A stretch of DNA of 64,000 bases, taken from assembly GCA_938048185.1 (NCBI GenBank), contig CALIVT010000007.1, forward strand, positions 62,001 to 126,000. Reading direction: 5' to 3'. Origin of the DNA: an uncultured Arenicella sp. GTDB lineage: Bacteria > Pseudomonadota > Gammaproteobacteria > Arenicellales > Arenicellaceae. The translations under genes were made by a program, and so were the position numbers. A model generated the notes under the pieces. That model was not told where the DNA came from. It worked only from the letters and a program-made list of their open reading frames with translations, and searched no databases. This document shows, piece by piece, positions 1 through 64,000 of this stretch (positions are counted from its first letter, which is position 1; every line of letters begins with the position of its first letter).

Positions 1-8
1 CGCTGATT

Positions 9-1292
9 TTACTGCTTAAAAACTTCGCCGCCTTTCATCACAAAGCTGATGTTTTCGAGCAAACTGATGTCTTCTAGTGGGTTGCCCTTAACTGCGACTA
101 TGTCCGCGTATTTGCCGTTAGTCAGCGAGCCCAAGTTTTCCGTTTCATCTAATAGGTCAGCGGCGTTTTTGGTCGCACTGACAATGGCTTGCATCGCGGT
201 CATGCCGTTGTCTACCATCAGCTTAAATTCCTGAGCGTTATCGCCATGAGCTGACACGCCACTGTCCGTGCCGAAGGCAATTTTGACGCCCGCTTCGACC
301 GCTTTTTTGAAATTGTCTTTTAGCTGCGGACCAATGGCGGCCGCTTTCGGGCGCACTATTTCTGGAAAGTAGCCATCGATTTTGGCTTTCTCGGCAACGA
401 ATTCCCCGGCGAGAATAGTCGGCACTAAATACGTGCCATTTTTCTTCATAAGTCGACGAACCTCATCGTCCATCAGCGTGCCATGTTCTACGCTGTCGAT
501 ACCGGCTCGAATGGCGCGTTTCATCCCCTCTGCGCCGTGTGCATGTGCCGCAACTTTGAATCCATAGTCTTTAGCAGCGGCAATAATGGCCTCGAGTTCG
601 TCGTCCATAAACTGTGGGTTTTGACCACTTTTGGCGGTGCTTAACACACCACCCGTCGCGGTTATTTTGATCAAATTGGCACCTTCTTTATAGCGTTGCC
701 TGACTGCTTTACGCGCTTCATCGGCACCATTAATTACGCCATCTTTGGCGTGCGGGTCGCCCATTAAGTCTGCGCGGTGACCGTTCGTTGGGTCGGCGTG
801 ACCACCGGTGGTCGCCAGCGATTTACCCGAGGTAAAAATACGTGGTCCCGGGAGTAAACCCTGAGAAACTGCATCGCGTAATGATTTAGTAACCGTGCCA
901 TCGTCGCCCAAATTACGTACCGTGGTAAAGCCAGCTTCGAGTGTGACCTTGGCATAACTCGCAGCGCGAAAAGCGTAGTCGGCGGTGTTTTTAGTAAAGC
1001 CTTCGATATACGATCGCGGGCTGCTTTGCGAGGTAAGGTGCACATGCATGTCGATTAAGCCGGGTAGGCACGTGAAATCACTCAAATCAATGGTTTGCGA
1101 CGCGGCCGCCGCACTTTCTAAGTTGTCTGCAATGCGGCCGTCACTGATGTAATACGTACGCGGGCCTGTAAGGCGCTCAGCGTCTACGTCAATTGATGCT
1201 CCGCATTTCAGCACTACGTTGGCGGCGAATAGAGTATTTGGACTTAGGCTGCAACTCAGGCATAAGCCGAGTGCGATTAGCGTCTTTTTCAT
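9..1292 (-). CDS. Secreted metal-dependent amidohydrolase (imidazolonepropionase/Xaa-Pro dipeptidase-like)
   Basis: 427-residue amidohydrolase-superfamily enzyme, probably periplasmic. An N-terminal hydrophobic stretch ending near residue 23 looks like a signal peptide. The metal site is complete: HxH at H83/H85, candidate carboxylated lysine K209 in an IKITATGG motif, HxH at H250/H252, H270 in VEHG and D343 in FGTDSG. This arrangement is that of the subgroup containing imidazolonepropionase-like and Xaa-Pro dipeptidase-like hydrolases, which cleave cyclic amides or dipeptides. The substrate cannot be read from sequence. It stands alone on the minus strand and diverges from rarD across an 86-base gap. 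The family is certain, the substrate unknown. Confidence 0.88.
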   Translation of the reverse strand: MKKTLIALGLCLSCSLSPNTLFAANVVLKCGASIDVDAERLTGPRTYYISDGRIADNLESAAAASQTIDLSDFTCLPGLIDMHVHLTSQSSPRSYIEGFTKNTADYAFRAASYAKVTLEAGFTTVRNLGDDGTVTKSLRDAVSQGLLPGPRIFTSGKSLATTGGHADPTNGHRADLMGDPHAKDGVINGADEARKAVRQRYKEGANLIKITATGGVLSTAKSGQNPQFMDDELEAIIAAAKDYGFKVAAHAHGAEGMKRAIRAGIDSVEHGTLMDDEVRRLMKKNGTYLVPTILAGEFVAEKAKIDGYFPEIVRPKAAAIGPQLKDNFKKAVEAGVKIAFGTDSGVSAHGDNAQEFKLMVDNGMTAMQAIVSATKNAADLLDETENLGSLTNGKYADIVAVKGNPLEDISLLENISFVMKGGEVFKQ

Positions 1293-1378
1293 GGCGTTTA
1301 TATCCTCTGTATTTGGTATTTGCTAACCCTAACACATGCTAGTCTTGTTGTTCATATCGGCTCTAATGAATTCCAAAA

Positions 1379-2275
1379 ATGAAGAACAATCTAGGCCTTA
1401 TCTACGCGCTTTCGGCCTATATCTGGTGGGGTATTATTCCCATATTTTGGAAGCAGCTTGATCACCTCGGCAATACCGAAATTGTAATGCATCGAATGGT
1501 CTGGTCGTGTGTATTGGTGACGGCCTTAGTGGTTGTGATGGGCCAATGGCGACAATTCAAAACGATTTTCGCGCAACCGAAGGTGCTGCTGCGCTTGTTT
1601 ATTGCGTCGTCCTTAGTCAGTGCTAACTGGGCAGTCTTTATTTGGGCGGTGAACTCGGGCCACTTGGTTGAAACCTCTATGGGCTATTTTATTAACCCCT
1701 TGATTAGCGTAGCGCTTGGCGTGGCGGTATTTTCCGAGCGTCTGCGTCGAGGCCAAGTACTTGCTTTGGCGATTGCCGCGACGGGCGTGCTTTATCTAAT
1801 CATCGCGCACGGCACCTTTCCATGGATATCCTTCGCGTTGGCGATTACTTTCGCTCTTTACAGCTTAACCAAGAAGACCATCAGCGTGCCCGCGACCCAT
1901 GGCATGGCGATTGAAACATTGTTTTTCTTTGCACCGGCGTTGGCCTATTTATGCGTTATTGAATTTCAGGCAACAGGGCAATTCTTCCACGGCCCGACAA
2001 ACTGGTGGATGCTTATTATCGGCGGGCTGTTCACACTCATTCCGTTGGTATTGTTTGCTGCCGCCGCTAAAAAAGTAAGTATGACCGTGCTTGGTATGAG
2101 CCAATATATTGGGCCCACATTGCAACTTTTAAGCGGGGTGTTTTTGTACCACGAGCCCTTTGGTTCAGAGCGCGCGATTGCCTTTGGCTTAATATGGTTC
2201 GCGCTTGGTATTTATTCGGTAGACCAAATTCGTTTTCAGCGTGCCAATAAAGATTTGGTTCGCTCGCCAGACTAG
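1379..2275 (+). CDS. rarD: EamA-family permease RarD
   Basis: 298-residue inner-membrane protein with about ten predicted hydrophobic segments, the architecture of drug/metabolite-transporter (EamA) proteins. The opening, in which the first helix contains a YIWWGIIPIFWK motif, and the overall length match the RarD subfamily. RarD proteins were named as chloramphenicol-sensitivity proteins but their physiological substrate is not settled. The gene is monocistronic between the divergent amidohydrolase and the convergent VWA gene. The ATG at 1379 is the only start that keeps the complete first helix. Confidence 0.9.
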   Translation: MKNNLGLIYALSAYIWWGIIPIFWKQLDHLGNTEIVMHRMVWSCVLVTALVVVMGQWRQFKTIFAQPKVLLRLFIASSLVSANWAVFIWAVNSGHLVETSMGYFINPLISVALGVAVFSERLRRGQVLALAIAATGVLYLIIAHGTFPWISFALAITFALYSLTKKTISVPATHGMAIETLFFFAPALAYLCVIEFQATGQFFHGPTNWWMLIIGGLFTLIPLVLFAAAAKKVSMTVLGMSQYIGPTLQLLSGVFLYHEPFGSERAIAFGLIWFALGIYSVDQIRFQRANKDLVRSPD

Positions 2276-2294
2276 TACTCTGGTTAGTGATGGC

Positions 2295-3470
2295 TTAGCG
2301 GCTCAAATACCCCATGGCTTCTTCCATGCCTTTTAAGGTAAGCGGGTACATACGGTCTTCCATTAAGTCCTGAATGATCTTGGTTGAATGGGTGTGTTGC
2401 CAGTATTCTTTGGGTGTGGGATTAAGCCATATCATTTTGTCGTAGGCGTCACTGAAGCGTTTTAACCAATTTGCACCGGGCTCACGATTCATGAAATCGA
2501 TGCTGCCGCCTGAGTGTGTGATCTCGTAAGTTGCCATGGCGGCGTCGCCAACAAAAATGATTTTATAGTCACTGCCGTACTTTCTTAGAATGTCGTGGGT
2601 AGCGGTTACTTCGTCGTAACGCATTTGGCTGTTTTGCCAAAGTCCGTCGTAGATAAAGTTATGGAAATAAAAATATTCCATATGCTTGAATTCAATGCGC
2701 GCCGCGCTGAACAATTCTTCGCAGGTTTTTACGTACGGGTCCATCGAGCCGCCGACATCGAACAACAAGAGCACCTTCACCGCATTGCGGCGTTCGGGTA
2801 CCATTTTTATATCTAGCAAGCCGCCGTTGTGAGCGGTAGAGTGGATCGTGTCATTGAGGTCGAGTTCGTCTTCGGCCCCAGAGCGCGCGAATTTGCGCAG
2901 CCGCCGTAAGGCCATTTTTATGTTGCGAGTGCCGAGTTCAATGCTGTCGTCTAGGTCTTTAAAGTCGCGTCTATCCCAAACTTTCACAGCGGTGCCTTGG
3001 CCGCCATCACCACCAACGCGAATGCCTTCGGGATTATAGCCGCCGTGGCCGAACGGTGATGTGCCACCGGTGCCGATCCATTTATTGCCGCCTTCATGCC
3101 GCTCTTTTTGTTCTTCGAGGCGCTTCTTAAAGGTTTCAATCAGTTCTTCTAAACCGCCGAGGCTTTCTATCTTGGCTTTTTCTTCGTCGCTTAAAGTCTT
3201 TAGGAATTCACTGCGCAGCCAGTCTTCGGGAATCAGCGCTTCAATAAAGTCGTCGATCTGCTCTAATTCGGTGAAATGTGCTTTGAACGCGCGATCGTAC
3301 TTATCAAAGTTCTTCTCGTCTTTGACCATGATGGTGCGCGCCAGATAATAAAACTGCTCCATGTCGGCGAAGACAATATGGTGTTCTAGCGCGGTAATTA
3401 AATCCGACAGCTCACGCAGAGTGACAGGTAAACCTTGGCGGCGCAGCGTTTGGAAAAAATTTAACAGCAT
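2295..3470 (-). CDS. VWA-domain protein of the CoxE-like family, MoxR partner
   Basis: 391-residue cytoplasmic protein without signal or membrane segment. An N-terminal helical region (about 1-130) is followed by a glycine-rich stretch (132-159) and a von Willebrand A domain from about 230. The MIDAS motif is D238-V-G240-G-S242, with glycine where the textbook DxSxS has its first serine. That variant is usual in this uncharacterised CoxE-like family. The gene lies 33 bases downstream of a MoxR-type AAA ATPase on the same strand. MoxR/VWA pairs generally act as chaperone-like machines for metal insertion or complex assembly; the client here is unknown. Confidence 0.85.
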   Translation of the reverse strand: MLLNFFQTLRRQGLPVTLRELSDLITALEHHIVFADMEQFYYLARTIMVKDEKNFDKYDRAFKAHFTELEQIDDFIEALIPEDWLRSEFLKTLSDEEKAKIESLGGLEELIETFKKRLEEQKERHEGGNKWIGTGGTSPFGHGGYNPEGIRVGGDGGQGTAVKVWDRRDFKDLDDSIELGTRNIKMALRRLRKFARSGAEDELDLNDTIHSTAHNGGLLDIKMVPERRNAVKVLLLFDVGGSMDPYVKTCEELFSAARIEFKHMEYFYFHNFIYDGLWQNSQMRYDEVTATHDILRKYGSDYKIIFVGDAAMATYEITHSGGSIDFMNREPGANWLKRFSDAYDKMIWLNPTPKEYWQHTHSTKIIQDLMEDRMYPLTLKGMEEAMGYLSR

Positions 3471-3503
3471 GGGGTTCGGCTAACTCTGAGCGGTCTGACG
3501 GGT

Positions 3504-4355
3504 TTATTGGTTGCGGGTTTCGCGGCGATGCATAAACGCTAAGCGCTCGAGCAACTGCACGTCTTGCTCGTTCTTCAATAACGCCCCATAAAGCGGTGGT
3601 ATGGCTTTGTGGTTATCACGATTTTTTAGAATATCGTCTGGTATGTCGTCGGCCATTAACAGTTTCAACCAATCGATTAATTCTGACGTTGATGGTTTTT
3701 TCTTCATGCCCGGGACGGTTCGCACTTCGAAGAACACGTCTAAGGCTTGTTTAACCAAGTCATGTTTCGCTTTTGGGTGATGTACCGACACGATTTGTTC
3801 CATTGTGTCGCGATCTGGGAAGTTGATGAAGTGAAAAAAGCAGCGTCGTAAGAAGGCGTCTGGCAATTCCTTTTCATTGTTGCTGGTAATAATAATGATC
3901 GGGCGATGTTTGGCTTTAATCGTTTCGCCAGTCTCGTACACGAAGAATTCCATTTTATCGATCTCAACCAACAAGTCGTTAGGAAATTCAATATCGGCTT
4001 TGTCGATTTCATCGATTAATAGCACAACTTGTTCGTCGCTTTCGAACGCTTCCCACAGTTTGCCTTTGTCGATGTAATTGCTGATGTCGTTAACATCGGC
4101 ATCGCCTAATTGTGAATCACGCAGTCGCGAGACAGCATCGTACTCATACAAGCCTTGTTGGGCCTTGGTGGTCGACTTAATGTGCCATTGAATAAGTCGC
4201 TTACCGAGCGAGCCTGCGACTTCCTCGGCCAGCATGGTTTTGCCGGTGCCGGGTTCGCCCTTGATGAGCAAGGGGCGTTGCAAGATTATTGAAGAGTTAA
4301 CCGCCAAGCTTAGGTCGTCGGTTGAAATATAATTATCACTGCCATTAAACTGCAT
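3504..4355 (-). CDS. MoxR-family AAA+ ATPase
   Basis: 283-residue AAA+ ATPase. Walker A is GEPGTGKT at 33-40, Walker B VVLLIDE at 110-116, sensor 1 at about 156-160 (ITSNN), and an arginine pair at 170-171 is a candidate finger. Length and motif spacing fit the MoxR branch. It is the first gene of a two-gene unit with the VWA protein at 2295-3470, and the pair is expected to work as ATPase plus adaptor. It diverges from the AlkB-like gene with 76 bases between start codons, so both promoters must lie in that short interval. Confidence 0.88.
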   Translation of the reverse strand: MQFNGSDNYISTDDLSLAVNSSIILQRPLLIKGEPGTGKTMLAEEVAGSLGKRLIQWHIKSTTKAQQGLYEYDAVSRLRDSQLGDADVNDISNYIDKGKLWEAFESDEQVVLLIDEIDKADIEFPNDLLVEIDKMEFFVYETGETIKAKHRPIIIITSNNEKELPDAFLRRCFFHFINFPDRDTMEQIVSVHHPKAKHDLVKQALDVFFEVRTVPGMKKKPSTSELIDWLKLLMADDIPDDILKNRDNHKAIPPLYGALLKNEQDVQLLERLAFMHRRETRNQ

Positions 4356-4431
4356 TGATTACACCTACAAAACATTATCGTCTACTATTATTCAGGTCGA
4401 AGATTATAGAGCAAGAACCTCTACAACTTGT

Positions 4432-5076
4432 ATGCCAACCAAGCAATTTCAGCACGGAATATTTGAAAGCCAGACACATGTACTGCAACTGCCCGATGCA
4501 GAGGTGGAATATTGGCCTGAGTTCTACCCAAATGACGATGCTAATCATCTTTATTCTAAAATCTTAGATGAGACGCAGTGGCGACAAGATACGGTTACGG
4601 TGTATGGCAAGCAGCATCTAACCCCGCGACTGTCCTGTTGGGTGGGCGAGCCATGGATGGATTATTCGTATTCAAACCACACGATGAAAGCCAGTGCTTG
4701 GAGCGCGACCCTATTGGCCATTAAGCAGCGCATTGAACGTCAGACCGGCGACGCGTTTAATAGCGTGTTGATCAACTATTATCGTGACGGGGCAGATTCA
4801 AATGGCTGGCACAGCGATGATGAGCCCGAGCTCGGACCACAGCCCGTTATCGCGTCGCTAAGTTTGGGTGCGGCGCGTGATTTTAAGATGCGTCACAAAT
4901 TTGATAAGACGCTAAAATCCTCGATGAGCTTAGAGCATGGCAGTCTATTGCTGATGCGCGGCGCCACTCAGTCGCATTGGCAGCACCATATCCCCAAGCG
5001 CGCACGCGCGTCGGGGCGCATTAATCTGACTTTCAGAACAATTGTGGCGGACCATGGTGGTCCAAAAGGTGGCTGA
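4432..5076 (+). CDS. AlkB-like Fe(II)/2-oxoglutarate dioxygenase
   Basis: 214-residue dioxygenase of the AlkB superfamily, closest in motif pattern to ALKBH2-type proteins. The iron triad is visible as H127-S-D129 (WHSDDE) and H185 within the HWQHHIP segment. The 2-oxoglutarate-binding arginines are in GRINLTFR (R196, R202). Such enzymes remove alkyl lesions from DNA or RNA bases by oxidation. There is no N-terminal Ada-type domain and no SOS-box-like sequence was recognised upstream. No good Shine-Dalgarno site precedes the ATG, so the exact start is a little uncertain. Confidence 0.88.
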   Translation: MPTKQFQHGIFESQTHVLQLPDAEVEYWPEFYPNDDANHLYSKILDETQWRQDTVTVYGKQHLTPRLSCWVGEPWMDYSYSNHTMKASAWSATLLAIKQRIERQTGDAFNSVLINYYRDGADSNGWHSDDEPELGPQPVIASLSLGAARDFKMRHKFDKTLKSSMSLEHGSLLLMRGATQSHWQHHIPKRARASGRINLTFRTIVADHGGPKGG

Positions 5077-5186
5077 TACCCTACTTTAAATACCCTCATT
5101 CGGCGCTTTCGCACTTGGATAAGTTGGAAAATTGCCAAGAATCCGTAAAATACGCGCCCCGAGCGACAATTGCTTAAAAAATAATC

Positions 5187-6608
5187 ATGAACGATATCAC
5201 TGCCGCCGACAGCGCACTTTCTAAAATTAAGGTAGAGACCCGCAATTCTCCGACGGCGGTTGCACGGCCAGATATGAGAGCTGCGCAACCTAAAAAGGTA
5301 TTTATCAAAACCTTTGGTTGTCAGATGAATGAATATGATTCGAATCGCATGCTCGATTCGTTGAACGACTCGCACGGGGTTGAAGCAACCAAAGAAGAGT
5401 CTGAGGCCGATATCATTTTACTCAACACGTGTTCGGTGCGTGAGAAGGCGCAGGAAAAAGTGTTTCACCAATTAGGTCGTTGGAAGCATTTAAAAAATAA
5501 AAACCCAGATCTCGTGATTGGGGTTGGCGGGTGCGTGGCGTCACAAGAAGGCGATGCGATTATGAAGCGTGCGCCTTTTGTGGATATCGTGTTTGGCCCA
5601 CAAACTTTGCATAAGTTACCGCAGATGTATGACGAGGTGCGTAAGAGCAATGGCTCGTCGGTTGATATCTCGTTTCCTGAAATGGAAAAATTCGATAATT
5701 TGCCAGCACCGAAAGTAGAGGGCGTGACCGCGTTCGTTTCAATCATGGAGGGCTGCAGTAAATATTGTTCATTCTGTGTGGTGCCGTATACGCGCGGCGA
5801 AGAATTCTCGCGCCCATTTGACGACGTATTGGCCGAAGTTTACTCGCTTGCTAATCAAGGTATTCGTGAAGTCACCTTATTAGGCCAAAATGTGAACGCC
5901 TATTGGGGCAAAATGCACGACGGTTCAGTCGCCGACTTTGCCTTGTTAATTCGTTATGTTGCTGAGATTGAGGGCATTGATCGGATTCGTTATACCACCT
6001 CGCATCCGTTGGAATTCACCGACAGTTTAATTAATGTCTACGCCGATGTGCCCAAGTTGGTAAACCACTTACACCTGCCGGTACAGTCTGGATCGGATAC
6101 GATTCTAGCGGCCATGAAGCGTCGCTATAAAGCCGAAGATTACGTCAAAATAATCGAGAAAATTCGTAAGATTCGACCAAATATGAGCATGTCGTCGGAC
6201 TTCATCATTGGTTTTCCTGGTGAGACAGATCAAGATTTTGAAGACACAATGAATTTAATTGAAACGATTGGCTACGACTTATCGTTTAGTTTTATCTATA
6301 GTGCGCGACCCGGTACGCCAGCATCTGATCTGGCTGATGATGTGCCAATGGATGTAAAAAAAGCGCGTTTGGCGCGCCTGCAAAAGCGCATCACTGAAAT
6401 GGCGTTTGCGATCAGCGAGAGCATGGTCGGTACGCGGCAGACGGTGCTTGTCGATCGCCCTGCGCGCAAAGATCAAACTCAAATTTCAGGTAGAACGGAG
6501 AACAACCGAGTGGTCAATTTTGACGGTGATCATGCGTTGATCGGTCAATTTGTTGATGTTGAAATTACCGAAGCGCTGCCTAATTCCTTGCGTGGCGTAA
6601 TGGTGTAG
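5187..6608 (+). CDS. miaB: tRNA-2-methylthio-N6-dimethylallyladenosine synthase MiaB
   Basis: Radical-SAM methylthiotransferase that adds the 2-methylthio group to i6A37 of tRNAs reading UNN codons. The N-terminal UPF0004 domain carries the auxiliary-cluster cysteines C45, C82 and C116. The radical-SAM cluster is C190-x3-C194-x2-C197, and a TRAM domain occupies the C-terminus. The protein is 473 residues, but about 35 residues precede the usual start of the family, and an ATG at 5274 (residue 30) would give a more typical N-terminus. Neither start has a strong Shine-Dalgarno site. It heads the conserved miaB-phoH-ybeY-corC block, although a promoter-like site lies before phoH. Confidence 0.95.
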
Positions 6609-6662
6609 GCTGCTCGGTGCGGCGATATCGAAGCGCGTCATGCATTGTTAACGAAAATCATC

Positions 6663-6691
6663 TTGTTTTATGCCAAGGCTTGATCTATAAA
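6663..6691 (+). promoter_or_regulatory. Candidate sigma70 promoter for phoH-ybeY-corC
   Basis: TTGTTT, a 17-base spacer and TATAAA lie 87 bases upstream of the phoH start, in the 169-base gap after miaB. The -10 matches five of six consensus positions; the -35 is weaker. It suggests phoH and its followers can be transcribed independently of miaB. Confidence 0.45.
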
Positions 6692-6777
6692 TAAGGTATG
6701 CAGAAAAAGTTTAAAGCGCAGCTAGCGCGCCCCTTCTCGTTAGTGAGGTTGGCTTAATTAATGAAAGGAACACCTCA

Positions 6778-7749
6778 TTGAATCAAGCCTTACCCGCTAA
6801 GACTCTCTCACTCGGCTGTAACGAGTCTCCCGTCGACAACGCGCGATTATCCATCCTCTGCGGCGAATGTCATCGCAACATCAAAATCATTGAAGAAGAG
6901 CTGTTGATAAAGTGCTACCAGCAAGGCTCCGATTTTGTATTGCAAGGCAAAGCCGATCATTTAGAGGTGGCTAGGCGTGTTATTAAAAAACTTTATACGC
7001 TCACCGAAACGAGGTCGGGTTTGGAAGAATCGAAAGTTTATCAAGTGATCAATAATATGTCCGAGCCTGATGCGAACGACACCACCTTTGAGCGCGTGCA
7101 AGCGCCGTTCAAGCAGGTTGTGGCTAAGTCAAAGGCGCAAAGCATGTACATGCAATCGATTGACAAGCACGATGTGGTGTTTGGCATTGGTCCTGCGGGC
7201 ACCGGCAAAACCTATTTGGCGGTGGCGAAGGCGGTAGATGCCTTGTTGCAAGATGACGTGAAACGCATCGTTTTGGTTCGGCCGGTAGTCGAGGCAGGTG
7301 AAAGCTTAGGCTTTTTGCCGGGCGATATCGGCCAGAAAATCGACCCCTATTTGCGACCTCTCTATGATGCTTTGTATGAGTTATTAGGCGTCGAGCGGGT
7401 CGAAAAATTGATCGAAAATAAGGTGATCGAGTTGGCACCCTTAGCGTATATGCGCGGTCGTACTTTATCTGACGCGTTTGTGATCATGGACGAAGCTCAA
7501 AACACCACCGTAGCGCAAATGAAAATGTTGCTTACGCGCACCGGTTTTGGCTCGAAAGTTGTGTTGACTGGTGATTTGTCGCAAGTGGATTTACCTAAGG
7601 GAACTTACTCTGGCCTTAAGCATGCGCTCACCATTTTGAAGGGCGTGAAAGGCATCGATGTGAATAAATTTACGGGTAAAGACATTGTTCGACACCCGCT
7701 GGTGCAGCGCATCGTAGAGGCTTACGAAAAGCACGATCGTAATGACTGA
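6778..7749 (+). CDS. phoH: PhoH-like ATPase (YbeZ)
   Basis: 323-residue P-loop protein of the PhoH/YbeZ family. Walker A is GPAGTGKT at 138-145 and Walker B is in the segment AFVIMDEAQN near 232-240. The family contributes ATPase or helicase activity and is associated with YbeY in RNA metabolism. The TTG start at 6778 is chosen because an AAAGGAA ribosome site lies seven bases upstream and no ATG lies nearby in frame. The stop overlaps the ybeY start region (7742) by eight bases, implying translational coupling. Confidence 0.93.
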   Translation: MNQALPAKTLSLGCNESPVDNARLSILCGECHRNIKIIEEELLIKCYQQGSDFVLQGKADHLEVARRVIKKLYTLTETRSGLEESKVYQVINNMSEPDANDTTFERVQAPFKQVVAKSKAQSMYMQSIDKHDVVFGIGPAGTGKTYLAVAKAVDALLQDDVKRIVLVRPVVEAGESLGFLPGDIGQKIDPYLRPLYDALYELLGVERVEKLIENKVIELAPLAYMRGRTLSDAFVIMDEAQNTTVAQMKMLLTRTGFGSKVVLTGDLSQVDLPKGTYSGLKHALTILKGVKGIDVNKFTGKDIVRHPLVQRIVEAYEKHDRND

Positions 7750-8242
7750 TTCGGTCTTAGTCGTTGACGTACAAAACGCGCTGGGTGACGACGATAACGA
7801 AAAGCCACCGAGTGCCGCGCGCTTAAAAAACTGGGCGCGCATCGCGTATTCGCAAGTATCCACTACTCCGAGCGAGTTGACGCTGCGCCTTGTGGACGAG
7901 GCTGAGATGGTCGAGCTTAATGCGAACTACCGGGGCAAAGACGGCTCGACCAACGTTTTATCGTTTCCAGTTGAGAATGAATTCGACTTTATTGCCGGTG
8001 CGCAGGCGGAGGGCGAAGTAATGCCTGCATTATTGGGTGACATCGTGATTTGCCATGCGGTGATTCGACGCGAAGCCAGCGAGCAAAATAAAGCGCCGGA
8101 CAATCACTATGCACACATGGTGACTCATGGCGTGTTGCACTTGTGCGGATACGATCACATTGATGATACCAGTGCCCATCAAATGGAATCGCTAGAAGCT
8201 AAAATTTTAGCGCATAGCTGTATTGAAAACCCTTATACTTAA
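7742..8242 (+). CDS. ybeY: Endoribonuclease YbeY
   Basis: 166-residue metalloprotein required for 16S rRNA 3'-end maturation and ribosome quality control. The diagnostic zinc motif HGVLHLCGYDH places ligands at H129, H133 and H139, and the conserved YRGKDGSTNVLSF segment sits at 63-75. The N-terminus carries about 15 extra residues compared with E. coli YbeY. The gene overlaps phoH by eight bases and is followed after six bases by corC, so the three form a tight translational unit. Confidence 0.95.
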   Translation: MTDSVLVVDVQNALGDDDNEKPPSAARLKNWARIAYSQVSTTPSELTLRLVDEAEMVELNANYRGKDGSTNVLSFPVENEFDFIAGAQAEGEVMPALLGDIVICHAVIRREASEQNKAPDNHYAHMVTHGVLHLCGYDHIDDTSAHQMESLEAKILAHSCIENPYT

Positions 8243-8248
8243 AGGCGA

Positions 8249-9142
8249 ATGAACACTCCTGACCAACCTCCGTCGTCATTTTTTGGCGGCTTGCTGAATA
8301 AACTCACCTCACTGCTAATGCGCATTGTGCCTTCACCGCGGGCCACCTCGCGAGAAGATGTGCTTGAAAACCTTCGCCAAGCTGAAGCTGACGGTATTGT
8401 TGCTCGTGACGCCTACGACATGATTCAACGTGTGCTGTTTGTGTCTGACTTGAAGGTACGCGACATCATCATTCCACGCAGTAATATGGTCTCGGTTGAA
8501 CGTGAAGATCCGCTTGATAAATGCTTAGACATAATGGTTGAAAGCGCGCATTCGCGCTTCCCCGTTGTCGACAATGAGAAAGATCAGATTATTGGCATCT
8601 TATTGGCGAAAGATTTGTTGCGTTATTTTGATGATGACAATAAACAACGCTTTAATTTACGTGACCTGATGCGCCCGGTGGTCTTTGTGCCAGAGAGCAA
8701 GCGCTTGAATGTGTTGCTCGCGGAATTTCGTGAGAATCGCAATCATATCGCGGTGGTGGTAGACGAGTTTGGTGCAGTGGCCGGTTTGGTGACCATCGAG
8801 GACGTGCTCGAGCAAATTGTCGGTGATATTGAAGACGAGCACGACGTCGAAGACGACGAGTATTTGATTCGCGAGCTCGAAGACGGCGAGGTGATTGTCA
8901 AGGCCGTGTTGCCAATCGATGAGTTTAACGAACATTTCCATTGCTACTTAAATGAAAGCGGCAGCGATACGATTGGCGGCTTGGTGTCCCAAACTTTGGG
9001 GCATGTGCCACAGCGCGGTGAGAAATTAGAGTTAGGTGAGTTTGAGTTTGAGGTGGTGCACGCTGATTCGCGTCGCATACATTTAATTCGGGTATCCCGC
9101 TTAAATCAGGCGGATGCTGCTGTTATTCCTCATGAGGCTTAG
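8249..9142 (+). CDS. corC: CorC/HlyC-family CBS-domain protein
   Basis: 297-residue cytoplasmic CorC/YbeX-type protein. It has two CBS domains (about residues 70-190) followed by a C-terminal CorC_HlyC transporter-associated domain (about 205-285). It lacks the DUF21 membrane domain of the longer paralogues. Genetic work in enterobacteria links the family to magnesium and cobalt homeostasis and, more recently, to ribosome biology. It follows ybeY by six bases. In many relatives the next gene is lnt; here it is an exonuclease. Confidence 0.92.
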   Translation: MNTPDQPPSSFFGGLLNKLTSLLMRIVPSPRATSREDVLENLRQAEADGIVARDAYDMIQRVLFVSDLKVRDIIIPRSNMVSVEREDPLDKCLDIMVESAHSRFPVVDNEKDQIIGILLAKDLLRYFDDDNKQRFNLRDLMRPVVFVPESKRLNVLLAEFRENRNHIAVVVDEFGAVAGLVTIEDVLEQIVGDIEDEHDVEDDEYLIRELEDGEVIVKAVLPIDEFNEHFHCYLNESGSDTIGGLVSQTLGHVPQRGEKLELGEFEFEVVHADSRRIHLIRVSRLNQADAAVIPHEA

Positions 9143-9151
9143 GACGTACGC

Positions 9152-10081
9152 TTGAATACCCCAGCTCATCAGCCAACGGTTTACTTGATCGACGCCAGCA
9201 TCTATATTTTTCGTGCTTGGTTTTCAGTGCCAGACTCCCTGCGCGGCGAAAACGGAATGCCGGTAAATGCGATCTATGGTTTCTGTCGTTTTTTAACTGA
9301 GTTCGCTGAACGCAGTCGCGCCAGCCATGTTGGTATAGCGTTTGATGAAAACCTCACACAGTCGTTTCGCAACGATATTTACCCCGAATACAAAATGAAC
9401 CGGGAGCTCGCACCTGAAGAGCTAAAGAACCAATTTAAGTACTGTAAGCGTTTGGCGCAGGCCGCCGGATTTCATTGTGTTGGTCATGATCGCTATGAAG
9501 CCGATGACCTAATCGCCACGCTGTGTGGCTCGATGCGCAAAAGTGGCTTTCGAAATGTGATTGTTAGTGGTGATAAAGACCTTGCTCAACTTATCCAAGG
9601 TGAAGATTATTGGTGGGATTTCGCGCGCGATAAAAAGCTGATGTCGGCACAAGTATTAGAGAAATTTGGTGTTCCACCGGAGGCGATTCAGGACTACCTA
9701 GGCTTATGCGGTGACGCGGTAGATAACATTCCCGGTGTACCCGGTATTGGTCCTAAAACGGCCGTTGCGCTACTACAAGAATACGGCACGGTTGAACGCC
9801 TATATGAAAACCTAAGCGCGGTCGCTCAGCTAAAAGTGCGTGGCGCTAAAACTCTGCCGGCCAAGCTTGAGGCGCACAAAGACCAAGCGTTATTGTCCAA
9901 GTTACTGGCTACCGTGGCGTATGATGCTCCGATTGAATGTCACCCTGAGTTGTTGCTACGGCGCTCTGCTGAAGTCAGTCGTTTGCAAGAAATAGGTCAA
10001 ATTATGGGCGGGCGGGGCGACGGTTTGTTTGAGCGTCTGGCAATGTCGTCTAGGTTAGTAGAGCGGCATTCGCCTGTTTAG
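9152..10081 (+). CDS. 5'-3' exonuclease of the PolI N-terminal/ExoIX family
   Basis: 309-residue FEN-type nuclease made of a PIN-like catalytic domain and a helix-three-turn-helix DNA-binding segment. Acidic metal ligands are visible at D14, E116, D118, D119, D141, D143 and D191. The helix-hairpin motif NIPGVPGIGPKTA runs from 192. There is no polymerase domain, so it is a stand-alone flap/5' exonuclease, probably acting in primer removal or repair. Translation begins at a TTG nine bases after corC, so it appears to belong to the same transcript. Confidence 0.88.
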   Translation: MNTPAHQPTVYLIDASIYIFRAWFSVPDSLRGENGMPVNAIYGFCRFLTEFAERSRASHVGIAFDENLTQSFRNDIYPEYKMNRELAPEELKNQFKYCKRLAQAAGFHCVGHDRYEADDLIATLCGSMRKSGFRNVIVSGDKDLAQLIQGEDYWWDFARDKKLMSAQVLEKFGVPPEAIQDYLGLCGDAVDNIPGVPGIGPKTAVALLQEYGTVERLYENLSAVAQLKVRGAKTLPAKLEAHKDQALLSKLLATVAYDAPIECHPELLLRRSAEVSRLQEIGQIMGGRGDGLFERLAMSSRLVERHSPV

Positions 10082-10218
10082 TTCGCTCATCTATTAGATT
10101 AATCGATTGTTAGGGCGCTAGACTTCATCGTAAGCATCTGTAACTATTTCGCGTCAGCCTGCTTTCTGGTACCTTTTCGTGCTAATGAGCGTTAACCAAT
10201 GAACCACCGAGGTCACGC

Positions 10219-12081
10219 GTGTACTTAGAATATTTTGGGTTAACGGAAAAGCCCTTTTCAATAGCGCCTGATCCGCACTACCTCTATATGAGCGCGCGGC
10301 ACAAAGAGGCGATGGCTCATTTAACCTATGGTTTGTCGCAAGGTGGGTGCTTTATCGTGCTTACCGGCGAAGTTGGTACGGGCAAAACCACCTTGTGCCG
10401 AAACTTGTTGGAAGACTTGCCCGAAAGTGTTGAAGTCGCGTTGATTCTAAACGCGAATATTAACGAAGAGGAGCTACTGCAAACGGTTTGTGACGAGTTG
10501 AAAATCGCCTACCCGGAAGACTGTTCGCAAAAGCAATTACTTGATCATATCTATATACATCTTTTAGCTAAGTTCGCGGATAACCGACAAACGGTGCTAA
10601 TAATCGATGAAGCCCAATTGCTAAGTCGTGATGTGCTTGAGCAAATTCGCCTGCTCACTAACTTAGAGACAACTAAATCTAAGTTATTGCAAATCATCCT
10701 AATTGGTCAGCCTGAGCTCAATGATTTGTTGAGTCGCAATGACTTACGCCAACTCGCACAACGGGTTACCGCACGCTATCACTTGGGGGCATTGCCGCAA
10801 GCCGAGATAGAAGAGTATGTGAACTTTCGCTTAGGCGTAGCCGGGTGTCGCAAGCCGCTATTTTCTCGTCAAGCATTGGGCCAGCTGTATCGATCTACCG
10901 AGGGTATTCCGCGGCGTATTAACGTGTTAGCCGACCATGCCTTACTTTCGGCGTATTCGAAAAACCAAGTTATCGTCGACGCTAAGAGTGTAAAAGCCGC
11001 ATCGAGTGAGGTTTTTGTTCAGTCCAGCACGTCGAACAAGCGCACGATAGCCCCCCGCAATTGGTGGTTGCTTGCAGGTCTAAGTTTGATCTCGCTTAAC
11101 ATCGCGCTATGGTGGTGGTTTGCTGGGTCTAACGATGCGCCAAGTACGCTTGTAGAGCGGGCACCGACTGAGGTTCAGTCTAACACTGTGTCTAGCCAGC
11201 CTGATCAAATCGACGTGCAATCAACGCCTAGCGATGCTGATGCCGCAAATGCGCCCGAGAGTGCACCATTGGCGGCCGTTAGCGACACCGGTGAGACGGC
11301 AGTTGGTGACAGCCTAACCACTATCCTAACGTCGGACGATATTGACCCCGGATCGGTGATTATCTCGGACGAGCCTTTGGACGACGAACCGCTACTCGTG
11401 AACCCCGTGCCGCAAGTGGTGCTTCCAGGATACGATGCTGATTCTGAATTCGGCAAGGTGCTGGATGCGTCGGCGGATGTCAGTGGCCGTATTGCCGCAT
11501 TTAGATCGTTAGCCGAGGCGTGGGACGTATCACTGCCGAGTAAAATTTTGCGGCCGGTTTGCGTTGAGCTGCGTGAAAGGAAAACACCTTGTCTGGAAAT
11601 CTCGACCTGGGGTCGTTTAACGCGTATTAATCGGCCTACTATTATGGCGATTAATCAACGTGATCAATTGCACCGAGTGATTGTATTTAAGCTCGAAGGT
11701 GATGTCGCACAGGTTCTGGTTGGCGAAAACGTTCACAGCGTTTCTGTCGAAGAGCTGCAGGCTCGTTGGACGCGCAGTGCGATTGCGCTTTGGCGACCCA
11801 CCGAGGTTCTCGGAAAGTTTTTACAGCAGGGTGATATCGATGCGGATTTGCTCCGAGTGCGCCAGCGGTTGAACCGAGTGCTTTCAACCTTGGCGATGCC
11901 AGTTGCGTTGCAAGTAGAGTCCGACGAGTTTGACTTGGACTTAGCGCAAAAAGTTTTTGCCTTGCAAACGCGTTTTTCTATTTTGGCGGATAGCAAAATA
12001 GGCGACGAGACCTATTTGCTGATGAACGAAGTTTTGCAACCTGAGTCAACACCGGTGTTGACTCAGCGCGTCCAACCTTGA
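10219..12081 (+). CDS. exeA: ExeA/GspA-type ATPase of general secretion
   Basis: 620-residue inner-membrane protein. It has an N-terminal AAA+ ATPase (Walker A GEVGTGKT at 50-57, Walker B VLIIDE at 126-131), one transmembrane helix near 282-302, an acidic periplasmic linker, a C39-like non-catalytic domain around 420-530 and a C-terminal peptidoglycan-binding-like region. ExeA with GspB/ExeB remodels peptidoglycan so the type II secretin can assemble. The start is GTG at 10219; an alternative ATG would remove conserved residues of the family opening YLEYFGLTEKPF. gspB follows ten bases later. No other type II secretion gene is in the window. Confidence 0.92.
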   Translation: MYLEYFGLTEKPFSIAPDPHYLYMSARHKEAMAHLTYGLSQGGCFIVLTGEVGTGKTTLCRNLLEDLPESVEVALILNANINEEELLQTVCDELKIAYPEDCSQKQLLDHIYIHLLAKFADNRQTVLIIDEAQLLSRDVLEQIRLLTNLETTKSKLLQIILIGQPELNDLLSRNDLRQLAQRVTARYHLGALPQAEIEEYVNFRLGVAGCRKPLFSRQALGQLYRSTEGIPRRINVLADHALLSAYSKNQVIVDAKSVKAASSEVFVQSSTSNKRTIAPRNWWLLAGLSLISLNIALWWWFAGSNDAPSTLVERAPTEVQSNTVSSQPDQIDVQSTPSDADAANAPESAPLAAVSDTGETAVGDSLTTILTSDDIDPGSVIISDEPLDDEPLLVNPVPQVVLPGYDADSEFGKVLDASADVSGRIAAFRSLAEAWDVSLPSKILRPVCVELRERKTPCLEISTWGRLTRINRPTIMAINQRDQLHRVIVFKLEGDVAQVLVGENVHSVSVEELQARWTRSAIALWRPTEVLGKFLQQGDIDADLLRVRQRLNRVLSTLAMPVALQVESDEFDLDLAQKVFALQTRFSILADSKIGDETYLLMNEVLQPESTPVLTQRVQP

Positions 12082-12091
12082 TGGTATTGTT

Positions 12092-12544
12092 ATGTCGACT
12101 ATTTTAGATGCCCTTAAAAAATCGGAGCAAGAACGTAAACTAAATAAACTGCCAACGCTGAGTGATATGCAGGCGCCCCAAGAGTCGGCGCGCTGGCCCC
12201 TGGTTTTATCGATCATCTTGGGCGTCGTATCGCTGGTGGCGATTGCGTTGGCGGTATATTGGTGGCAAGCGAAAAGCTCGGCCCCGGTGGTCGCGCCCAA
12301 GCCAGCGAACTCGGGGCCCGCCGCGGTGCAGGAAAGTATTGCTGAAGAGAACGTAATCGATGCCGACGACATTGTGGTCAATGTGGTTTCTTATTCGGAT
12401 CAAATCGCACAGCGTTTCGCGATGATTAATGGCAAGGTGGTGCGTGAAGGCGAGTTTGCCGCAGCAGGACTAATAGTCGAAGAAATTAAGCTTGATGCGG
12501 TAGTGCTGAATTTGCGCGGCAAGAAAATTACGCGTAAACCCTAA
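12092..12544 (+). CDS. gspB: General secretion pathway protein B
   Basis: 150-residue bitopic membrane protein and partner of ExeA. The conserved opening MSTILDALKKSEQER, one transmembrane helix at about 36-59, a short Ala/Pro-rich linker and the C-terminal GspB domain (about 90-150) are all present. The C-terminal domain includes the family motif MINGKVVREGE. In Aeromonas the ExeA-ExeB complex is needed for secretin multimerisation in the outer membrane. It is the second gene of the exeA-gspB operon. Confidence 0.9.
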   Translation: MSTILDALKKSEQERKLNKLPTLSDMQAPQESARWPLVLSIILGVVSLVAIALAVYWWQAKSSAPVVAPKPANSGPAAVQESIAEENVIDADDIVVNVVSYSDQIAQRFAMINGKVVREGEFAAAGLIVEEIKLDAVVLNLRGKKITRKP

Positions 12545-12674
12545 CGCTACGCCGCAAGGGCATGCTTTTATAGGCCAATCTTTTTTGAACCTATCGCTAT
12601 AGGCCTAGCGCTAAAACTCGCTATAATCCGCGCTCTATCCGAAAGCCCAAGCCAATTTTGAAAGCCCATTGCTC

Positions 12675-14252
12675 ATGAGTCTGCCTGTTGAAGTCGCTAA
12701 GCGGCGCACCTTTGCGATTATTTCGCACCCGGATGCGGGTAAAACCACCTTAACCGAGCGCTTGCTGCTTTCTGGCGGCGCGATTCAGATGGCCGGTAAT
12801 GTCAAAGCGCGCAAGAGTGGTCGGCACGCGACGTCCGATTGGATGGAATTAGAAAAACAACGCGGTATTTCGGTAACCTCGTCGGTGATGCAGTTCGAAT
12901 ATCACGGCAAGATGATCAACTTGCTCGACACACCGGGCCACGCCGATTTCTCGGAAGATACCTATCGAACTTTAACCGCTGTCGATTCAGCGTTAATGGT
13001 GATTGATATTGCCAAAGGTGTAGAAGAGCGAACCATCAAATTGATGGATGTCTGTCGTTTGCGCACCACGCCGATCATGACCTTTGTAAACAAGATGGAT
13101 CGTGAAGGCCGTGACCCGATCGAAGTGATGGATGAGGTCGAGTCAGTGCTCGATATTCTCTGTGCGCCAATGACATGGCCCATTGGGATTGGCAAATTGT
13201 TTCGCGGCGTGTACCGACTTTACGATGATACCGTGCACCTGTTTGCGGGCCGCCCCGGCAACCATGAAACCGAAGACCAATTTATTAAAGGTTTAGATAA
13301 CCCGGAGCTTGATGAGCGCCTGGGCTCAAGCGCGGCGGAGCTGCGAGAAGAGCTTGAGCTGGTTCAGGGCGCCAGTAACGAGTTTGACTTGGAGCTGTAT
13401 TTAAGTGGTGATTTAACGCCGGTTTTCTTCGGGTCTGCTATTTCCAACTTAGGTATTGAAGAGCTCATGTCAAATTTCGCTGAACATGCTCCCGCTCCAC
13501 AGGGGCGAGCGGCCGAGTCACGTGAAGTGAGTTCCGCCGAGGAGAAATTCACCGGTTTCGTGTTTAAGATCCAAGCCAATATGGACCCGTCGCACCATGA
13601 TCGCATCGCCTTTATGCGTATTACCTCGGGCAAGTTTGTCAAAGGTAAAAAACTCAAACATGTGCGCCTCAAGCGTGACATGGCCATTAATAACGCCAGC
13701 TCGTTTATGGCGTCTAAGCGCGACGCCACTGAAGAAGCGTATGCCGGCGATATTTTGGGGGTGCACAACCACGGCACTATTCAAATCGGCGACACGTTCA
13801 CCGAGGGCGAGGCGCTTAAGTTTACCGGTATTCCTAATTTCGCCCCCGAGCTATTTCGGCGTGTGCGTTTGCAAGACCCCTTGCGCGCAAAGGCATTGCA
13901 GAAGGGTTTGATACAGCTCTCCGAAGAGGGCGCAACCCAAGTCTTCAGGCCGCTGATTAACAACGACATGATATTAGGCGCGGTGGGTGTATTGCAGTTT
14001 GACGTGGTCGCGCATCGTCTAAAATCAGAATACAACGTTGATTGTAGTTTTGAGTCGGTGCAGGTGGCGACTGCGCGTTGGTTGCACTTTCCAGATGACA
14101 AGACGGAGCAAGATTTTCGTCGCAAGAACGAATCGAATATTGCGCTAGACGGCGCTAATTGCTTGACTTATGTCGCGCCCAATATGGTTAATTTGCAATT
14201 AACAATCGAGCGATGGCCCGATGTGCAGTTTAGGCAAACACGTGAAATCTAG
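12675..14252 (+). CDS. prfC: Peptide chain release factor 3
   Basis: 525-residue translational GTPase that recycles RF1 and RF2 after peptide release. G1 is HPDAGKTT at 18-25, G3 DTPGHADF, and G4 NKMD. Domain 2 and the RF3-specific C-terminal domain follow to the expected length (E. coli 529). The open frame extends to a TTG at 12669, but the ATG at 12675 gives the family N-terminus before [22 protein letters not shown] sequence at 12622-12627 may be its -10, although no convincing -35 was found. Confidence 0.96.
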
Positions 14253-14297
14253 CGACGTTGCGGTTCGGTGTTGAGGGTTGTCAGCTGCGGGTAGGGT

Positions 14298-15137
14298 TTA
14301 CGACTCGGCAATTGCGCCCTTGCCAATGCCTTCGAATGCGCGCACTTTGAAGCGATCATCGGGCATGTCTTTTTCGAGCATATCCAATACGTGTTCTGCG
14401 ATGCACTCTACCGTTGAGTCGCTTTGCATCAAGTGCACACGTTCTTCGGGCAGGCTTAAGCGAAAGTCGCCTTGGTCTGTGCGGTAAGCGAACTGAACAG
14501 TATTATTCGCGTAGTCAATGACGTCTTCATTGGTGCCCAGATAGATATCGCTCCAGCGCTTGGCTAGGTCTTTCTCAAGCCGGCCGTTGCGCCGCCCGTT
14601 TTTCCAAATTTGGATTTTAGAGCGATGCCCATGCGCGATGCGCTGGCAGTTACCGTCGTGCTTCTTTAGGCCGTGGCTATAGGTGTAAAAACGACCCAAC
14701 GAAGCCTCTTTATGTAAAGTGACAACCACCTCAGTCACGTTGTCAGGCAGCGCGGCAGGCAGCCGTTCGCGAATAAAAAGCATTACGTGCTTACGTGAAG
14801 CGCGCTTAGCATCGATTAGACAGAGTGACGATGTCGGTGAGTGGTGCGTAATGACGTCGCCGCTTTTGGTGGTAAAGGTAATGTCGCTACAGTCAGACGC
14901 GTGCGTTAGCCTTGTGCCTTTGGCCTGGGTTGGCACTAATAATTTATGGTCGACCTCTTGGTCAATCCACTGTTTGATGCTGCGCTTAACCTTGGCGAAG
15001 TCGAACACCATGCTCTGATGGTCAAGCTCGCCCGCTAACTCGATATCGACCGACCAACTTGCCCCGATAAGGCCGCGTTTTGGGTCGAGGATAGAGCAAT
15101 CAATGACGGTTAAATTATCTACAAAAAGACGCGGCAT
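14298..15137 (-). CDS. 6-pyruvoyltetrahydropterin/6-carboxytetrahydropterin synthase-like protein
   Basis: 279-residue protein built from segments of the pterin-synthase (PTPS/QueD) fold. The stretch 26-66 resembles the second half of a PTPS domain, ending in VDHKLL. The zinc/catalytic segment, C164 with H169-G-H171, appears only later in the chain, and a glutamate-containing strand FEGIGKG closes the protein. This order suggests two linked PTPS half-units as in the longer proteobacterial members. QueD-like enzymes act in queuosine or folate-type pterin synthesis, but the reaction of this long form is not established. It is convergent with prfC. Confidence 0.72.
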
Positions 15138-15241
15138 GGTTTGAAATCGGGTGTTAATGGCGAGTGGAACTATACTACAATTCGCACGTTACAATTTTAC
15201 CGACTTTCACGACTGGCTCCCAGCTAAAAGGCAATGACTAA

Positions 15242-16627
15242 ATGACCATTACCCGTTTTCCACCTAGTCCAACCGGATACTTACATATTGGCGGCGCTCG
15301 CACCGCACTCTATTCTTGGTTGCATGCGCGTCAAAATAACGGCACTTTTGTGCTGCGAATTGAAGACACTGACCTTGAGCGTTCTACCCAAGAATCGGTG
15401 CAGGCAATTTTGGACGGCATGCAGTGGCTGGGGCTCGACTACGATCAAGGCCCGTTTTATCAAACGCAGCGCTTCGAGCGTTATAAAGAAGTCGTCGCTG
15501 GTTTGTTGGCGCAGGGTCATGCTTATCATTGTGAGTGCTCTAAAGAGCGTTTGGATGAAATGCGCGAGCAGCAAAAGGCTAATGGCCAGAAGCCTAAGTA
15601 CGATGGGCGCTGCAGAGAGCTTGGTTTGGCTGACTCAGATGTCACGGTCGTGCGTTTCAAAAACCCAGTTGACGGCGATGTGGTTATTCAGGATTTAGTA
15701 AAAGGTAATATCGTCATTTCTAACCACGAATTGGATGACCTTGTCTTAGCGCGCCCCGACGGTGTGCCGACCTACAATTTAACCGTGGTGGTCGATGATA
15801 TGGATATGGGTATTTCGCATGTAATTCGCGGTGACGACCATATTAATAATACCCCGCGTCAAATTAATATACTTAATGCGCTTGGTGTCGAGCTGCCTCT
15901 TTACGCGCATGTGCCAATGATTCTTGGAGCCGATGGTGCGCGACTATCAAAGCGGCATGGCGCGGTCAGTGTTATGCAATACCGTGACGAGGGCTTTTTG
16001 CCTGAGGCGCTGCTGACGTACTTGGTGCGTTTGGGTTGGTCGCACGGCGATCAAGAGCTCTTTGACATGGACGAGCTGTTGCGGTTATTTAAAATCGAGG
16101 ACGTGAGTCGTTCACCCTCAACGTTTAACCCTGAGAAGTTGCTGTGGGTAAACCAGGAAAAAATTAAGGCTTTAACGCCCGCACAATTGCTCGAGGCCAG
16201 TAGCTGGCATTTTGCGGATGCTGGTTTAGCGCAACCGGTGGGAACGTTTTCTGAGGAGGTCGTTGCCTTAATTCAAGAGCGCTGTAAAACGCTAATCGAT
16301 GTGGTCGAGCAAACCCGTTTTTTCTTCAATGACGTCGATGAATATGACGCCGCGGCAGTAAAAAAATGGGTGCGACCTGTCTCAGGTGATTTATTGCGCG
16401 CCTTAGTTTCGAAACTTGAGAACGTGTCTGATTGGTCGCCATCGACGATTCAGGCGTCGGTGCAAGCCGTGGTGGATGAGAACGAAGTTGGCTTTGCCAA
16501 GGTTGCGCAGCCGGTTCGAATCGCCGTTACTGGTGGCACCATGTCGCCCTCTATCGACGCAACACTTGCGCTTTTAGGTCGTGATAAAACCCTGATTCGC
16601 ATGCGAAAATTTCTACAAACGCTGTAG
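15242..16627 (+). CDS. gltX: Glutamyl-tRNA synthetase
   Basis: 461-residue class I aminoacyl-tRNA synthetase. The HIGH motif is HIGG at 15-18 within PPSPTGYLHIGGART. The KMSKS counterpart is LSKRHGA near residue 236. A cysteine-containing insertion around 95-120 (CECS...RCREL) corresponds to the zinc-binding region of many GltX proteins. Length is normal for the family. The gene is monocistronic and followed by an intrinsic terminator at 16701-16723. Confidence 0.96.
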   Translation: MTITRFPPSPTGYLHIGGARTALYSWLHARQNNGTFVLRIEDTDLERSTQESVQAILDGMQWLGLDYDQGPFYQTQRFERYKEVVAGLLAQGHAYHCECSKERLDEMREQQKANGQKPKYDGRCRELGLADSDVTVVRFKNPVDGDVVIQDLVKGNIVISNHELDDLVLARPDGVPTYNLTVVVDDMDMGISHVIRGDDHINNTPRQINILNALGVELPLYAHVPMILGADGARLSKRHGAVSVMQYRDEGFLPEALLTYLVRLGWSHGDQELFDMDELLRLFKIEDVSRSPSTFNPEKLLWVNQEKIKALTPAQLLEASSWHFADAGLAQPVGTFSEEVVALIQERCKTLIDVVEQTRFFFNDVDEYDAAAVKKWVRPVSGDLLRALVSKLENVSDWSPSTIQASVQAVVDENEVGFAKVAQPVRIAVTGGTMSPSIDATLALLGRDKTLIRMRKFLQTL

Positions 16628-16700
16628 AAAATCGTCTGTGTTTGGCTGCGCCAAGTATTCGTGTATAAGACAAAGTGGGTAATAAAACTCGGCCTAAGTT

Positions 16701-16723
16701 TGCGGTGGCGGCCGCACTTTTTT
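16701..16723 (+). terminator. Intrinsic terminator of gltX
   Basis: A GC-rich hairpin (TGCGG, six-base loop, CCGCA) is followed by C and six T residues. It lies 74 bases after the gltX stop and separates gltX from the long leader of the TonB2-type operon. Confidence 0.7.
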
Positions 16724-17714
16724 CAGGTGACAGATTATTAATAGAATCCTAAGACTCGGTTTGCTGGCTGCTAGAATTAATAGTCGAATAGAGTCTTAGT
16801 GAGAATTTTTTTATCACGCGGGCTAAAATCCTTGGCTTGTTATGGCAATCCGTTATAGACTCTGACGTGTAAGTTCTGCGATAGACAGGGCCGCGTTAAT
16901 AATAATTTATACCTACAAAAAAATGTTTTGTTGGTGTAGCAGCTACCGAGGAAGTGCTCAATGAAGAGTAACGGCTCGATGTTGATCTAAACGTTTCGTG
17001 CTTTTAAAAGTTTCTTACTTTACAAAGCGTCGTTGTTTTAGACTTGCTGTACCTAGTAAGCAATTTAAGTAGGGTTTAGCCTTAGGAGAAGATGTTTGCC
17101 TCGCTTGTGTGAGAGCGTAAACGTGATTGATAAAAGACCCGCTGCACGACACTAACCATTTTGAAAAGACAATAGATCAGACGCCCTACCAAACTAGTCT
17201 GTGACTACTGCTTAATTATTAAGCAATCTTGAAGTCCGATAAAAATGCTGATGTCCCAGTCCAGTAATTTTTCATTAAGCGCATGCGTTATCGAACAAGG
17301 GCTTTCGCCGCTGTGGTTGATTTAATCGTTGTTTAAAACGTTTACTCGATTCCACATTAGCAAGCGTAAAATAAGCCGCGCGTTAATTTTGTTGGTATGT
17401 CTTTAAGTAAGGTCATTGCTCATCAAAAGAATCTCGCCCTGTTGCAAACCCTTCATGATTATTTTGCAAGTCGTTAGGCTGGCAATCACTAGGCACAAGA
17501 ATTTTGTGGTACGCATTGCAAGTTTTGCGCTCTTTAAGATTGCGAAACAACAGGTGCTTTAGAATGAGAAAGAGTATTAAAATTTCAATTTGTTGCGTCT
17601 ATTAGATTAGTTTTTTTGATAAGCGAAATGAATTAAAACGAGTCAGTCTAGAAGTTAGACTGAGGAATATTGAATCTAGCTAAATAGATTTCATTACAAG
17701 AGGTTAAATCTAAA
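16724..17714 (+). other. Long non-coding leader before the DUF3450-TtpC operon
   Basis: About 990 bases without a credible gene. Visible elements are: a nine-codon frame at 16961-16990 preceded by GAGGAA; a six-codon frame at 17092-17112 preceded by AGGAGA; a perfect seven-base inverted repeat TGCTTAA/TTAAGCA at 17209-17225; two AAACGTTT palindromes at 16989-16996 and 17336-17343; and a perfect eight-base hairpin at 17643-17663, 51 bases before the DUF3450 start. No confident sigma70 promoter or Fur box was recognised. The size suggests a long 5' untranslated region, a small RNA, or decayed coding sequence. Confidence 0.5.
17643..17663 (+). promoter_or_regulatory. Perfect hairpin upstream of the first DUF3450 gene
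   Basis: TCAGTCTA and TAGACTGA pair perfectly around a GAAGT loop. There is no T-run, so it is not a terminator. It sits in the leader 51 bases before the start codon and could stabilise or control the operon mRNA, or be an operator. Confidence 0.4.
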
Positions 17715-18404
17715 ATGAAAAAATCTGTGTTGAATTGGATTGGTCGAACAATAGCGGTTGTTGCTATTGGCGCGGCCGCTGCGACCAACGTGATGGCGCA
17801 GTCATCGGTCGACAAAGAGTTTGCACGCGAACTCAAGTTGGTTGAAGGCTTGAAAGTCTACAACAAGCAACTCGAGGATCAGCTCAAAGCTCAAGCGGTT
17901 GCTAACCGCGAAATCACCGCCTCGATCGGTAAAGCCCAAGCGCTCGAGCCTCAAGTAGTGCCATTATTAGGTAAGATGTTAGGCGCGTTAGAAGCCTTCG
18001 TTAAGGCTGATTTACCATTCAACAAAGATGAGCGCATGGCGAGTATCTTTAAGTTAAAAGACTTAATGACCAATCCTGAAGCCACAACCTCTAGTCGCTT
18101 TCGTAGCATCATGGATATCTACACTGTTGAGTTAGAGTACGGGAATAATTACGAAGCGTATAAGGAAGTGCAAAACGTAGATGGCTCAGACATCGAAGTA
18201 GATATGTTGCGCATCGGTCGAGTTGCTCTTTATTACCAAACGCCTGATCAGAAGAAATCAGCAATGTGGGATACCGCTAATAAAATGTGGAAAGAGCTAC
18301 CTTCTAGTGTCAACAGAGATATTCGCAAAGCAATCAAGGTGGCGGCTAAAACCACAGCGCCTGAATTGTTAAGCCTGCCATTAACAGCTCCGGAGGGCGC
18401 GTAA
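17715..18404 (+). CDS. DUF3450 periplasmic protein, copy 1 of TonB2-type cluster
   Basis: 229 residues with an N-terminal signal peptide cleaved near residue 28 (VMA-QS), then a long coiled-coil stretch (about 35-75) and the conserved DUF3450 core, including VPLL, FVKADLPF and a GRVALYYQT motif near 170-178. Genes of this family sit at the head of TonB2/TtpC clusters in Vibrio and Shewanella; their biochemical role is unknown. An AGAGG ribosome site precedes the ATG. The C-terminal APEGA codons supply the GGAGGG ribosome site of the next gene, one base after the stop. Confidence 0.85.
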   Translation: MKKSVLNWIGRTIAVVAIGAAAATNVMAQSSVDKEFARELKLVEGLKVYNKQLEDQLKAQAVANREITASIGKAQALEPQVVPLLGKMLGALEAFVKADLPFNKDERMASIFKLKDLMTNPEATTSSRFRSIMDIYTVELEYGNNYEAYKEVQNVDGSDIEVDMLRIGRVALYYQTPDQKKSAMWDTANKMWKELPSSVNRDIRKAIKVAAKTTAPELLSLPLTAPEGA

Positions 18405-18405
18405 C

Positions 18406-19746
18406 ATGAAGCGTTTTATTACAGCAGTTGCTCTAGCAGCTACCCTTTCGATTGCCCCAGCGCACGCGCAGACGGTTGATCAACTCTTAGCTCAAGTCAA
18501 AAACGGTACTTTGCAAAAAAGTAAAGCGGCGGTTGATTTGGAGAATCGATTTCGTTCAGCAGGTGCGGGCAAGGCTACCATCGTTGCAAAGCTTCGCTCT
18601 GACCGCGCAGCCTTAGAGGCTCGCAGTGATGCCCTAGAAGTGCAATACGCGAATAACAACGAAGCCTTAGATGCGCTTCGCAATCAACGTCAAAGCTCGC
18701 TCGGCGACCTAAAGGATTTGTTTGGTTCTGTGCAACAAATCGTTGGTGAGGCGCAAGCTAATTTTGAAACTTCAATTGTGTCGGCTCAATTTCCGGGCCG
18801 TGGTGCTAACTTTGCAGAAATTACGAAGAAGGTTTCAAACCAGTCAAATGACTTGGTAACCGCAGCTGAAATTGAGTCTGTCTGGAAAGCCGTCTTTAAT
18901 GAGATGGCTCAACAAGGCAAAGTCGCCAAGTTTGAAGCCGACGTTGCAACCGCCGGTGGCGCACGCGAGAAGCAACAAGTTGTGCGCGTAGGTGTGTTTA
19001 ACTTGGCTGGCGATGGAAAATTCTTAACGTACGGCAAAGGTGGTGTGGCTGAGTTGCCGCGTCAACCAGATGGCCGCTATTTAAGCCAAGCAAGCGATCT
19101 TTTTAATGCGTCAGGCGAAGGTGCTAATTTCGCACTGGACCCAACCCGCGGCACCTTGTTAGCGGCAGCGGTTGAAAACCCAAGCTTGATGGATCGTGTT
19201 AATCAAGGTGGTCCAGTTGGTTATATTATCTTAACGATTGGTGCGTTAGCGGCGGTGATTGCGATCTTCAAAATCATTACTTTGTTTGGTGTGTCGGCAG
19301 CGGTTAATAAGCAAGCTAAGAACCCAGGCTCACCTTCAGCTAAGAACCCACTCGGTCGTGTGTTGAAGGCAGTACAAGATAGCCCCAGTAAAGACACCGA
19401 GGCGATGGAGCTTCGTTTGTCTGAAGCGATCATGAAAGAAACGCCTAAGCTGACCTCCTGGCTGATGTTCCTGAAGATTGTGTCAGTGGTCGCGCCACTC
19501 GCAGGTCTTTTAGGTACAGTGCTCGGTATGATTGAGACATTCCAATCAATCACGTTGTTCGGCGCGGGAGATCCTAAGTTAATGGCTGGTGGTATTTCTC
19601 AAGCATTGGTGACTACCGTCTGTGGTCTGGTTGTGGCGATTCCAATCGTGTTGCTTCACACGGCTGCGGCATCAAAAGCCAAACGTGTAGAAGAAATTTT
19701 GGAAGAGCAGTCGGCTGGAATGGTCGCTCGTCAAATCGAAGGCTAG
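18406..19746 (+). CDS. ttpC: TtpC-like MotA/TolQ/ExbB proton-channel protein, copy 1
   Basis: 446-residue inner-membrane protein. A signal peptide (1-21, ending AHA) is followed by a periplasmic coiled-coil domain to about residue 265, then three transmembrane helices of the MotA/TolQ/ExbB domain (about 266-290, 345-372, 395-420). Pore-lining threonines are retained in GLLGTV and VTTV. TtpC is the extra component that TonB2 systems of Vibrio need alongside ExbB2, ExbD2 and TonB2. It starts one base after the DUF3450 stop and is translationally coupled to it. Confidence 0.88.
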   Translation: MKRFITAVALAATLSIAPAHAQTVDQLLAQVKNGTLQKSKAAVDLENRFRSAGAGKATIVAKLRSDRAALEARSDALEVQYANNNEALDALRNQRQSSLGDLKDLFGSVQQIVGEAQANFETSIVSAQFPGRGANFAEITKKVSNQSNDLVTAAEIESVWKAVFNEMAQQGKVAKFEADVATAGGAREKQQVVRVGVFNLAGDGKFLTYGKGGVAELPRQPDGRYLSQASDLFNASGEGANFALDPTRGTLLAAAVENPSLMDRVNQGGPVGYIILTIGALAAVIAIFKIITLFGVSAAVNKQAKNPGSPSAKNPLGRVLKAVQDSPSKDTEAMELRLSEAIMKETPKLTSWLMFLKIVSVVAPLAGLLGTVLGMIETFQSITLFGAGDPKLMAGGISQALVTTVCGLVVAIPIVLLHTAAASKAKRVEEILEEQSAGMVARQIEG

Positions 19747-19751
19747 TCGAT

Positions 19752-19803
19752 AGCGATTAGTACACCGATTTATCGCTCTTCTTCTTAAGGTTCTTCCCTT
19801 AAG
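19752..19803 (+). promoter_or_regulatory. Two hairpins between ttpC and exbB
   Basis: The 155-base gap holds AGCGAT/ATCGCT (19752-19757 with 19772-19777) and then a perfect seven-base pair CTTAAGG/CCTTAAG (19784-19790 with 19797-19803) around a six-base loop. No T-run follows. They may mark RNA processing that sets the ratio of TtpC to ExbB. Confidence 0.35.
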
Positions 19804-19901
19804 GCTAAGGCTTACGAACAAGATTAATGTTTTATTGTTGGTAAGCTTTAGCGCAAGAGACGAGTCGGTTTGTAACTTACTCGAAACAGAGGTTTCAAAT
19901 A

Positions 19902-20432
19902 ATGCCAGAATTTATTTTAGTCGCTTATGAGTACATCCGAGATTTTATGGAACTCGGTGGCCCGGTTCTGTACTTAATCGCGGCATTACTTATTATTATG
20001 TGGTTCATGATTATCGAGCGTATTTTCTACATTCGAGGCCCGCATAAAAAGGCAGTTCAAGCGGCGCTAGACGAATGGGAGTCACGCAAAGAACGCAGTT
20101 CGTGGACCGCTCATCAAGTACGAGAGCAGTTGGTATCGAGTGTGGGCAGCAAGCTTAAAGAGAATTTGTCCATGATTCAGGCCTGTGTGGCGCTGGCGCC
20201 TTTATTTGGATTGCTAGGCACTGTTACCGGCATGATTGAGGTATTCCAAGTCATGGCCGTGAATGGCACGTCGAACGCGCGCGCAATGGCTGGTGGTGTA
20301 TCTCGAGCGACTGTGCCGACAATGGCTGGAATGGTTGCGGCATTGTCCGGACTGTTTTTGAGCTTTTGGTTGCAGCGCAAAACTGAACAAGAGCGCGAGC
20401 TTTTGAACGAACACTTAACGCTGGATCACTAA
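19902..20432 (+). CDS. exbB: ExbB-type proton-channel protein
   Basis: 176-residue three-helix MotA/TolQ/ExbB protein lacking the long periplasmic domain of TtpC. Transmembrane segments are at about 17-37, 88-112 and 134-155. The pore threonines are in GLLGTVTGMIEVF and in SRATVPT. With ExbD it forms the proton-driven motor that energises TonB. It is the small ExbB2-like subunit of the complete set at 17.7-23.0 kb. The second set at 23.1-25.8 kb has no counterpart of this gene. Confidence 0.93.
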   Translation: MPEFILVAYEYIRDFMELGGPVLYLIAALLIIMWFMIIERIFYIRGPHKKAVQAALDEWESRKERSSWTAHQVREQLVSSVGSKLKENLSMIQACVALAPLFGLLGTVTGMIEVFQVMAVNGTSNARAMAGGVSRATVPTMAGMVAALSGLFLSFWLQRKTEQERELLNEHLTLDH

Positions 20433-20499
20433 TCATTTTGTTACTGAAATTGCATCGCAAACGTAACTAAATAGATAGTTAATCACAGTAAAAAGAGAA

Positions 20500-20512
20500 C
20501 CCAATAATTGGG
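20500..20512 (+). promoter_or_regulatory. Palindrome overlapping the exbD ribosome site
   Basis: CCCAATAATTGGG is a perfect palindrome whose right arm runs into the GGGAGA Shine-Dalgarno sequence of exbD (start at 20523). Pairing of the outer four bases would hide part of the ribosome site, or the palindrome could be a protein-binding site. Confidence 0.35.
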
Positions 20513-20522
20513 AGAAATGTAA

Positions 20523-20927
20523 ATGAGACGAGCATCAAGAAGTAGGCAAGAAGAAGACGCTAAGATCGACATCACGCCGATGTTGGACGTGGTTTTTATC
20601 ATGCTGATTTTCTTTATCGTAACCGCCAGCTTTATTAAAGAGAGTGGCGCCAAAGTAAACAAGCCGGAAGCGGAAAATGCTGAAAAGATCCCGAAGGCAA
20701 CCGTGTTATTGGCGATTGATGACAATAATGAAATTTGGCTGGATCGGAGAGTCATCGACCCGCGAGCGATTAAAGCCAATATCACTCGTTTACGTGCCGA
20801 AAACCCGGACGGCGACGTGGTGGTGCAAGCTGACGTTGAATCGAACGCGGAAACCGTGATGAAGGTCGTCGATGCGTTAAAAGACGCTGGCATTCCAATC
20901 CCAAACGTGGCGACTAAGTCGGAGTAA
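20523..20927 (+). CDS. exbD: ExbD/TolR-family protein, copy 1
   Basis: 134 residues: a short cytoplasmic tail, one transmembrane helix (about 21-41) and a periplasmic domain. The essential proton-carrying aspartate is D22 in DITPMLDVVF. ExbD forms the core of the ExbB pore and transmits proton flow to TonB. It sits between exbB and tonB, with tonB starting five bases after its stop. Confidence 0.93.
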   Translation: MRRASRSRQEEDAKIDITPMLDVVFIMLIFFIVTASFIKESGAKVNKPEAENAEKIPKATVLLAIDDNNEIWLDRRVIDPRAIKANITRLRAENPDGDVVVQADVESNAETVMKVVDALKDAGIPIPNVATKSE

Positions 20928-20932
20928 TTATC

Positions 20933-21532
20933 ATGGCAAAACCAATTTCATTGATAATGTCTATTTTGGTGACCCTCGGTTTGATTGGTGGCATGTACGC
21001 GCTGATCAAAATGAATGACCCTGAATTAGACGAGAAAAAAGCGTTCAAGCTACCTAAGTTTACTTACGTCGCCAAGAATGAAGATGTGCAAACTATTACG
21101 CCTAAGCCAAAGCGGCCAGATGAGGTGCAAGAACAACCCGACGTACCAGACACCAAAGTGGTGCCAGATCGCGTTGACGTAAACTCAGACCTAGGCCTAG
21201 GTGCCGTGAAAGTCGGTATAAACCGCGATTTGAAAGGCTTTAACTCGAACGATGGCGAGTATTTACCTATCTTCCGTGCGCCACCAATCTTTCCTCGTCG
21301 AGCGCTAGAGCGAGGTGTGTGCGGTTGGGTAGAGTTAACCTATACAGTGACGGCGGCGGGCACAACCAAAGACGCGGTGGTAACGGCTAGCTCTTCAAGC
21401 ATGTTCGAGCGTAATGCGGTCAAAGCAGCGTTGAAATATAAGTACAAGCCACGACAAGTTGGCGGTAAAGCGGTGGACGTACCTGGTGTACCAATCCGGA
21501 TTAAGTTTGAAGTTGAGGGGCAGGACTGCTAA
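20933..21532 (+). CDS. tonB: TonB2-type energy transducer
   Basis: 199-residue TonB protein. One N-terminal transmembrane helix (about 5-25) is followed by a short charged/proline-containing spacer (about 50-80) and the C-terminal TonB domain (about 110-197) with the motif YPR-like FPRRALERGVCGWVEL. The short spacer and lack of a long Pro-Glu/Lys repeat match TonB2 rather than TonB1. It conveys proton-motive energy from ExbB/ExbD to outer-membrane receptors. No TonB-dependent receptor gene is in the window, so the substrate is open. Confidence 0.92.
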   Translation: MAKPISLIMSILVTLGLIGGMYALIKMNDPELDEKKAFKLPKFTYVAKNEDVQTITPKPKRPDEVQEQPDVPDTKVVPDRVDVNSDLGLGAVKVGINRDLKGFNSNDGEYLPIFRAPPIFPRRALERGVCGWVELTYTVTAAGTTKDAVVTASSSSMFERNAVKAALKYKYKPRQVGGKAVDVPGVPIRIKFEVEGQDC

Positions 21533-21664
21533 TCAGGCAGCCTAGAATTGTCAATTTGGTGGTCGCTTTTATTTGGCTGCTCGATGACAGAGAACTCCAT
21601 TTTCTTGCAGCGCTACTTTTGATGCGGCGTTTGTTAAGCAAGAACCACAGTTAGAGGTGAAAAA

Positions 21665-23038
21665 ATGATCGATTTAAAATTTATTCAAGATAAAGGCAAG
21701 TCGTTAGTGGGCGTGAGTATGGTCGCCGCGTTAATGTTGTCTTTAACCACAACGGTCGAAACGTTGGTTCTGGACTCACAGATTGCGCAGGCGCAAAAAA
21801 ATAACCAACCTACGCGAAAGGCTAAACGCGTCGAGTCGATCAGACAGAAGCACATCAAGACCTTCGAGAAAATTCAGTTGGCGTTTGAGGAAGAAAAGAA
21901 CGCGGAAGTTAAGCGTTTACTCGATAAAATGTCTGCCGAGCCAGACCTTAACAATATTGAGAAAGCCTATATAGCAAACTACCGTGGCAATATTTGTTTT
22001 GCGAGTGATAACTTGCCTTGTGCTTTGCGCGAATTTAAGAAAGTAACGTCAACTCGCGAAGGCATTCCTGATGGTTTCTATAACCAAATGTTGTATGTCA
22101 TTGCACAAGTACTATTTTCGCAAGAGAAATACAAAGAGGCCTTGGGCTACGCGCAAACTTGGTTCAAAACGCAAGAAGACCCAAGTGCTGACGCTTTTAT
22201 GTTAGTGGGTCAAGCCCACTATATGCTTAAGGATTACAATCAAGCGCTGCCGAATGTACAAAAAGGCATTGCTAAATACATCGAGTTGGGCAGTGTGCCA
22301 AAAGAAGGCTGGTTGAATCTGCTGAGCAGCATTTACCGTCAAAAAAATGATTTTAAAAAAATGTTGCCGGTTGTTAAACAGCTGGTTCAGCATTACCCGA
22401 AGAAGACCTACCTTTTAACGATGGGTGGAATTTACAACGAGCTGGATGATCAGCCACGCATGACCGCAATGTATCAAGCGATGTATGACAAGGGTTTGCT
22501 TACCTCAGACTCTGAGTTGATTACCTTGGCGTCTTTGAAGATGAGTCAAGATAATCCATACCAAGCCTCGCAAATCATGAAAAAGGGTCTTGATTCTGGC
22601 GTGTTAAAAAAGAACTTAAAAAGCTATCGACTTTACTCTCAAGCCTTATACGCGGCACGCGAGTACGAAGATGCGCTTGGGCCCCTGGAAAAAGCCGCTG
22701 GCTTGGCGAAAGACGGCAAACTCTATAATCAATTAGGCCAATCATTTATTGCATTGAATCGCTGGCGCGAAGGCGAAGTGGCGCTAGGTAAAGCCTTGAA
22801 CAAGGGTGGCTTGGCCAGCTCAGGCCAAACTCTTATTAGTCTTGGCTTAACGCAGTTCGAACAAAAGAAATTCGATGCCGCCGCCAAGACCTTTAGTAGA
22901 GCGCAAAAGTATGAAAAAGTTTCTAGCACCGCCGGAAACTGGATCAAATACGTGCAGGCTGAAGTTCGACGCATTAAAGAGCTAGAGGCGCCGATACAAG
23001 AAATCGATACTAACGTAGAGCCGCTAGCGAATTTGTAG
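21665..23038 (+). CDS. TPR-repeat protein of the TonB2-type cluster
   Basis: 457-residue periplasmic or membrane-anchored protein. An N-terminal hydrophobic segment (about 14-40) ends in a signal-like AQAQ, and tetratricopeptide-type repeats span most of residues 60-440. An equivalent TPR gene closes TonB2 clusters in Vibrio and Shewanella; its role is not defined but a scaffold for channel or receptor components is plausible. AGAGGTGA precedes the ATG. It lies 132 bases after tonB, and the second DUF3450 gene follows after about 110 bases. Confidence 0.8.
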   Translation: MIDLKFIQDKGKSLVGVSMVAALMLSLTTTVETLVLDSQIAQAQKNNQPTRKAKRVESIRQKHIKTFEKIQLAFEEEKNAEVKRLLDKMSAEPDLNNIEKAYIANYRGNICFASDNLPCALREFKKVTSTREGIPDGFYNQMLYVIAQVLFSQEKYKEALGYAQTWFKTQEDPSADAFMLVGQAHYMLKDYNQALPNVQKGIAKYIELGSVPKEGWLNLLSSIYRQKNDFKKMLPVVKQLVQHYPKKTYLLTMGGIYNELDDQPRMTAMYQAMYDKGLLTSDSELITLASLKMSQDNPYQASQIMKKGLDSGVLKKNLKSYRLYSQALYAAREYEDALGPLEKAAGLAKDGKLYNQLGQSFIALNRWREGEVALGKALNKGGLASSGQTLISLGLTQFEQKKFDAAAKTFSRAQKYEKVSSTAGNWIKYVQAEVRRIKELEAPIQEIDTNVEPLANL

Positions 23039-23146
23039 TAGATAATTCGCATTGACGGCTATCGCAAGCGACGAAATTAATAAATATGTCTTGCACAGAG
23101 CAAGAAATTTCCGAGTAACACACTCGGTCATCTTATGAGGTTAAGT

Positions 23147-23932
23147 ATGAGTACAGCAGTACTAAAAGCGGCAAGAAAATGCGCAATATCAGTGAGCATG
23201 GGTGCAATTGCACTGGCTTCTGGTAGCGCTTTTGCCGACAAAACTGATGACATCGTTAACAATGGAACGGCGCGCACTAAGTCGAGCGCGTCGTCACAAA
23301 AACGCATTGACGATATCTCCGAAAAAACCGAAAAAGTAATTTCGCAATATCAACAACAGCGTAAGAATGTTGAAGTCCTCAAGAAGTTCAATGACCGCAT
23401 GCGGCGCACCTTGGTCGCACAAGAAGCCGCGATGAAAAAACTAGAGCAATCTATTGAAGATGCGTCTTTGATTGAACGCCAAATAGTGCCGTTGATGCTA
23501 AGCATGATTGACGGTTTAGAGAAGTTTATCTCGGCTGACATTCCCTTTAAGTTAGACGAACGCAATGATCGCCTTAGTCGTATTAAGGGCTACCTTAATA
23601 ACGCAAACATCTCAGCCGCGGAGCGCTTCCGCCAGGTTTTAGATGCGTATTCTATTGAGAATGCCTATGGTCAAAGTATTGACGTATTTAAAGAAGAGCT
23701 AAGTTTAGATGGCGGCGAAAAAACGGTTAATATTTTGCAAATCGGCAGAGCAGGTTTGTATTATCAAACCACTGACGGCCTGGAGTCAGGCTATTGGGAC
23801 AAAGGCGCAAAGCAGTGGAAAGCGTTAGACTCTTCTCATAACGACGGTATCACTAACGCAATCCGAATCATTCAAGGCAAGCAAGTTAATGACTTGATGA
23901 TCTTGCCAATCGCCGCGCCGGAGGCTATCTAA
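23147..23932 (+). CDS. DUF3450 periplasmic protein, copy 2
   Basis: 261 residues when started at the ATG at 23147, which has TGAGG six bases upstream; the open frame reaches 23135. A signal peptide ends near residue 31 (AFA-DK), then a coiled-coil region and a DUF3450 core clearly homologous to the gene at 17715. Shared landmarks are VPLM, FISADIPF and GRAGLYYQT. A CCGAG/CTCGG hairpin (23111-23127) lies just upstream of the ribosome site. Its final APEAI codons contain the GGAGG that serves the next gene, exactly as in copy 1. Confidence 0.83.
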   Translation: MSTAVLKAARKCAISVSMGAIALASGSAFADKTDDIVNNGTARTKSSASSQKRIDDISEKTEKVISQYQQQRKNVEVLKKFNDRMRRTLVAQEAAMKKLEQSIEDASLIERQIVPLMLSMIDGLEKFISADIPFKLDERNDRLSRIKGYLNNANISAAERFRQVLDAYSIENAYGQSIDVFKEELSLDGGEKTVNILQIGRAGLYYQTTDGLESGYWDKGAKQWKALDSSHNDGITNAIRIIQGKQVNDLMILPIAAPEAI

Positions 23933-25399
23933 ATGACCTCTCTACTCTTTCAAACCCAATCAACGGCAAACGATTCAACTATATCGATGCAAAAAATTAT
24001 TAGAAGTGTATTGGTAGGCGCAACCGCGTCGATACTGAGCATAGGCTCTATTGCTGTAAGCGCTCAGGCGCTGGACGTAAATCAGATACTGAACAACACA
24101 CGTTCAGCAGCATCGAAAGAAAAGAGCGCGAACCAAGCGCGTGAAAGCCGTTTTAAAGCCGAGCGTAATAAGCAACAAGGCCGTTTGAACTCTATGGTAG
24201 CCGAGCGTAATCGCCAGGAACGTATCGGTAAAGAGTTGGAAAGCGCGTTTGAGGCGAACGATGTAAAAATTAATTTACTGCAAGATGAGCTCGCTAAAGA
24301 GCTAGGCGACTTGAAGCAGCTGTTTGGCGTGATTCAATTGTCTGCGTCTGAGGCTCAAGAGTCTTATAAAAAGTCGTATATCAGCGCGCAGTACCCTGAT
24401 CGTGCTGAGAACCTTCGCCGAATGGTCGAGAAAATGGCGAGTCTTACCGATCTTGTTTCGATCGATGAAATCGAAGATTTGTGGTTCCAGCTACAGAATG
24501 AGATGACCGAACAGGGCAAAATTGTTAAATACACGGCGCCTGTGAAGTTCAAGATAGGCGAAGAGCTCGATGACGAAGGCAAAGCCAAAGCTGTGTACGA
24601 GGTTCAAGATCGTGAGATTACACGTATCGGAGTCTTCGGTGCGGTCAGTGGTGATGACATTTTAACCTACTCAGACGCGACCGGTTATGTAGCACTTGAT
24701 CGTAAGATGCGCGGCAGTCGTAGTGATTTCATTCCATTTTCTAAGAATCTACAATCGTTAAGCAGTGGTGTGACTCCGTTCATGCTTGACCCGAGTAAAG
24801 GGGTGCTGTCGAGCGCCTATGTGCAAGCCCCAACAATATTTGAAAAAGTTCAAGAGGGCGGTGTTGTCGGTTACGTTATTATTTCGCTGGGCATCATTGC
24901 CGCACTAATCGCGTTGTTGCGAATTCTTGTTCTTATGGGCGTTGAAGGCCAAGTTAGGAAACAAAGTAAAGATTTGAAGCGACCATCTTTGAAAAACCCA
25001 TTAGGGCGTGTGATCAAAGTTTTCCAAGACAATCCGCACTCCGATCCGGAGTCGATGGAATTGAAGCTTGGTGAAGCCATGCTCAAAGAGTCGCCTAAAC
25101 TCAATGCTTGGATCATGTTTATCAAAATCATCGCCGTTGTTGCGCCGCTATTAGGCTTGCTCGGTACGGTGACCGGTATGATTCAGACATTCCAAGCCAT
25201 CACTCTTTATGGTGCTGGTGATCCACAAACAATGGCTGGCGGCATATCGCAAGCCTTGGTAACCACTGTGCTTGGTTTGGTTGTCGCGATACCTACCGTG
25301 TTCCTACATTGGTTAGCATCAAGCCGCGCCAGACGTATTGAAGGTGTATTAGAAGAACATGCCGCTGGCCTTATTGCTCAGCAATACGAAGCCAAGTAA
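23933..25399 (+). CDS. TtpC-like MotA/TolQ/ExbB proton-channel protein, copy 2
   Basis: 488-residue paralogue of the protein at 18406. It has a signal-like segment (about 25-48 from the first ATG), a long periplasmic coiled-coil domain, and three transmembrane helices in the C-terminal third with GLLGTVTGMIQTF and VTTV pore motifs retained. The start abuts the upstream stop codon and has GGAGG eight bases before it. A second ATG at 23987 gives a more ordinary signal peptide but lacks a ribosome site. No small ExbB follows; exbD copy 2 begins 15 bases later. Confidence 0.86.
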   Translation: MTSLLFQTQSTANDSTISMQKIIRSVLVGATASILSIGSIAVSAQALDVNQILNNTRSAASKEKSANQARESRFKAERNKQQGRLNSMVAERNRQERIGKELESAFEANDVKINLLQDELAKELGDLKQLFGVIQLSASEAQESYKKSYISAQYPDRAENLRRMVEKMASLTDLVSIDEIEDLWFQLQNEMTEQGKIVKYTAPVKFKIGEELDDEGKAKAVYEVQDREITRIGVFGAVSGDDILTYSDATGYVALDRKMRGSRSDFIPFSKNLQSLSSGVTPFMLDPSKGVLSSAYVQAPTIFEKVQEGGVVGYVIISLGIIAALIALLRILVLMGVEGQVRKQSKDLKRPSLKNPLGRVIKVFQDNPHSDPESMELKLGEAMLKESPKLNAWIMFIKIIAVVAPLLGLLGTVTGMIQTFQAITLYGAGDPQTMAGGISQALVTTVLGLVVAIPTVFLHWLASSRARRIEGVLEEHAAGLIAQQYEAK

Positions 25400-25414
25400 G
25401 CAGAGGACGAAAAA

Positions 25415-25825
25415 ATGAAACGATTAGGTAAAGCAAGTACCGAAGAAGAAACCGATATCGACATCACCCCTATGTTGGACGTGGTGTTTATCATGCTGAT
25501 CTTTTTCATCGTAACCGCAAGCTTTGTGAAAGAGTCGGGCCTGGATATTAATAAGCCGCCCGCCTCAAATGAGCCGCCTAACCCAGATGCGCCCAAACCA
25601 ATTGTGATTGAAATTGATAAGCTCAATGAAATTAAGATTGAACGAAACATTGTCGATTTTCGTGCGATTAAGGCAACGGTAACGCGGTTACGAGCCGAGC
25701 GCCCCGAGGCGTCGGTAGTCGTTAAGGTTCATCCTAAAGCTCAGACTAAAGCAATTATTCAGGCGATAGACGGTATTAAATCAGCCAATGTTGCGCAGCC
25801 TACCATTTCTTTAACTGAAGGTTAG
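25415..25825 (+). CDS. ExbD/TolR-family protein, copy 2
   Basis: 136 residues with one transmembrane helix and the conserved aspartate D22 in DITPMLDVVF. The N-terminal 45 residues are nearly the same as in copy 1 while the periplasmic part differs, which suggests a shared channel interface but a different partner. It ends the second DUF3450-TtpC-ExbD set and is followed after 65 bases by a strong terminator. No tonB follows it directly. Confidence 0.9.
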   Translation: MKRLGKASTEEETDIDITPMLDVVFIMLIFFIVTASFVKESGLDINKPPASNEPPNPDAPKPIVIEIDKLNEIKIERNIVDFRAIKATVTRLRAERPEASVVVKVHPKAQTKAIIQAIDGIKSANVAQPTISLTEG

Positions 25826-25890
25826 GAATAGTTTTAGGTAGGTTTAGAGCCGCCAGATAACTGGTTTTTAAATGCCAGTAGATATAAGAA

Positions 25891-25917
25891 AGGCGTACTT
25901 TGGTGCGTCTTTTTTTT
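25891..25917 (+). terminator. Strong intrinsic terminator after exbD copy 2
   Basis: AGGCGTAC pairs with GTGCGTCT (two G-T wobbles) around a TTTG loop and runs into eight T residues. It closes the TonB2-type gene block and isolates the third exbD. Confidence 0.8.
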
Positions 25918-26091
25918 GCAGCATACCGTTGTTCCCAATAGAGACTTCAAAGATTTAACAAAGAGCCTGAAGGGCATTCGCGCCTGCTGAAAGTCGAAAT
26001 TTCATCGAAAGCATGATAGCGTTAAGAGACTGACATGAGGTCAGGACCGACAAATTCGGATTATTGTGATTTTATGATTAAGGAGAACCGT

Positions 26092-26526
26092 ATGTTAACG
26101 AACATAACTCGCCGATTGAATGGCTGCCCCCAGAACGATAATAGCGATGACACCGGTATCGACATAACACCGCTGTTAGACGTGGTGTTTATCGTGTTGA
26201 TATTTTTTATAGTGACCGCGAGTTTCGCGAGAGAGTCTGGCATTGGAATAAATAAACCCGCGAGCGATCACGCTCTTATTAACCCGCCGAGCTCGCTGCC
26301 GATTGTGCTGGACATCAATGCAAATAACGAGATTTCTATTCAGGGCATTCCTTTGCCGGAAACGGCCATCCGGGCCACAATCGTTAGGCTTAAAGCCGAG
26401 CTACCCGAGTCTCAGGTGCTTGTTACCTTGCATCCCAAGGTGCGTACAGCGGCCATGATTTCTGCGTTAGACAAATTACGCAGTGCTAAGATATTTAAGC
26501 CATCGGTTCGTTTGGTTCCGAGCTAA
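26092..26526 (+). CDS. ExbD/TolR-family protein, copy 3
   Basis: 144 residues from the ATG at 26092, which follows AGGAGA by five bases. The open frame reaches an ATG at 26035, but that codon lies in the loop of a CTGAC/GTCAG hairpin (26030-26044) and has no ribosome site. The transmembrane aspartate is D30 in DITPLLDVVF. It is more divergent than copies 1 and 2 and separated from them by a terminator, so it must have its own promoter or depend on readthrough. No ExbB or TonB is adjacent; gap follows after 187 bases. Confidence 0.85.
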   Translation: MLTNITRRLNGCPQNDNSDDTGIDITPLLDVVFIVLIFFIVTASFARESGIGINKPASDHALINPPSSLPIVLDINANNEISIQGIPLPETAIRATIVRLKAELPESQVLVTLHPKVRTAAMISALDKLRSAKIFKPSVRLVPS

Positions 26527-26601
26527 AGACGAGCGAGATTAGATTGACTTCTGGTTGTTTGTGTCCGGCAGCAGCATGCATAGGTCCTAAGGCAATTGCA
26601 G

Positions 26602-26631
26602 TTGGCTCAAAGTAATACTTGCCTATACAAT
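26602..26631 (+). promoter_or_regulatory. Candidate gap promoter
   Basis: TTGGCT, 18 bases and TACAAT (or TATACA at 16 bases) lie about 80 bases upstream of the gap start. Four of six and five of six positions match sigma70 consensus. Confidence 0.5.
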
Positions 26632-26713
26632 CAGGCTTGGCTCTTACACTCGGTGGTGATCTTACGTTGATGCGCTGCCTGGACTCAACAACCCTAATTA
26701 AAGAATAGAAATT

Positions 26714-27718
26714 ATGTTGAAGATTGCAATTAATGGATTCGGTCGTATCGGCCGCAATGTGCTGCGCGCGCTGCATGAAAATGGTTATCAAGATAGAGTC
26801 AAGGTGGTCGCTATTAACGACCTTGCGCCGACTGAATCTAATGCGCACTTGTTGCAGTTTGATACAACGCACGGCCGGTTTAACGCCAAGGTCGACTACA
26901 GCGACGACAGCATCAGTATCGACGGTGACCAGATTCCGGCATTTATGCAACGAGACCCAGCGCAGTTACCTTGGGGCGAACTTGATGTTGATATCGTCTT
27001 TGAATGCACTGGCTATTTCCGTGCGCGCGACAAAGCCGACTTACATTTGCAAGCGGGTGCAAAGAAGGTATTAGTTTCGGCGCCGGGTAAAAACCTTGAT
27101 GCGACCGTTGTCTATGGAGTCAATGAAGGAGTCTTGCGAGCCCCAGACCAATTTGTATCCAACGCGTCTTGCACCACCAACTGTTTGGCGCATATAGCGA
27201 AAGCCTTACACGACTCGGTCGGGATTGAGAGCGGTTTGGCTAACACCGTCCACGCGTATACCAACACCCAGAATCTACTGGACTCTTACCACAAGGACAA
27301 ACGGCGTGGTCGCGCGGCAAACTACTCGATGATTCCAACATCAACTGGGTCGGCCAAAGCGATCGGCAGTGTGATTCCAGAACTCGATGGCAAGCTCGAC
27401 GCTGTTGCGGTGCGGGTACCCACTCTAAATGTATCCTTGCTCGATTTCACATTTGTGCCAATTAAGGCCGTATCAGCGGATGACCTTAAGGGTATTTTCG
27501 AACGTTACGCTGAAGGCCGCGAAGGTGTATTTGAAATAAATACACAACCATTGGTGTCAATTGATTTTAACCATAACCCAGCGTCCTGCATTGTCGATAT
27601 TGAGCAGACTCGATTGGTCGGCGGATTGGTGAAAATTCAGTCCTGGTACGACAACGAATGGGGCTTTTCCAATAGAATGCTCGACACCGCGTTAGCGATG
27701 CAATTGGCGAGCGACTAA
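26714..27718 (+). CDS. gap: Glyceraldehyde-3-phosphate dehydrogenase, type I
   Basis: 334-residue NAD(P)-binding enzyme of glycolysis/gluconeogenesis. The nucleotide-binding motif NGFGRIGR is at 7-14 and the catalytic cysteine is C153 in SNASCTTNC. D36 in the INDL segment favours NAD. The STGSAKAIG segment and other motifs indicate GAPDH rather than erythrose-4-phosphate dehydrogenase, although the middle segment DPAQLPW is shared with Epd-like members. It is followed by pgi 86 bases downstream and is not linked to pgk, which lies 29 kb away with tkt. Confidence 0.94.
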   Translation: MLKIAINGFGRIGRNVLRALHENGYQDRVKVVAINDLAPTESNAHLLQFDTTHGRFNAKVDYSDDSISIDGDQIPAFMQRDPAQLPWGELDVDIVFECTGYFRARDKADLHLQAGAKKVLVSAPGKNLDATVVYGVNEGVLRAPDQFVSNASCTTNCLAHIAKALHDSVGIESGLANTVHAYTNTQNLLDSYHKDKRRGRAANYSMIPTSTGSAKAIGSVIPELDGKLDAVAVRVPTLNVSLLDFTFVPIKAVSADDLKGIFERYAEGREGVFEINTQPLVSIDFNHNPASCIVDIEQTRLVGGLVKIQSWYDNEWGFSNRMLDTALAMQLASD

Positions 27719-27804
27719 TCGTAAAATTCCGACGTATACTTACCCCTAATAAATCGTAAGCGCATACCAGCGACGCACGAACCTAATTTACCTTACAAAC
27801 CAAA

Positions 27805-29442
27805 ATGACTGAAATGCAGAGTCAACACTCTATTATTGCGTCTCCAATTGGCTCGCGTTTAACTGCGCTGGCTGAAAGTGACAAATCCCGCGGAATCAAA
27901 CAAAAATTTAGCGATGACTCTGAGCGCGTTAATCGATTTTCTTTTGATCACCGAGACGTGCTTTACGACTTTAGTAAAACCCACATCAGCGCAGAGCTGG
28001 TGCAATGCTATTTAGATTTTGCTGAAGAAATCAATTTTACTCAACGGCGTTTGTCGTTGTTTGCGGGTGAGCGAATCAACAACTCTGAAAATCGCTCTGT
28101 ATTACATGCCTTGCTGCGTGATGAAACCAATCAAGCGATAGAAATGGCGGCTCCGAAAGCGATAGTGGAAGCTGCGCAGTCAAAAGCCCAATTTATTGCG
28201 CGTTATGATCAAATTCAGAGCGAATTGGCGAAGCGAAGTACGCCAGTAGAAAATATTATTCACGTTGGTATTGGCGGTTCTTCTCTCGGCACTCAGTTGA
28301 TATTTGAAGCTCTGAAAGACCTCGGTGCTACTATTAGCGTCCACTTCGTCGGTAATATAGACGGTCATCAGTTAGTCGATGTGTTGGCAAAGTGCCAGGT
28401 TGACAATACTCTGGTGATCGGTGTCTCTAAAACGTTTACGACCGCCGAGACCTTGCAAAACCTCAATTCAATTGCCGCTTGGTTTTCACGTCATGGCGTG
28501 GAAAATCCGTTGACGAATTTCTATGGGGTTACCGCGGCTCCTCAAAAGGCTGTCGAGTACGGTCTCTGTGAGGTGAACACGGTTGCTTTTCCAGAATGGG
28601 TCGGTGGGCGCTATTCTGTTTGGTCATCGGTATCGCTGTCAGCAGCATTGGTCATCGGTATGCACAAGTTCGAAGAGCTACTGGCGGGCGCAGCAAGCAT
28701 GGACCAGCACTTTTACCGAAGCGATCTCTCCGAAAACCTGCCATTCTTAAGCGCCGCCTTAGATCACTATTACACTAATTTTCTCAACGTTAAGTCGAGA
28801 GCAATCTTTGCCTATGACTTTCGTTTGCGCTCGTTGGTAGATTATCTCCAACAACTTGAAACTGAGAGCAATGGCAAAGACCGTCAACGCGACGGTGCCG
28901 CGGTTGACCAGCAAACATCTCCGGTGGTTTGGGGGGGCGTTGGCACTGATGTTCAGCATTCGGTATTCCAGATGTTGCACCAGGGAACCGCACTCATTCC
29001 ATCCGAATTTATTCTTGTCAAAAAGCCCGATCATGATTTGCTAATGCACCACAAAGAACTATTAGCCAATGGTCTGGCACAGCCAGCGGCTCTGTTGGCG
29101 GGTCAAAATTACGCTGAGGTAGAGCAGAGGCATGCCCACGAAAATCTGAGCGAACTTACAAAAAAGGCAAAGATTTTCTCTGGCGACAGACCGTCTACAA
29201 CAATTTTGATCGAGCGTTTAAGCCCGCTTAGTCTAGGCGCATTATTAGCGTTCTATGAGCATCGAACCTTCTGTTTTGGCGTGTTCGCGAATATCAATTC
29301 TTATGATCAAATGGGCGTTGAGCTGGGCAAACGCTTAGCTAAGCAGGTTAAGCCCTTACTGTCAGACGGGCAGGCACAAAAAAGCGCAGACGAGTTCGAC
29401 TCGTCCACGCTTAGCGTATTGCGCCGAATTATTTCAGACTAA
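27805..29442 (+). CDS. pgi: Glucose-6-phosphate isomerase
   Basis: 545-residue SIS-fold isomerase interconverting glucose-6-phosphate and fructose-6-phosphate. Family signatures include GIGGSSLGT near 158-166, VSKTFTTAET near 208-217, and the active-site stretch around the WGGVGTDVQHS motif. Length matches E. coli Pgi (549). It is probably co-transcribed with gap. Its stop codon overlaps that of the convergent TonB-domain gene, leaving no room for separate terminators. Confidence 0.95.
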   Translation: MTEMQSQHSIIASPIGSRLTALAESDKSRGIKQKFSDDSERVNRFSFDHRDVLYDFSKTHISAELVQCYLDFAEEINFTQRRLSLFAGERINNSENRSVLHALLRDETNQAIEMAAPKAIVEAAQSKAQFIARYDQIQSELAKRSTPVENIIHVGIGGSSLGTQLIFEALKDLGATISVHFVGNIDGHQLVDVLAKCQVDNTLVIGVSKTFTTAETLQNLNSIAAWFSRHGVENPLTNFYGVTAAPQKAVEYGLCEVNTVAFPEWVGGRYSVWSSVSLSAALVIGMHKFEELLAGAASMDQHFYRSDLSENLPFLSAALDHYYTNFLNVKSRAIFAYDFRLRSLVDYLQQLETESNGKDRQRDGAAVDQQTSPVVWGGVGTDVQHSVFQMLHQGTALIPSEFILVKKPDHDLLMHHKELLANGLAQPAALLAGQNYAEVEQRHAHENLSELTKKAKIFSGDRPSTTILIERLSPLSLGALLAFYEHRTFCFGVFANINSYDQMGVELGKRLAKQVKPLLSDGQAQKSADEFDSSTLSVLRRIISD

Positions 29443-31163
29443 TTTAAGCGAAACTGCACTTTCGTTGATACTGAACCACTGCGCACAGCCAATCCAGTGT
29501 CCTGATTGCGCGATGGTGAGAAGCGCCACTTCTCGACAGACTTGACCGCTGCATTTTCAAAGGTGCCTTTTGGCTCGGCCGAAATTACGTTGATATCCAT
29601 TGGCTTACCTTCGGTAGAGATATAAAACTGAACCTCTACCCAACCTTCGGTGCCACTCTTCAATGCGCGTGAAGGGTAACGCGGTGCTTCGCGACTGATT
29701 ATTTTAGCGGGAATGATTTTTTGTGGTGCGGGCTTCACAACCTCCTCGACCTTGGCAACTTCAACCTCTTTCTCGGCTTCGGCGGCCTCGGCATCAAGTT
29801 TGTCTTGGCGTTCTTTGATTTTTGCAGTCAGGCTTTCCAAGCCAGCTCGATCAACATTTAAGCGCTTAACCAGCGAACTGTACTTTGCGGTATCTTCCAT
29901 GTTTTCTTCGGAGAAACTCTTGTTTGCTAACTCTAAAAGGCCAGCACTCAACGTTTTGACGCGAGGCTCTGAGTTGGATTTACTGATTTTGTTGCTCTTA
30001 AGTGCATTAGACACCAGCGAATAGGCATTACCTTTTTGCGGCGGAATTAAGTTGCCGGCTTCGAGGGCTGCGTCAATTTTGCTGATTAAAACTTGTTCCG
30101 CCTGAAGTGCCGCAACCGCTGATTTTGCGCCCTCGTTCTCGCTGCCGAGTCGTTCGAGTACCGCTGACGTCTTGGCAATTTCTTCGGGGGAGCCGCTCTC
30201 TTGCACCTCTTTTACGCGCGCAGTGATGGCATCACTTAGATCTTTGGCTAACTTGTCGTTCTCTAAATTCAGCGGCTCGATCTGGCGTAGCGAGTCGATC
30301 ACTTCAACCGCTTTATCAAAGTCCGCATTCGCTACGTGTTCGTCGTACAAGCCTCGCAATGATACCGCGATGGCCTTGCGACCTTCATACGCGACTGGGT
30401 CGTAAGGATCAATCGCCAACACCTGGTCATAGTATTCGAGCGCGTTGTCACCTGCAGGGGAAACGTACCGCCCATCAAGTAGCGCGTTAGCCGCTTGTTG
30501 ATTGAGCTCATTTGTCAAAGAGATGTTCGACGCGTCATCCTCCGCCAGTTCGCGTACTAGGTCTGGGGTAGTGTCCACTACATTCTCAACTCTTTTAGAG
30601 TCTTCTCCACCCAAGAATAAGAATGCGAGTACTCCGAGCACGACTACGCCCACGCCGGCATAGATAGCTGGATTAGTTTTCCGACTAGCCGCAAGCGAAT
30701 CGATGCTAGTTTGATTTTCGCTAGGACCGACTGCCATGATGTTTTCGCCAGCGGCTTGTTTTTCGCTCAGCTCTGTGTGTAAGGAAAATGCTGACTTAAA
30801 CGCTAAGAAAATCTGATTTGGGCTAACTGGTTTATTAAATGCACGATAGACCAGTGGCTGAATATTTGATTTCAATATCTCGCCGAGCGACTCCTTTTCT
30901 CCGACTAGCATCAAAACTTGTGTTGGATCAGATTGCTTTAGTTTTATCGCTTGATCAATCGCCTTACTAACAGAATCAGTACTGTCGATATCGAAGATGA
31001 TAATGCCGTTGCCCACAAGTAAATCGGGGTTGTCGAGCGCTTCTTCGACTGATTCACGGGCATTGAAGACTTGCTCACCGGTATTGTTGCCAATAATTGC
31101 TTCTACTACGGCTGAGTCGGCTGAAATAACCAGAGCCGAGGGTATTACGTTTTCTTCGGACAT
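29439..31163 (-). CDS. TonB-domain protein with N-terminal receiver-like cytoplasmic domain
   Basis: 574 residues from the ATG at 31163, preceded by GGGAGGA; the open frame extends to a TTG at 31175. Order: receiver-like domain (about 8-125) with D58/D60 in IIIFDID and K111 in FNKPVSP but without the paired N-terminal acids; a linker; one transmembrane helix (about 167-186); a long helical, TPR-like periplasmic region; a Lys/Glu/Pro spacer; and a C-terminal TonB domain (about 493-574) with YPSRALKSGTEGWVEV. Ordinary TonB proteins have only a short cytoplasmic tail, so the receiver-like head is unusual. It may be the missing TonB of the second ExbD/TtpC set. The link is inferred from proximity. 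Confidence 0.82.
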   Translation of the reverse strand: MSEENVIPSALVISADSAVVEAIIGNNTGEQVFNARESVEEALDNPDLLVGNGIIIFDIDSTDSVSKAIDQAIKLKQSDPTQVLMLVGEKESLGEILKSNIQPLVYRAFNKPVSPNQIFLAFKSAFSLHTELSEKQAAGENIMAVGPSENQTSIDSLAASRKTNPAIYAGVGVVVLGVLAFLFLGGEDSKRVENVVDTTPDLVRELAEDDASNISLTNELNQQAANALLDGRYVSPAGDNALEYYDQVLAIDPYDPVAYEGRKAIAVSLRGLYDEHVANADFDKAVEVIDSLRQIEPLNLENDKLAKDLSDAITARVKEVQESGSPEEIAKTSAVLERLGSENEGAKSAVAALQAEQVLISKIDAALEAGNLIPPQKGNAYSLVSNALKSNKISKSNSEPRVKTLSAGLLELANKSFSEENMEDTAKYSSLVKRLNVDRAGLESLTAKIKERQDKLDAEAAEAEKEVEVAKVEEVVKPAPQKIIPAKIISREAPRYPSRALKSGTEGWVEVQFYISTEGKPMDINVISAEPKGTFENAAVKSVEKWRFSPSRNQDTGLAVRSGSVSTKVQFRLN

Positions 31164-31515
31164 ACATCCTCCCAATAAATTTTGACTGTATAAATGCTGT
31201 TTCTCGTTAACGTCGCGTTGATGCAGTAAGAATGTGACACTGCTTTGTGCAATCTTATATCGAGATTCTTGTCTCGCGCTTAGGTCACGTTTAACATGCT
31301 TTGAGCGCGCTTTAAGTTTACTAACTTCGATACTGCTTAAAAAGTAGGCAAATATAATAGCATCTCAAACGCCATTCGCCACGCTGTCGATTTATGTCAC
31401 CGTCTAAACTGATACTTAAAGCCCGGTGACTTACTTAACAAATACATCTTAACCGTAAGCCAGCCTTTTGTAGACTGACTTTCGTCGGAATTTAGCGGCT
31501 AATTTGCGTGAATGC
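31164..31515. other. Intergenic region between TonB-receiver gene and terC
   Basis: No credible gene. A perfect seven-base inverted repeat GTCACCG/CGGTGAC with a 21-base spacer (31396-31402 and 31424-31430) lies 86 bases beyond the TerC stop on the minus strand, without a T-run. The promoter of the TonB-receiver gene must lie here but no clear sigma70 pair was recognised. Confidence 0.4.
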
Positions 31516-32310
31516 CTAATTATTCCTGTTCGCTAAGCTACGTTGTTTAGCTCGATTGAGCTTTTTCTGGTATTGGCTTTGCACAATATCGCTGATTATC
31601 AATATGAATAAGACGAAGTAAAACGTAGTTTTTGACATTTGCTCTACCTCATTACCAAATAAGGTCATGTGTGCAAGATGGCCACCCTCGGATATCAGCA
31701 TTACGCCGACCAGAAAGAGAATAAACAGCCCGAGAACCTCGTACATGCGGTTTTTTTGTAAGAAGTCGGAAACGGTATCGGCCAACACAACCATTAAAAT
31801 GCCGCCGATCATAATCGCCGTGGCCATGATGTAGAAGACCTTGGTTACCGCCATCGCGCTTAGAATTGAGTCGAATGAGAACACGACGTTCATAAGTACA
31901 ATCCAAAAGATAATAGTGCCCACCGACTTAGGCTCGCGGTGTCCGCCATCAAGGTCTTCAAGGCTCATCATATGCAAGATTTCTTTCATGGCTGTGTAAA
32001 GAATGAACGCACCACCAAACAATACTACGATCGTATGTAAGTTAAAGTTGGCGTGGATAACGCCTTCCCAGTGGATTGAAAACAGTTCTTCTTGAAATAC
32101 CTCAATCATTTTGAGCAGCAAGAATAGCAACACTATGCGAAAAACAACGGCCAACACAATTCCCCAAAAGCGTACGGATTTTTGTTTGTCGGCAGGCGCG
32201 CGCTTACTCTCGAGTGAAATATAAAGCAAATTGTCGAAGCCAAGAACGGCTTGCAACATGACTAATAATAGTAAATCGACCACGTTGGCCAGTGTGAATA
32301 GTTCGTTCAT
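31516..32310 (-). CDS. TerC-family integral membrane protein
   Basis: 264-residue protein with about seven to eight hydrophobic helices. The hallmark acidic motifs of the TerC family are visible: GFDNLLYISLES near 24-35 and VFSFDSILSAMA near 143-154. TerC/Alx proteins are linked to manganese export and metal loading of exported proteins, and some to tellurite resistance. No tellurite-resistance neighbours are present, so a metal-homeostasis role is more likely. Monocistronic on the minus strand. Confidence 0.88.
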   Translation of the reverse strand: MNELFTLANVVDLLLLVMLQAVLGFDNLLYISLESKRAPADKQKSVRFWGIVLAVVFRIVLLFLLLKMIEVFQEELFSIHWEGVIHANFNLHTIVVLFGGAFILYTAMKEILHMMSLEDLDGGHREPKSVGTIIFWIVLMNVVFSFDSILSAMAVTKVFYIMATAIMIGGILMVVLADTVSDFLQKNRMYEVLGLFILFLVGVMLISEGGHLAHMTLFGNEVEQMSKTTFYFVLFILIISDIVQSQYQKKLNRAKQRSLANRNN

Positions 32311-32499
32311 TTAATGATCCCCGACTGATGTGTCTTTTTGATGATTTTATTCGTATTCTTTATTGTTTTGCTGCAAAAATAAGCCGTTTGCACTGGCACT
32401 TTTAAAGCAAAGTCTGATTGGCAGCAACCTCATGCGATTCGCCACTTTTAAATGCGCTGGGCGGTACCAAACTGATACTCGCCGATGTTCATTACGCCC

Positions 32500-32541
32500 A
32501 AGGCTACCGGTAAGCTTGTGGTGTGTAAGCCGGTAGACCTT
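32500..32541 (-). promoter_or_regulatory. Long imperfect inverted repeat downstream of pyrC
   Basis: AAGGCTACCGG pairs with CCGGTAG-A-CCTT, giving eleven pairs with one bulge around a 19-base loop. It lies about 50 bases after the pyrC stop. There is no T-run, so it may be a Rho-dependent end, an RNA-stabilising hairpin or a protein site. Confidence 0.4.
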
Positions 32542-32592
32542 ACTTTGCTGCCGAACCAGGTATTTGTTATTAGCATAAGTCCCTAGCGGTGT

Positions 32593-33624
32593 TTAAGCGA
32601 GCCGCCAGTTAAGGGTTTGTCCGGCATAAAAAGGCACAATAGAGTCGCCATTGCTGAGCGTAATTTCGCTCGGCATCGTCCAGGCTTCGCGTGTTAATGT
32701 GACGTTTGATTGGTTGCGCTTGAGGCCATAAAAATCGGCACCATAGAACGAGGCGAAACCCTCAAGCTTATCCAGTGCGTCCAAGTCGTCAAATACCTGC
32801 GTATATAATTCCAGTGCTCCCCATGCGCTGTAACAGCCCGCACACCCACAAGCAGTTTCCTTAGTGTGTTTGGTGTGTGGCGCGGAATCGGTACCTAAAA
32901 AGAACTTAGGTGACCCGCTTGCAACTACTTCTTGCAAACGCCGTTGATGACTGTTGCGCTTTAGTACGGGTAGACAATAGTTGTGCGGGCGTATGCCGCC
33001 GACCAATAAGTCATTGCGATTGAGCAATAGGTGCTGTGGCGTAATGGTCGCCGCTACATTGCTGTTAGCTGCCACTACGTAATCTGCTGCGTCCGCCGTG
33101 GTGATGTGCTCGAAGACAATCTTCAAGTCTGGAAAACGCTGATGAATTGGGTCAAGATGCTGTTCAATAAACAGCTTCTCGCGGTCGAATATATCGACCT
33201 CAGGAGCCGTTACCTCACCATGAATCAGTAACAGCATGCCGGCATTACTCATGGCCCCGAAGACCGGGTAAAGCGCTTCGATGGCGCTTACCGCCGAATC
33301 CGAGTTGGTGGTCGCACCGGCAGGGTACAACTTCGCCGCGGGTATCTCGCGACTGATTGCCTCGTGAATGTCGGCGGGCGTGGTTTCATTTGTTAAATAC
33401 AGCACCATCAAGGGTTGGAAGTCGGACCCAGGTGGCGTGGCAGCGAGTATTCGTTCGCGATAGGCTAAGGCTTCACGTTTATTACGCACCGGCGGCAGTA
33501 AGTTGGGCATAACAATAGCGCGCTTAAAGCAGCGCGCCGTTGCCGGCACCGTCTCGTTAAGCATGTCGCCATCGCGAAAATGTAAATGCCAGTCGTCTGG
33601 TGCGGTGATGGTGAGTTGCGTCAT
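32593..33624 (-). CDS. pyrC: Dihydroorotase
   Basis: 343-residue zinc amidohydrolase catalysing the third step of pyrimidine synthesis. Metal ligands appear as H13 and H15 in DWHLHFRDG and the carboxylated lysine K98 in AKLYPAGATTNSD. Further histidines sit in LLIHGE and FEHITT. The short class II form without long insertions is like E. coli PyrC (348 residues). It diverges from thrS across a 299-base region. Confidence 0.95.
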   Translation of the reverse strand: MTQLTITAPDDWHLHFRDGDMLNETVPATARCFKRAIVMPNLLPPVRNKREALAYRERILAATPPGSDFQPLMVLYLTNETTPADIHEAISREIPAAKLYPAGATTNSDSAVSAIEALYPVFGAMSNAGMLLLIHGEVTAPEVDIFDREKLFIEQHLDPIHQRFPDLKIVFEHITTADAADYVVAANSNVAATITPQHLLLNRNDLLVGGIRPHNYCLPVLKRNSHQRRLQEVVASGSPKFFLGTDSAPHTKHTKETACGCAGCYSAWGALELYTQVFDDLDALDKLEGFASFYGADFYGLKRNQSNVTLTREAWTMPSEITLSNGDSIVPFYAGQTLNWRLA

Positions 33625-33923
33625 AATTATGTGTGCGATGCTGATAAGCCCGATCTTCGCGCTGTTTACATCATTAAAGGTTCCGTTTTCGCGCGGTTTC
33701 GATACAATACACCGCTGGTCTTTGCGTTACGCTCTGATCTAGTGTCTCAACGTAGTTGAAGCTTATACGTATTCAAAGTAAGTATTCAACGTTTATAAGT
33801 ACGTGAAATCTAAAGTACTCTCTCAAAGGTACTCGCTAAAAGTACTCAACGATTGATGCCAGATACCCAATAAACCTAAATTATAGCGGGTTGCTGTATT
33901 AAGAATAAAGCGGCCCAAGCAGC
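33625..33923. repeat. Region between pyrC and thrS with five GTAYTC repeats
   Basis: GTATTC occurs at 33769 and 33782, and GTACTC at 33815, 33829 and 33842. Intervals are 13, 33, 14 and 13 bases. The first long copy AAGTATTCAACG (33780-33791) recurs as AAGTACTCAACG (33840-33851). The cluster lies 75-155 bases before the thrS start and could be an operator array or part of the thrS leader. No tRNA-Thr-like fold was established by eye. Confidence 0.45.
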
Positions 33924-35870
33924 ATGTCGATAGATATTACCTTTCCAGATGGCGCGGTCAAACAGTTTGACGCGAAAGTGACCGGCCTTGAAATTGCCGA
34001 CAGTATTAGCAGTGGTTTGCGTCGCAATGCCGTGGCGATTGACGTCAACGGTGAGTCGTGGGATTTGAGCCGTGAAATAACCGCCAATGCCAGTGTCGCT
34101 ATTATTACTCGCGACACCGAGGCCGGTCTAGACGTTCTTCGCCATGACGCGGCGCACGTGATGGCTGAAGCGGTAAAAGAGCTCTACCCTGAAGCTCAAG
34201 TTACTATTGGCCCATCGATTGAGAACGGGTTTTATTATGACTTTGCACGCGAAGAAGCATTCACACCAGAAGACCTAGAAAAAATTGAAGCGCGCATGAA
34301 AGAAATCGTCAAACGTAATGAGACGATCGAGCGTGAAGTTTGGGACCGTAATGATGCGATTGAGTACTTTAATGGCTTAGGCGAGACTTACAAAGCCGAA
34401 ATCATTTCCGATCTGCCTGAAGGGGAGACCATCACCGTTTATCGTCAGGGCGCGTTTTTAGATTTATGTCGCGGCCCGCATTTACCGTCGACCGGCATTC
34501 TGCGTGACGGCTTTAAACTGACTAAACTAGCCGGTGCGTATTGGCGTGGCGACTCGAACAATGCCCAACTGCAGCGCATCTACGGCACTGCGTGGTCAGA
34601 TAAAAAACAGCTAAAGGCGTATTTGCGGCGTATGGAAGAGGCCGAAAAGCGCGACCATCGTAAATTAGGCAAAGCCTTAGACTTGTTTCACATCCAAGAA
34701 GAAGCGCCAGGCAGCGTGTTTTGGCACCCCAAAGGCTGGGCTGTGTATCAGGCGGTGCAGACCTACATGGCGCAAAAGCAATATGAACGCGGTTACAAAG
34801 AGATTAAGACTCCCCAGATTGTTGATATTTCGTTGTGGGAGAAATCAGGCCACGCCGATAAATTTGGCGACGACATGTTTACCCTCACCAACGACGAACG
34901 TGAATACGCGGTTAAACCTATGAATTGCCCGTGTCACGTACAGGTATTTAATCAGGGTTTGAAGAGTTATCGTGACTTGCCGCTGCGGCTGGCGGAATTT
35001 GGTTCATGTCATCGTAATGAAATGTCGGGTTCACTTCATGGCATTATGCGGGTTCGTAGTTTTGTGCAAGACGATGCGCATATCTTTTGTACCGAAGACC
35101 AAATTCAAAGCGAAGTTAAAGAATTTATCGATTTTTTACACGCGGTGTATGCCGATTTTGGGTTCGATGAGGTGATCTACAAGCTTTCAACGCGCCCAGA
35201 ACAACGGGTTGGCAGCGATGAAGACTGGGATCGCTCTGAAAAAGCGCTTGAGCAAGCATTAAACGATAACGGGCTCGACTGGGAGTTGCAACCTGGCGAG
35301 GGCGCATTTTATGGGCCGAAAATAGAATTTTCACTTAAAGACTGCATTGGCCGAGTGTGGCAATGTGGCACTGTGCAGGTCGATTTTTCGATGCCCGGTC
35401 GCTTAGGTGCTGAGTACATTGCCGAAGACGGCAGCAAACAAGTGCCGGTTATGGTGCACAGGGCAATTTTAGGCTCTATTGAGCGCTTTTTGGGCATTTT
35501 AATCGAGCAGCATGCCGGCGCATTGCCAGCGTGGCTGGCACCTGAACAAGTTATCGTAGCGACGGTTGTTACTGACGCGAATGAGTACGCTCAAGAAGTA
35601 GCAAGTGCGTTGCGTAATGCGGGCTTGCGAACTGAGACAGATTTACGTAATGAAAAAATTGGCTACAAAGTGCGCGAACACAGCTTGCAAAAGATACCTG
35701 CGATACTATGTATTGGTAAACGTGAAGCCGAAGAAGGTACCGTTGCGGTGCGCCGTTTTGGCAGCAAAGCACAAACTGTGGTACCGCTAGAAGACTTTAT
35801 CGAACAATTTCGCCTTGAAGTAGACGAGAAACAAATTTTTGATGCAGGTACGCCTGTGCAGAATAATTAA
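33924..35870 (+). CDS. thrS: Threonyl-tRNA synthetase
   Basis: 648-residue class II synthetase. The N-terminal TGS domain (about 1-62) precedes the editing domain with its HDAAHV motif, the catalytic core with zinc-binding MNCPCH and a motif 2 region ending in CHRNEMSG, and the C-terminal anticodon-binding domain. Length is typical (E. coli 642). The ATG at 33924 has only a weak ribosome site. The usual followers infC-rpmI-rplT are absent; a secreted FKBP isomerase follows after 24 bases. Confidence 0.96.
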
Positions 35871-35894
35871 TACCCCAACAGGAGACCTAAACTA

Positions 35895-36656
35895 ATGACC
35901 TTATCAAAAAATATTACCTTGGCTGCTGGCCTAGCGGTGCTTGGAACCGGCGCCTACTTCGGCTCAGTCGCTGCGCCTACCAACGTAGCTCAGGCCGCTG
36001 ACAAAGTATCCACCGTCAAGTTAAGCAGTGAAGAAGCTAAACTTGGTTACACCTTTGGCGCGCAGATCGCAAGCGATATGAAACGTCAGAATTTGAACGA
36101 AGATGTTGACTTAGATGCAATGCTCGCTGCGTTTAAAGACATATTTGCCGGACATGACTCGCGTTTGTCTGTCGAAGAAATGCAAGGCGCGCAAGCCGCT
36201 TATCAGCAAAAGCAACAAGCTAAGTTTGAAGCAGTTGTTGCCAAGAACAAGGCTGATGGCGAAGCGTTTTTAGCGAAGAACGCTAAAGCTAAAGGTGTAA
36301 AAACAACCGAAAGCGGCTTGCAGTACGAAGTGTTAACCGAAGGCAAAGGCAAGCAAGCTACCGCCACTGATAGCATTAAGGTGCATTACACCGGCACACT
36401 AATCGATGGCACGAAATTCGACAGTTCGTATGATCGTGGCGAGCCAGCCACGTTTGGTGTCGCGGGCGTTATTCCAGGTTTTGGCGAAGGCTTACAGCTG
36501 ATGAAAGAAGGCGCTAAATATCGTTTTACTATTCCAGCAGGCTTGGCTTATGGCGAGCAAGGCCCACCAAGCATCGGTCCTAATCAAGCGTTGATTTTTG
36601 AAGTTAATTTGATTGAGGTGCTGACTCAAACATCCACTAAGCAGTCAGCTGAGTAG
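35895..36656 (+). CDS. fkpA: Secreted FKBP-type peptidyl-prolyl isomerase
   Basis: 253-residue periplasmic or envelope isomerase of the FkpA/Mip type. A signal sequence ends near residue 34 (AQA-AD). An N-terminal helical dimerisation domain (about 45-130) is followed by the FKBP catalytic domain (about 135-240) containing VHYTGTLIDGTKFDSS, VIPGFGEGLQ and IPAGLAYGE. Such proteins assist folding of exported proteins. GGAGA precedes the ATG. A small glutaredoxin-like gene follows after eight bases and a terminator closes the unit. Confidence 0.92.
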   Translation: MTLSKNITLAAGLAVLGTGAYFGSVAAPTNVAQAADKVSTVKLSSEEAKLGYTFGAQIASDMKRQNLNEDVDLDAMLAAFKDIFAGHDSRLSVEEMQGAQAAYQQKQQAKFEAVVAKNKADGEAFLAKNAKAKGVKTTESGLQYEVLTEGKGKQATATDSIKVHYTGTLIDGTKFDSSYDRGEPATFGVAGVIPGFGEGLQLMKEGAKYRFTIPAGLAYGEQGPPSIGPNQALIFEVNLIEVLTQTSTKQSAE

Positions 36657-36664
36657 CCACTGAT

Positions 36665-36904
36665 ATGGAACCTAAACTCGCACTTTACTACAGTAAGTAT
36701 TGTTTCTTCTGTCAAAAGGTACTCATGTTTTTGCGTGGCAAAGACCATGACATAGAACTAAAGAGCACCAGCGACAGAGATAATGCTAAAGCGTTAATGC
36801 ACGGTGGCGGCAAGACTCAAGTGCCATGCCTGCGTATTGAAAGCGCCCAAGGCAAGGTGGATTGGATGTATGAGTCAGACGACATTATTCGGTATTTGAG
36901 CTAG
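36665..36904 (+). CDS. Glutaredoxin-family protein
   Basis: 79-residue thioredoxin-fold protein with the redox motif C17-F-F-C20 near the N-terminus, a cis-proline context QVPCL, and a C-terminal SDDIIRYLS helix. It resembles the glutathione S-transferase N-terminal-like mini-glutaredoxins in which the second half of GST is missing. Cytoplasmic; presumably a thiol-disulfide oxidoreductase. It is co-transcribed with the FKBP gene. Confidence 0.85.
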   Translation: MEPKLALYYSKYCFFCQKVLMFLRGKDHDIELKSTSDRDNAKALMHGGGKTQVPCLRIESAQGKVDWMYESDDIIRYLS

Positions 36905-36945
36905 GGGGCTCGTTGCCACTAGCTAAATTGCGATTATAATGTACG

Positions 36946-36974
36946 AAAGGCCTTCGTTGTACGAGGGCCTTTTT
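36946..36974 (+). terminator. Intrinsic terminator of the thrS-fkpA-glutaredoxin unit
   Basis: AAAGGCCTTCG pairs with CGAGGGCCTTT over eleven bases (one wobble) around TTGTA and ends in a T-run. It lies about 40 bases after the glutaredoxin stop. Confidence 0.88.
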
Positions 36975-37393
36975 GTTTGTGCCGAGTTTTTCACTCGGTG
37001 TCTCGATATAAAGATAAAGTGAGTGGTAGCCGCCGTGTTGAGCCCCTGCGATCCGAGTGCGCTAACGCGCCACGGTTAACCGCTAGATTGGGTTTCGTGG
37101 GGCATCACGTCTCTCCTGTGCATTCATGCACGTTCATCCTGAGCATAAAAAAAGACGCTTCAGTTTAGGGCTGAAGCGCCTGAATCAAACTAAATAATGT
37201 AGGGGTGGGGTATATTTAGCTTGGTTTTCAAAATGAAAAACAACATGTGGGGAGGCTCGTTCTTTCCTCTCCACCAGTCATTTATAACAAAAAAGGTTGA
37301 TGGACATGTGTTTATTACGCGCGCTTAATAGTAATTTAATCTTAGGGTAATGATGAAATTCTGAGCATGTTGTCCGCTGGTTGTGGTTTTAGG
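36975..37393. other. Region downstream of greB
   Basis: No credible gene. On the minus strand the greB transcript would pass a hairpin at 37247-37274 (GTGGGGAGG with CCTCTCCAC) before reaching the terminator at 37147-37181, so about 210 bases of 3' untranslated RNA are made. This could release a small RNA. A 63-codon plus-strand frame at 36977-37168 starts inside the terminator and has no ribosome site; it is not accepted as a gene. Confidence 0.4.
37147..37181 (-). terminator. Intrinsic terminator downstream of greB
   Basis: Read on the minus strand, AGGCGCTTCAG and CTGAAGCGTCT pair (one mismatch) around a seven-base loop and lead into seven T residues. Confidence 0.8.
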
Positions 37394-37882
37394 TCAATAC
37401 GCTATCGATACAACGGTATAGCTAGCGTCACTGCCAGCGATGGTTACTTGTACCTCGTCGTCCACTTGTTTTTTTAATAACGCTTTCGCGAGCGGTGAGT
37501 CGATACTAATAAAGTTTCGCTGAGCATCGGTTTCATCTGGGCCAACGATTCGATAAGTGACCTCGCTTGTATCGTCTTTTTCAAGCGTAACGATCGCGCT
37601 GAAAAAAATTTGATTTTGGTTGCCGACTCGATCGACTACTTTTAAGTCGGGCATGCGTTTTTGTAAATAACGAATACGCCGGTCGATACCCGCTTGCTCC
37701 TTTTTGCGATAAATGTACTCGGCATTTTCGCTGCGGTCGCCTTCAGCCGCCGCCGCCGCGAGCGCGTCATTGACAACACGGCGTTTACTCCATAATTCTT
37801 TGACTTCTCGCTCGAGAATGGCATAACCTTCCGGCGTGATAATGGGAGTTGAGCGAGCTTGAGGTGGGCGCCATCTGGACAT
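37394..37882 (-). CDS. greB: Transcript cleavage factor GreB
   Basis: 162-residue Gre factor that rescues backtracked RNA polymerase by stimulating transcript cleavage. The N-terminal coiled coil carries the catalytic tip motif GDRSENAEY. The segment [18 protein letters not shown] identifies GreB rather than GreA. The C-terminal FKBP-like domain follows. It diverges from recQ with 86 bases between starts. Confidence 0.94.
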
Positions 37883-37968
37883 ATTTTCTCTTGATTGCGA
37901 AGCGTGCTGCCGTCATACTCGATAACAGTGAACGCTCCTAAGAAACATCATTAATAAAGGATTATAAA

Positions 37969-39762
37969 GTGATAACCCGAGCAGAAGAAATCTTAAAGCA
38001 CACCTTTGGCTACGCAGAATTCCGCGGAGCGCAAAAAGAGGTTATTCAAACCGTTATCGAAGGCCAAGATGCCTTGGTGCTAATGCCGACCGGTGGCGGT
38101 AAATCGCTGTGCTATCAAATACCGGGTTTGGTTCGCGACGGCATGGCGATCGTTGTCTCGCCTTTGATCGCGTTGATGCAAGACCAGGTCTCGGCGCTGC
38201 AACAACTGGGCATTCGCGCGGCCTACTTAAACTCGACTCTGTCTCGAGAAGACCATAATCGAGTTATGCGCGCAATCTACGATGGCGATTTGGACATGCT
38301 TTATGTCGCGCCCGAACGTCTGTTGCAGGAAAACACACTCGGGCGTCTAAGCGTGTGCCAAGTGTCGTTGATTGCGATCGATGAGGCACATTGTGTATCG
38401 CAGTGGGGGCATGATTTCCGGGTCGACTACCTCGGTCTGCATGTTTTACAGCACGCGTTTCCGAATGTCCCGAGGGTTGCGTTAACTGCAACCGCCGACG
38501 ACCGAACGCGTGAAGAGATCATTAAACGCTTATCGTTGTTCAATCCGCGGGTATTTGTTAATAGCTTTGATCGCCCGAATATTCGCTATGTAGTACAAGA
38601 AAAGGGTGAGCCGAAAGCACAATTATTGAAATTTCTACAAGACTTCAAGAGCCAAGCTGGCATTGTCTATTGTATGTCGCGTAATCGGGTAGATGGCATC
38701 GCTGCTTGGTTATCGCAACGGGGCGTAAAAGCGTTGCCATACCACGCGGGCTTGAGCACGGAAGAGCGCGCGCAAAACCAGCACCGTTTCTTGCGTGAGG
38801 ACGGTGTTGTGATGGTTGCGACTATTGCCTTTGGTATGGGTATTGATAAGCCCGATGTACGTTTTGTCGCGCACCTAGATTTGCCTAAAAGCATGGAAGC
38901 GTATTATCAAGAGACTGGTCGCGCTGGTCGCGATGGTTTAGCCAGCGTTGCGTGGATGGTGTATGGCCTGCAAGACGTTATGCGTATTGTCAAAATGGTG
39001 CAAGACTCTAACGCCGATGAGCAATTCAAGCGTGTTGAACGCAATAAAATAGAGAGCCTGCTTGGCTGGTGCGAGACCAACACTTGCCGCCGCAGAGCCT
39101 TACTTAGGTATTTTGGTGAAGAGCGTGATCAAACCTGTGGCAATTGCGATATATGCTTGAACCCACCCAAGACTTGGGACGCGACAGAGGCTGCACAAAA
39201 GCTCTTATCTAATATTTATCGTACTGGCCAGCGCTTTGGTTCAGGTCACGTTATTGATGTGTTGCGTGGCAAAGATACTGCGAAAGTTAGGCAGTTCGGC
39301 CATCAAAGCGTTAGCACCTACGGTATCGGTGCGGATCGTAGCGATAAGCAGTGGCGTTCAATTATTCGGCAGTTGTTAGTGCAAAATTTCTTATTGGTCA
39401 ATGAAGAGCAATACGGCGCTCTGCAACTGACTGAAAAGTCTCGCTCGATTCTCAAAGGCGATACCAAGATATTTTTGCGTGAAGAGCTTGTGGCCGACAA
39501 GCCCGTAAGAGAAAAACGCCGCCCGGTACAGGTAGATGAGGCTGATCAAGGCTTATGGGAAGCATTGAAGGCCTGTCGAAAATCATTGGCAGACGCATCG
39601 GGTGTGCCGCCGTTTCATATTTTTCACGACGCAACGTTGATGGAAATGATTCAGTATCGGCCAGGAAGCCAACATGACCTGCTAAGTATTAATGGTGTGG
39701 GGGCCGTTAAACTTGAAAAATTTGGTGATGATTTTTTAGCGGTTATCGAAGAGTATAGTTGA
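37969..39762 (+). CDS. recQ: ATP-dependent DNA helicase RecQ
   Basis: 597-residue superfamily 2 helicase. Motif I is TGGGKS in MPTGGGKSLCYQIP (about 44-57), and motif II plus the aromatic loop read DEAHCVSQWGHDFR. The helicase C domain, an RQC zinc-binding cluster (four cysteines around CGNCDIC near 385), a winged helix and a C-terminal HRDC domain follow. The GTG at 37969 is taken as start because AAAGG lies eight bases upstream and the family N-terminus begins here. Confidence 0.95.
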   Translation: MITRAEEILKHTFGYAEFRGAQKEVIQTVIEGQDALVLMPTGGGKSLCYQIPGLVRDGMAIVVSPLIALMQDQVSALQQLGIRAAYLNSTLSREDHNRVMRAIYDGDLDMLYVAPERLLQENTLGRLSVCQVSLIAIDEAHCVSQWGHDFRVDYLGLHVLQHAFPNVPRVALTATADDRTREEIIKRLSLFNPRVFVNSFDRPNIRYVVQEKGEPKAQLLKFLQDFKSQAGIVYCMSRNRVDGIAAWLSQRGVKALPYHAGLSTEERAQNQHRFLREDGVVMVATIAFGMGIDKPDVRFVAHLDLPKSMEAYYQETGRAGRDGLASVAWMVYGLQDVMRIVKMVQDSNADEQFKRVERNKIESLLGWCETNTCRRRALLRYFGEERDQTCGNCDICLNPPKTWDATEAAQKLLSNIYRTGQRFGSGHVIDVLRGKDTAKVRQFGHQSVSTYGIGADRSDKQWRSIIRQLLVQNFLLVNEEQYGALQLTEKSRSILKGDTKIFLREELVADKPVREKRRPVQVDEADQGLWEALKACRKSLADASGVPPFHIFHDATLMEMIQYRPGSQHDLLSINGVGAVKLEKFGDDFLAVIEEYS

Positions 39763-39805
39763 CCAGCCGGTTAAGCGACTTGCCGAGAGGGCTGTCGTTA
39801 AAGCC

Positions 39806-40210
39806 TCAAATCGAGATTAAGTGACGAATTTGGTCTAGCCTGCTTTGCGCTTGTTCTTGCGTATAAGGTTGAGCCTCTAGCTTCCCCCAAACCGGCGATG
39901 GCCAGACAGGGTCTGATTCATAGCGCACCACATGGTGCAGATGCAGTTGCGGCACAAGGTTGCCCAGGGCCCCCGTGTTTAATTTGTCGCCGTTAAATTC
40001 GCGCATTAACCCGGCGCTTAATCGCATGGACTCCGCATGTAATTCTCGCTGATCTCGCGGCTCAAGCTCATACCATTCTCGAATGCCCTCACGTTGCGGC
40101 ACTAGAATCACCCACGGTAGCGTGGCGTTATTCATCAGTAACACTTTGGAGAGTGATAGGCTTATAACTTCCAAGGTGTCGGCGGCGAGCTGAGGGTGCA
40201 GTTTGAACAT
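39806..40210 (-). CDS. HIT-domain protein
   Basis: 134 residues from the ATG at 40210; the open frame extends to a TTG at 40261. The shorter form begins MFKLHPQLAADT, the usual family opening, and a TATAAC sequence on this strand near 40251-40256 would place transcription start after the TTG. The HIT motif is QLHLHHV, with glutamine replacing the first histidine, a pattern seen in this proteobacterial subgroup. HIT proteins are nucleotide hydrolases or transferases; the substrate is unknown. It diverges from the DUF1285 gene. Confidence 0.85.
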   Translation of the reverse strand: MFKLHPQLAADTLEVISLSLSKVLLMNNATLPWVILVPQREGIREWYELEPRDQRELHAESMRLSAGLMREFNGDKLNTGALGNLVPQLHLHHVVRYESDPVWPSPVWGKLEAQPYTQEQAQSRLDQIRHLISI

Positions 40211-40230
40211 GATTGTGTGCAAGGTATCAC

Positions 40231-40258
40231 TTGGTAACAACGGAAGTTTGGTTATACT
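40231..40258 (+). promoter_or_regulatory. Promoter placing the start of transcription at the DUF1285 start codon
   Basis: TTGGTA, 16 bases and TATACT precede the ATG at 40265 by only six bases. If used, the message would begin at or next to the A of ATG. There is no Shine-Dalgarno site before this ATG. Confidence 0.5.
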
Positions 40259-40264
40259 CAAGCG

Positions 40265-40789
40265 ATGAGCCGATTACAACAAATCGTCGAGCAGATTGAT
40301 GCTCAGAGCCAACCGCCCGTGCACTTGTGGGACCCTGAGTACGTGGGTAGTATCGATATAAATATTGATAACAATGGCGCATGGTTTCATGAGGGCGGGC
40401 TGATATCACGGGATAAATTAGTGTGCTTGTTTGCCAGTATTTTATGGTTTGAAAACGGTCAACACTATTTGGTCACGCCCGCTGAAAAGCTAGCGATTGA
40501 TGTTGCTGACGTGCCTTTTCTAATTCATCAAATGGAACACGTGGATGACACTTGGGTGGCGGTGACGAACACGCATGATCAGATTATTATTGGCGATGAG
40601 AACCCCGTGGTGCTGCGCGAATTTAATGGGCAATGGTTGCCGTATATCAATGTGCGTTACGATTTATGGGCCAGAGTAAATCGCAGCGTTTACTACCAAT
40701 GGGTAAGTGAGGCGGCTGAGGCTGCCGAAGATGAAACGGACTTATGGTTAAATAGTGCAGCGTATCGTTTTCGGGTTGGTTCGCTCTAG
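40265..40789 (+). CDS. DUF1285 protein
   Basis: 174-residue cytoplasmic protein of unknown function. It has the DUF1285 hallmarks: PPVHLWDPEYVGSIDINI near 18-35, an aromatic WFHEGGLISRDKLV segment near 42-55, and YLVTPAEKL near 75-83. No catalytic motif can be named. The start codon has no ribosome site but a promoter immediately upstream, suggesting a leaderless message. It is convergent with rsgA. Confidence 0.85.
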   Translation: MSRLQQIVEQIDAQSQPPVHLWDPEYVGSIDINIDNNGAWFHEGGLISRDKLVCLFASILWFENGQHYLVTPAEKLAIDVADVPFLIHQMEHVDDTWVAVTNTHDQIIIGDENPVVLREFNGQWLPYINVRYDLWARVNRSVYYQWVSEAAEAAEDETDLWLNSAAYRFRVGSL

Positions 40790-40810
40790 CTCGTTATCCG
40801 CTTTCTATTT

Positions 40811-41851
40811 TTATCTGTTTTGCTGTTCAAGTATTGCTTCTTTGGTTCGCTCATAGCTGCTGAAGCGCTCTGGGCTAATGGTGCCGTTCTCGACCGAGGT
40901 TCGGATTGCGCATCCTGGCTCTAGCTCATGCTGGCAGTTTCTGAACTTGCATTGCCCCAAACGTTCGGCGATTTCGATAAAACCATGTTGTAGCTGCAGC
41001 ACATCGATATGCCACAAGCTGAAATCGCGAATGCCGGGTGAGTCAATCAACTGGCCGCCGCAAGGTAAGTGGAAAAGCTTGGCCTTGGTTGTGGTGTGGG
41101 TTCCTTCACGAGTGCTTGGTGATAAATCGCCGACCTCGAGCTTTGCGTTTGGCAGTAAGGTGTTGATAAAGGAGGATTTGCCAACGCCCGATTGTCCAAC
41201 CACGATGCTGGTGCGTTGATCAACCAAGTTTGGCAGTTCGGCTAGATCTGGTGTTTGGTGCCGTGAGCTGATTATTTTTTGAGTTTTGTAGCCAAGCGCG
41301 TCATAGCGTTCGAGTAGTTTGCTAAGTGGCAATCGATTTTGCTCGTCTATTAGGTCCGCCTTGTTCAGTACAATCACCGGTCGCACGTTCATCAGCTCAG
41401 CGGCGACTAGATACCGATCGATTAGATTTGGTTGTGGCACCGGCTCGCAGGCGATAACAATCAGCATTTGATCGATATTGGCGGCCACCGCCTTTAAATT
41501 ACCGAAATTATCAGGCCGCTCAAGAATACTGGTTCGCGCTATGCGGCTTTCAATAACGCCGGTTTGTTCTGAGCCCGCCCGCCAAATGACCTTGTCACCC
41601 GCCACAATCGTGCCAAGGTTGGTGCGTGAAACGCAGCGATGCACCGCGCCAGCATCATCCCCTTCTAACGCTTCTATCTCAAAGTGTTTGCTGTAGCGAC
41701 AAATGACTAGACCGAGCTGCTCGCTGCTGAGCTCGCCTGATTGCACTTGACGACTTAGGTTGCGCGCCCGTTTTTGTGAACGTTGCTCGCGCTCTGATTG
41801 TATTTTCTCTGCTCGCCATGTTTGGCGTCGGTTCAGTTTGCGCTTGCTCAT
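40811..41851 (-). CDS. rsgA: Ribosome small-subunit-dependent GTPase RsgA
   Basis: 346-residue circularly permuted GTPase for late 30S maturation. An N-terminal basic tail and OB-fold precede the GTPase motifs in the order G4 (NKAD), G1 (GQSGVGKSS), G3 (DSPGIRDF). The C-terminal zinc-binding element shows cysteines and a histidine in CKFRNCQHELEPGC. It is downstream of and almost touching the GIY-YIG gene (three bases apart), so the two form an operon. Confidence 0.94.
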   Translation of the reverse strand: MSKRKLNRRQTWRAEKIQSEREQRSQKRARNLSRQVQSGELSSEQLGLVICRYSKHFEIEALEGDDAGAVHRCVSRTNLGTIVAGDKVIWRAGSEQTGVIESRIARTSILERPDNFGNLKAVAANIDQMLIVIACEPVPQPNLIDRYLVAAELMNVRPVIVLNKADLIDEQNRLPLSKLLERYDALGYKTQKIISSRHQTPDLAELPNLVDQRTSIVVGQSGVGKSSFINTLLPNAKLEVGDLSPSTREGTHTTTKAKLFHLPCGGQLIDSPGIRDFSLWHIDVLQLQHGFIEIAERLGQCKFRNCQHELEPGCAIRTSVENGTISPERFSSYERTKEAILEQQNR

Positions 41852-41854
41852 TAT

Positions 41855-42127
41855 CTATATACGAGGGCGTTGAGGGGCGCCGGCATTGACTAATGCAAGT
41901 TTCTCCGCGCGACTTAGTTGTTTCAATTGGTGTTCTCGTTTACTTGCATGGGCTCTGTCTTCGCATGTCTCTTGATACGCCAAGCGTACTGGGCGCCGGG
42001 CACGGGTATAACGCGCCCCTTTCTTATTGTCGTTATTGTGTTCGTTCAACCTGCGTTTCACGTCGGTTGTGATCCCGGTGTACAGCGACTTATCGGCGCA
42101 TTGCAGAATATATACTGTCCAACTCAT
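41855..42127 (-). CDS. GIY-YIG nuclease-domain protein
   Basis: 90-residue single-domain protein of the UPF0213/YhbQ type. The motif tyrosines appear as VYILQCADKSLYTGIT, with a conserved arginine in VKRRLNEHN and the YTRARRPVRLAY segment. Members are presumed DNA nucleases with unclear function. It is upstream of rsgA in the same transcript. Confidence 0.88.
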   Translation of the reverse strand: MSWTVYILQCADKSLYTGITTDVKRRLNEHNNDNKKGARYTRARRPVRLAYQETCEDRAHASKREHQLKQLSRAEKLALVNAGAPQRPRI

Positions 42128-42484
42128 TTGATTTGCAGTTTCTGGGCTTCAGTTTGCATATAGTTGGCTGAAATCAAGCCTTGCGAGGACATGAGGTAGG
42201 CAAAATGCTAATTAAATTTGCATTTAGCTCGCCGGTTTGTCGCGTTTGTCTCATTGTATGTCTCATTTTATAGCTAAGATGGATTAGGTTAGAAAGTGGC
42301 AACTTGTATAATAAATGTCACTTTTTGATTAACAAAAAAACATCAATGATGTATGTTAAGAGTCTTAAACGATATTAATAACAATAATTTAAGGTAATTA
42401 GTTAGCAAACTTGCTTAGATTGCTGCCTTTTTTGGGTTGGTGAATTTTAAGTTGTTCGCAAAATAGCCGCAAACACACAGCACT
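42128..42484. promoter_or_regulatory. Regulatory region upstream of pilG
   Basis: No gene. A 12-base direct repeat (TGTCTCATTGTA, TGTCTCATTTTA; 42247-42270) is followed by a perfect -10 TATAAT at 42307-42312 with a poor -35. The -10 is flanked by the inverted repeat AGTGGCA (42295-42301) and TGTCACT (42316-42322). The layout resembles an activator-dependent promoter overlapped by an operator. About 160 bases of AT-rich leader separate it from pilG. Confidence 0.4.
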
Positions 42485-42892
42485 ATGTCGGAAAATTCTA
42501 CAGAAGCGGCAGATAATGCCAAAAAATCCTACTTAGGTCGGGTGATGGTCATCGATGATAGTAATACTATACGTATGACCGCTGAGACTATTCTCAAAAA
42601 AGAGGGGTACGAGGTTTTTACTGCAACTAATGGCTTTGAAGCCATGTCAGTAATCACGGATACCCGTCCAGATATTATTTTTGTAGACATTATGATGCCG
42701 CGTTTGGATGGCTATCAAACCTGCAAGCTAATTAAGAATAATAGTTATTTTAAGAATACACCGGTCATTATGTTGTCGAGTAAAGACAGCTTATTTGATC
42801 GTGCTAGAGGTCGTGTTGCTGGTTCAGAGCAGCATATTAATAAGCCCTTTACAAAGAGTGAGTTGCTCGAAGCGATTCACCGTTATGTTTAA
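42485..42892 (+). CDS. pilG: Twitching-motility response regulator PilG
   Basis: 135-residue single receiver domain. Acidic pair D24/D25, phosphoacceptor D68 in IIFVDIMMP and K120 in HINKPF are intact. In Pseudomonas PilG is phosphorylated by ChpA and promotes pilus extension and cAMP production. It is the first gene of the local Pil-Chp cluster. Confidence 0.93.
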   Translation: MSENSTEAADNAKKSYLGRVMVIDDSNTIRMTAETILKKEGYEVFTATNGFEAMSVITDTRPDIIFVDIMMPRLDGYQTCKLIKNNSYFKNTPVIMLSSKDSLFDRARGRVAGSEQHINKPFTKSELLEAIHRYV

Positions 42893-42950
42893 CGGGTTGA
42901 TGTACCGAACCCATATCACCTGATTCCTGATTAAAGTTAGATAAAAAAAC

Positions 42951-43325
42951 ATGCCTAAAACCATACTTGTCGTCGACGATTCGAAAACTGATTTTCTCTA
43001 CGTTAAGAATATTCTTGACCATGGCGGCTATAAGGTCGTGTATGCCCCGTCTGGAAAAGATGGCGTGGACACCGCGAAAGAGCTAAAGCCTGACTGTATC
43101 TTGATGGATGTGGTTATGCCTGAAATGAACGGCTTTCAGGCAACTAGAGCGATCTCTCGCCAAGCCGAAACTGCCGACATTCCAGTGCTTATGCTCAGTT
43201 CAAAGTCTCAGCAAACGGATAAGGTTTGGGCCGAGCGACAAGGTGCTACCGACTATTTAGTGAAACCGGCGAACCCTAAGTTATTGCTTAGCAAGCTTCG
43301 CGACCTGTTTGGACCTAACAGCTAA
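42951..43325 (+). CDS. pilH: Twitching-motility response regulator PilH
   Basis: 124-residue single receiver domain with D9/D10, phosphoacceptor D53 in LMDVVMPEMNG and K105 in LVKP. The WAERQGATDYL segment is typical of PilH. In Pseudomonas PilH acts as a phosphate sink or retraction-side regulator opposite PilG. It follows pilG by 58 bases. Confidence 0.93.
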   Translation: MPKTILVVDDSKTDFLYVKNILDHGGYKVVYAPSGKDGVDTAKELKPDCILMDVVMPEMNGFQATRAISRQAETADIPVLMLSSKSQQTDKVWAERQGATDYLVKPANPKLLLSKLRDLFGPNS

Positions 43326-43369
43326 GTAATGACGACTACGCTAATTAATTAAAACACCAATAAAGAAAG

Positions 43370-43912
43370 ATGATTGAAAACGCTCCATTTGCAATGCTCA
43401 GCTCTATACGCCAAGAAGCCTTGGCATTGGCTGAGCAAGGTCTAAGTTATTCGACTCAGTCGGCGGGCGTAAAGAATATTGCGTACATCGTAAATGGGGT
43501 CAATTTTTACTGTGATGCGAAAGACGTAAAAGAAGTGTCGACGTGTGAAAGCCTAATGGTCGTGCCGCAGACTAAGGCGTGGATGCGTGGCTTGATCAAT
43601 TCCAAGGGCGTGTTGTACTCGGTTACTGACTTGAGTCTGTTCGCTGGTTTTGGAAGAGCGACACCACAGCAGAAGGGCCATTTATTGTTGCTTAATGACG
43701 CAAGTCAGCAAAGCGCTTTGTTAGTTAACCGAGTGATCGGTTTTCGATACTTCGAGGGTGAACAAGAATTTGACAACTTAGACGATCGACTAGAGCGGTT
43801 GGACGGTTTAAGTACATTTGTTGACACAGGGTTTAGCGCGGACGGCCAAGATTGGTTTCGTCTCGACGTGAGTAAGCTATTGTCTTCCGAACAGTTTCGA
43901 GAGGTTCAGTAG
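43370..43912 (+). CDS. pilI: CheW-like adaptor PilI
   Basis: 180-residue CheW-domain protein linking the receptor PilJ to the kinase ChpA. The CheW core covers about residues 37-172, with the motif WMRGLINSKGVLYSVTDL near 76-93 and a C-terminal DWFRLDVSKLL helix. It lies 44 bases after pilH and is followed by pilJ. Confidence 0.9.
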   Translation: MIENAPFAMLSSIRQEALALAEQGLSYSTQSAGVKNIAYIVNGVNFYCDAKDVKEVSTCESLMVVPQTKAWMRGLINSKGVLYSVTDLSLFAGFGRATPQQKGHLLLLNDASQQSALLVNRVIGFRYFEGEQEFDNLDDRLERLDGLSTFVDTGFSADGQDWFRLDVSKLLSSEQFREVQ

Positions 43913-44030
43913 GCCACAAAGGTCTTCTGGCAATGTTGGCTGCAATGATATGGCCGGCAACACAATTAGAAAATCAAGTCACCGAAGCAACGAGAGTGAC
44001 TTAAAGCATAGGTTTATAAAAGGTGGAAAT

Positions 44031-46193
44031 ATGAGCGATCCGAAAAACGCATTTGACGATGACATTCTCGATTTGGATGGAACCCCAGGAGATGAAGGTC
44101 TACAGGACCTATATGACGAATCCGACTTAGCGGATCTCGAAAATTTTGAAGGCTTAGATGACGATGTAGCCGCCGCCCCCGTTGCGAAGAAAAAGAGTAA
44201 AGGCGGGTCAAAATTTTGGTTGTTAATGACTTTGCTGGCGTTTGGTCTAGCGTTATTGATTGAGTTCTTGGTTGTACCAGCGGTAGACGTTCAAGTTCAG
44301 CGCGCGGACAACACCAGAGAAGCCATCTCTAAAGTCAATGTAAGTAATTTGGCTGCGGGTCAAGCGATGACTGAGGTCGGGCGCTTCGAGCCTGTTGAGC
44401 GTTCGATTTCAGATGCCGAAGGGGCGGTTAACGCGGTAGTGGCGGATGCGGGTATCAATGGCGCAACGGCTAAGCTGTTGTTTGGTAATGAGGCGTCTGA
44501 TGCGAAAGTGACCAGCGCATGGGCTGACTACAAGGCCGCGTCGGAACAGTTCCAGGCTAACGGCAAAGACGTTACCGACGTAAAGCAAATGCTATTTGCG
44601 ATGAACGGTCGCTTAGGGCGCGCCGTTGGTGATTCGGTAGTGTTCGTAGAATCAGTGGCCAAGGAAGGGCGAAATAAAGCATCGAGCGCATCCAAAGACA
44701 AATACTTATTTCTAACGTCAGAGGCATCAAACTTAAACGGTATTTTAAGTCGCTTAGGTGGTTCAACCAGTGCGTATTTCACGCCTGATGCAAACTTACA
44801 GCAGTTAGCTGATGGGCAAAATGGGTTGATGGTGCGTTTGCAGGAAACCTTGAACCGCATTGTGAGTAATTCAGCCGCGGTGGTGGGTACTGCGGCAGAG
44901 CCACTGCGTGCCCAATATTCTGATTTAGAGGCGCGTATACTTGAAATTGGTGATCGTGCCAGCGCGGTTGCTGAAGCTCGCACCGCTCTAAAGCAAATGC
45001 GCGACCAAGGCAGTGCGCTAAATGAAACCCTGCAAGCAGCCGGTAACCAAGGCGGCAATCTGTCACTGATTAAGAACTTGAGTATGGTGCTGCCGTTACT
45101 ATTAGCCGCATTCGGCGCCTTTAGTTTATGGCGCTATGCACAAGCGCAGTCAGCCAACATGGTGCAATACGACGCTGGTTTGGAAGAAACACTGGCCGAA
45201 CAACAAGAGTCTATTCTAAAGTTGCTCGACGAAATGAGCGCGCTGGCCGATGGTGACTTAACGGTTGAAGCCGAGGTGACGGATCAGATTACTGGCGCGA
45301 TTGCCGACTCGGTTAATTTCGCGGTAATCGAGATGCGCGAGCTAGTATCGCAAATTAACCGCGCCTCAATCGAGGTGGCGAATGAATCAGAGCAAGCGGT
45401 AAGTAACGCTCAGTCGGTATCGAAATCGAATATCACTCAGGCCGAGCAAATCTCAGAAGCGGCTACCTTGATGCAGAAGGTGTCGACCGGTATGCGTGAG
45501 ATGTCAGAGCAAGCGAATAGCTCCGCGAGCATGGCGACAGAGTCTCTGCACGCGGCATCTCAGGGCGCGCAAGCGGTGCGTGACACCATCGAAGGCATGG
45601 AAAATATGCGTGAACAGATTCAGGATACCTCTAAACGCATTAAGCGTCTGGGCGAATCGTCACAGCGCATTGGCGATATCGTAGCCTTGATTGATGACAT
45701 CGCAGAACAAACCAATATCCTGTCTTTGAATGCGGCGATTCAAGCATCGATGGCGGGTGAAGCCGGGCGCGGTTTTGCGGTGGTATCGGATGAGGTGCAG
45801 AGCTTAGCCGAACGGTCTACGGAGGCAACTAAGAAAATTGCAGAACTGGTTACGACGATTCAAAACGATACTAATGACGCGGTATTGTCGATGGAAAAAG
45901 CAACGCAACAAGTGGTGTCGGGTACTAAGGTTGCTGATTCCGCGGGTAGCGCGCTGGCCGAAATCGAAAACGTGTCGCAGCGTTTGTCATCATTGGTAGA
46001 GGGCATTTCGCGCGGTTCAAACGAGCAAGCAGAAACGGTAATCAAAGTATCTGAACAGGTTGCCTTGGTAAGTGATTCTTCCACCGATACATCACGCAAA
46101 GCACAAGAGTCAGCTAACTCGATTGCAAAATTGCTCGAGTTAGCGAAAGATCTTGAAACGTCGGTATCACGATTTAAGCTACCTGCGAGCTAG
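44031..46193 (+). CDS. pilJ: Pilus chemoreceptor PilJ
   Basis: 720 residues from the ATG at 44031, preceded by AGGTGG; the open frame starts at 43950 without a ribosome site. An acidic cytoplasmic tail of about 60 residues precedes transmembrane helix 1 (about 61-84). The PilJ-type periplasmic helical domain follows, then transmembrane helix 2 (about 347-368), a HAMP-like linker and a methyl-accepting signalling domain. The hairpin tip includes IAEQTNILSLNAAIQASMAGEAGRGF. The long acidic cytoplasmic head is unusual. It signals through PilI to ChpA. Confidence 0.92.
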   Translation: MSDPKNAFDDDILDLDGTPGDEGLQDLYDESDLADLENFEGLDDDVAAAPVAKKKSKGGSKFWLLMTLLAFGLALLIEFLVVPAVDVQVQRADNTREAISKVNVSNLAAGQAMTEVGRFEPVERSISDAEGAVNAVVADAGINGATAKLLFGNEASDAKVTSAWADYKAASEQFQANGKDVTDVKQMLFAMNGRLGRAVGDSVVFVESVAKEGRNKASSASKDKYLFLTSEASNLNGILSRLGGSTSAYFTPDANLQQLADGQNGLMVRLQETLNRIVSNSAAVVGTAAEPLRAQYSDLEARILEIGDRASAVAEARTALKQMRDQGSALNETLQAAGNQGGNLSLIKNLSMVLPLLLAAFGAFSLWRYAQAQSANMVQYDAGLEETLAEQQESILKLLDEMSALADGDLTVEAEVTDQITGAIADSVNFAVIEMRELVSQINRASIEVANESEQAVSNAQSVSKSNITQAEQISEAATLMQKVSTGMREMSEQANSSASMATESLHAASQGAQAVRDTIEGMENMREQIQDTSKRIKRLGESSQRIGDIVALIDDIAEQTNILSLNAAIQASMAGEAGRGFAVVSDEVQSLAERSTEATKKIAELVTTIQNDTNDAVLSMEKATQQVVSGTKVADSAGSALAEIENVSQRLSSLVEGISRGSNEQAETVIKVSEQVALVSDSSTDTSRKAQESANSIAKLLELAKDLETSVSRFKLPAS

Positions 46194-46264
46194 AGCTAGC
46201 CAGCGACGATAACTGAGCGACTGATAAGTAAGACTCATACAGCGAACGAGTACCGAGAGCAGAT

Positions 46265-53626
<7,362 letters not shown>

Positions 53627-53694
53627 ATTACTGCTAGCATCGCTGACTCATCGTTTTGAACAATAACTAACACATAAAAAGCCGACATTTACGC

Positions 53695-54144
53695 ATGGAA
53701 ACACTCGATTGTTATATTTTGCCATCTTCTCCGCTGTCAATTTTATTGCCAGTTGAGAGTGTGTCGGAGGTTATTGCGCAACCGCAAATTGACACAATGG
53801 ATTCAGCCCCAGCTAAATGGATGAAAGGTCACGTCAACTGGCGAAATCAACGTTTGCCAGTGCTGTCATACGCTGGCTTGCACGACTCAGATTTAGATGA
53901 ATCTGGTGCTGCCAAACCTATTCTGGTGGTTCTTAATCCAATTCCAAATGCTGCGCGAAAATCGTATTCGGGGTTACTGTGTTACGGCGACGTTAGGCGT
54001 ATTACGGTTGAACCAAACCTTGAATTTAGCGAGTTGTCCGAAGGGTTGGATAAGCGTTATGTCGAAGCGGTCGTTAAAGTCGGTGATGCGAACTTTGTTA
54101 TCCCTAAACTAGTTGCGCTTGGCGTGGCACTCTCTTATTTCTAG
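53695..54144 (+). CDS. chpC: CheW-like protein ChpC
   Basis: 149-residue CheW-domain protein after chpA. The motif WMKGHVNWRNQRLPVLSY near 42-59 is the CheW signature, and the order after chpA matches ChpC of Pseudomonas. ChpC may couple further receptors to ChpA. The chpB methylesterase gene that usually separates chpA and chpC is missing. The three-copy repeat at 54157-54214 follows immediately. Confidence 0.8.
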   Translation: METLDCYILPSSPLSILLPVESVSEVIAQPQIDTMDSAPAKWMKGHVNWRNQRLPVLSYAGLHDSDLDESGAAKPILVVLNPIPNAARKSYSGLLCYGDVRRITVEPNLEFSELSEGLDKRYVEAVVKVGDANFVIPKLVALGVALSYF

Positions 54145-54156
54145 CCTGCCGGTTCT

Positions 54157-54214
54157 TTTGGCTGAGGGCTTTTTAATATTTGGCTGAAGGCTCTTTAATT
54201 TTTGGCTGAGGGCT
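54157..54214 (+). repeat. Three-copy 22-base repeat between chpC and tkt
   Basis: TTTGGCTGAGGGCT occurs at 54157, 54179 (one change) and 54201, exactly 22 bases apart, separated by similar T-rich spacers ending TTTAAT. It begins 12 bases after the chpC stop. GGCTGAGGGCTTTTT units could act as weak terminators, or the array could be a slippage product. Confidence 0.8.
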
Positions 54215-54409
54215 CACACTTTTGAAATTGTTATCGCAGAGCTTGGATGTACGGCGATAAAAACGTAAAAAATCTCTCGTCGACCAAGGCACGCAAAAAC
54301 AAATTTGCTATATTACGGCCTACCTTAAGTAGGCTGCACATGATCGACTGTCGTTTGGATTGAAAATTGCCGGCCGCCAATATTAAACCACCGATCAAGG
54401 AGCTGCTTC

Positions 54410-56407
54410 ATGCCTTCGACCAACCGTCAACAACTTGCTAACGCCATCCGCGTGCTTAGTGCCGATGCTGTACAACAAGCTAATTCTGGCCATCCGGGTG
54501 CACCAATGGGCATGGCTGATATTGCCGAAGTGTTGTGGAATGACTTCTTAAGTCACAACCCTGATAACCCAACGTGGTACAACCGCGATCGTTTCGTATT
54601 GTCTAATGGCCATGGCTCAATGCTCATCTACTCATTATTGCACCTCAGCGGCTATGATGTGAGCGCCGAAGACATCCGAAATTTTCGTCAATTGCATTCT
54701 AAAACGCCGGGTCATCCTGAATATGGTTATACCCCGGGGGTTGAGACGACGACCGGCCCCTTAGGTCAAGGTATTGCCAACGCGATTGGTTTCGCGATCG
54801 CCGAGCAAACGCTCGCCGCACAATTTAACACCGCCGATCACCGTATTGTTGATCACCACACGTATGTCTTTATGGGCGATGGTTGCATGATGGAGGGCAT
54901 CTCACACGAAGCCTGCTCATTAGCCGGGACATTAGGTCTAGGCAAGCTGATCGCGTTTTGGGATGACAACGGTATTTCTATTGATGGTGAAGTAGAGGGC
55001 TGGTTCACTGATGACACACCGGCGCGATTCGCGGCCTATGGTTGGCACGTGATTGCTAATGTAGACGGTCATGATGCAACGGCATTGCAGTCGGCTATAG
55101 AAAAAGCGCAAGCTGAAACCTCAAAGCCGACCCTGATTTGTTGCAAGACTGTTATCGGCAAAGGCTCTCCAAATAAAGAAGGCACAGAAAACTGTCATGG
55201 TTCGCCGTTGGGCGTCGACGAAATAAGCCTAGTGCGCGAGGGTCTAGGCTGGGATGCGGCGCCATTTGAGGTACCCGCCGATATTAAGCAAGCGTGGGAT
55301 GCAAGTGCAAAAGGCCGACAAGCGGAACAGGAATGGCAAACGTTATTTGATGCATATCAAGCTGCAAATCCGGAAAAAGCCGCCGAATTCATGCGCCGTA
55401 TGAATGGCGAGCTGCCAGACAATTGGGCTGATGAAAGCGCTAAATTGGTTGCGCGGGCTGACGCTGATGCAGCCACCTTAGCAACTCGTAAAGCGAGTTT
55501 GCAATCACTTAACCAGTTAGGCCCGATGTTGCCGGAATTGATTGGTGGTTCGGCCGATTTAGCCGGCTCGAACTATACAATATGGAGCGGTTCTAAGGGC
55601 ATTAGTGCGAACGACGCAAGTGGTAACTACCTCTACTTCGGCGTGCGTGAGTTTGCCATGGCGGCCATTTCGAATGGCATCGCACTACATGGCGGTTTTA
55701 AAGCTTATGGTGGTACGTTTTTAGTTTTCGCGGATTACATGCGCAATGGCATGCGGATGTCGGCTTTGATGAAACAACCCGTCATCTATGTATTAACGCA
55801 TGACTCGATTGGTTTAGGCGAAGATGGCCCAACCCACCAACCGGTTGAGCATTGTGCCAGTTTACGATTGATTCCCAACATGTCTCTATGGCGTCCTTGC
55901 GATGCGGTTGAATCATTGGTTGCGTGGAAGGTCGCGATAGAAGCTCAAGACAAGCCGAGCAGCCTGGTGTTCTCACGCCAAAATTTGCCGCACCAAGTTC
56001 GCGATGCGCAGCAACTCGCAAATATTGAGAAAGGCGGCTACGTACTAAAAGACTCGGTCGGTACCCCTGACGTGATCTTAATCGCTACGGGTTCGGAGGT
56101 CGCTCTGGCGATGGATGCGTGTGACGAATTAGTAAAAAAAGGACAGGCCGTGCGCGTTGTGTCTATGCCTTCGACGGATTGCTTTGACTCTCAAGATGCT
56201 GATTATAAAGAAAGCGTGCTGCCCGCTGCAGTTACTAAGCGTGTAGCGCTCGAGGCTGGAGTTAGCGACTACTGGTATAAATACGTCGGCTTGCACGGCG
56301 CGATTATCGGCATGACAAGCTTTGGCGAATCAGCTCCGGCTGATCAGCTATTTGAACATTTCGGTTTCACCGTCGAGAATGTGATTAACGTTGTCGAAAA
56401 ACTCTGA
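54410..56407 (+). CDS. tkt: Transketolase
   Basis: 665-residue thiamine-diphosphate enzyme of the non-oxidative pentose phosphate pathway. The cofactor motif begins [13 protein letters not shown], and the substrate-binding histidines are in GHPGAPMG and SNGHGSM. The pyrimidine-binding domain contains [14 protein letters not shown], and [15 protein letters not shown] is the family signature. AAGGAG precedes the ATG. It is followed by pgk after 25 bases, so the two form an operon without the gap gene often found between them. Confidence 0.96.
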
Positions 56408-56432
56408 ACCTATCGAGCTCTAGGAATAAGCC

Positions 56433-57608
56433 ATGACTGTATTGCGTATGCAAGACCTTGATCTTGCTGACCAGCGAGTGTTGATTCGTCAAGATTTGAA
56501 TGTTCCGTTAAAAGACGGAGGCGTTAGCAACGATGCTCGTATTCGAGCGTCATTAGCAACAATAAAATTGGCATTAAAAAAAGGTGCCAAAGTTATGCTG
56601 ATGTCGCACTTGGGTCGTCCGAGCGAAGGTGAATATGACCAAAGCTTGTCCTTGGCGCCAGTCGCCGAAAATTTGAGCGAACATTTGAAGGTTAATGTTC
56701 GGCTTGAACGCGACTGGTTAGACGGTATTGAACTAATGGCTGGTGAGATCGTGTTATGTGAAAATGTGCGGTTTAACGTGGGCGAAAAAGCCGATGATGA
56801 GGCCTTAGCGAAACGCATGGCTGCGCTGTGCGATGTGTTTGTAATGGATGCATTTGGCACCGCCCACCGGGCGCAAGCCTCAACGCATGGCGTCGCAAAG
56901 TTCGCGCCGCTCGCCTGCGCGGGCCCTTTACTAAGTAATGAACTTGACGCATTAGCAAAAGCTTTAGATAAGCCCGCTCGGCCTATTGTTGCGATTGTTG
57001 GCGGTTCTAAAGTATCAACTAAGTTGACCGTGCTCGATGCCTTGTCTGAAAAAGTCGACCAGTTAATCGTCGGTGGTGGTATCGCGAATACCTTCATTGC
57101 GGCGGCGGGTCATGGCGTGGGTAAGTCTCTATGTGAACATGATTTGATTGAGGATGCTAAGCAGCTAAGCGCAAAAGCTAAGGCTACCGACGGCGACATT
57201 CCGCTACCCACCGATGTGGTTTGTGGCAAAGAGTTTTCGCAAACCGCAGTCGCTGTTACTAAGAATGTTAGCGAAGTCGAAGAAGGCGATATGATATTTG
57301 ATATTGGCCCGGACACTGCGGCTCAGTTCGCCGAGTTACTTAAAGGCGCGGGCACCATCGTTTGGAATGGGCCTGTCGGTGTGTTTGAGTTTAATCAGTT
57401 TGGGGAAGGTACTAAAGCGCTCGCGCACGCAATTGCAGAGTCCTCGGCATTTTCGGTAGCGGGTGGTGGCGATACGGTCGCAGCTATTGATAAATATGGT
57501 GTCGCCGATAATATTTCTTATATTTCCACCGGTGGTGGCGCATTTTTAGAATTTCTTGAAGGAAAGCCCCTGCCGGCTGTCGAGGTGCTGAAGTCGCGCG
57601 TAAAATAG
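56433..57608 (+). CDS. pgk: Phosphoglycerate kinase
   Basis: 391-residue glycolytic kinase transferring phosphate from 1,3-bisphosphoglycerate to ADP. The N-terminal substrate site carries [11 protein letters not shown] and SHLGRP. The nucleotide-binding half contains GGSKVSTKL and the C-terminal glycine-rich loop [15 protein letters not shown] precedes the ATG. It is co-transcribed with tkt. Confidence 0.96.
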
Positions 57609-57894
57609 GCCAATAAATCAAAGTATTAGCGTTAGCTCTTGAACAATTGCATGTAATTTGTCCAGTATTGGCGCAAGAAAATGTAAATTCTCCGATTTGC
57701 GTGTCAAGGAGATTGATTGCTTTCGCTAAGTCGTTCAAAATTAAAGAAATTCCGACTAAAGTCCCCTATATTTATGTTTCGGGAAGCGTAAATTGTGATT
57801 TGGTTGGCTAAAAAAATTTGATGGTGGCAGACACCACATCATTATTTACTGGATTCTTGCAAACACTAACGCGAGAGTTCGTACGAGGGTATCA

Positions 57895-59961
57895 ATGGGG
57901 TTTTTACACATAAGCGAATCTACTCACGGAGAGCAGGTAAGCGACAATAATAATATTGGCTTTGCGATTCGCGGTTTGGGCGAGCGTGATCAGAGCTCTG
58001 CTTGGTTTCGGAATATGCTTGGCGCGCTAGTCGCCGGTGTTTTGCTGTTATTTAGCTCGGTTGGAAAAGTACATGCGCTCGGCGTAGGCGCGGCGGAAAC
58101 TGATTCCTATATTGGCCAACGTCTGTCGGTCAGCATTCCGCTGTTCAACGTGTCCAATCCAAATGCGCTCAGTATTAATTTTTCCTCGCCGCAGTTTGGT
58201 AGAGAAGGTCAGTCTGTTGTACAAGCAGAGCTTGATCGATCGAATTCGCAACTGTCTATTAGACTTACCTCTAACTCGGTCGTTAACGAGCCCTACTTAG
58301 AATTTAGCTTGGAACTCAACGATGGTGGCAGCGCGTTCAACAAGGATTTTACGGTGTTACTCGACCTTGAACCTGGTGGCGCATCGCAGAGTGCTCAGGC
58401 CAACGTTTCAAGTACCTTCGCTGGCGCGTCAGATGATTTTTCGGTAAGTAATCTCACTGATGAGGGCGGCGCCAGCAGCGACCTTATGGGGCCGTATGAC
58501 TATGCGCAGGCCGGCCGTATCCCTGCCAGGTTTGGAGCAGTGCTTGACGGCCAATCATTGTGGCGAGTTGCGCGCCGGATTAATGGCGCTATGGGTGTGT
58601 CGCGCAGTCAAATGATTTGGGCGTTATATCAAGCCAACCCAGGTGCATTCACCGCTAAAAGCGTGCAGAGCCTTAAGGCGGGCTCGTTTTTGACGATTCC
58701 TGACGAGTCGGTAGTCAAGCAAGTTAGTCACGAGCAAGCCAAGGCAAATTTGAGAGCTTTGTCGAGTGCAGACTCAACCAGGGTTGTGGCTGAGTCCAGC
58801 GCTATTGATACCAGTGCGCTGGCAGAATTTTCCGAGACAGACTCGGATGACGGTGCGGCCTCGGGAAGCGCGGCTGAGCAAGTTCAGGCGAACCCTTTCC
58901 AGGTTACCAGCGTTGGTGAGTTAGGCGCTCCGCTTGATGCGGACAGTTCCAAGCAAGCTCAAGAGATTATCGTTTCTCTCACTGAGACTGTTGGTAATTT
59001 ATCGCAACAATTGATTCGAAAAGATGGCCAAATTGAGTCGCTAGAAGCCCAAGTCGCAGAGCTGAAGTCGTTCATAAGTGACGATGCTAATCTGACTCTC
59101 TCGACGGATGTGTCGGCCCCCGATAGCGGTGCAAACTTGGGTGGGGAAGTCTCTGAACAAGTTTCGGAAGTTGCCCTGCAAAACCCGGTGACCGAGTCGG
59201 GCGCGGTCGATGCCGCTAACGATGCCAGTGTTGTTACCACGGTGGCCGAAAATACACGTGCCGCGCTCAGCGAAGCGAGACCAATTTGGCATTGGCTTTT
59301 GCTCGCATTTGCTTTGTTGCTGATTGTTGCTCTCTTTTTAAGAACAAGAATAGCAGAGCTATGGCGCTCACTTAACCTATTTGGCTCAGATGATCGAGTA
59401 GAGTTTAACGATCAGGTCGCGGTTGAAATGCCGAAAGTTTATTCACGCGATCAAGCCGCGTTCGATTCGGCACCAACTCCGCCATTTCAACCCGTAAGCG
59501 CTAATGCACAAAGCGGTGATGGCAATGCTAGCAAAGATTATTCTAAGTTAGTCGCGGTAGAAAAGACCGACCCAGAAGGTTCATTGGCGGGTATTAGTTA
59601 CTCTGAGTTGGGTGACGACGATGGGTCTTTTGAGCCGAATGACGTATTAGAGTTCGTGACGGAGGAGTCTGGCGAAGTCAGTGTTGAGGTCGAGGATGAA
59701 GATTTAAGTTTTGATGATCGTTTCAATAGCTTGCTTGAAGACAATGACTTTGATTTTGCTCGCGAGCTATTAGATTTTGCGCGCTATAATGAGATAAATG
59801 ATGAGCGCTATCATTTTGAGCGCCTTCGTTTATTCGAAAAAATGCGTGATGAAGACGGGTTTTATCAATATTATTATGAAATTGAAGAGCAAATTCCGAG
59901 CTTCCCGCAGACCGTACAAACTGAAATTTCGCAACTAGTGGTGCAACTCGCACATCACTAG
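57895..59961 (+). CDS. fimV: FimV-family pilus assembly/peptidoglycan-binding protein
   Basis: 688-residue inner-membrane protein of the FimV type. A 40-residue N-terminal extension precedes a signal-like helix (about 41-61). The FimV N-terminal domain follows (IGQRLSVSIPL...), then a LysM-like segment (about 197-260, QSLWRVARRINGAMGVS and IWALYQANP). A coiled coil lies near 350-395, one transmembrane helix at about 463-482, and an acidic cytoplasmic part ends in a helical C-terminal module. FimV localises type IV pilus and secretin components and supports cAMP signalling in Pseudomonas. GAGGG supports the start. The cytoplasmic part is shorter than in Pseudomonas. Confidence 0.85.
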   Translation: MGFLHISESTHGEQVSDNNNIGFAIRGLGERDQSSAWFRNMLGALVAGVLLLFSSVGKVHALGVGAAETDSYIGQRLSVSIPLFNVSNPNALSINFSSPQFGREGQSVVQAELDRSNSQLSIRLTSNSVVNEPYLEFSLELNDGGSAFNKDFTVLLDLEPGGASQSAQANVSSTFAGASDDFSVSNLTDEGGASSDLMGPYDYAQAGRIPARFGAVLDGQSLWRVARRINGAMGVSRSQMIWALYQANPGAFTAKSVQSLKAGSFLTIPDESVVKQVSHEQAKANLRALSSADSTRVVAESSAIDTSALAEFSETDSDDGAASGSAAEQVQANPFQVTSVGELGAPLDADSSKQAQEIIVSLTETVGNLSQQLIRKDGQIESLEAQVAELKSFISDDANLTLSTDVSAPDSGANLGGEVSEQVSEVALQNPVTESGAVDAANDASVVTTVAENTRAALSEARPIWHWLLLAFALLLIVALFLRTRIAELWRSLNLFGSDDRVEFNDQVAVEMPKVYSRDQAAFDSAPTPPFQPVSANAQSGDGNASKDYSKLVAVEKTDPEGSLAGISYSELGDDDGSFEPNDVLEFVTEESGEVSVEVEDEDLSFDDRFNSLLEDNDFDFARELLDFARYNEINDERYHFERLRLFEKMRDEDGFYQYYYEIEEQIPSFPQTVQTEISQLVVQLAHH

Positions 59962-60458
59962 TGCCGGCGTTTGCACCGATCTTGGGGGCGAACGCTGCCG
60001 TACTGATTCTTGGTTCTATGCCGGGCCAAATGTCATTAACAGAGTCACAATATTACGCCCACCCAAGAAATAGCTTTTGGTGGTTAATGTCGCAAATCTA
60101 CGGCTTTGATGAAGACCTTAGTTATGCTCAAAAGACCGACGTTATGCGCGACAACAGCGTGGCAGTGTGGGACGTTTTACACGATTGTCAGCGTCCTGGG
60201 AGCTTAGACTCCGCGATTGTGAAGAGCACTGAAGTTGTTAACGACTTTGAGCTCTTTTTTGTGCAGCACCCTGAGCTGCGCCTAGTTATCTTTAACGGGG
60301 CCGCCGCGGAAAAAATTTTTCACCGTCATTGTGCGGACCTTGTTCGGGATAATAGTGAACTCATCGATTGGCACCGTTGCCCCTCTACGAGCCCAGCGCA
60401 CGCCAGCGTCAGTGCTCAACAAAAGCTTAGTGCATGGCGCCAAGCGCTGGCAATTTAA
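59961..60458 (+). CDS. Family 6 (hypoxanthine-type) DNA glycosylase
   Basis: 165-residue uracil-DNA-glycosylase superfamily enzyme of the HDG type, which removes deoxyinosine from DNA. The catalytic loop LGSMPGQMSL (about 17-26) and the HPRNSFWWLM motif with its asparagine (near 34-43) are present. The GTG start at 59961 overlaps the last base of the fimV stop (TAGTG), so translation is coupled to fimV. It has no obvious link to pilus biology. Confidence 0.88.
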   Translation: MPAFAPILGANAAVLILGSMPGQMSLTESQYYAHPRNSFWWLMSQIYGFDEDLSYAQKTDVMRDNSVAVWDVLHDCQRPGSLDSAIVKSTEVVNDFELFFVQHPELRLVIFNGAAAEKIFHRHCADLVRDNSELIDWHRCPSTSPAHASVSAQQKLSAWRQALAI

Positions 60459-60479
60459 CGTCTCGAAATACCATAAGTC

Positions 60480-60956
60480 ATGTCAAAGAAAGCCAAGTTT
60501 TGGGAGCATAAAACGCTCTTCGAAATGTCTCCAAGTGAATGGGAGAGCATTTGTGATGGTTGTGCTAAATGTTGCCTCACGCAACTGCAAGATGACGAAA
60601 CGGAAAAACTGGTGTTCACCGATGTCGCCTGTGATTTGCTCGATGATGAAGGTTGCCGATGTACCGACTATTCAAACCGTTCAAAGCGAGTACCAAGTTG
60701 CATGACAATGAACGCAAGCAATGTTGAGGAGGCTGCAGCCTTTGCGCCACCGACCTGTTCTTATCGTTTATTACTTGAGGGAAAGCCACTTCCAAGTTGG
60801 CATCACTTAAATTCTGGAAGTAATCAGACGGTTCACCAACACGGCCAATCAGTTCGACACCGAGTGCGCTTCCAGCGAGATATTCAAGAAGATGATATTC
60901 AAGACTATATTGTCGAGTGGCCAGCATTAATTTCGATTCATGAAACAGAATCCTAA
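60480..60956 (+). CDS. YcgN-family cysteine-cluster protein
   Basis: 158-residue cytoplasmic protein of the UPF0260/YcgN family. The cysteine clusters are CDGCAKCC near 22-29, C and C in ACDLL and GCRC near 55-65, and further cysteines at SCMTM and PTCSY. This pattern suits iron-sulfur or zinc binding. Function is unknown. It follows the glycosylase by 21 bases and is probably in the same transcript. Confidence 0.88.
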   Translation: MSKKAKFWEHKTLFEMSPSEWESICDGCAKCCLTQLQDDETEKLVFTDVACDLLDDEGCRCTDYSNRSKRVPSCMTMNASNVEEAAAFAPPTCSYRLLLEGKPLPSWHHLNSGSNQTVHQHGQSVRHRVRFQRDIQEDDIQDYIVEWPALISIHETES

Positions 60957-61270
60957 CCCAGTTTATTGTTTGGAAAAGGCTTACCGTATACGCATCCTTT
61001 GACTAAAAAATGTAAGTGCTATTGATGCGTGAATAGGCTTTTAAGAATGCGTAAACCTAAATGTACACCATCGTGTATACTGGCCCAGTCCGATTTGGGT
61101 TGTAAATCAGGCAGGGGTAGTTGACTAGGTAAAACTAATAAATAATAAGGTTGGCGACTTGTCGCATCGTTAGTGTTTATTTTTTGCTTAGCTTTTACGC
61201 TGCTAAATCATTAGTGACTAGCGAAAAATGAAATTGTAGTAGAACAAGAGATCCGCGTGGAGCGTAACCA
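60957..61270. promoter_or_regulatory. Region upstream of dsbB with palindromic operator-like site
   Basis: No gene. TGTACAC-CATC-GTGTATA (61062-61079; one G-T mismatch) is a 7-4-7 palindrome that overlaps a -10-like TATACT (61076-61081). This is the layout of a repressor site on a promoter. The regulator is not recognised. The rest is AT-rich and featureless. Confidence 0.4.
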
Positions 61271-61786
61271 GTGATAAGAACGCGTTGGTATTGGGTAGGT
61301 TTAATTGGGTGTGCGGCGTTATTGGCCATCGCATATTTTTATTTTCAACGTCAGTTGGGATTGCCGCCATGCCCCTTGTGCATGTTTCAACGTGCTTGCT
61401 TAGTCGCGGTTGCATTCTTTTGTCTACTAGGGATTATTATTCGCCCCAAAAAGGTGGGGTCTAAGCTGCTCGCCTTCGGCGCTTCTCTGGCAAGTCTTCT
61501 AGGCTTGGCAATCGCTGGACGTCAGGTCTGGTTGCAGCACTTGCCGGCTGATCAAGTGCCTGAGTGTGGCCCAGATTTAGCGTTTATGCTCGACGCTTTT
61601 CCATTGATGGAAACCATTCAAACTGTACTCTCGGGCAGTGGCGAATGTGCCGAGGTTCTATGGCGTTTTCTCGGTTTGAGTATGCCTGAATGGATGGTGC
61701 TGGTGTTCACCATTATGCTGTTACTGTGCGTTCGATTATTATTCAGCAAAGAGCGCAACTATTTTTCTGGCGCGTTAGGGCGCTAA
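61271..61786 (+). CDS. dsbB: Disulfide bond formation protein B
   Basis: 171-residue inner-membrane quinone reductase that re-oxidises DsbA. Four transmembrane helices are evident. The first periplasmic redox pair is C34/C37 in PPCPLC and the second is C99 and C126, all four in place. The GTG start at 61271 follows a GGAGCG site. Its stop codon lies inside a small hairpin (61774-61787) followed by four T residues, a weak candidate terminator. Confidence 0.93.
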   Translation: MIRTRWYWVGLIGCAALLAIAYFYFQRQLGLPPCPLCMFQRACLVAVAFFCLLGIIIRPKKVGSKLLAFGASLASLLGLAIAGRQVWLQHLPADQVPECGPDLAFMLDAFPLMETIQTVLSGSGECAEVLWRFLGLSMPEWMVLVFTIMLLLCVRLLFSKERNYFSGALGR

Positions 61787-61791
61787 CTTTT
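61774..61791 (+). terminator. Weak candidate terminator at the end of dsbB
   Basis: GTTAG and CTAAC pair around GGCG and run into TTTT; the dsbB stop codon is within the right arm. The stem is short, so efficiency is doubtful. Confidence 0.35.
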
Positions 61792-61875
61792 CAAGCCGTT
61801 GCTTTAAGCAATATAGAAGATCAAGCCCCCGTTACTACGTTCCCTCAGCTTACGCAACGTTTAGTATTGAGTTAC

Positions 61876-61903
61876 TTGTCTACAGCCCGAGTTACTCTAT
61901 AAT
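61876..61903 (+). promoter_or_regulatory. Candidate promoter of the S8 protease gene
   Basis: TTGTCT, 16 bases and a perfect TATAAT lie 83 bases upstream of the start codon. Four of six -35 positions match. Confidence 0.55.
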
Positions 61904-61986
61904 CTCTAACTACTAAGTTCGTGGAATCTGTGGCCATTAGCCAGAGATTCATTCACGTTATAGATACAGTAAGAGAGAAATTTGTC

Positions 61987-64000
61987 ATGTCAGCACCACA
62001 TATTAAAGCCAACGCAGCGAGCACGACCAGTCAGTCTAAGGCAACGCGCAAAGTGCGACGGGGTACTGCGCCGGTACTCCGCAAGGCGGCGTTAATGGTC
62101 GGCGCTATGTGCCTGACGCTCAGCAATGCTCAAGCCCAGCAAGTTGCGTTGCTAGATTCGGGTGTAGACCCTGACCGGGGTTTCAATATTGCTCCAGGCT
62201 TTAATCACTTTCTCGATAACGATGACACGACTGATCAATCAGACCGCGAAGGTGAGGGTCATGGAACTGTCTCAGTGCGGGTAGCGTCGGAATCCTTCAC
62301 CGGAGAAATTGTGCCTTTGGTGGTAACCGATGGCGATCTAACGCGCCAGAACGAAGGCCAGGTTCGAGTTGCTCGTAACGCGGCGCTGGCCGATGCGTTA
62401 CAGCGAGACAGCGTGCGAGTAGTCGGCATTACCTGGGGCACTCAAGGTGTGGTGGATACTGCGTCTCCGCTAATTGCTGATCTTTCACGTGCAAATAAAG
62501 TGGTGGCAATCATGGCTGGAAACGACGTTGCTGCCAACCCGAATGCACTCTCACGCGCTAGTTTTAATTCAACCGGAGTGGTTATCGTCGGTGCTACTGA
62601 TGGTGAAGGTGTGTTGTTGCCTGAATCGAATCGGGCCGGTGTGACCGCAAATAAATACGTTGCGTTGAATGGCTTGCCATCGCCTTCGGCTGAGTCTGGC
62701 GGCACCTCGTGGGCGGCCGCACGACTTTCGGGTATCGCGGGTGCGGTGTTGTTACAGAACCCGAATTTGACCGCAGCGCAGGTCGTTGATGTAATTTTGG
62801 AGTCGGCTGAAGACGCAGGCGCAACCGGGGTTGACGATGAATACGGCCGCGGTATTATTCGCAACGCGCAGCAAGTGCTGGACAATGCGATTGGCACGCC
62901 AACCGTGCCGACTGAGCCAACACCACCTCCAGTTACCCCGCCCAGCACTGACGGCGGCGGTGGTGGTGGTGGTGCTGGTGGTGTGCTGCTACTTGGAGGA
63001 GCCTTAGCGGGTGCCTTATTGCTCACGCGTAAACCAAAGACTAAGCTTGAAAAAACCTTGGTATTGGATGCCTACGGACGAACGTTTCAAACAGACCTTA
63101 CGCAAAGCATTGAAGTTAATGATGGTACTTTGCATTTAAATCAGTTTTTTCATTCATTTACACAACAGGCGGATAGTAAATTCGCTGCCAGTCAGTTTCG
63201 CATTCCGAGCCTGCGTACTGAGGTCGCCTTTCAAGCTGCTTCTCTAAGCGACCCGCGCATTGACTTTATTGAATATTTCGCGACACCGGGCGATGCTGGT
63301 ATTGAACCCAGGCAAAATACCGTGTCGTTTTCAGTGGCCAGCCAACTGACGCAGAAAGTAGCATTGACCAGTGCATACAATGTAAACCCGGACCAAGAGT
63401 TTGGTGGAGCCCGTGATTTGGCTGCGAACGCTGCGTTTGGTAAAAGTGCATTTTTATCGGGCCAATCCTTCGGCTCGGTATTGTCTGGCTTTAGCTCACA
63501 GGCCAATACGTCCAGTTTCACTTATCGGCCCAGCAACGCGTCAAAAGCATCAATTAAGTTGGGCTTGGTCTCAATTGATGAATCTGAGCGCTTTAATCAA
63601 GACTCCCTCTCAACGATTGTTGAAGGTAGTTACCAATTGAATGATAACGCTGGAGTGTCTTTGCAGTTTGGCCAAATTGAAGAGAAAGGCAGTGTGCTCG
63701 GCGGTGGTGGTGGGGGCGTGTTCGGCGTCGACAACGCAGTGACTTATGCTATTAATCTTTCGGGAAATCTAAAGGTTGCTCAGAAGTTCTCGATTGTTGG
63801 CAATTATGGGCTGGGGCATACCTCGGTAGAGTCATCGCAAAGCAGCCTCTTAAAAGATTTTTCAGGTCTGCGTAGTGATTGGTATAGCTTGGGCTTGATT
63901 GGTAATAATGTGTTTCGCGCTAAGGATCAGCTTGGCTTTGCTTTCTCGCAACCACTGAAAATTCAGTCCGGTGAGGTTGATTATTCAATACCGGTTGGGC
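61987..64000 (+). CDS. S8 (subtilisin-like) protease of autotransporter type, truncated by the window
   Basis: At least 671 codons, open at the window edge. A long signal sequence ends near residue 50 (AQA-QQ). A compact S8 domain has D57 in LLDSGVD, H92 in GEGHGT and S241 in GGTSWAAA, with the oxyanion asparagine probably N179 in MAGND. The domain is shorter than typical subtilases. A proline-threonine linker (about 304-320) is followed by a glycine run, a hydrophobic segment (about 331-347) and an RKPK turn, a pattern like a GlyGly-CTERM tail, yet the protein continues for over 320 residues. That later part has barrel-like alternating strands and an LGFAFSQPLKIQSG motif typical of S8 autotransporter barrels. 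ATG at 61987 has a modest ribosome site. Confidence 0.85.
   Translation, partial: MSAPHIKANAASTTSQSKATRKVRRGTAPVLRKAALMVGAMCLTLSNAQAQQVALLDSGVDPDRGFNIAPGFNHFLDNDDTTDQSDREGEGHGTVSVRVASESFTGEIVPLVVTDGDLTRQNEGQVRVARNAALADALQRDSVRVVGITWGTQGVVDTASPLIADLSRANKVVAIMAGNDVAANPNALSRASFNSTGVVIVGATDGEGVLLPESNRAGVTANKYVALNGLPSPSAESGGTSWAAARLSGIAGAVLLQNPNLTAAQVVDVILESAEDAGATGVDDEYGRGIIRNAQQVLDNAIGTPTVPTEPTPPPVTPPSTDGGGGGGGAGGVLLLGGALAGALLLTRKPKTKLEKTLVLDAYGRTFQTDLTQSIEVNDGTLHLNQFFHSFTQQADSKFAASQFRIPSLRTEVAFQAASLSDPRIDFIEYFATPGDAGIEPRQNTVSFSVASQLTQKVALTSAYNVNPDQEFGGARDLAANAAFGKSAFLSGQSFGSVLSGFSSQANTSSFTYRPSNASKASIKLGLVSIDESERFNQDSLSTIVEGSYQLNDNAGVSLQFGQIEEKGSVLGGGGGGVFGVDNAVTYAINLSGNLKVAQKFSIVGNYGLGHTSVESSQSSLLKDFSGLRSDWYSLGLIGNNVFRAKDQLGFAFSQPLKIQSGEVDYSIPVG

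Follow-up and report, generated by a model that had tools for sequence, protein, structure and literature searches.

What does an additional ttpB-ttpC-exbD set do directly behind a TonB2-type (Ttp) operon that is already complete? The locus that raises this question also bears on a wider one, the need for TtpC beside ExbB in TonB2 systems. In Vibrio vulnificus, the TonB2 cluster begins with ttpB (DUF3450) and ends with ttpD (TPR), and siderophore uptake through TonB2 requires all six of its proteins, according to the available text of PMC6957404. An earlier note on this DNA had described the Vibrio cluster as one TtpC beside ExbB2, ExbD2 and TonB2, a description that is incomplete since ttpB and ttpD are also present and all six are essential. 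The same ttp gene set occurs in Teredinibacter, as given in the available text of PMC10734418. In the window (the whole 64,000-nucleotide stretch analysed here, from an uncultured Arenicella sp.), the complete order ttpB-ttpC-exbB-exbD-tonB-ttpD was found on the + strand at 17715-23038. It is followed on the same strand by ttpB2-ttpC2-exbD2 (23147-25825; copy 2), which adds a second B-C-d series, and then by exbD3 (Table 1).

Table 1. Genes of the Ttp cluster and of copy 2 in the window.
Gene	Coordinates	Strand	Evidence and features
ttpB1 (DUF3450)	17715..18404	+	PF11932 210.3 bits, match from model position 50; operon's first gene; coil shortened
ttpC1 (DUF3450-like periplasmic domain + MotA/TolQ/ExbB channel)	18406..19746	+	Pfam PF01618; TtpC2 sister clade
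small exbB	19902..20432	+	Pfam; TonB-docking Trp present, TM3 Pro absent
exbD1, aromatic (W) type	20523..20927	+	Pfam
tonB of operon	20933..21532	+	Pfam TonB_C
ttpD (TPR protein)	21665..23038	+	TPR matches; same place in the gene order as V. vulnificus ttpD2 (PMC6957404, available text)
ttpB2 (DUF3450), full-length coil	23147..23932 (longest ORF from 23135)	+	Pfam DUF3450 247.8 bits
ttpC2	23933..25399	+	Pfam MotA_ExbB (PF01618) 102.5 bits; ~96-aa helix, beta head + added hairpin, channel part
exbD2	25415..25825	+	Pfam ExbD (PF02472) 83.1 bits; TM helix + Asp intact; K in the window in place of the aromatic that the class conserves
exbD3, later tandem copy of exbD2	26035..26526	+	Pfam ExbD; some species only

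Pfam matches, ORFs and gene order agree on the second DUF3450-TtpC-ExbD series that the earlier note had read behind a complete operon. Its claim that this series has no small ExbB, TonB or TPR gene of its own also held on the + strand: between 23039 and 26034, this strand has no ORFs of 80 aa or longer other than ttpB2, ttpC2 and exbD2; two antisense ORFs, of 86 and 90 aa, lie there as well. The second sets of relatives likewise lack ExbB, TonB and TtpD. The mechanical start of ttpB2 at 23135 leaves 96 nt to the end of the upstream operon (23038); the start at 23147, preferred earlier, fits better, with GAGG 6 nt before its ATG. The ATG of ttpC2 at 23933 has GGAGG 8 nt upstream, inside the 3′ end of ttpB2, and the TtpC2 N-terminus, judged by eye, is likely a signal peptide. 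Two ORFs after exbD3 are presumably gapA and pgi.

Spacing and strand suggest a single transcript over the upstream operon and copy 2. A consensus scan gave, on the + strand, no promoter or terminator match between ttpD and ttpB2; its matches elsewhere included two overlapping terminator-like ones within ttpD (22807-22828, + strand) and one just after exbD2 and before exbD3 (25852-25865, + strand). Overall, the scan returned 9 promoter-like sites against 14.0 in shuffled sequences, and 19 terminator-like sites against 10.7. No Fur box was found in the window with the 19-bp consensus given in the available text of PMC6957404 at up to 3 mismatches, and iron control is therefore unsupported. Elsewhere in the assembly, one other ExbB/ExbD pair was read as TolQR and is followed by a TolA-like ORF, a further pair precedes an ORF named MsbA-like by reading, and one further MotA_ExbB match has no adjoining ExbD. 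Apart from the TolQRA-like run, no exbB-exbD-tonB run was found elsewhere in the assembly.

Copy 2 is a regular part of this cluster in the family. We fetched 20 Arenicellaceae loci from 19 relatives, of which 13 continued for at least 3 kb beyond ttpD, the rest being ended by contig ends. In all 13, representing two genera, ttpB-ttpC follows ttpD. Three loci in which the contig ends early (L051, L054, L066) nevertheless have ttpB2 directly after ttpD. The gap between ttpD and ttpB2 in the family ranges from an apparent overlap to 108 nt. exbD3 is present in the window, L057, L062 and L064, and likely in L154. Since other species share the genes and their order, a chance occurrence of copy 2 is excluded.

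Outside the family the arrangement was not encountered. Order and class loci numbered 83, of which 67 had ttpD and 63 had at least 3 kb after it; ttpB-ttpC came next in 0/63, and a lone ttpC followed ttpD in two (L110, L122). Loci first found in the phylum sample are excluded from these fetched-locus counts. Among the best 80 of 582 confirmed named loci, 72 had room, and ttpB-ttpC followed ttpD in 7, all Arenicellaceae DNA already counted, and in 0/65 of the others; these 7 share an identical 600-base stretch with loci of the window's genus or family and are the same DNA as other loci in our sets, and further genomes may also occur in both. DUF3450 was found above cut-off in 84/377 genomes of the class sample and 70/396 of the phylum sample. 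The 14 weak class matches lay in B-C-b-d-T (11), B-C-C-d-T (1) or incomplete (2) arrangements, and a model built from Arenicellaceae TtpD recognised no ttpD beside them.

Within the family, 20/21 genomes carry DUF3450; the exception, G018, is a small genome of another genus. Both TtpB types occur in 19 of these 20 genomes, a sample of one family with several fragmented assemblies, and the remaining one (G005) holds type 1 together with a second match that is only a 65-aa fragment. Two family genomes have a third DUF3450 match, below cut-off. Copy 2 without the upstream set was not found among the 20 DUF3450-bearing genomes.

How old is the second set? On a TtpC tree of 101 rows, the TtpC1 and TtpC2 of the family each formed one clade (support 100), the two being sisters (99). 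Both clades contain both genera, and the duplication therefore predates these genera. Trees of TtpB and ExbD had the same shape with weaker support (91 and 87), and an ExbD tree places exbD3 as a tandem copy that arose later from exbD2. A separate TtpC2 clade with constant gene order, which the note had named as something to look for, is thus what we found, and its counter-case of a recent duplicate confined to single strains is contradicted by the trees and by the presence of copy 2 in every testable locus.

The absence of ExbB, TonB and TtpD partners could indicate that copy 2 is the decaying remnant of a duplicated operon. This reading, to which we give almost no credence, is already contradicted by full-length frames family-wide where contigs allow, by invariant pore residues, and by dN/dS values of 0.01-0.08 for ttpB2, ttpC2 and exbD2 where dS was computable, a coarse test of selection since dS was saturated and the ratio undefined for many pairs. 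We conclude that ttpB2-ttpC2-exbD2 is a real, conserved and diverged second arm of a TonB2-type system.

Divergence between the copies is uneven. In the window, copy 1 and copy 2 are 44% identical for TtpC, 36% for TtpB and 48% for ExbD, and within TtpC identity falls from 78% in TM2-3 to 35% in the head and 24% in the coil. ExbD1 and ExbD2 have the same TM helix in the window, and only one of the fetched family rows departs from this. The motor core was kept, and the periplasmic parts changed. Class-conserved columns were retained to similar extents by the two copies of TtpB (40 and 39 of 52) and of TtpC (111 and 114 of 133), the losses falling largely in different columns; for ExbD, 47/56 were kept by ExbD1 and 34/56 by ExbD2.

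The pore of the putative second channel is intact, as claimed earlier. TtpC2 combines PF01618 with the two pore threonines of the MotA/TolQ/ExbB family: T412 and T445 align with E. coli ExbB T148 and T181, and both were present in 18/18 TtpC2 and 18/18 TtpC1 rows. P405 and P454 of TtpC2 are intact as well. ExbD2 combines PF02472 with the TM aspartate (D22) of the ExbD/TolR family, and all three ExbDs of the window have this aspartate. E. coli ExbB E176 was dropped as a pore marker; its column holds Q in 122/166 class TtpCs and K, R or Q in 121/155 class ExbBs. On these residues, TtpC2 appears competent to form a channel.

TonB docking divides the two kinds of channel protein. In E. coli, TonB Ser16 and His20 contact ExbB Ser34 and Trp38, Trp38 contacts Pro190 on TM3, and a gating role is proposed for the TM3 proline, according to the available text of PMC12215075. 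We read the corresponding columns from an alignment with TolQ, leaving out duplicate named Arenicellaceae rows and counting L172 (titled Arenicella, with copy-1 genes) as class. The docking Trp was found in 150/155 class small ExbBs and 19/19 Arenicellaceae ExbBs, and in 0/18 TtpC1 and 0/18 TtpC2 (L in 15/18 TtpC2); only 1/166 class TtpCs had any Trp within four columns of the position. TtpC2 therefore lacks the TM1 Trp (E. coli ExbB W38) of the TonB-docking ExbB/TolQ proteins. The TM3 Pro had the reverse distribution: 164/166 class TtpCs, 18/18 TtpC1 and 18/18 TtpC2, against 13/155 class ExbBs and 0/19 Arenicellaceae ExbBs. This Trp/Pro split between small ExbB and TtpC is newly described here. 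The docking Ser was present in 30/155 class ExbBs and absent from the Arenicellaceae ones (0/19; L in 19/19), and the first 40 residues of the window's TonB include no His; because of this, docking may not follow the E. coli mode in every detail.

A second split was found in ExbD. One column holds W, Y or F in 136/137 single-ExbD rows outside the family. Recounted without the named duplicate loci that earlier Arenicellaceae counts had included, it holds W in 18/18 fetched exbD1 and R, T, K or M in 18/18 fetched exbD2/exbD3; in the window, exbD1 has W, exbD2 K and exbD3 S. Nine loci outside the family also have two ExbDs (L087, L088, L089, L108, L110, L122, L123, L129, L203), of which the second has W in 9/9 and the first is non-aromatic in 6/9. 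In eight of these, the first ExbDs stand apart from Arenicellaceae ExbD2 and represent three changes on the tree, two of them forced by well-supported branches, although the tree has few columns, which makes it uncertain how often two-ExbD loci arose independently. The linker that follows the TM helix differs too: with duplicated named rows included, ExbD1 has K, N or T in 25/25 where the class has E or D in 88/92, and ExbD2/3 have D in 14/27 and G or P in 13/27. About this region forms an inter-molecular strand in Serratia ExbD (PMC10771500, available text), and the TonB D-box binds between ExbD protomers (PMC10907165, available text).

The periplasmic parts diverged in opposite ways. Single-chain AlphaFold2 models (mean pLDDT 88.9 for TtpC2 and 88.5 for TtpB2) predict the same order of elements in both proteins, a helix of 96-100 residues, two helices, five strands and a helix. 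An alpha helix rises about 1.5 Å per residue; the long helix would thus measure 14-15 nm. TtpB resembles the periplasmic domain of TtpC: a profile comparison aligned 199 columns of the N-terminal part (probability 94.9, E 4.3e-8), and some ORFs that are TtpC by position beside DUF3450 genes match the DUF3450 model, a few of them above cut-off. That ExbB-like proteins can carry DUF3450 as an N-terminal appendage is already noted in the available text of PMC12505986. The C-terminal half of TtpC2 matches TolQ and ExbB structures. For TtpB2, no PDB entry matched in Foldseek at E<=0.001, the best VIA-align Z of 6.7 was below the level that the tool calls telling, so that no fold was assigned, and a PDB sequence search gave one row at E 0.38; these searches provide no evidence of a new fold.

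Coil and hairpin lengths were counted with duplicated named Arenicellaceae rows standing twice and L172 again as class. The coil spans 88 aligned residues in 149/166 class TtpC rows (70 in 12) and 95 in 144/160 class TtpB rows (92 in 12), and the class TtpC hairpin has 17 residues in 159/166 (maximum 22). The TtpB1 coil is shorter in all 18 family rows (68-73 aligned residues; 22-31 lost), and the hairpin is lengthened to 30-44 residues in all 18 TtpC2 rows and has 17 in every TtpC1. These changes bear on the idea that the two sets are interchangeable paralogues, copy 2 mixing with copy 1 for dosage or subunit exchange and having no separate role. The common TM helix of ExbD1 and ExbD2 and the close TM2-3 of the two TtpCs would permit such mixing, but opposite periplasmic changes fixed family-wide and the loss of the ExbD2 aromatic in every row make the idea unlikely.

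Alternatively, copy 2 could be a self-contained periplasmic machine that needs no TonB. TtpC2-ExbD2 would then turn or pull a coiled-coil tower of TtpB2 and TtpC2, acting on a separate target, either peptidoglycan or a partner in the outer membrane. TtpC2 forms its own clade with intact pore residues, and the absence of the docking Trp together with the loss in ExbD2 of the aromatic and several class-conserved periplasmic residues would fit action without TonB. However, the Trp is likewise missing from TtpC1 and from nearly every other TtpC, yet Vibrio TtpC acts in TonB2 uptake (PMC6957404, available text). Moreover, copy 2 was not found without a complete operon in the genomes searched, and among the gene families of the cluster and the neighbouring genes in the window, no additional partner was seen to accompany it. 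We regard such a machine as rather improbable, and the stand-alone device that the note had envisaged is opposed by the adjacency of the two sets in 13/13 testable loci. Its proposal of a channel formed with ExbD2 fits the pore residues, and such a channel is unlikely to drive a classical TonB by itself.

The note had offered a "receptor-headed" TonB at 29.4-31.2 kb as another partner. The sole Pfam match of this 578-aa protein (29439-31175) at E<=0.001 is TonB_C, and no receiver domain was seen. As an obligate partner of copy 2 it was rejected, not being syntenic throughout: with the TonB model, no large TonB turned up next to the cluster in L067, from the second genus, or in L049, where ORFs only 26-31% identical occupy its place. 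A large TonB may lie elsewhere in these two genomes.

The reading that we favour, with somewhat better than even confidence, is that copy 2 is an old, lineage-specific duplicate of the Ttp arm genes, sub-functionalised as a second motor arm of the same TonB2-type machine. By homology and pore residues, TtpC2 and ExbD2 most likely form a proton-driven 5:2 motor, and the long helices of TtpC2 and TtpB2 would reach into the periplasm. Because TtpC lacks the docking Trp, this motor would not itself hold TonB; with the ExbD2 aromatic also lost, direct driving of TonB by this motor alone is unlikely. It would act beside, or mixed with, the ExbB-ExbD1-TonB-TtpD set just upstream, giving a single outer-membrane import machine an additional arm that generates force or gates. 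For copy 2 we infer assembly, proton flow, joint action with the upstream set and substrate.

A broader conjecture, which we hold only tentatively and think more probably wrong, is that Ttp systems divide the two jobs of E. coli ExbB, TonB docking and TM3 Pro gating, between ExbB and TtpC. TtpC-ExbD would then be a second, TonB-free motor moving a TtpB/TtpC coiled-coil tower, ~14-15 nm long, whose length is critical. Where ExbD and TtpC were doubled, in Arenicellaceae and separately in the L110/L122 group, each motor would have acquired an ExbD of its own. The Trp/Pro split, the likeness of TtpB to TtpC and the repeated ExbD split provide residues and natural variants for probing the role of TtpC, the options to be told apart being a second motor, a gate and a subunit of mixed pentamers.

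Our searches of open-licence PubMed Central brought up neither a duplicated TtpB-TtpC-ExbD set nor the Trp/Pro split, and the word TtpC is absent from a recent survey and a recent review of these motors. Close parallels are the two-exbD Ttp and BCbddTPC operons (the nine outside loci except L203), which share an extra ExbD with Arenicellaceae and, in L110 and L122, a second TtpC after ttpD. Their second ExbD is aromatic in 8/8 and the first non-aromatic in 6/8. They differ in having no second ttpB, in carrying the extra ExbD in tandem before tonB, and in standing apart on the ExbD tree. The second-TtpC cases read as whole operons are L110 (G325) and, from another family, L122 (G272); in the G325 family, two TtpC matches lie ~4.7 kb apart on one contig in 4/53 genomes (G325, G447, G448, G449), and G441 and G458 have two close TtpC matches on different contigs. 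The tonB-exbB-exbD1-exbD2 system of Xanthomonas campestris, likened here by description only, has a second ExbD that is unneeded for iron uptake and has another role, and the available text of PMC3551730 mentions no TtpB or TtpC. With the E. coli ExbBD-TonB and TolQR-TolA 5:2 motors (PMC12215075, available text), TtpC2 has the channel fold and pore threonines in common; TtpC differs from their channel proteins in its DUF3450-like periplasmic domain and in lacking the TonB-docking Trp. The Vibrio TonB2/TonB3 (Ttp) systems come closest to the upstream operon, its six genes being of the same kind and order with TtpB first and TtpD last (PMC6957404 and PMC10734418, available text); to this plan, Arenicellaceae add a second ttpB-ttpC-exbD.

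The third ExbD of the window, exbD3, is diverging fast with its transmembrane segment and aspartate both intact, and among the loci examined it was restricted to some Arenicella species. Synteny of the large TonB_C protein was kept across much of the genus; Pfam detected no receiver domain in it at E<=0.001, and no large TonB_C protein was found near the cluster in L067, a locus from the second Arenicellaceae genus. The locus of a further ExbB-ExbD pair in the genome (L031) contained no TonB_C match.

A divergent DUF3450 group (L231-L244) showed the order B-C-b-d-T, with B-C-C-d-T in L237, and no ttpD was recognised in its operons using a model built from Arenicellaceae TtpD. Twelve TtpC rows of the class carry a 70-residue coil and probably correspond to this group. 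Gene labels in the unusual operons L106, L195 and L203 were assigned by our own models, with which no TonB was found in L195; the ExbD of L195 is possibly a fusion, since its frame spans 343 aa.

Features discussed (B, ttpB; C, ttpC; b, exbB; d, exbD; T, tonB; P, ttpD)
Feature	Locus	Position	Strand	Remark
exbD3	window	26035-26526	+	tandem copy of exbD2
TonB_C protein, 578 aa	window	29439-31175	-	long N-terminal part
ExbB-ExbD pair	L031, window's own genome	876-1911		directly 5' of MsbA-like ABC transporter
Unusual Ttp operon	L106			B-d-C-b-T-P
Unusual Ttp operon	L203			two TonBs, two ExbDs
Ttp operon	L110	3868-10715		two ExbDs, second TtpC 3' of ttpD
Ttp operon	L122	3701-10924		two ExbDs, second TtpC 3' of ttpD

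A pair of TtpC matches resembling that of L110 was present in three further genomes of its family. Together with the two ExbDs and second TtpC of L110 and L122, both outside Arenicellaceae, these pairs parallel the Arenicellaceae case.
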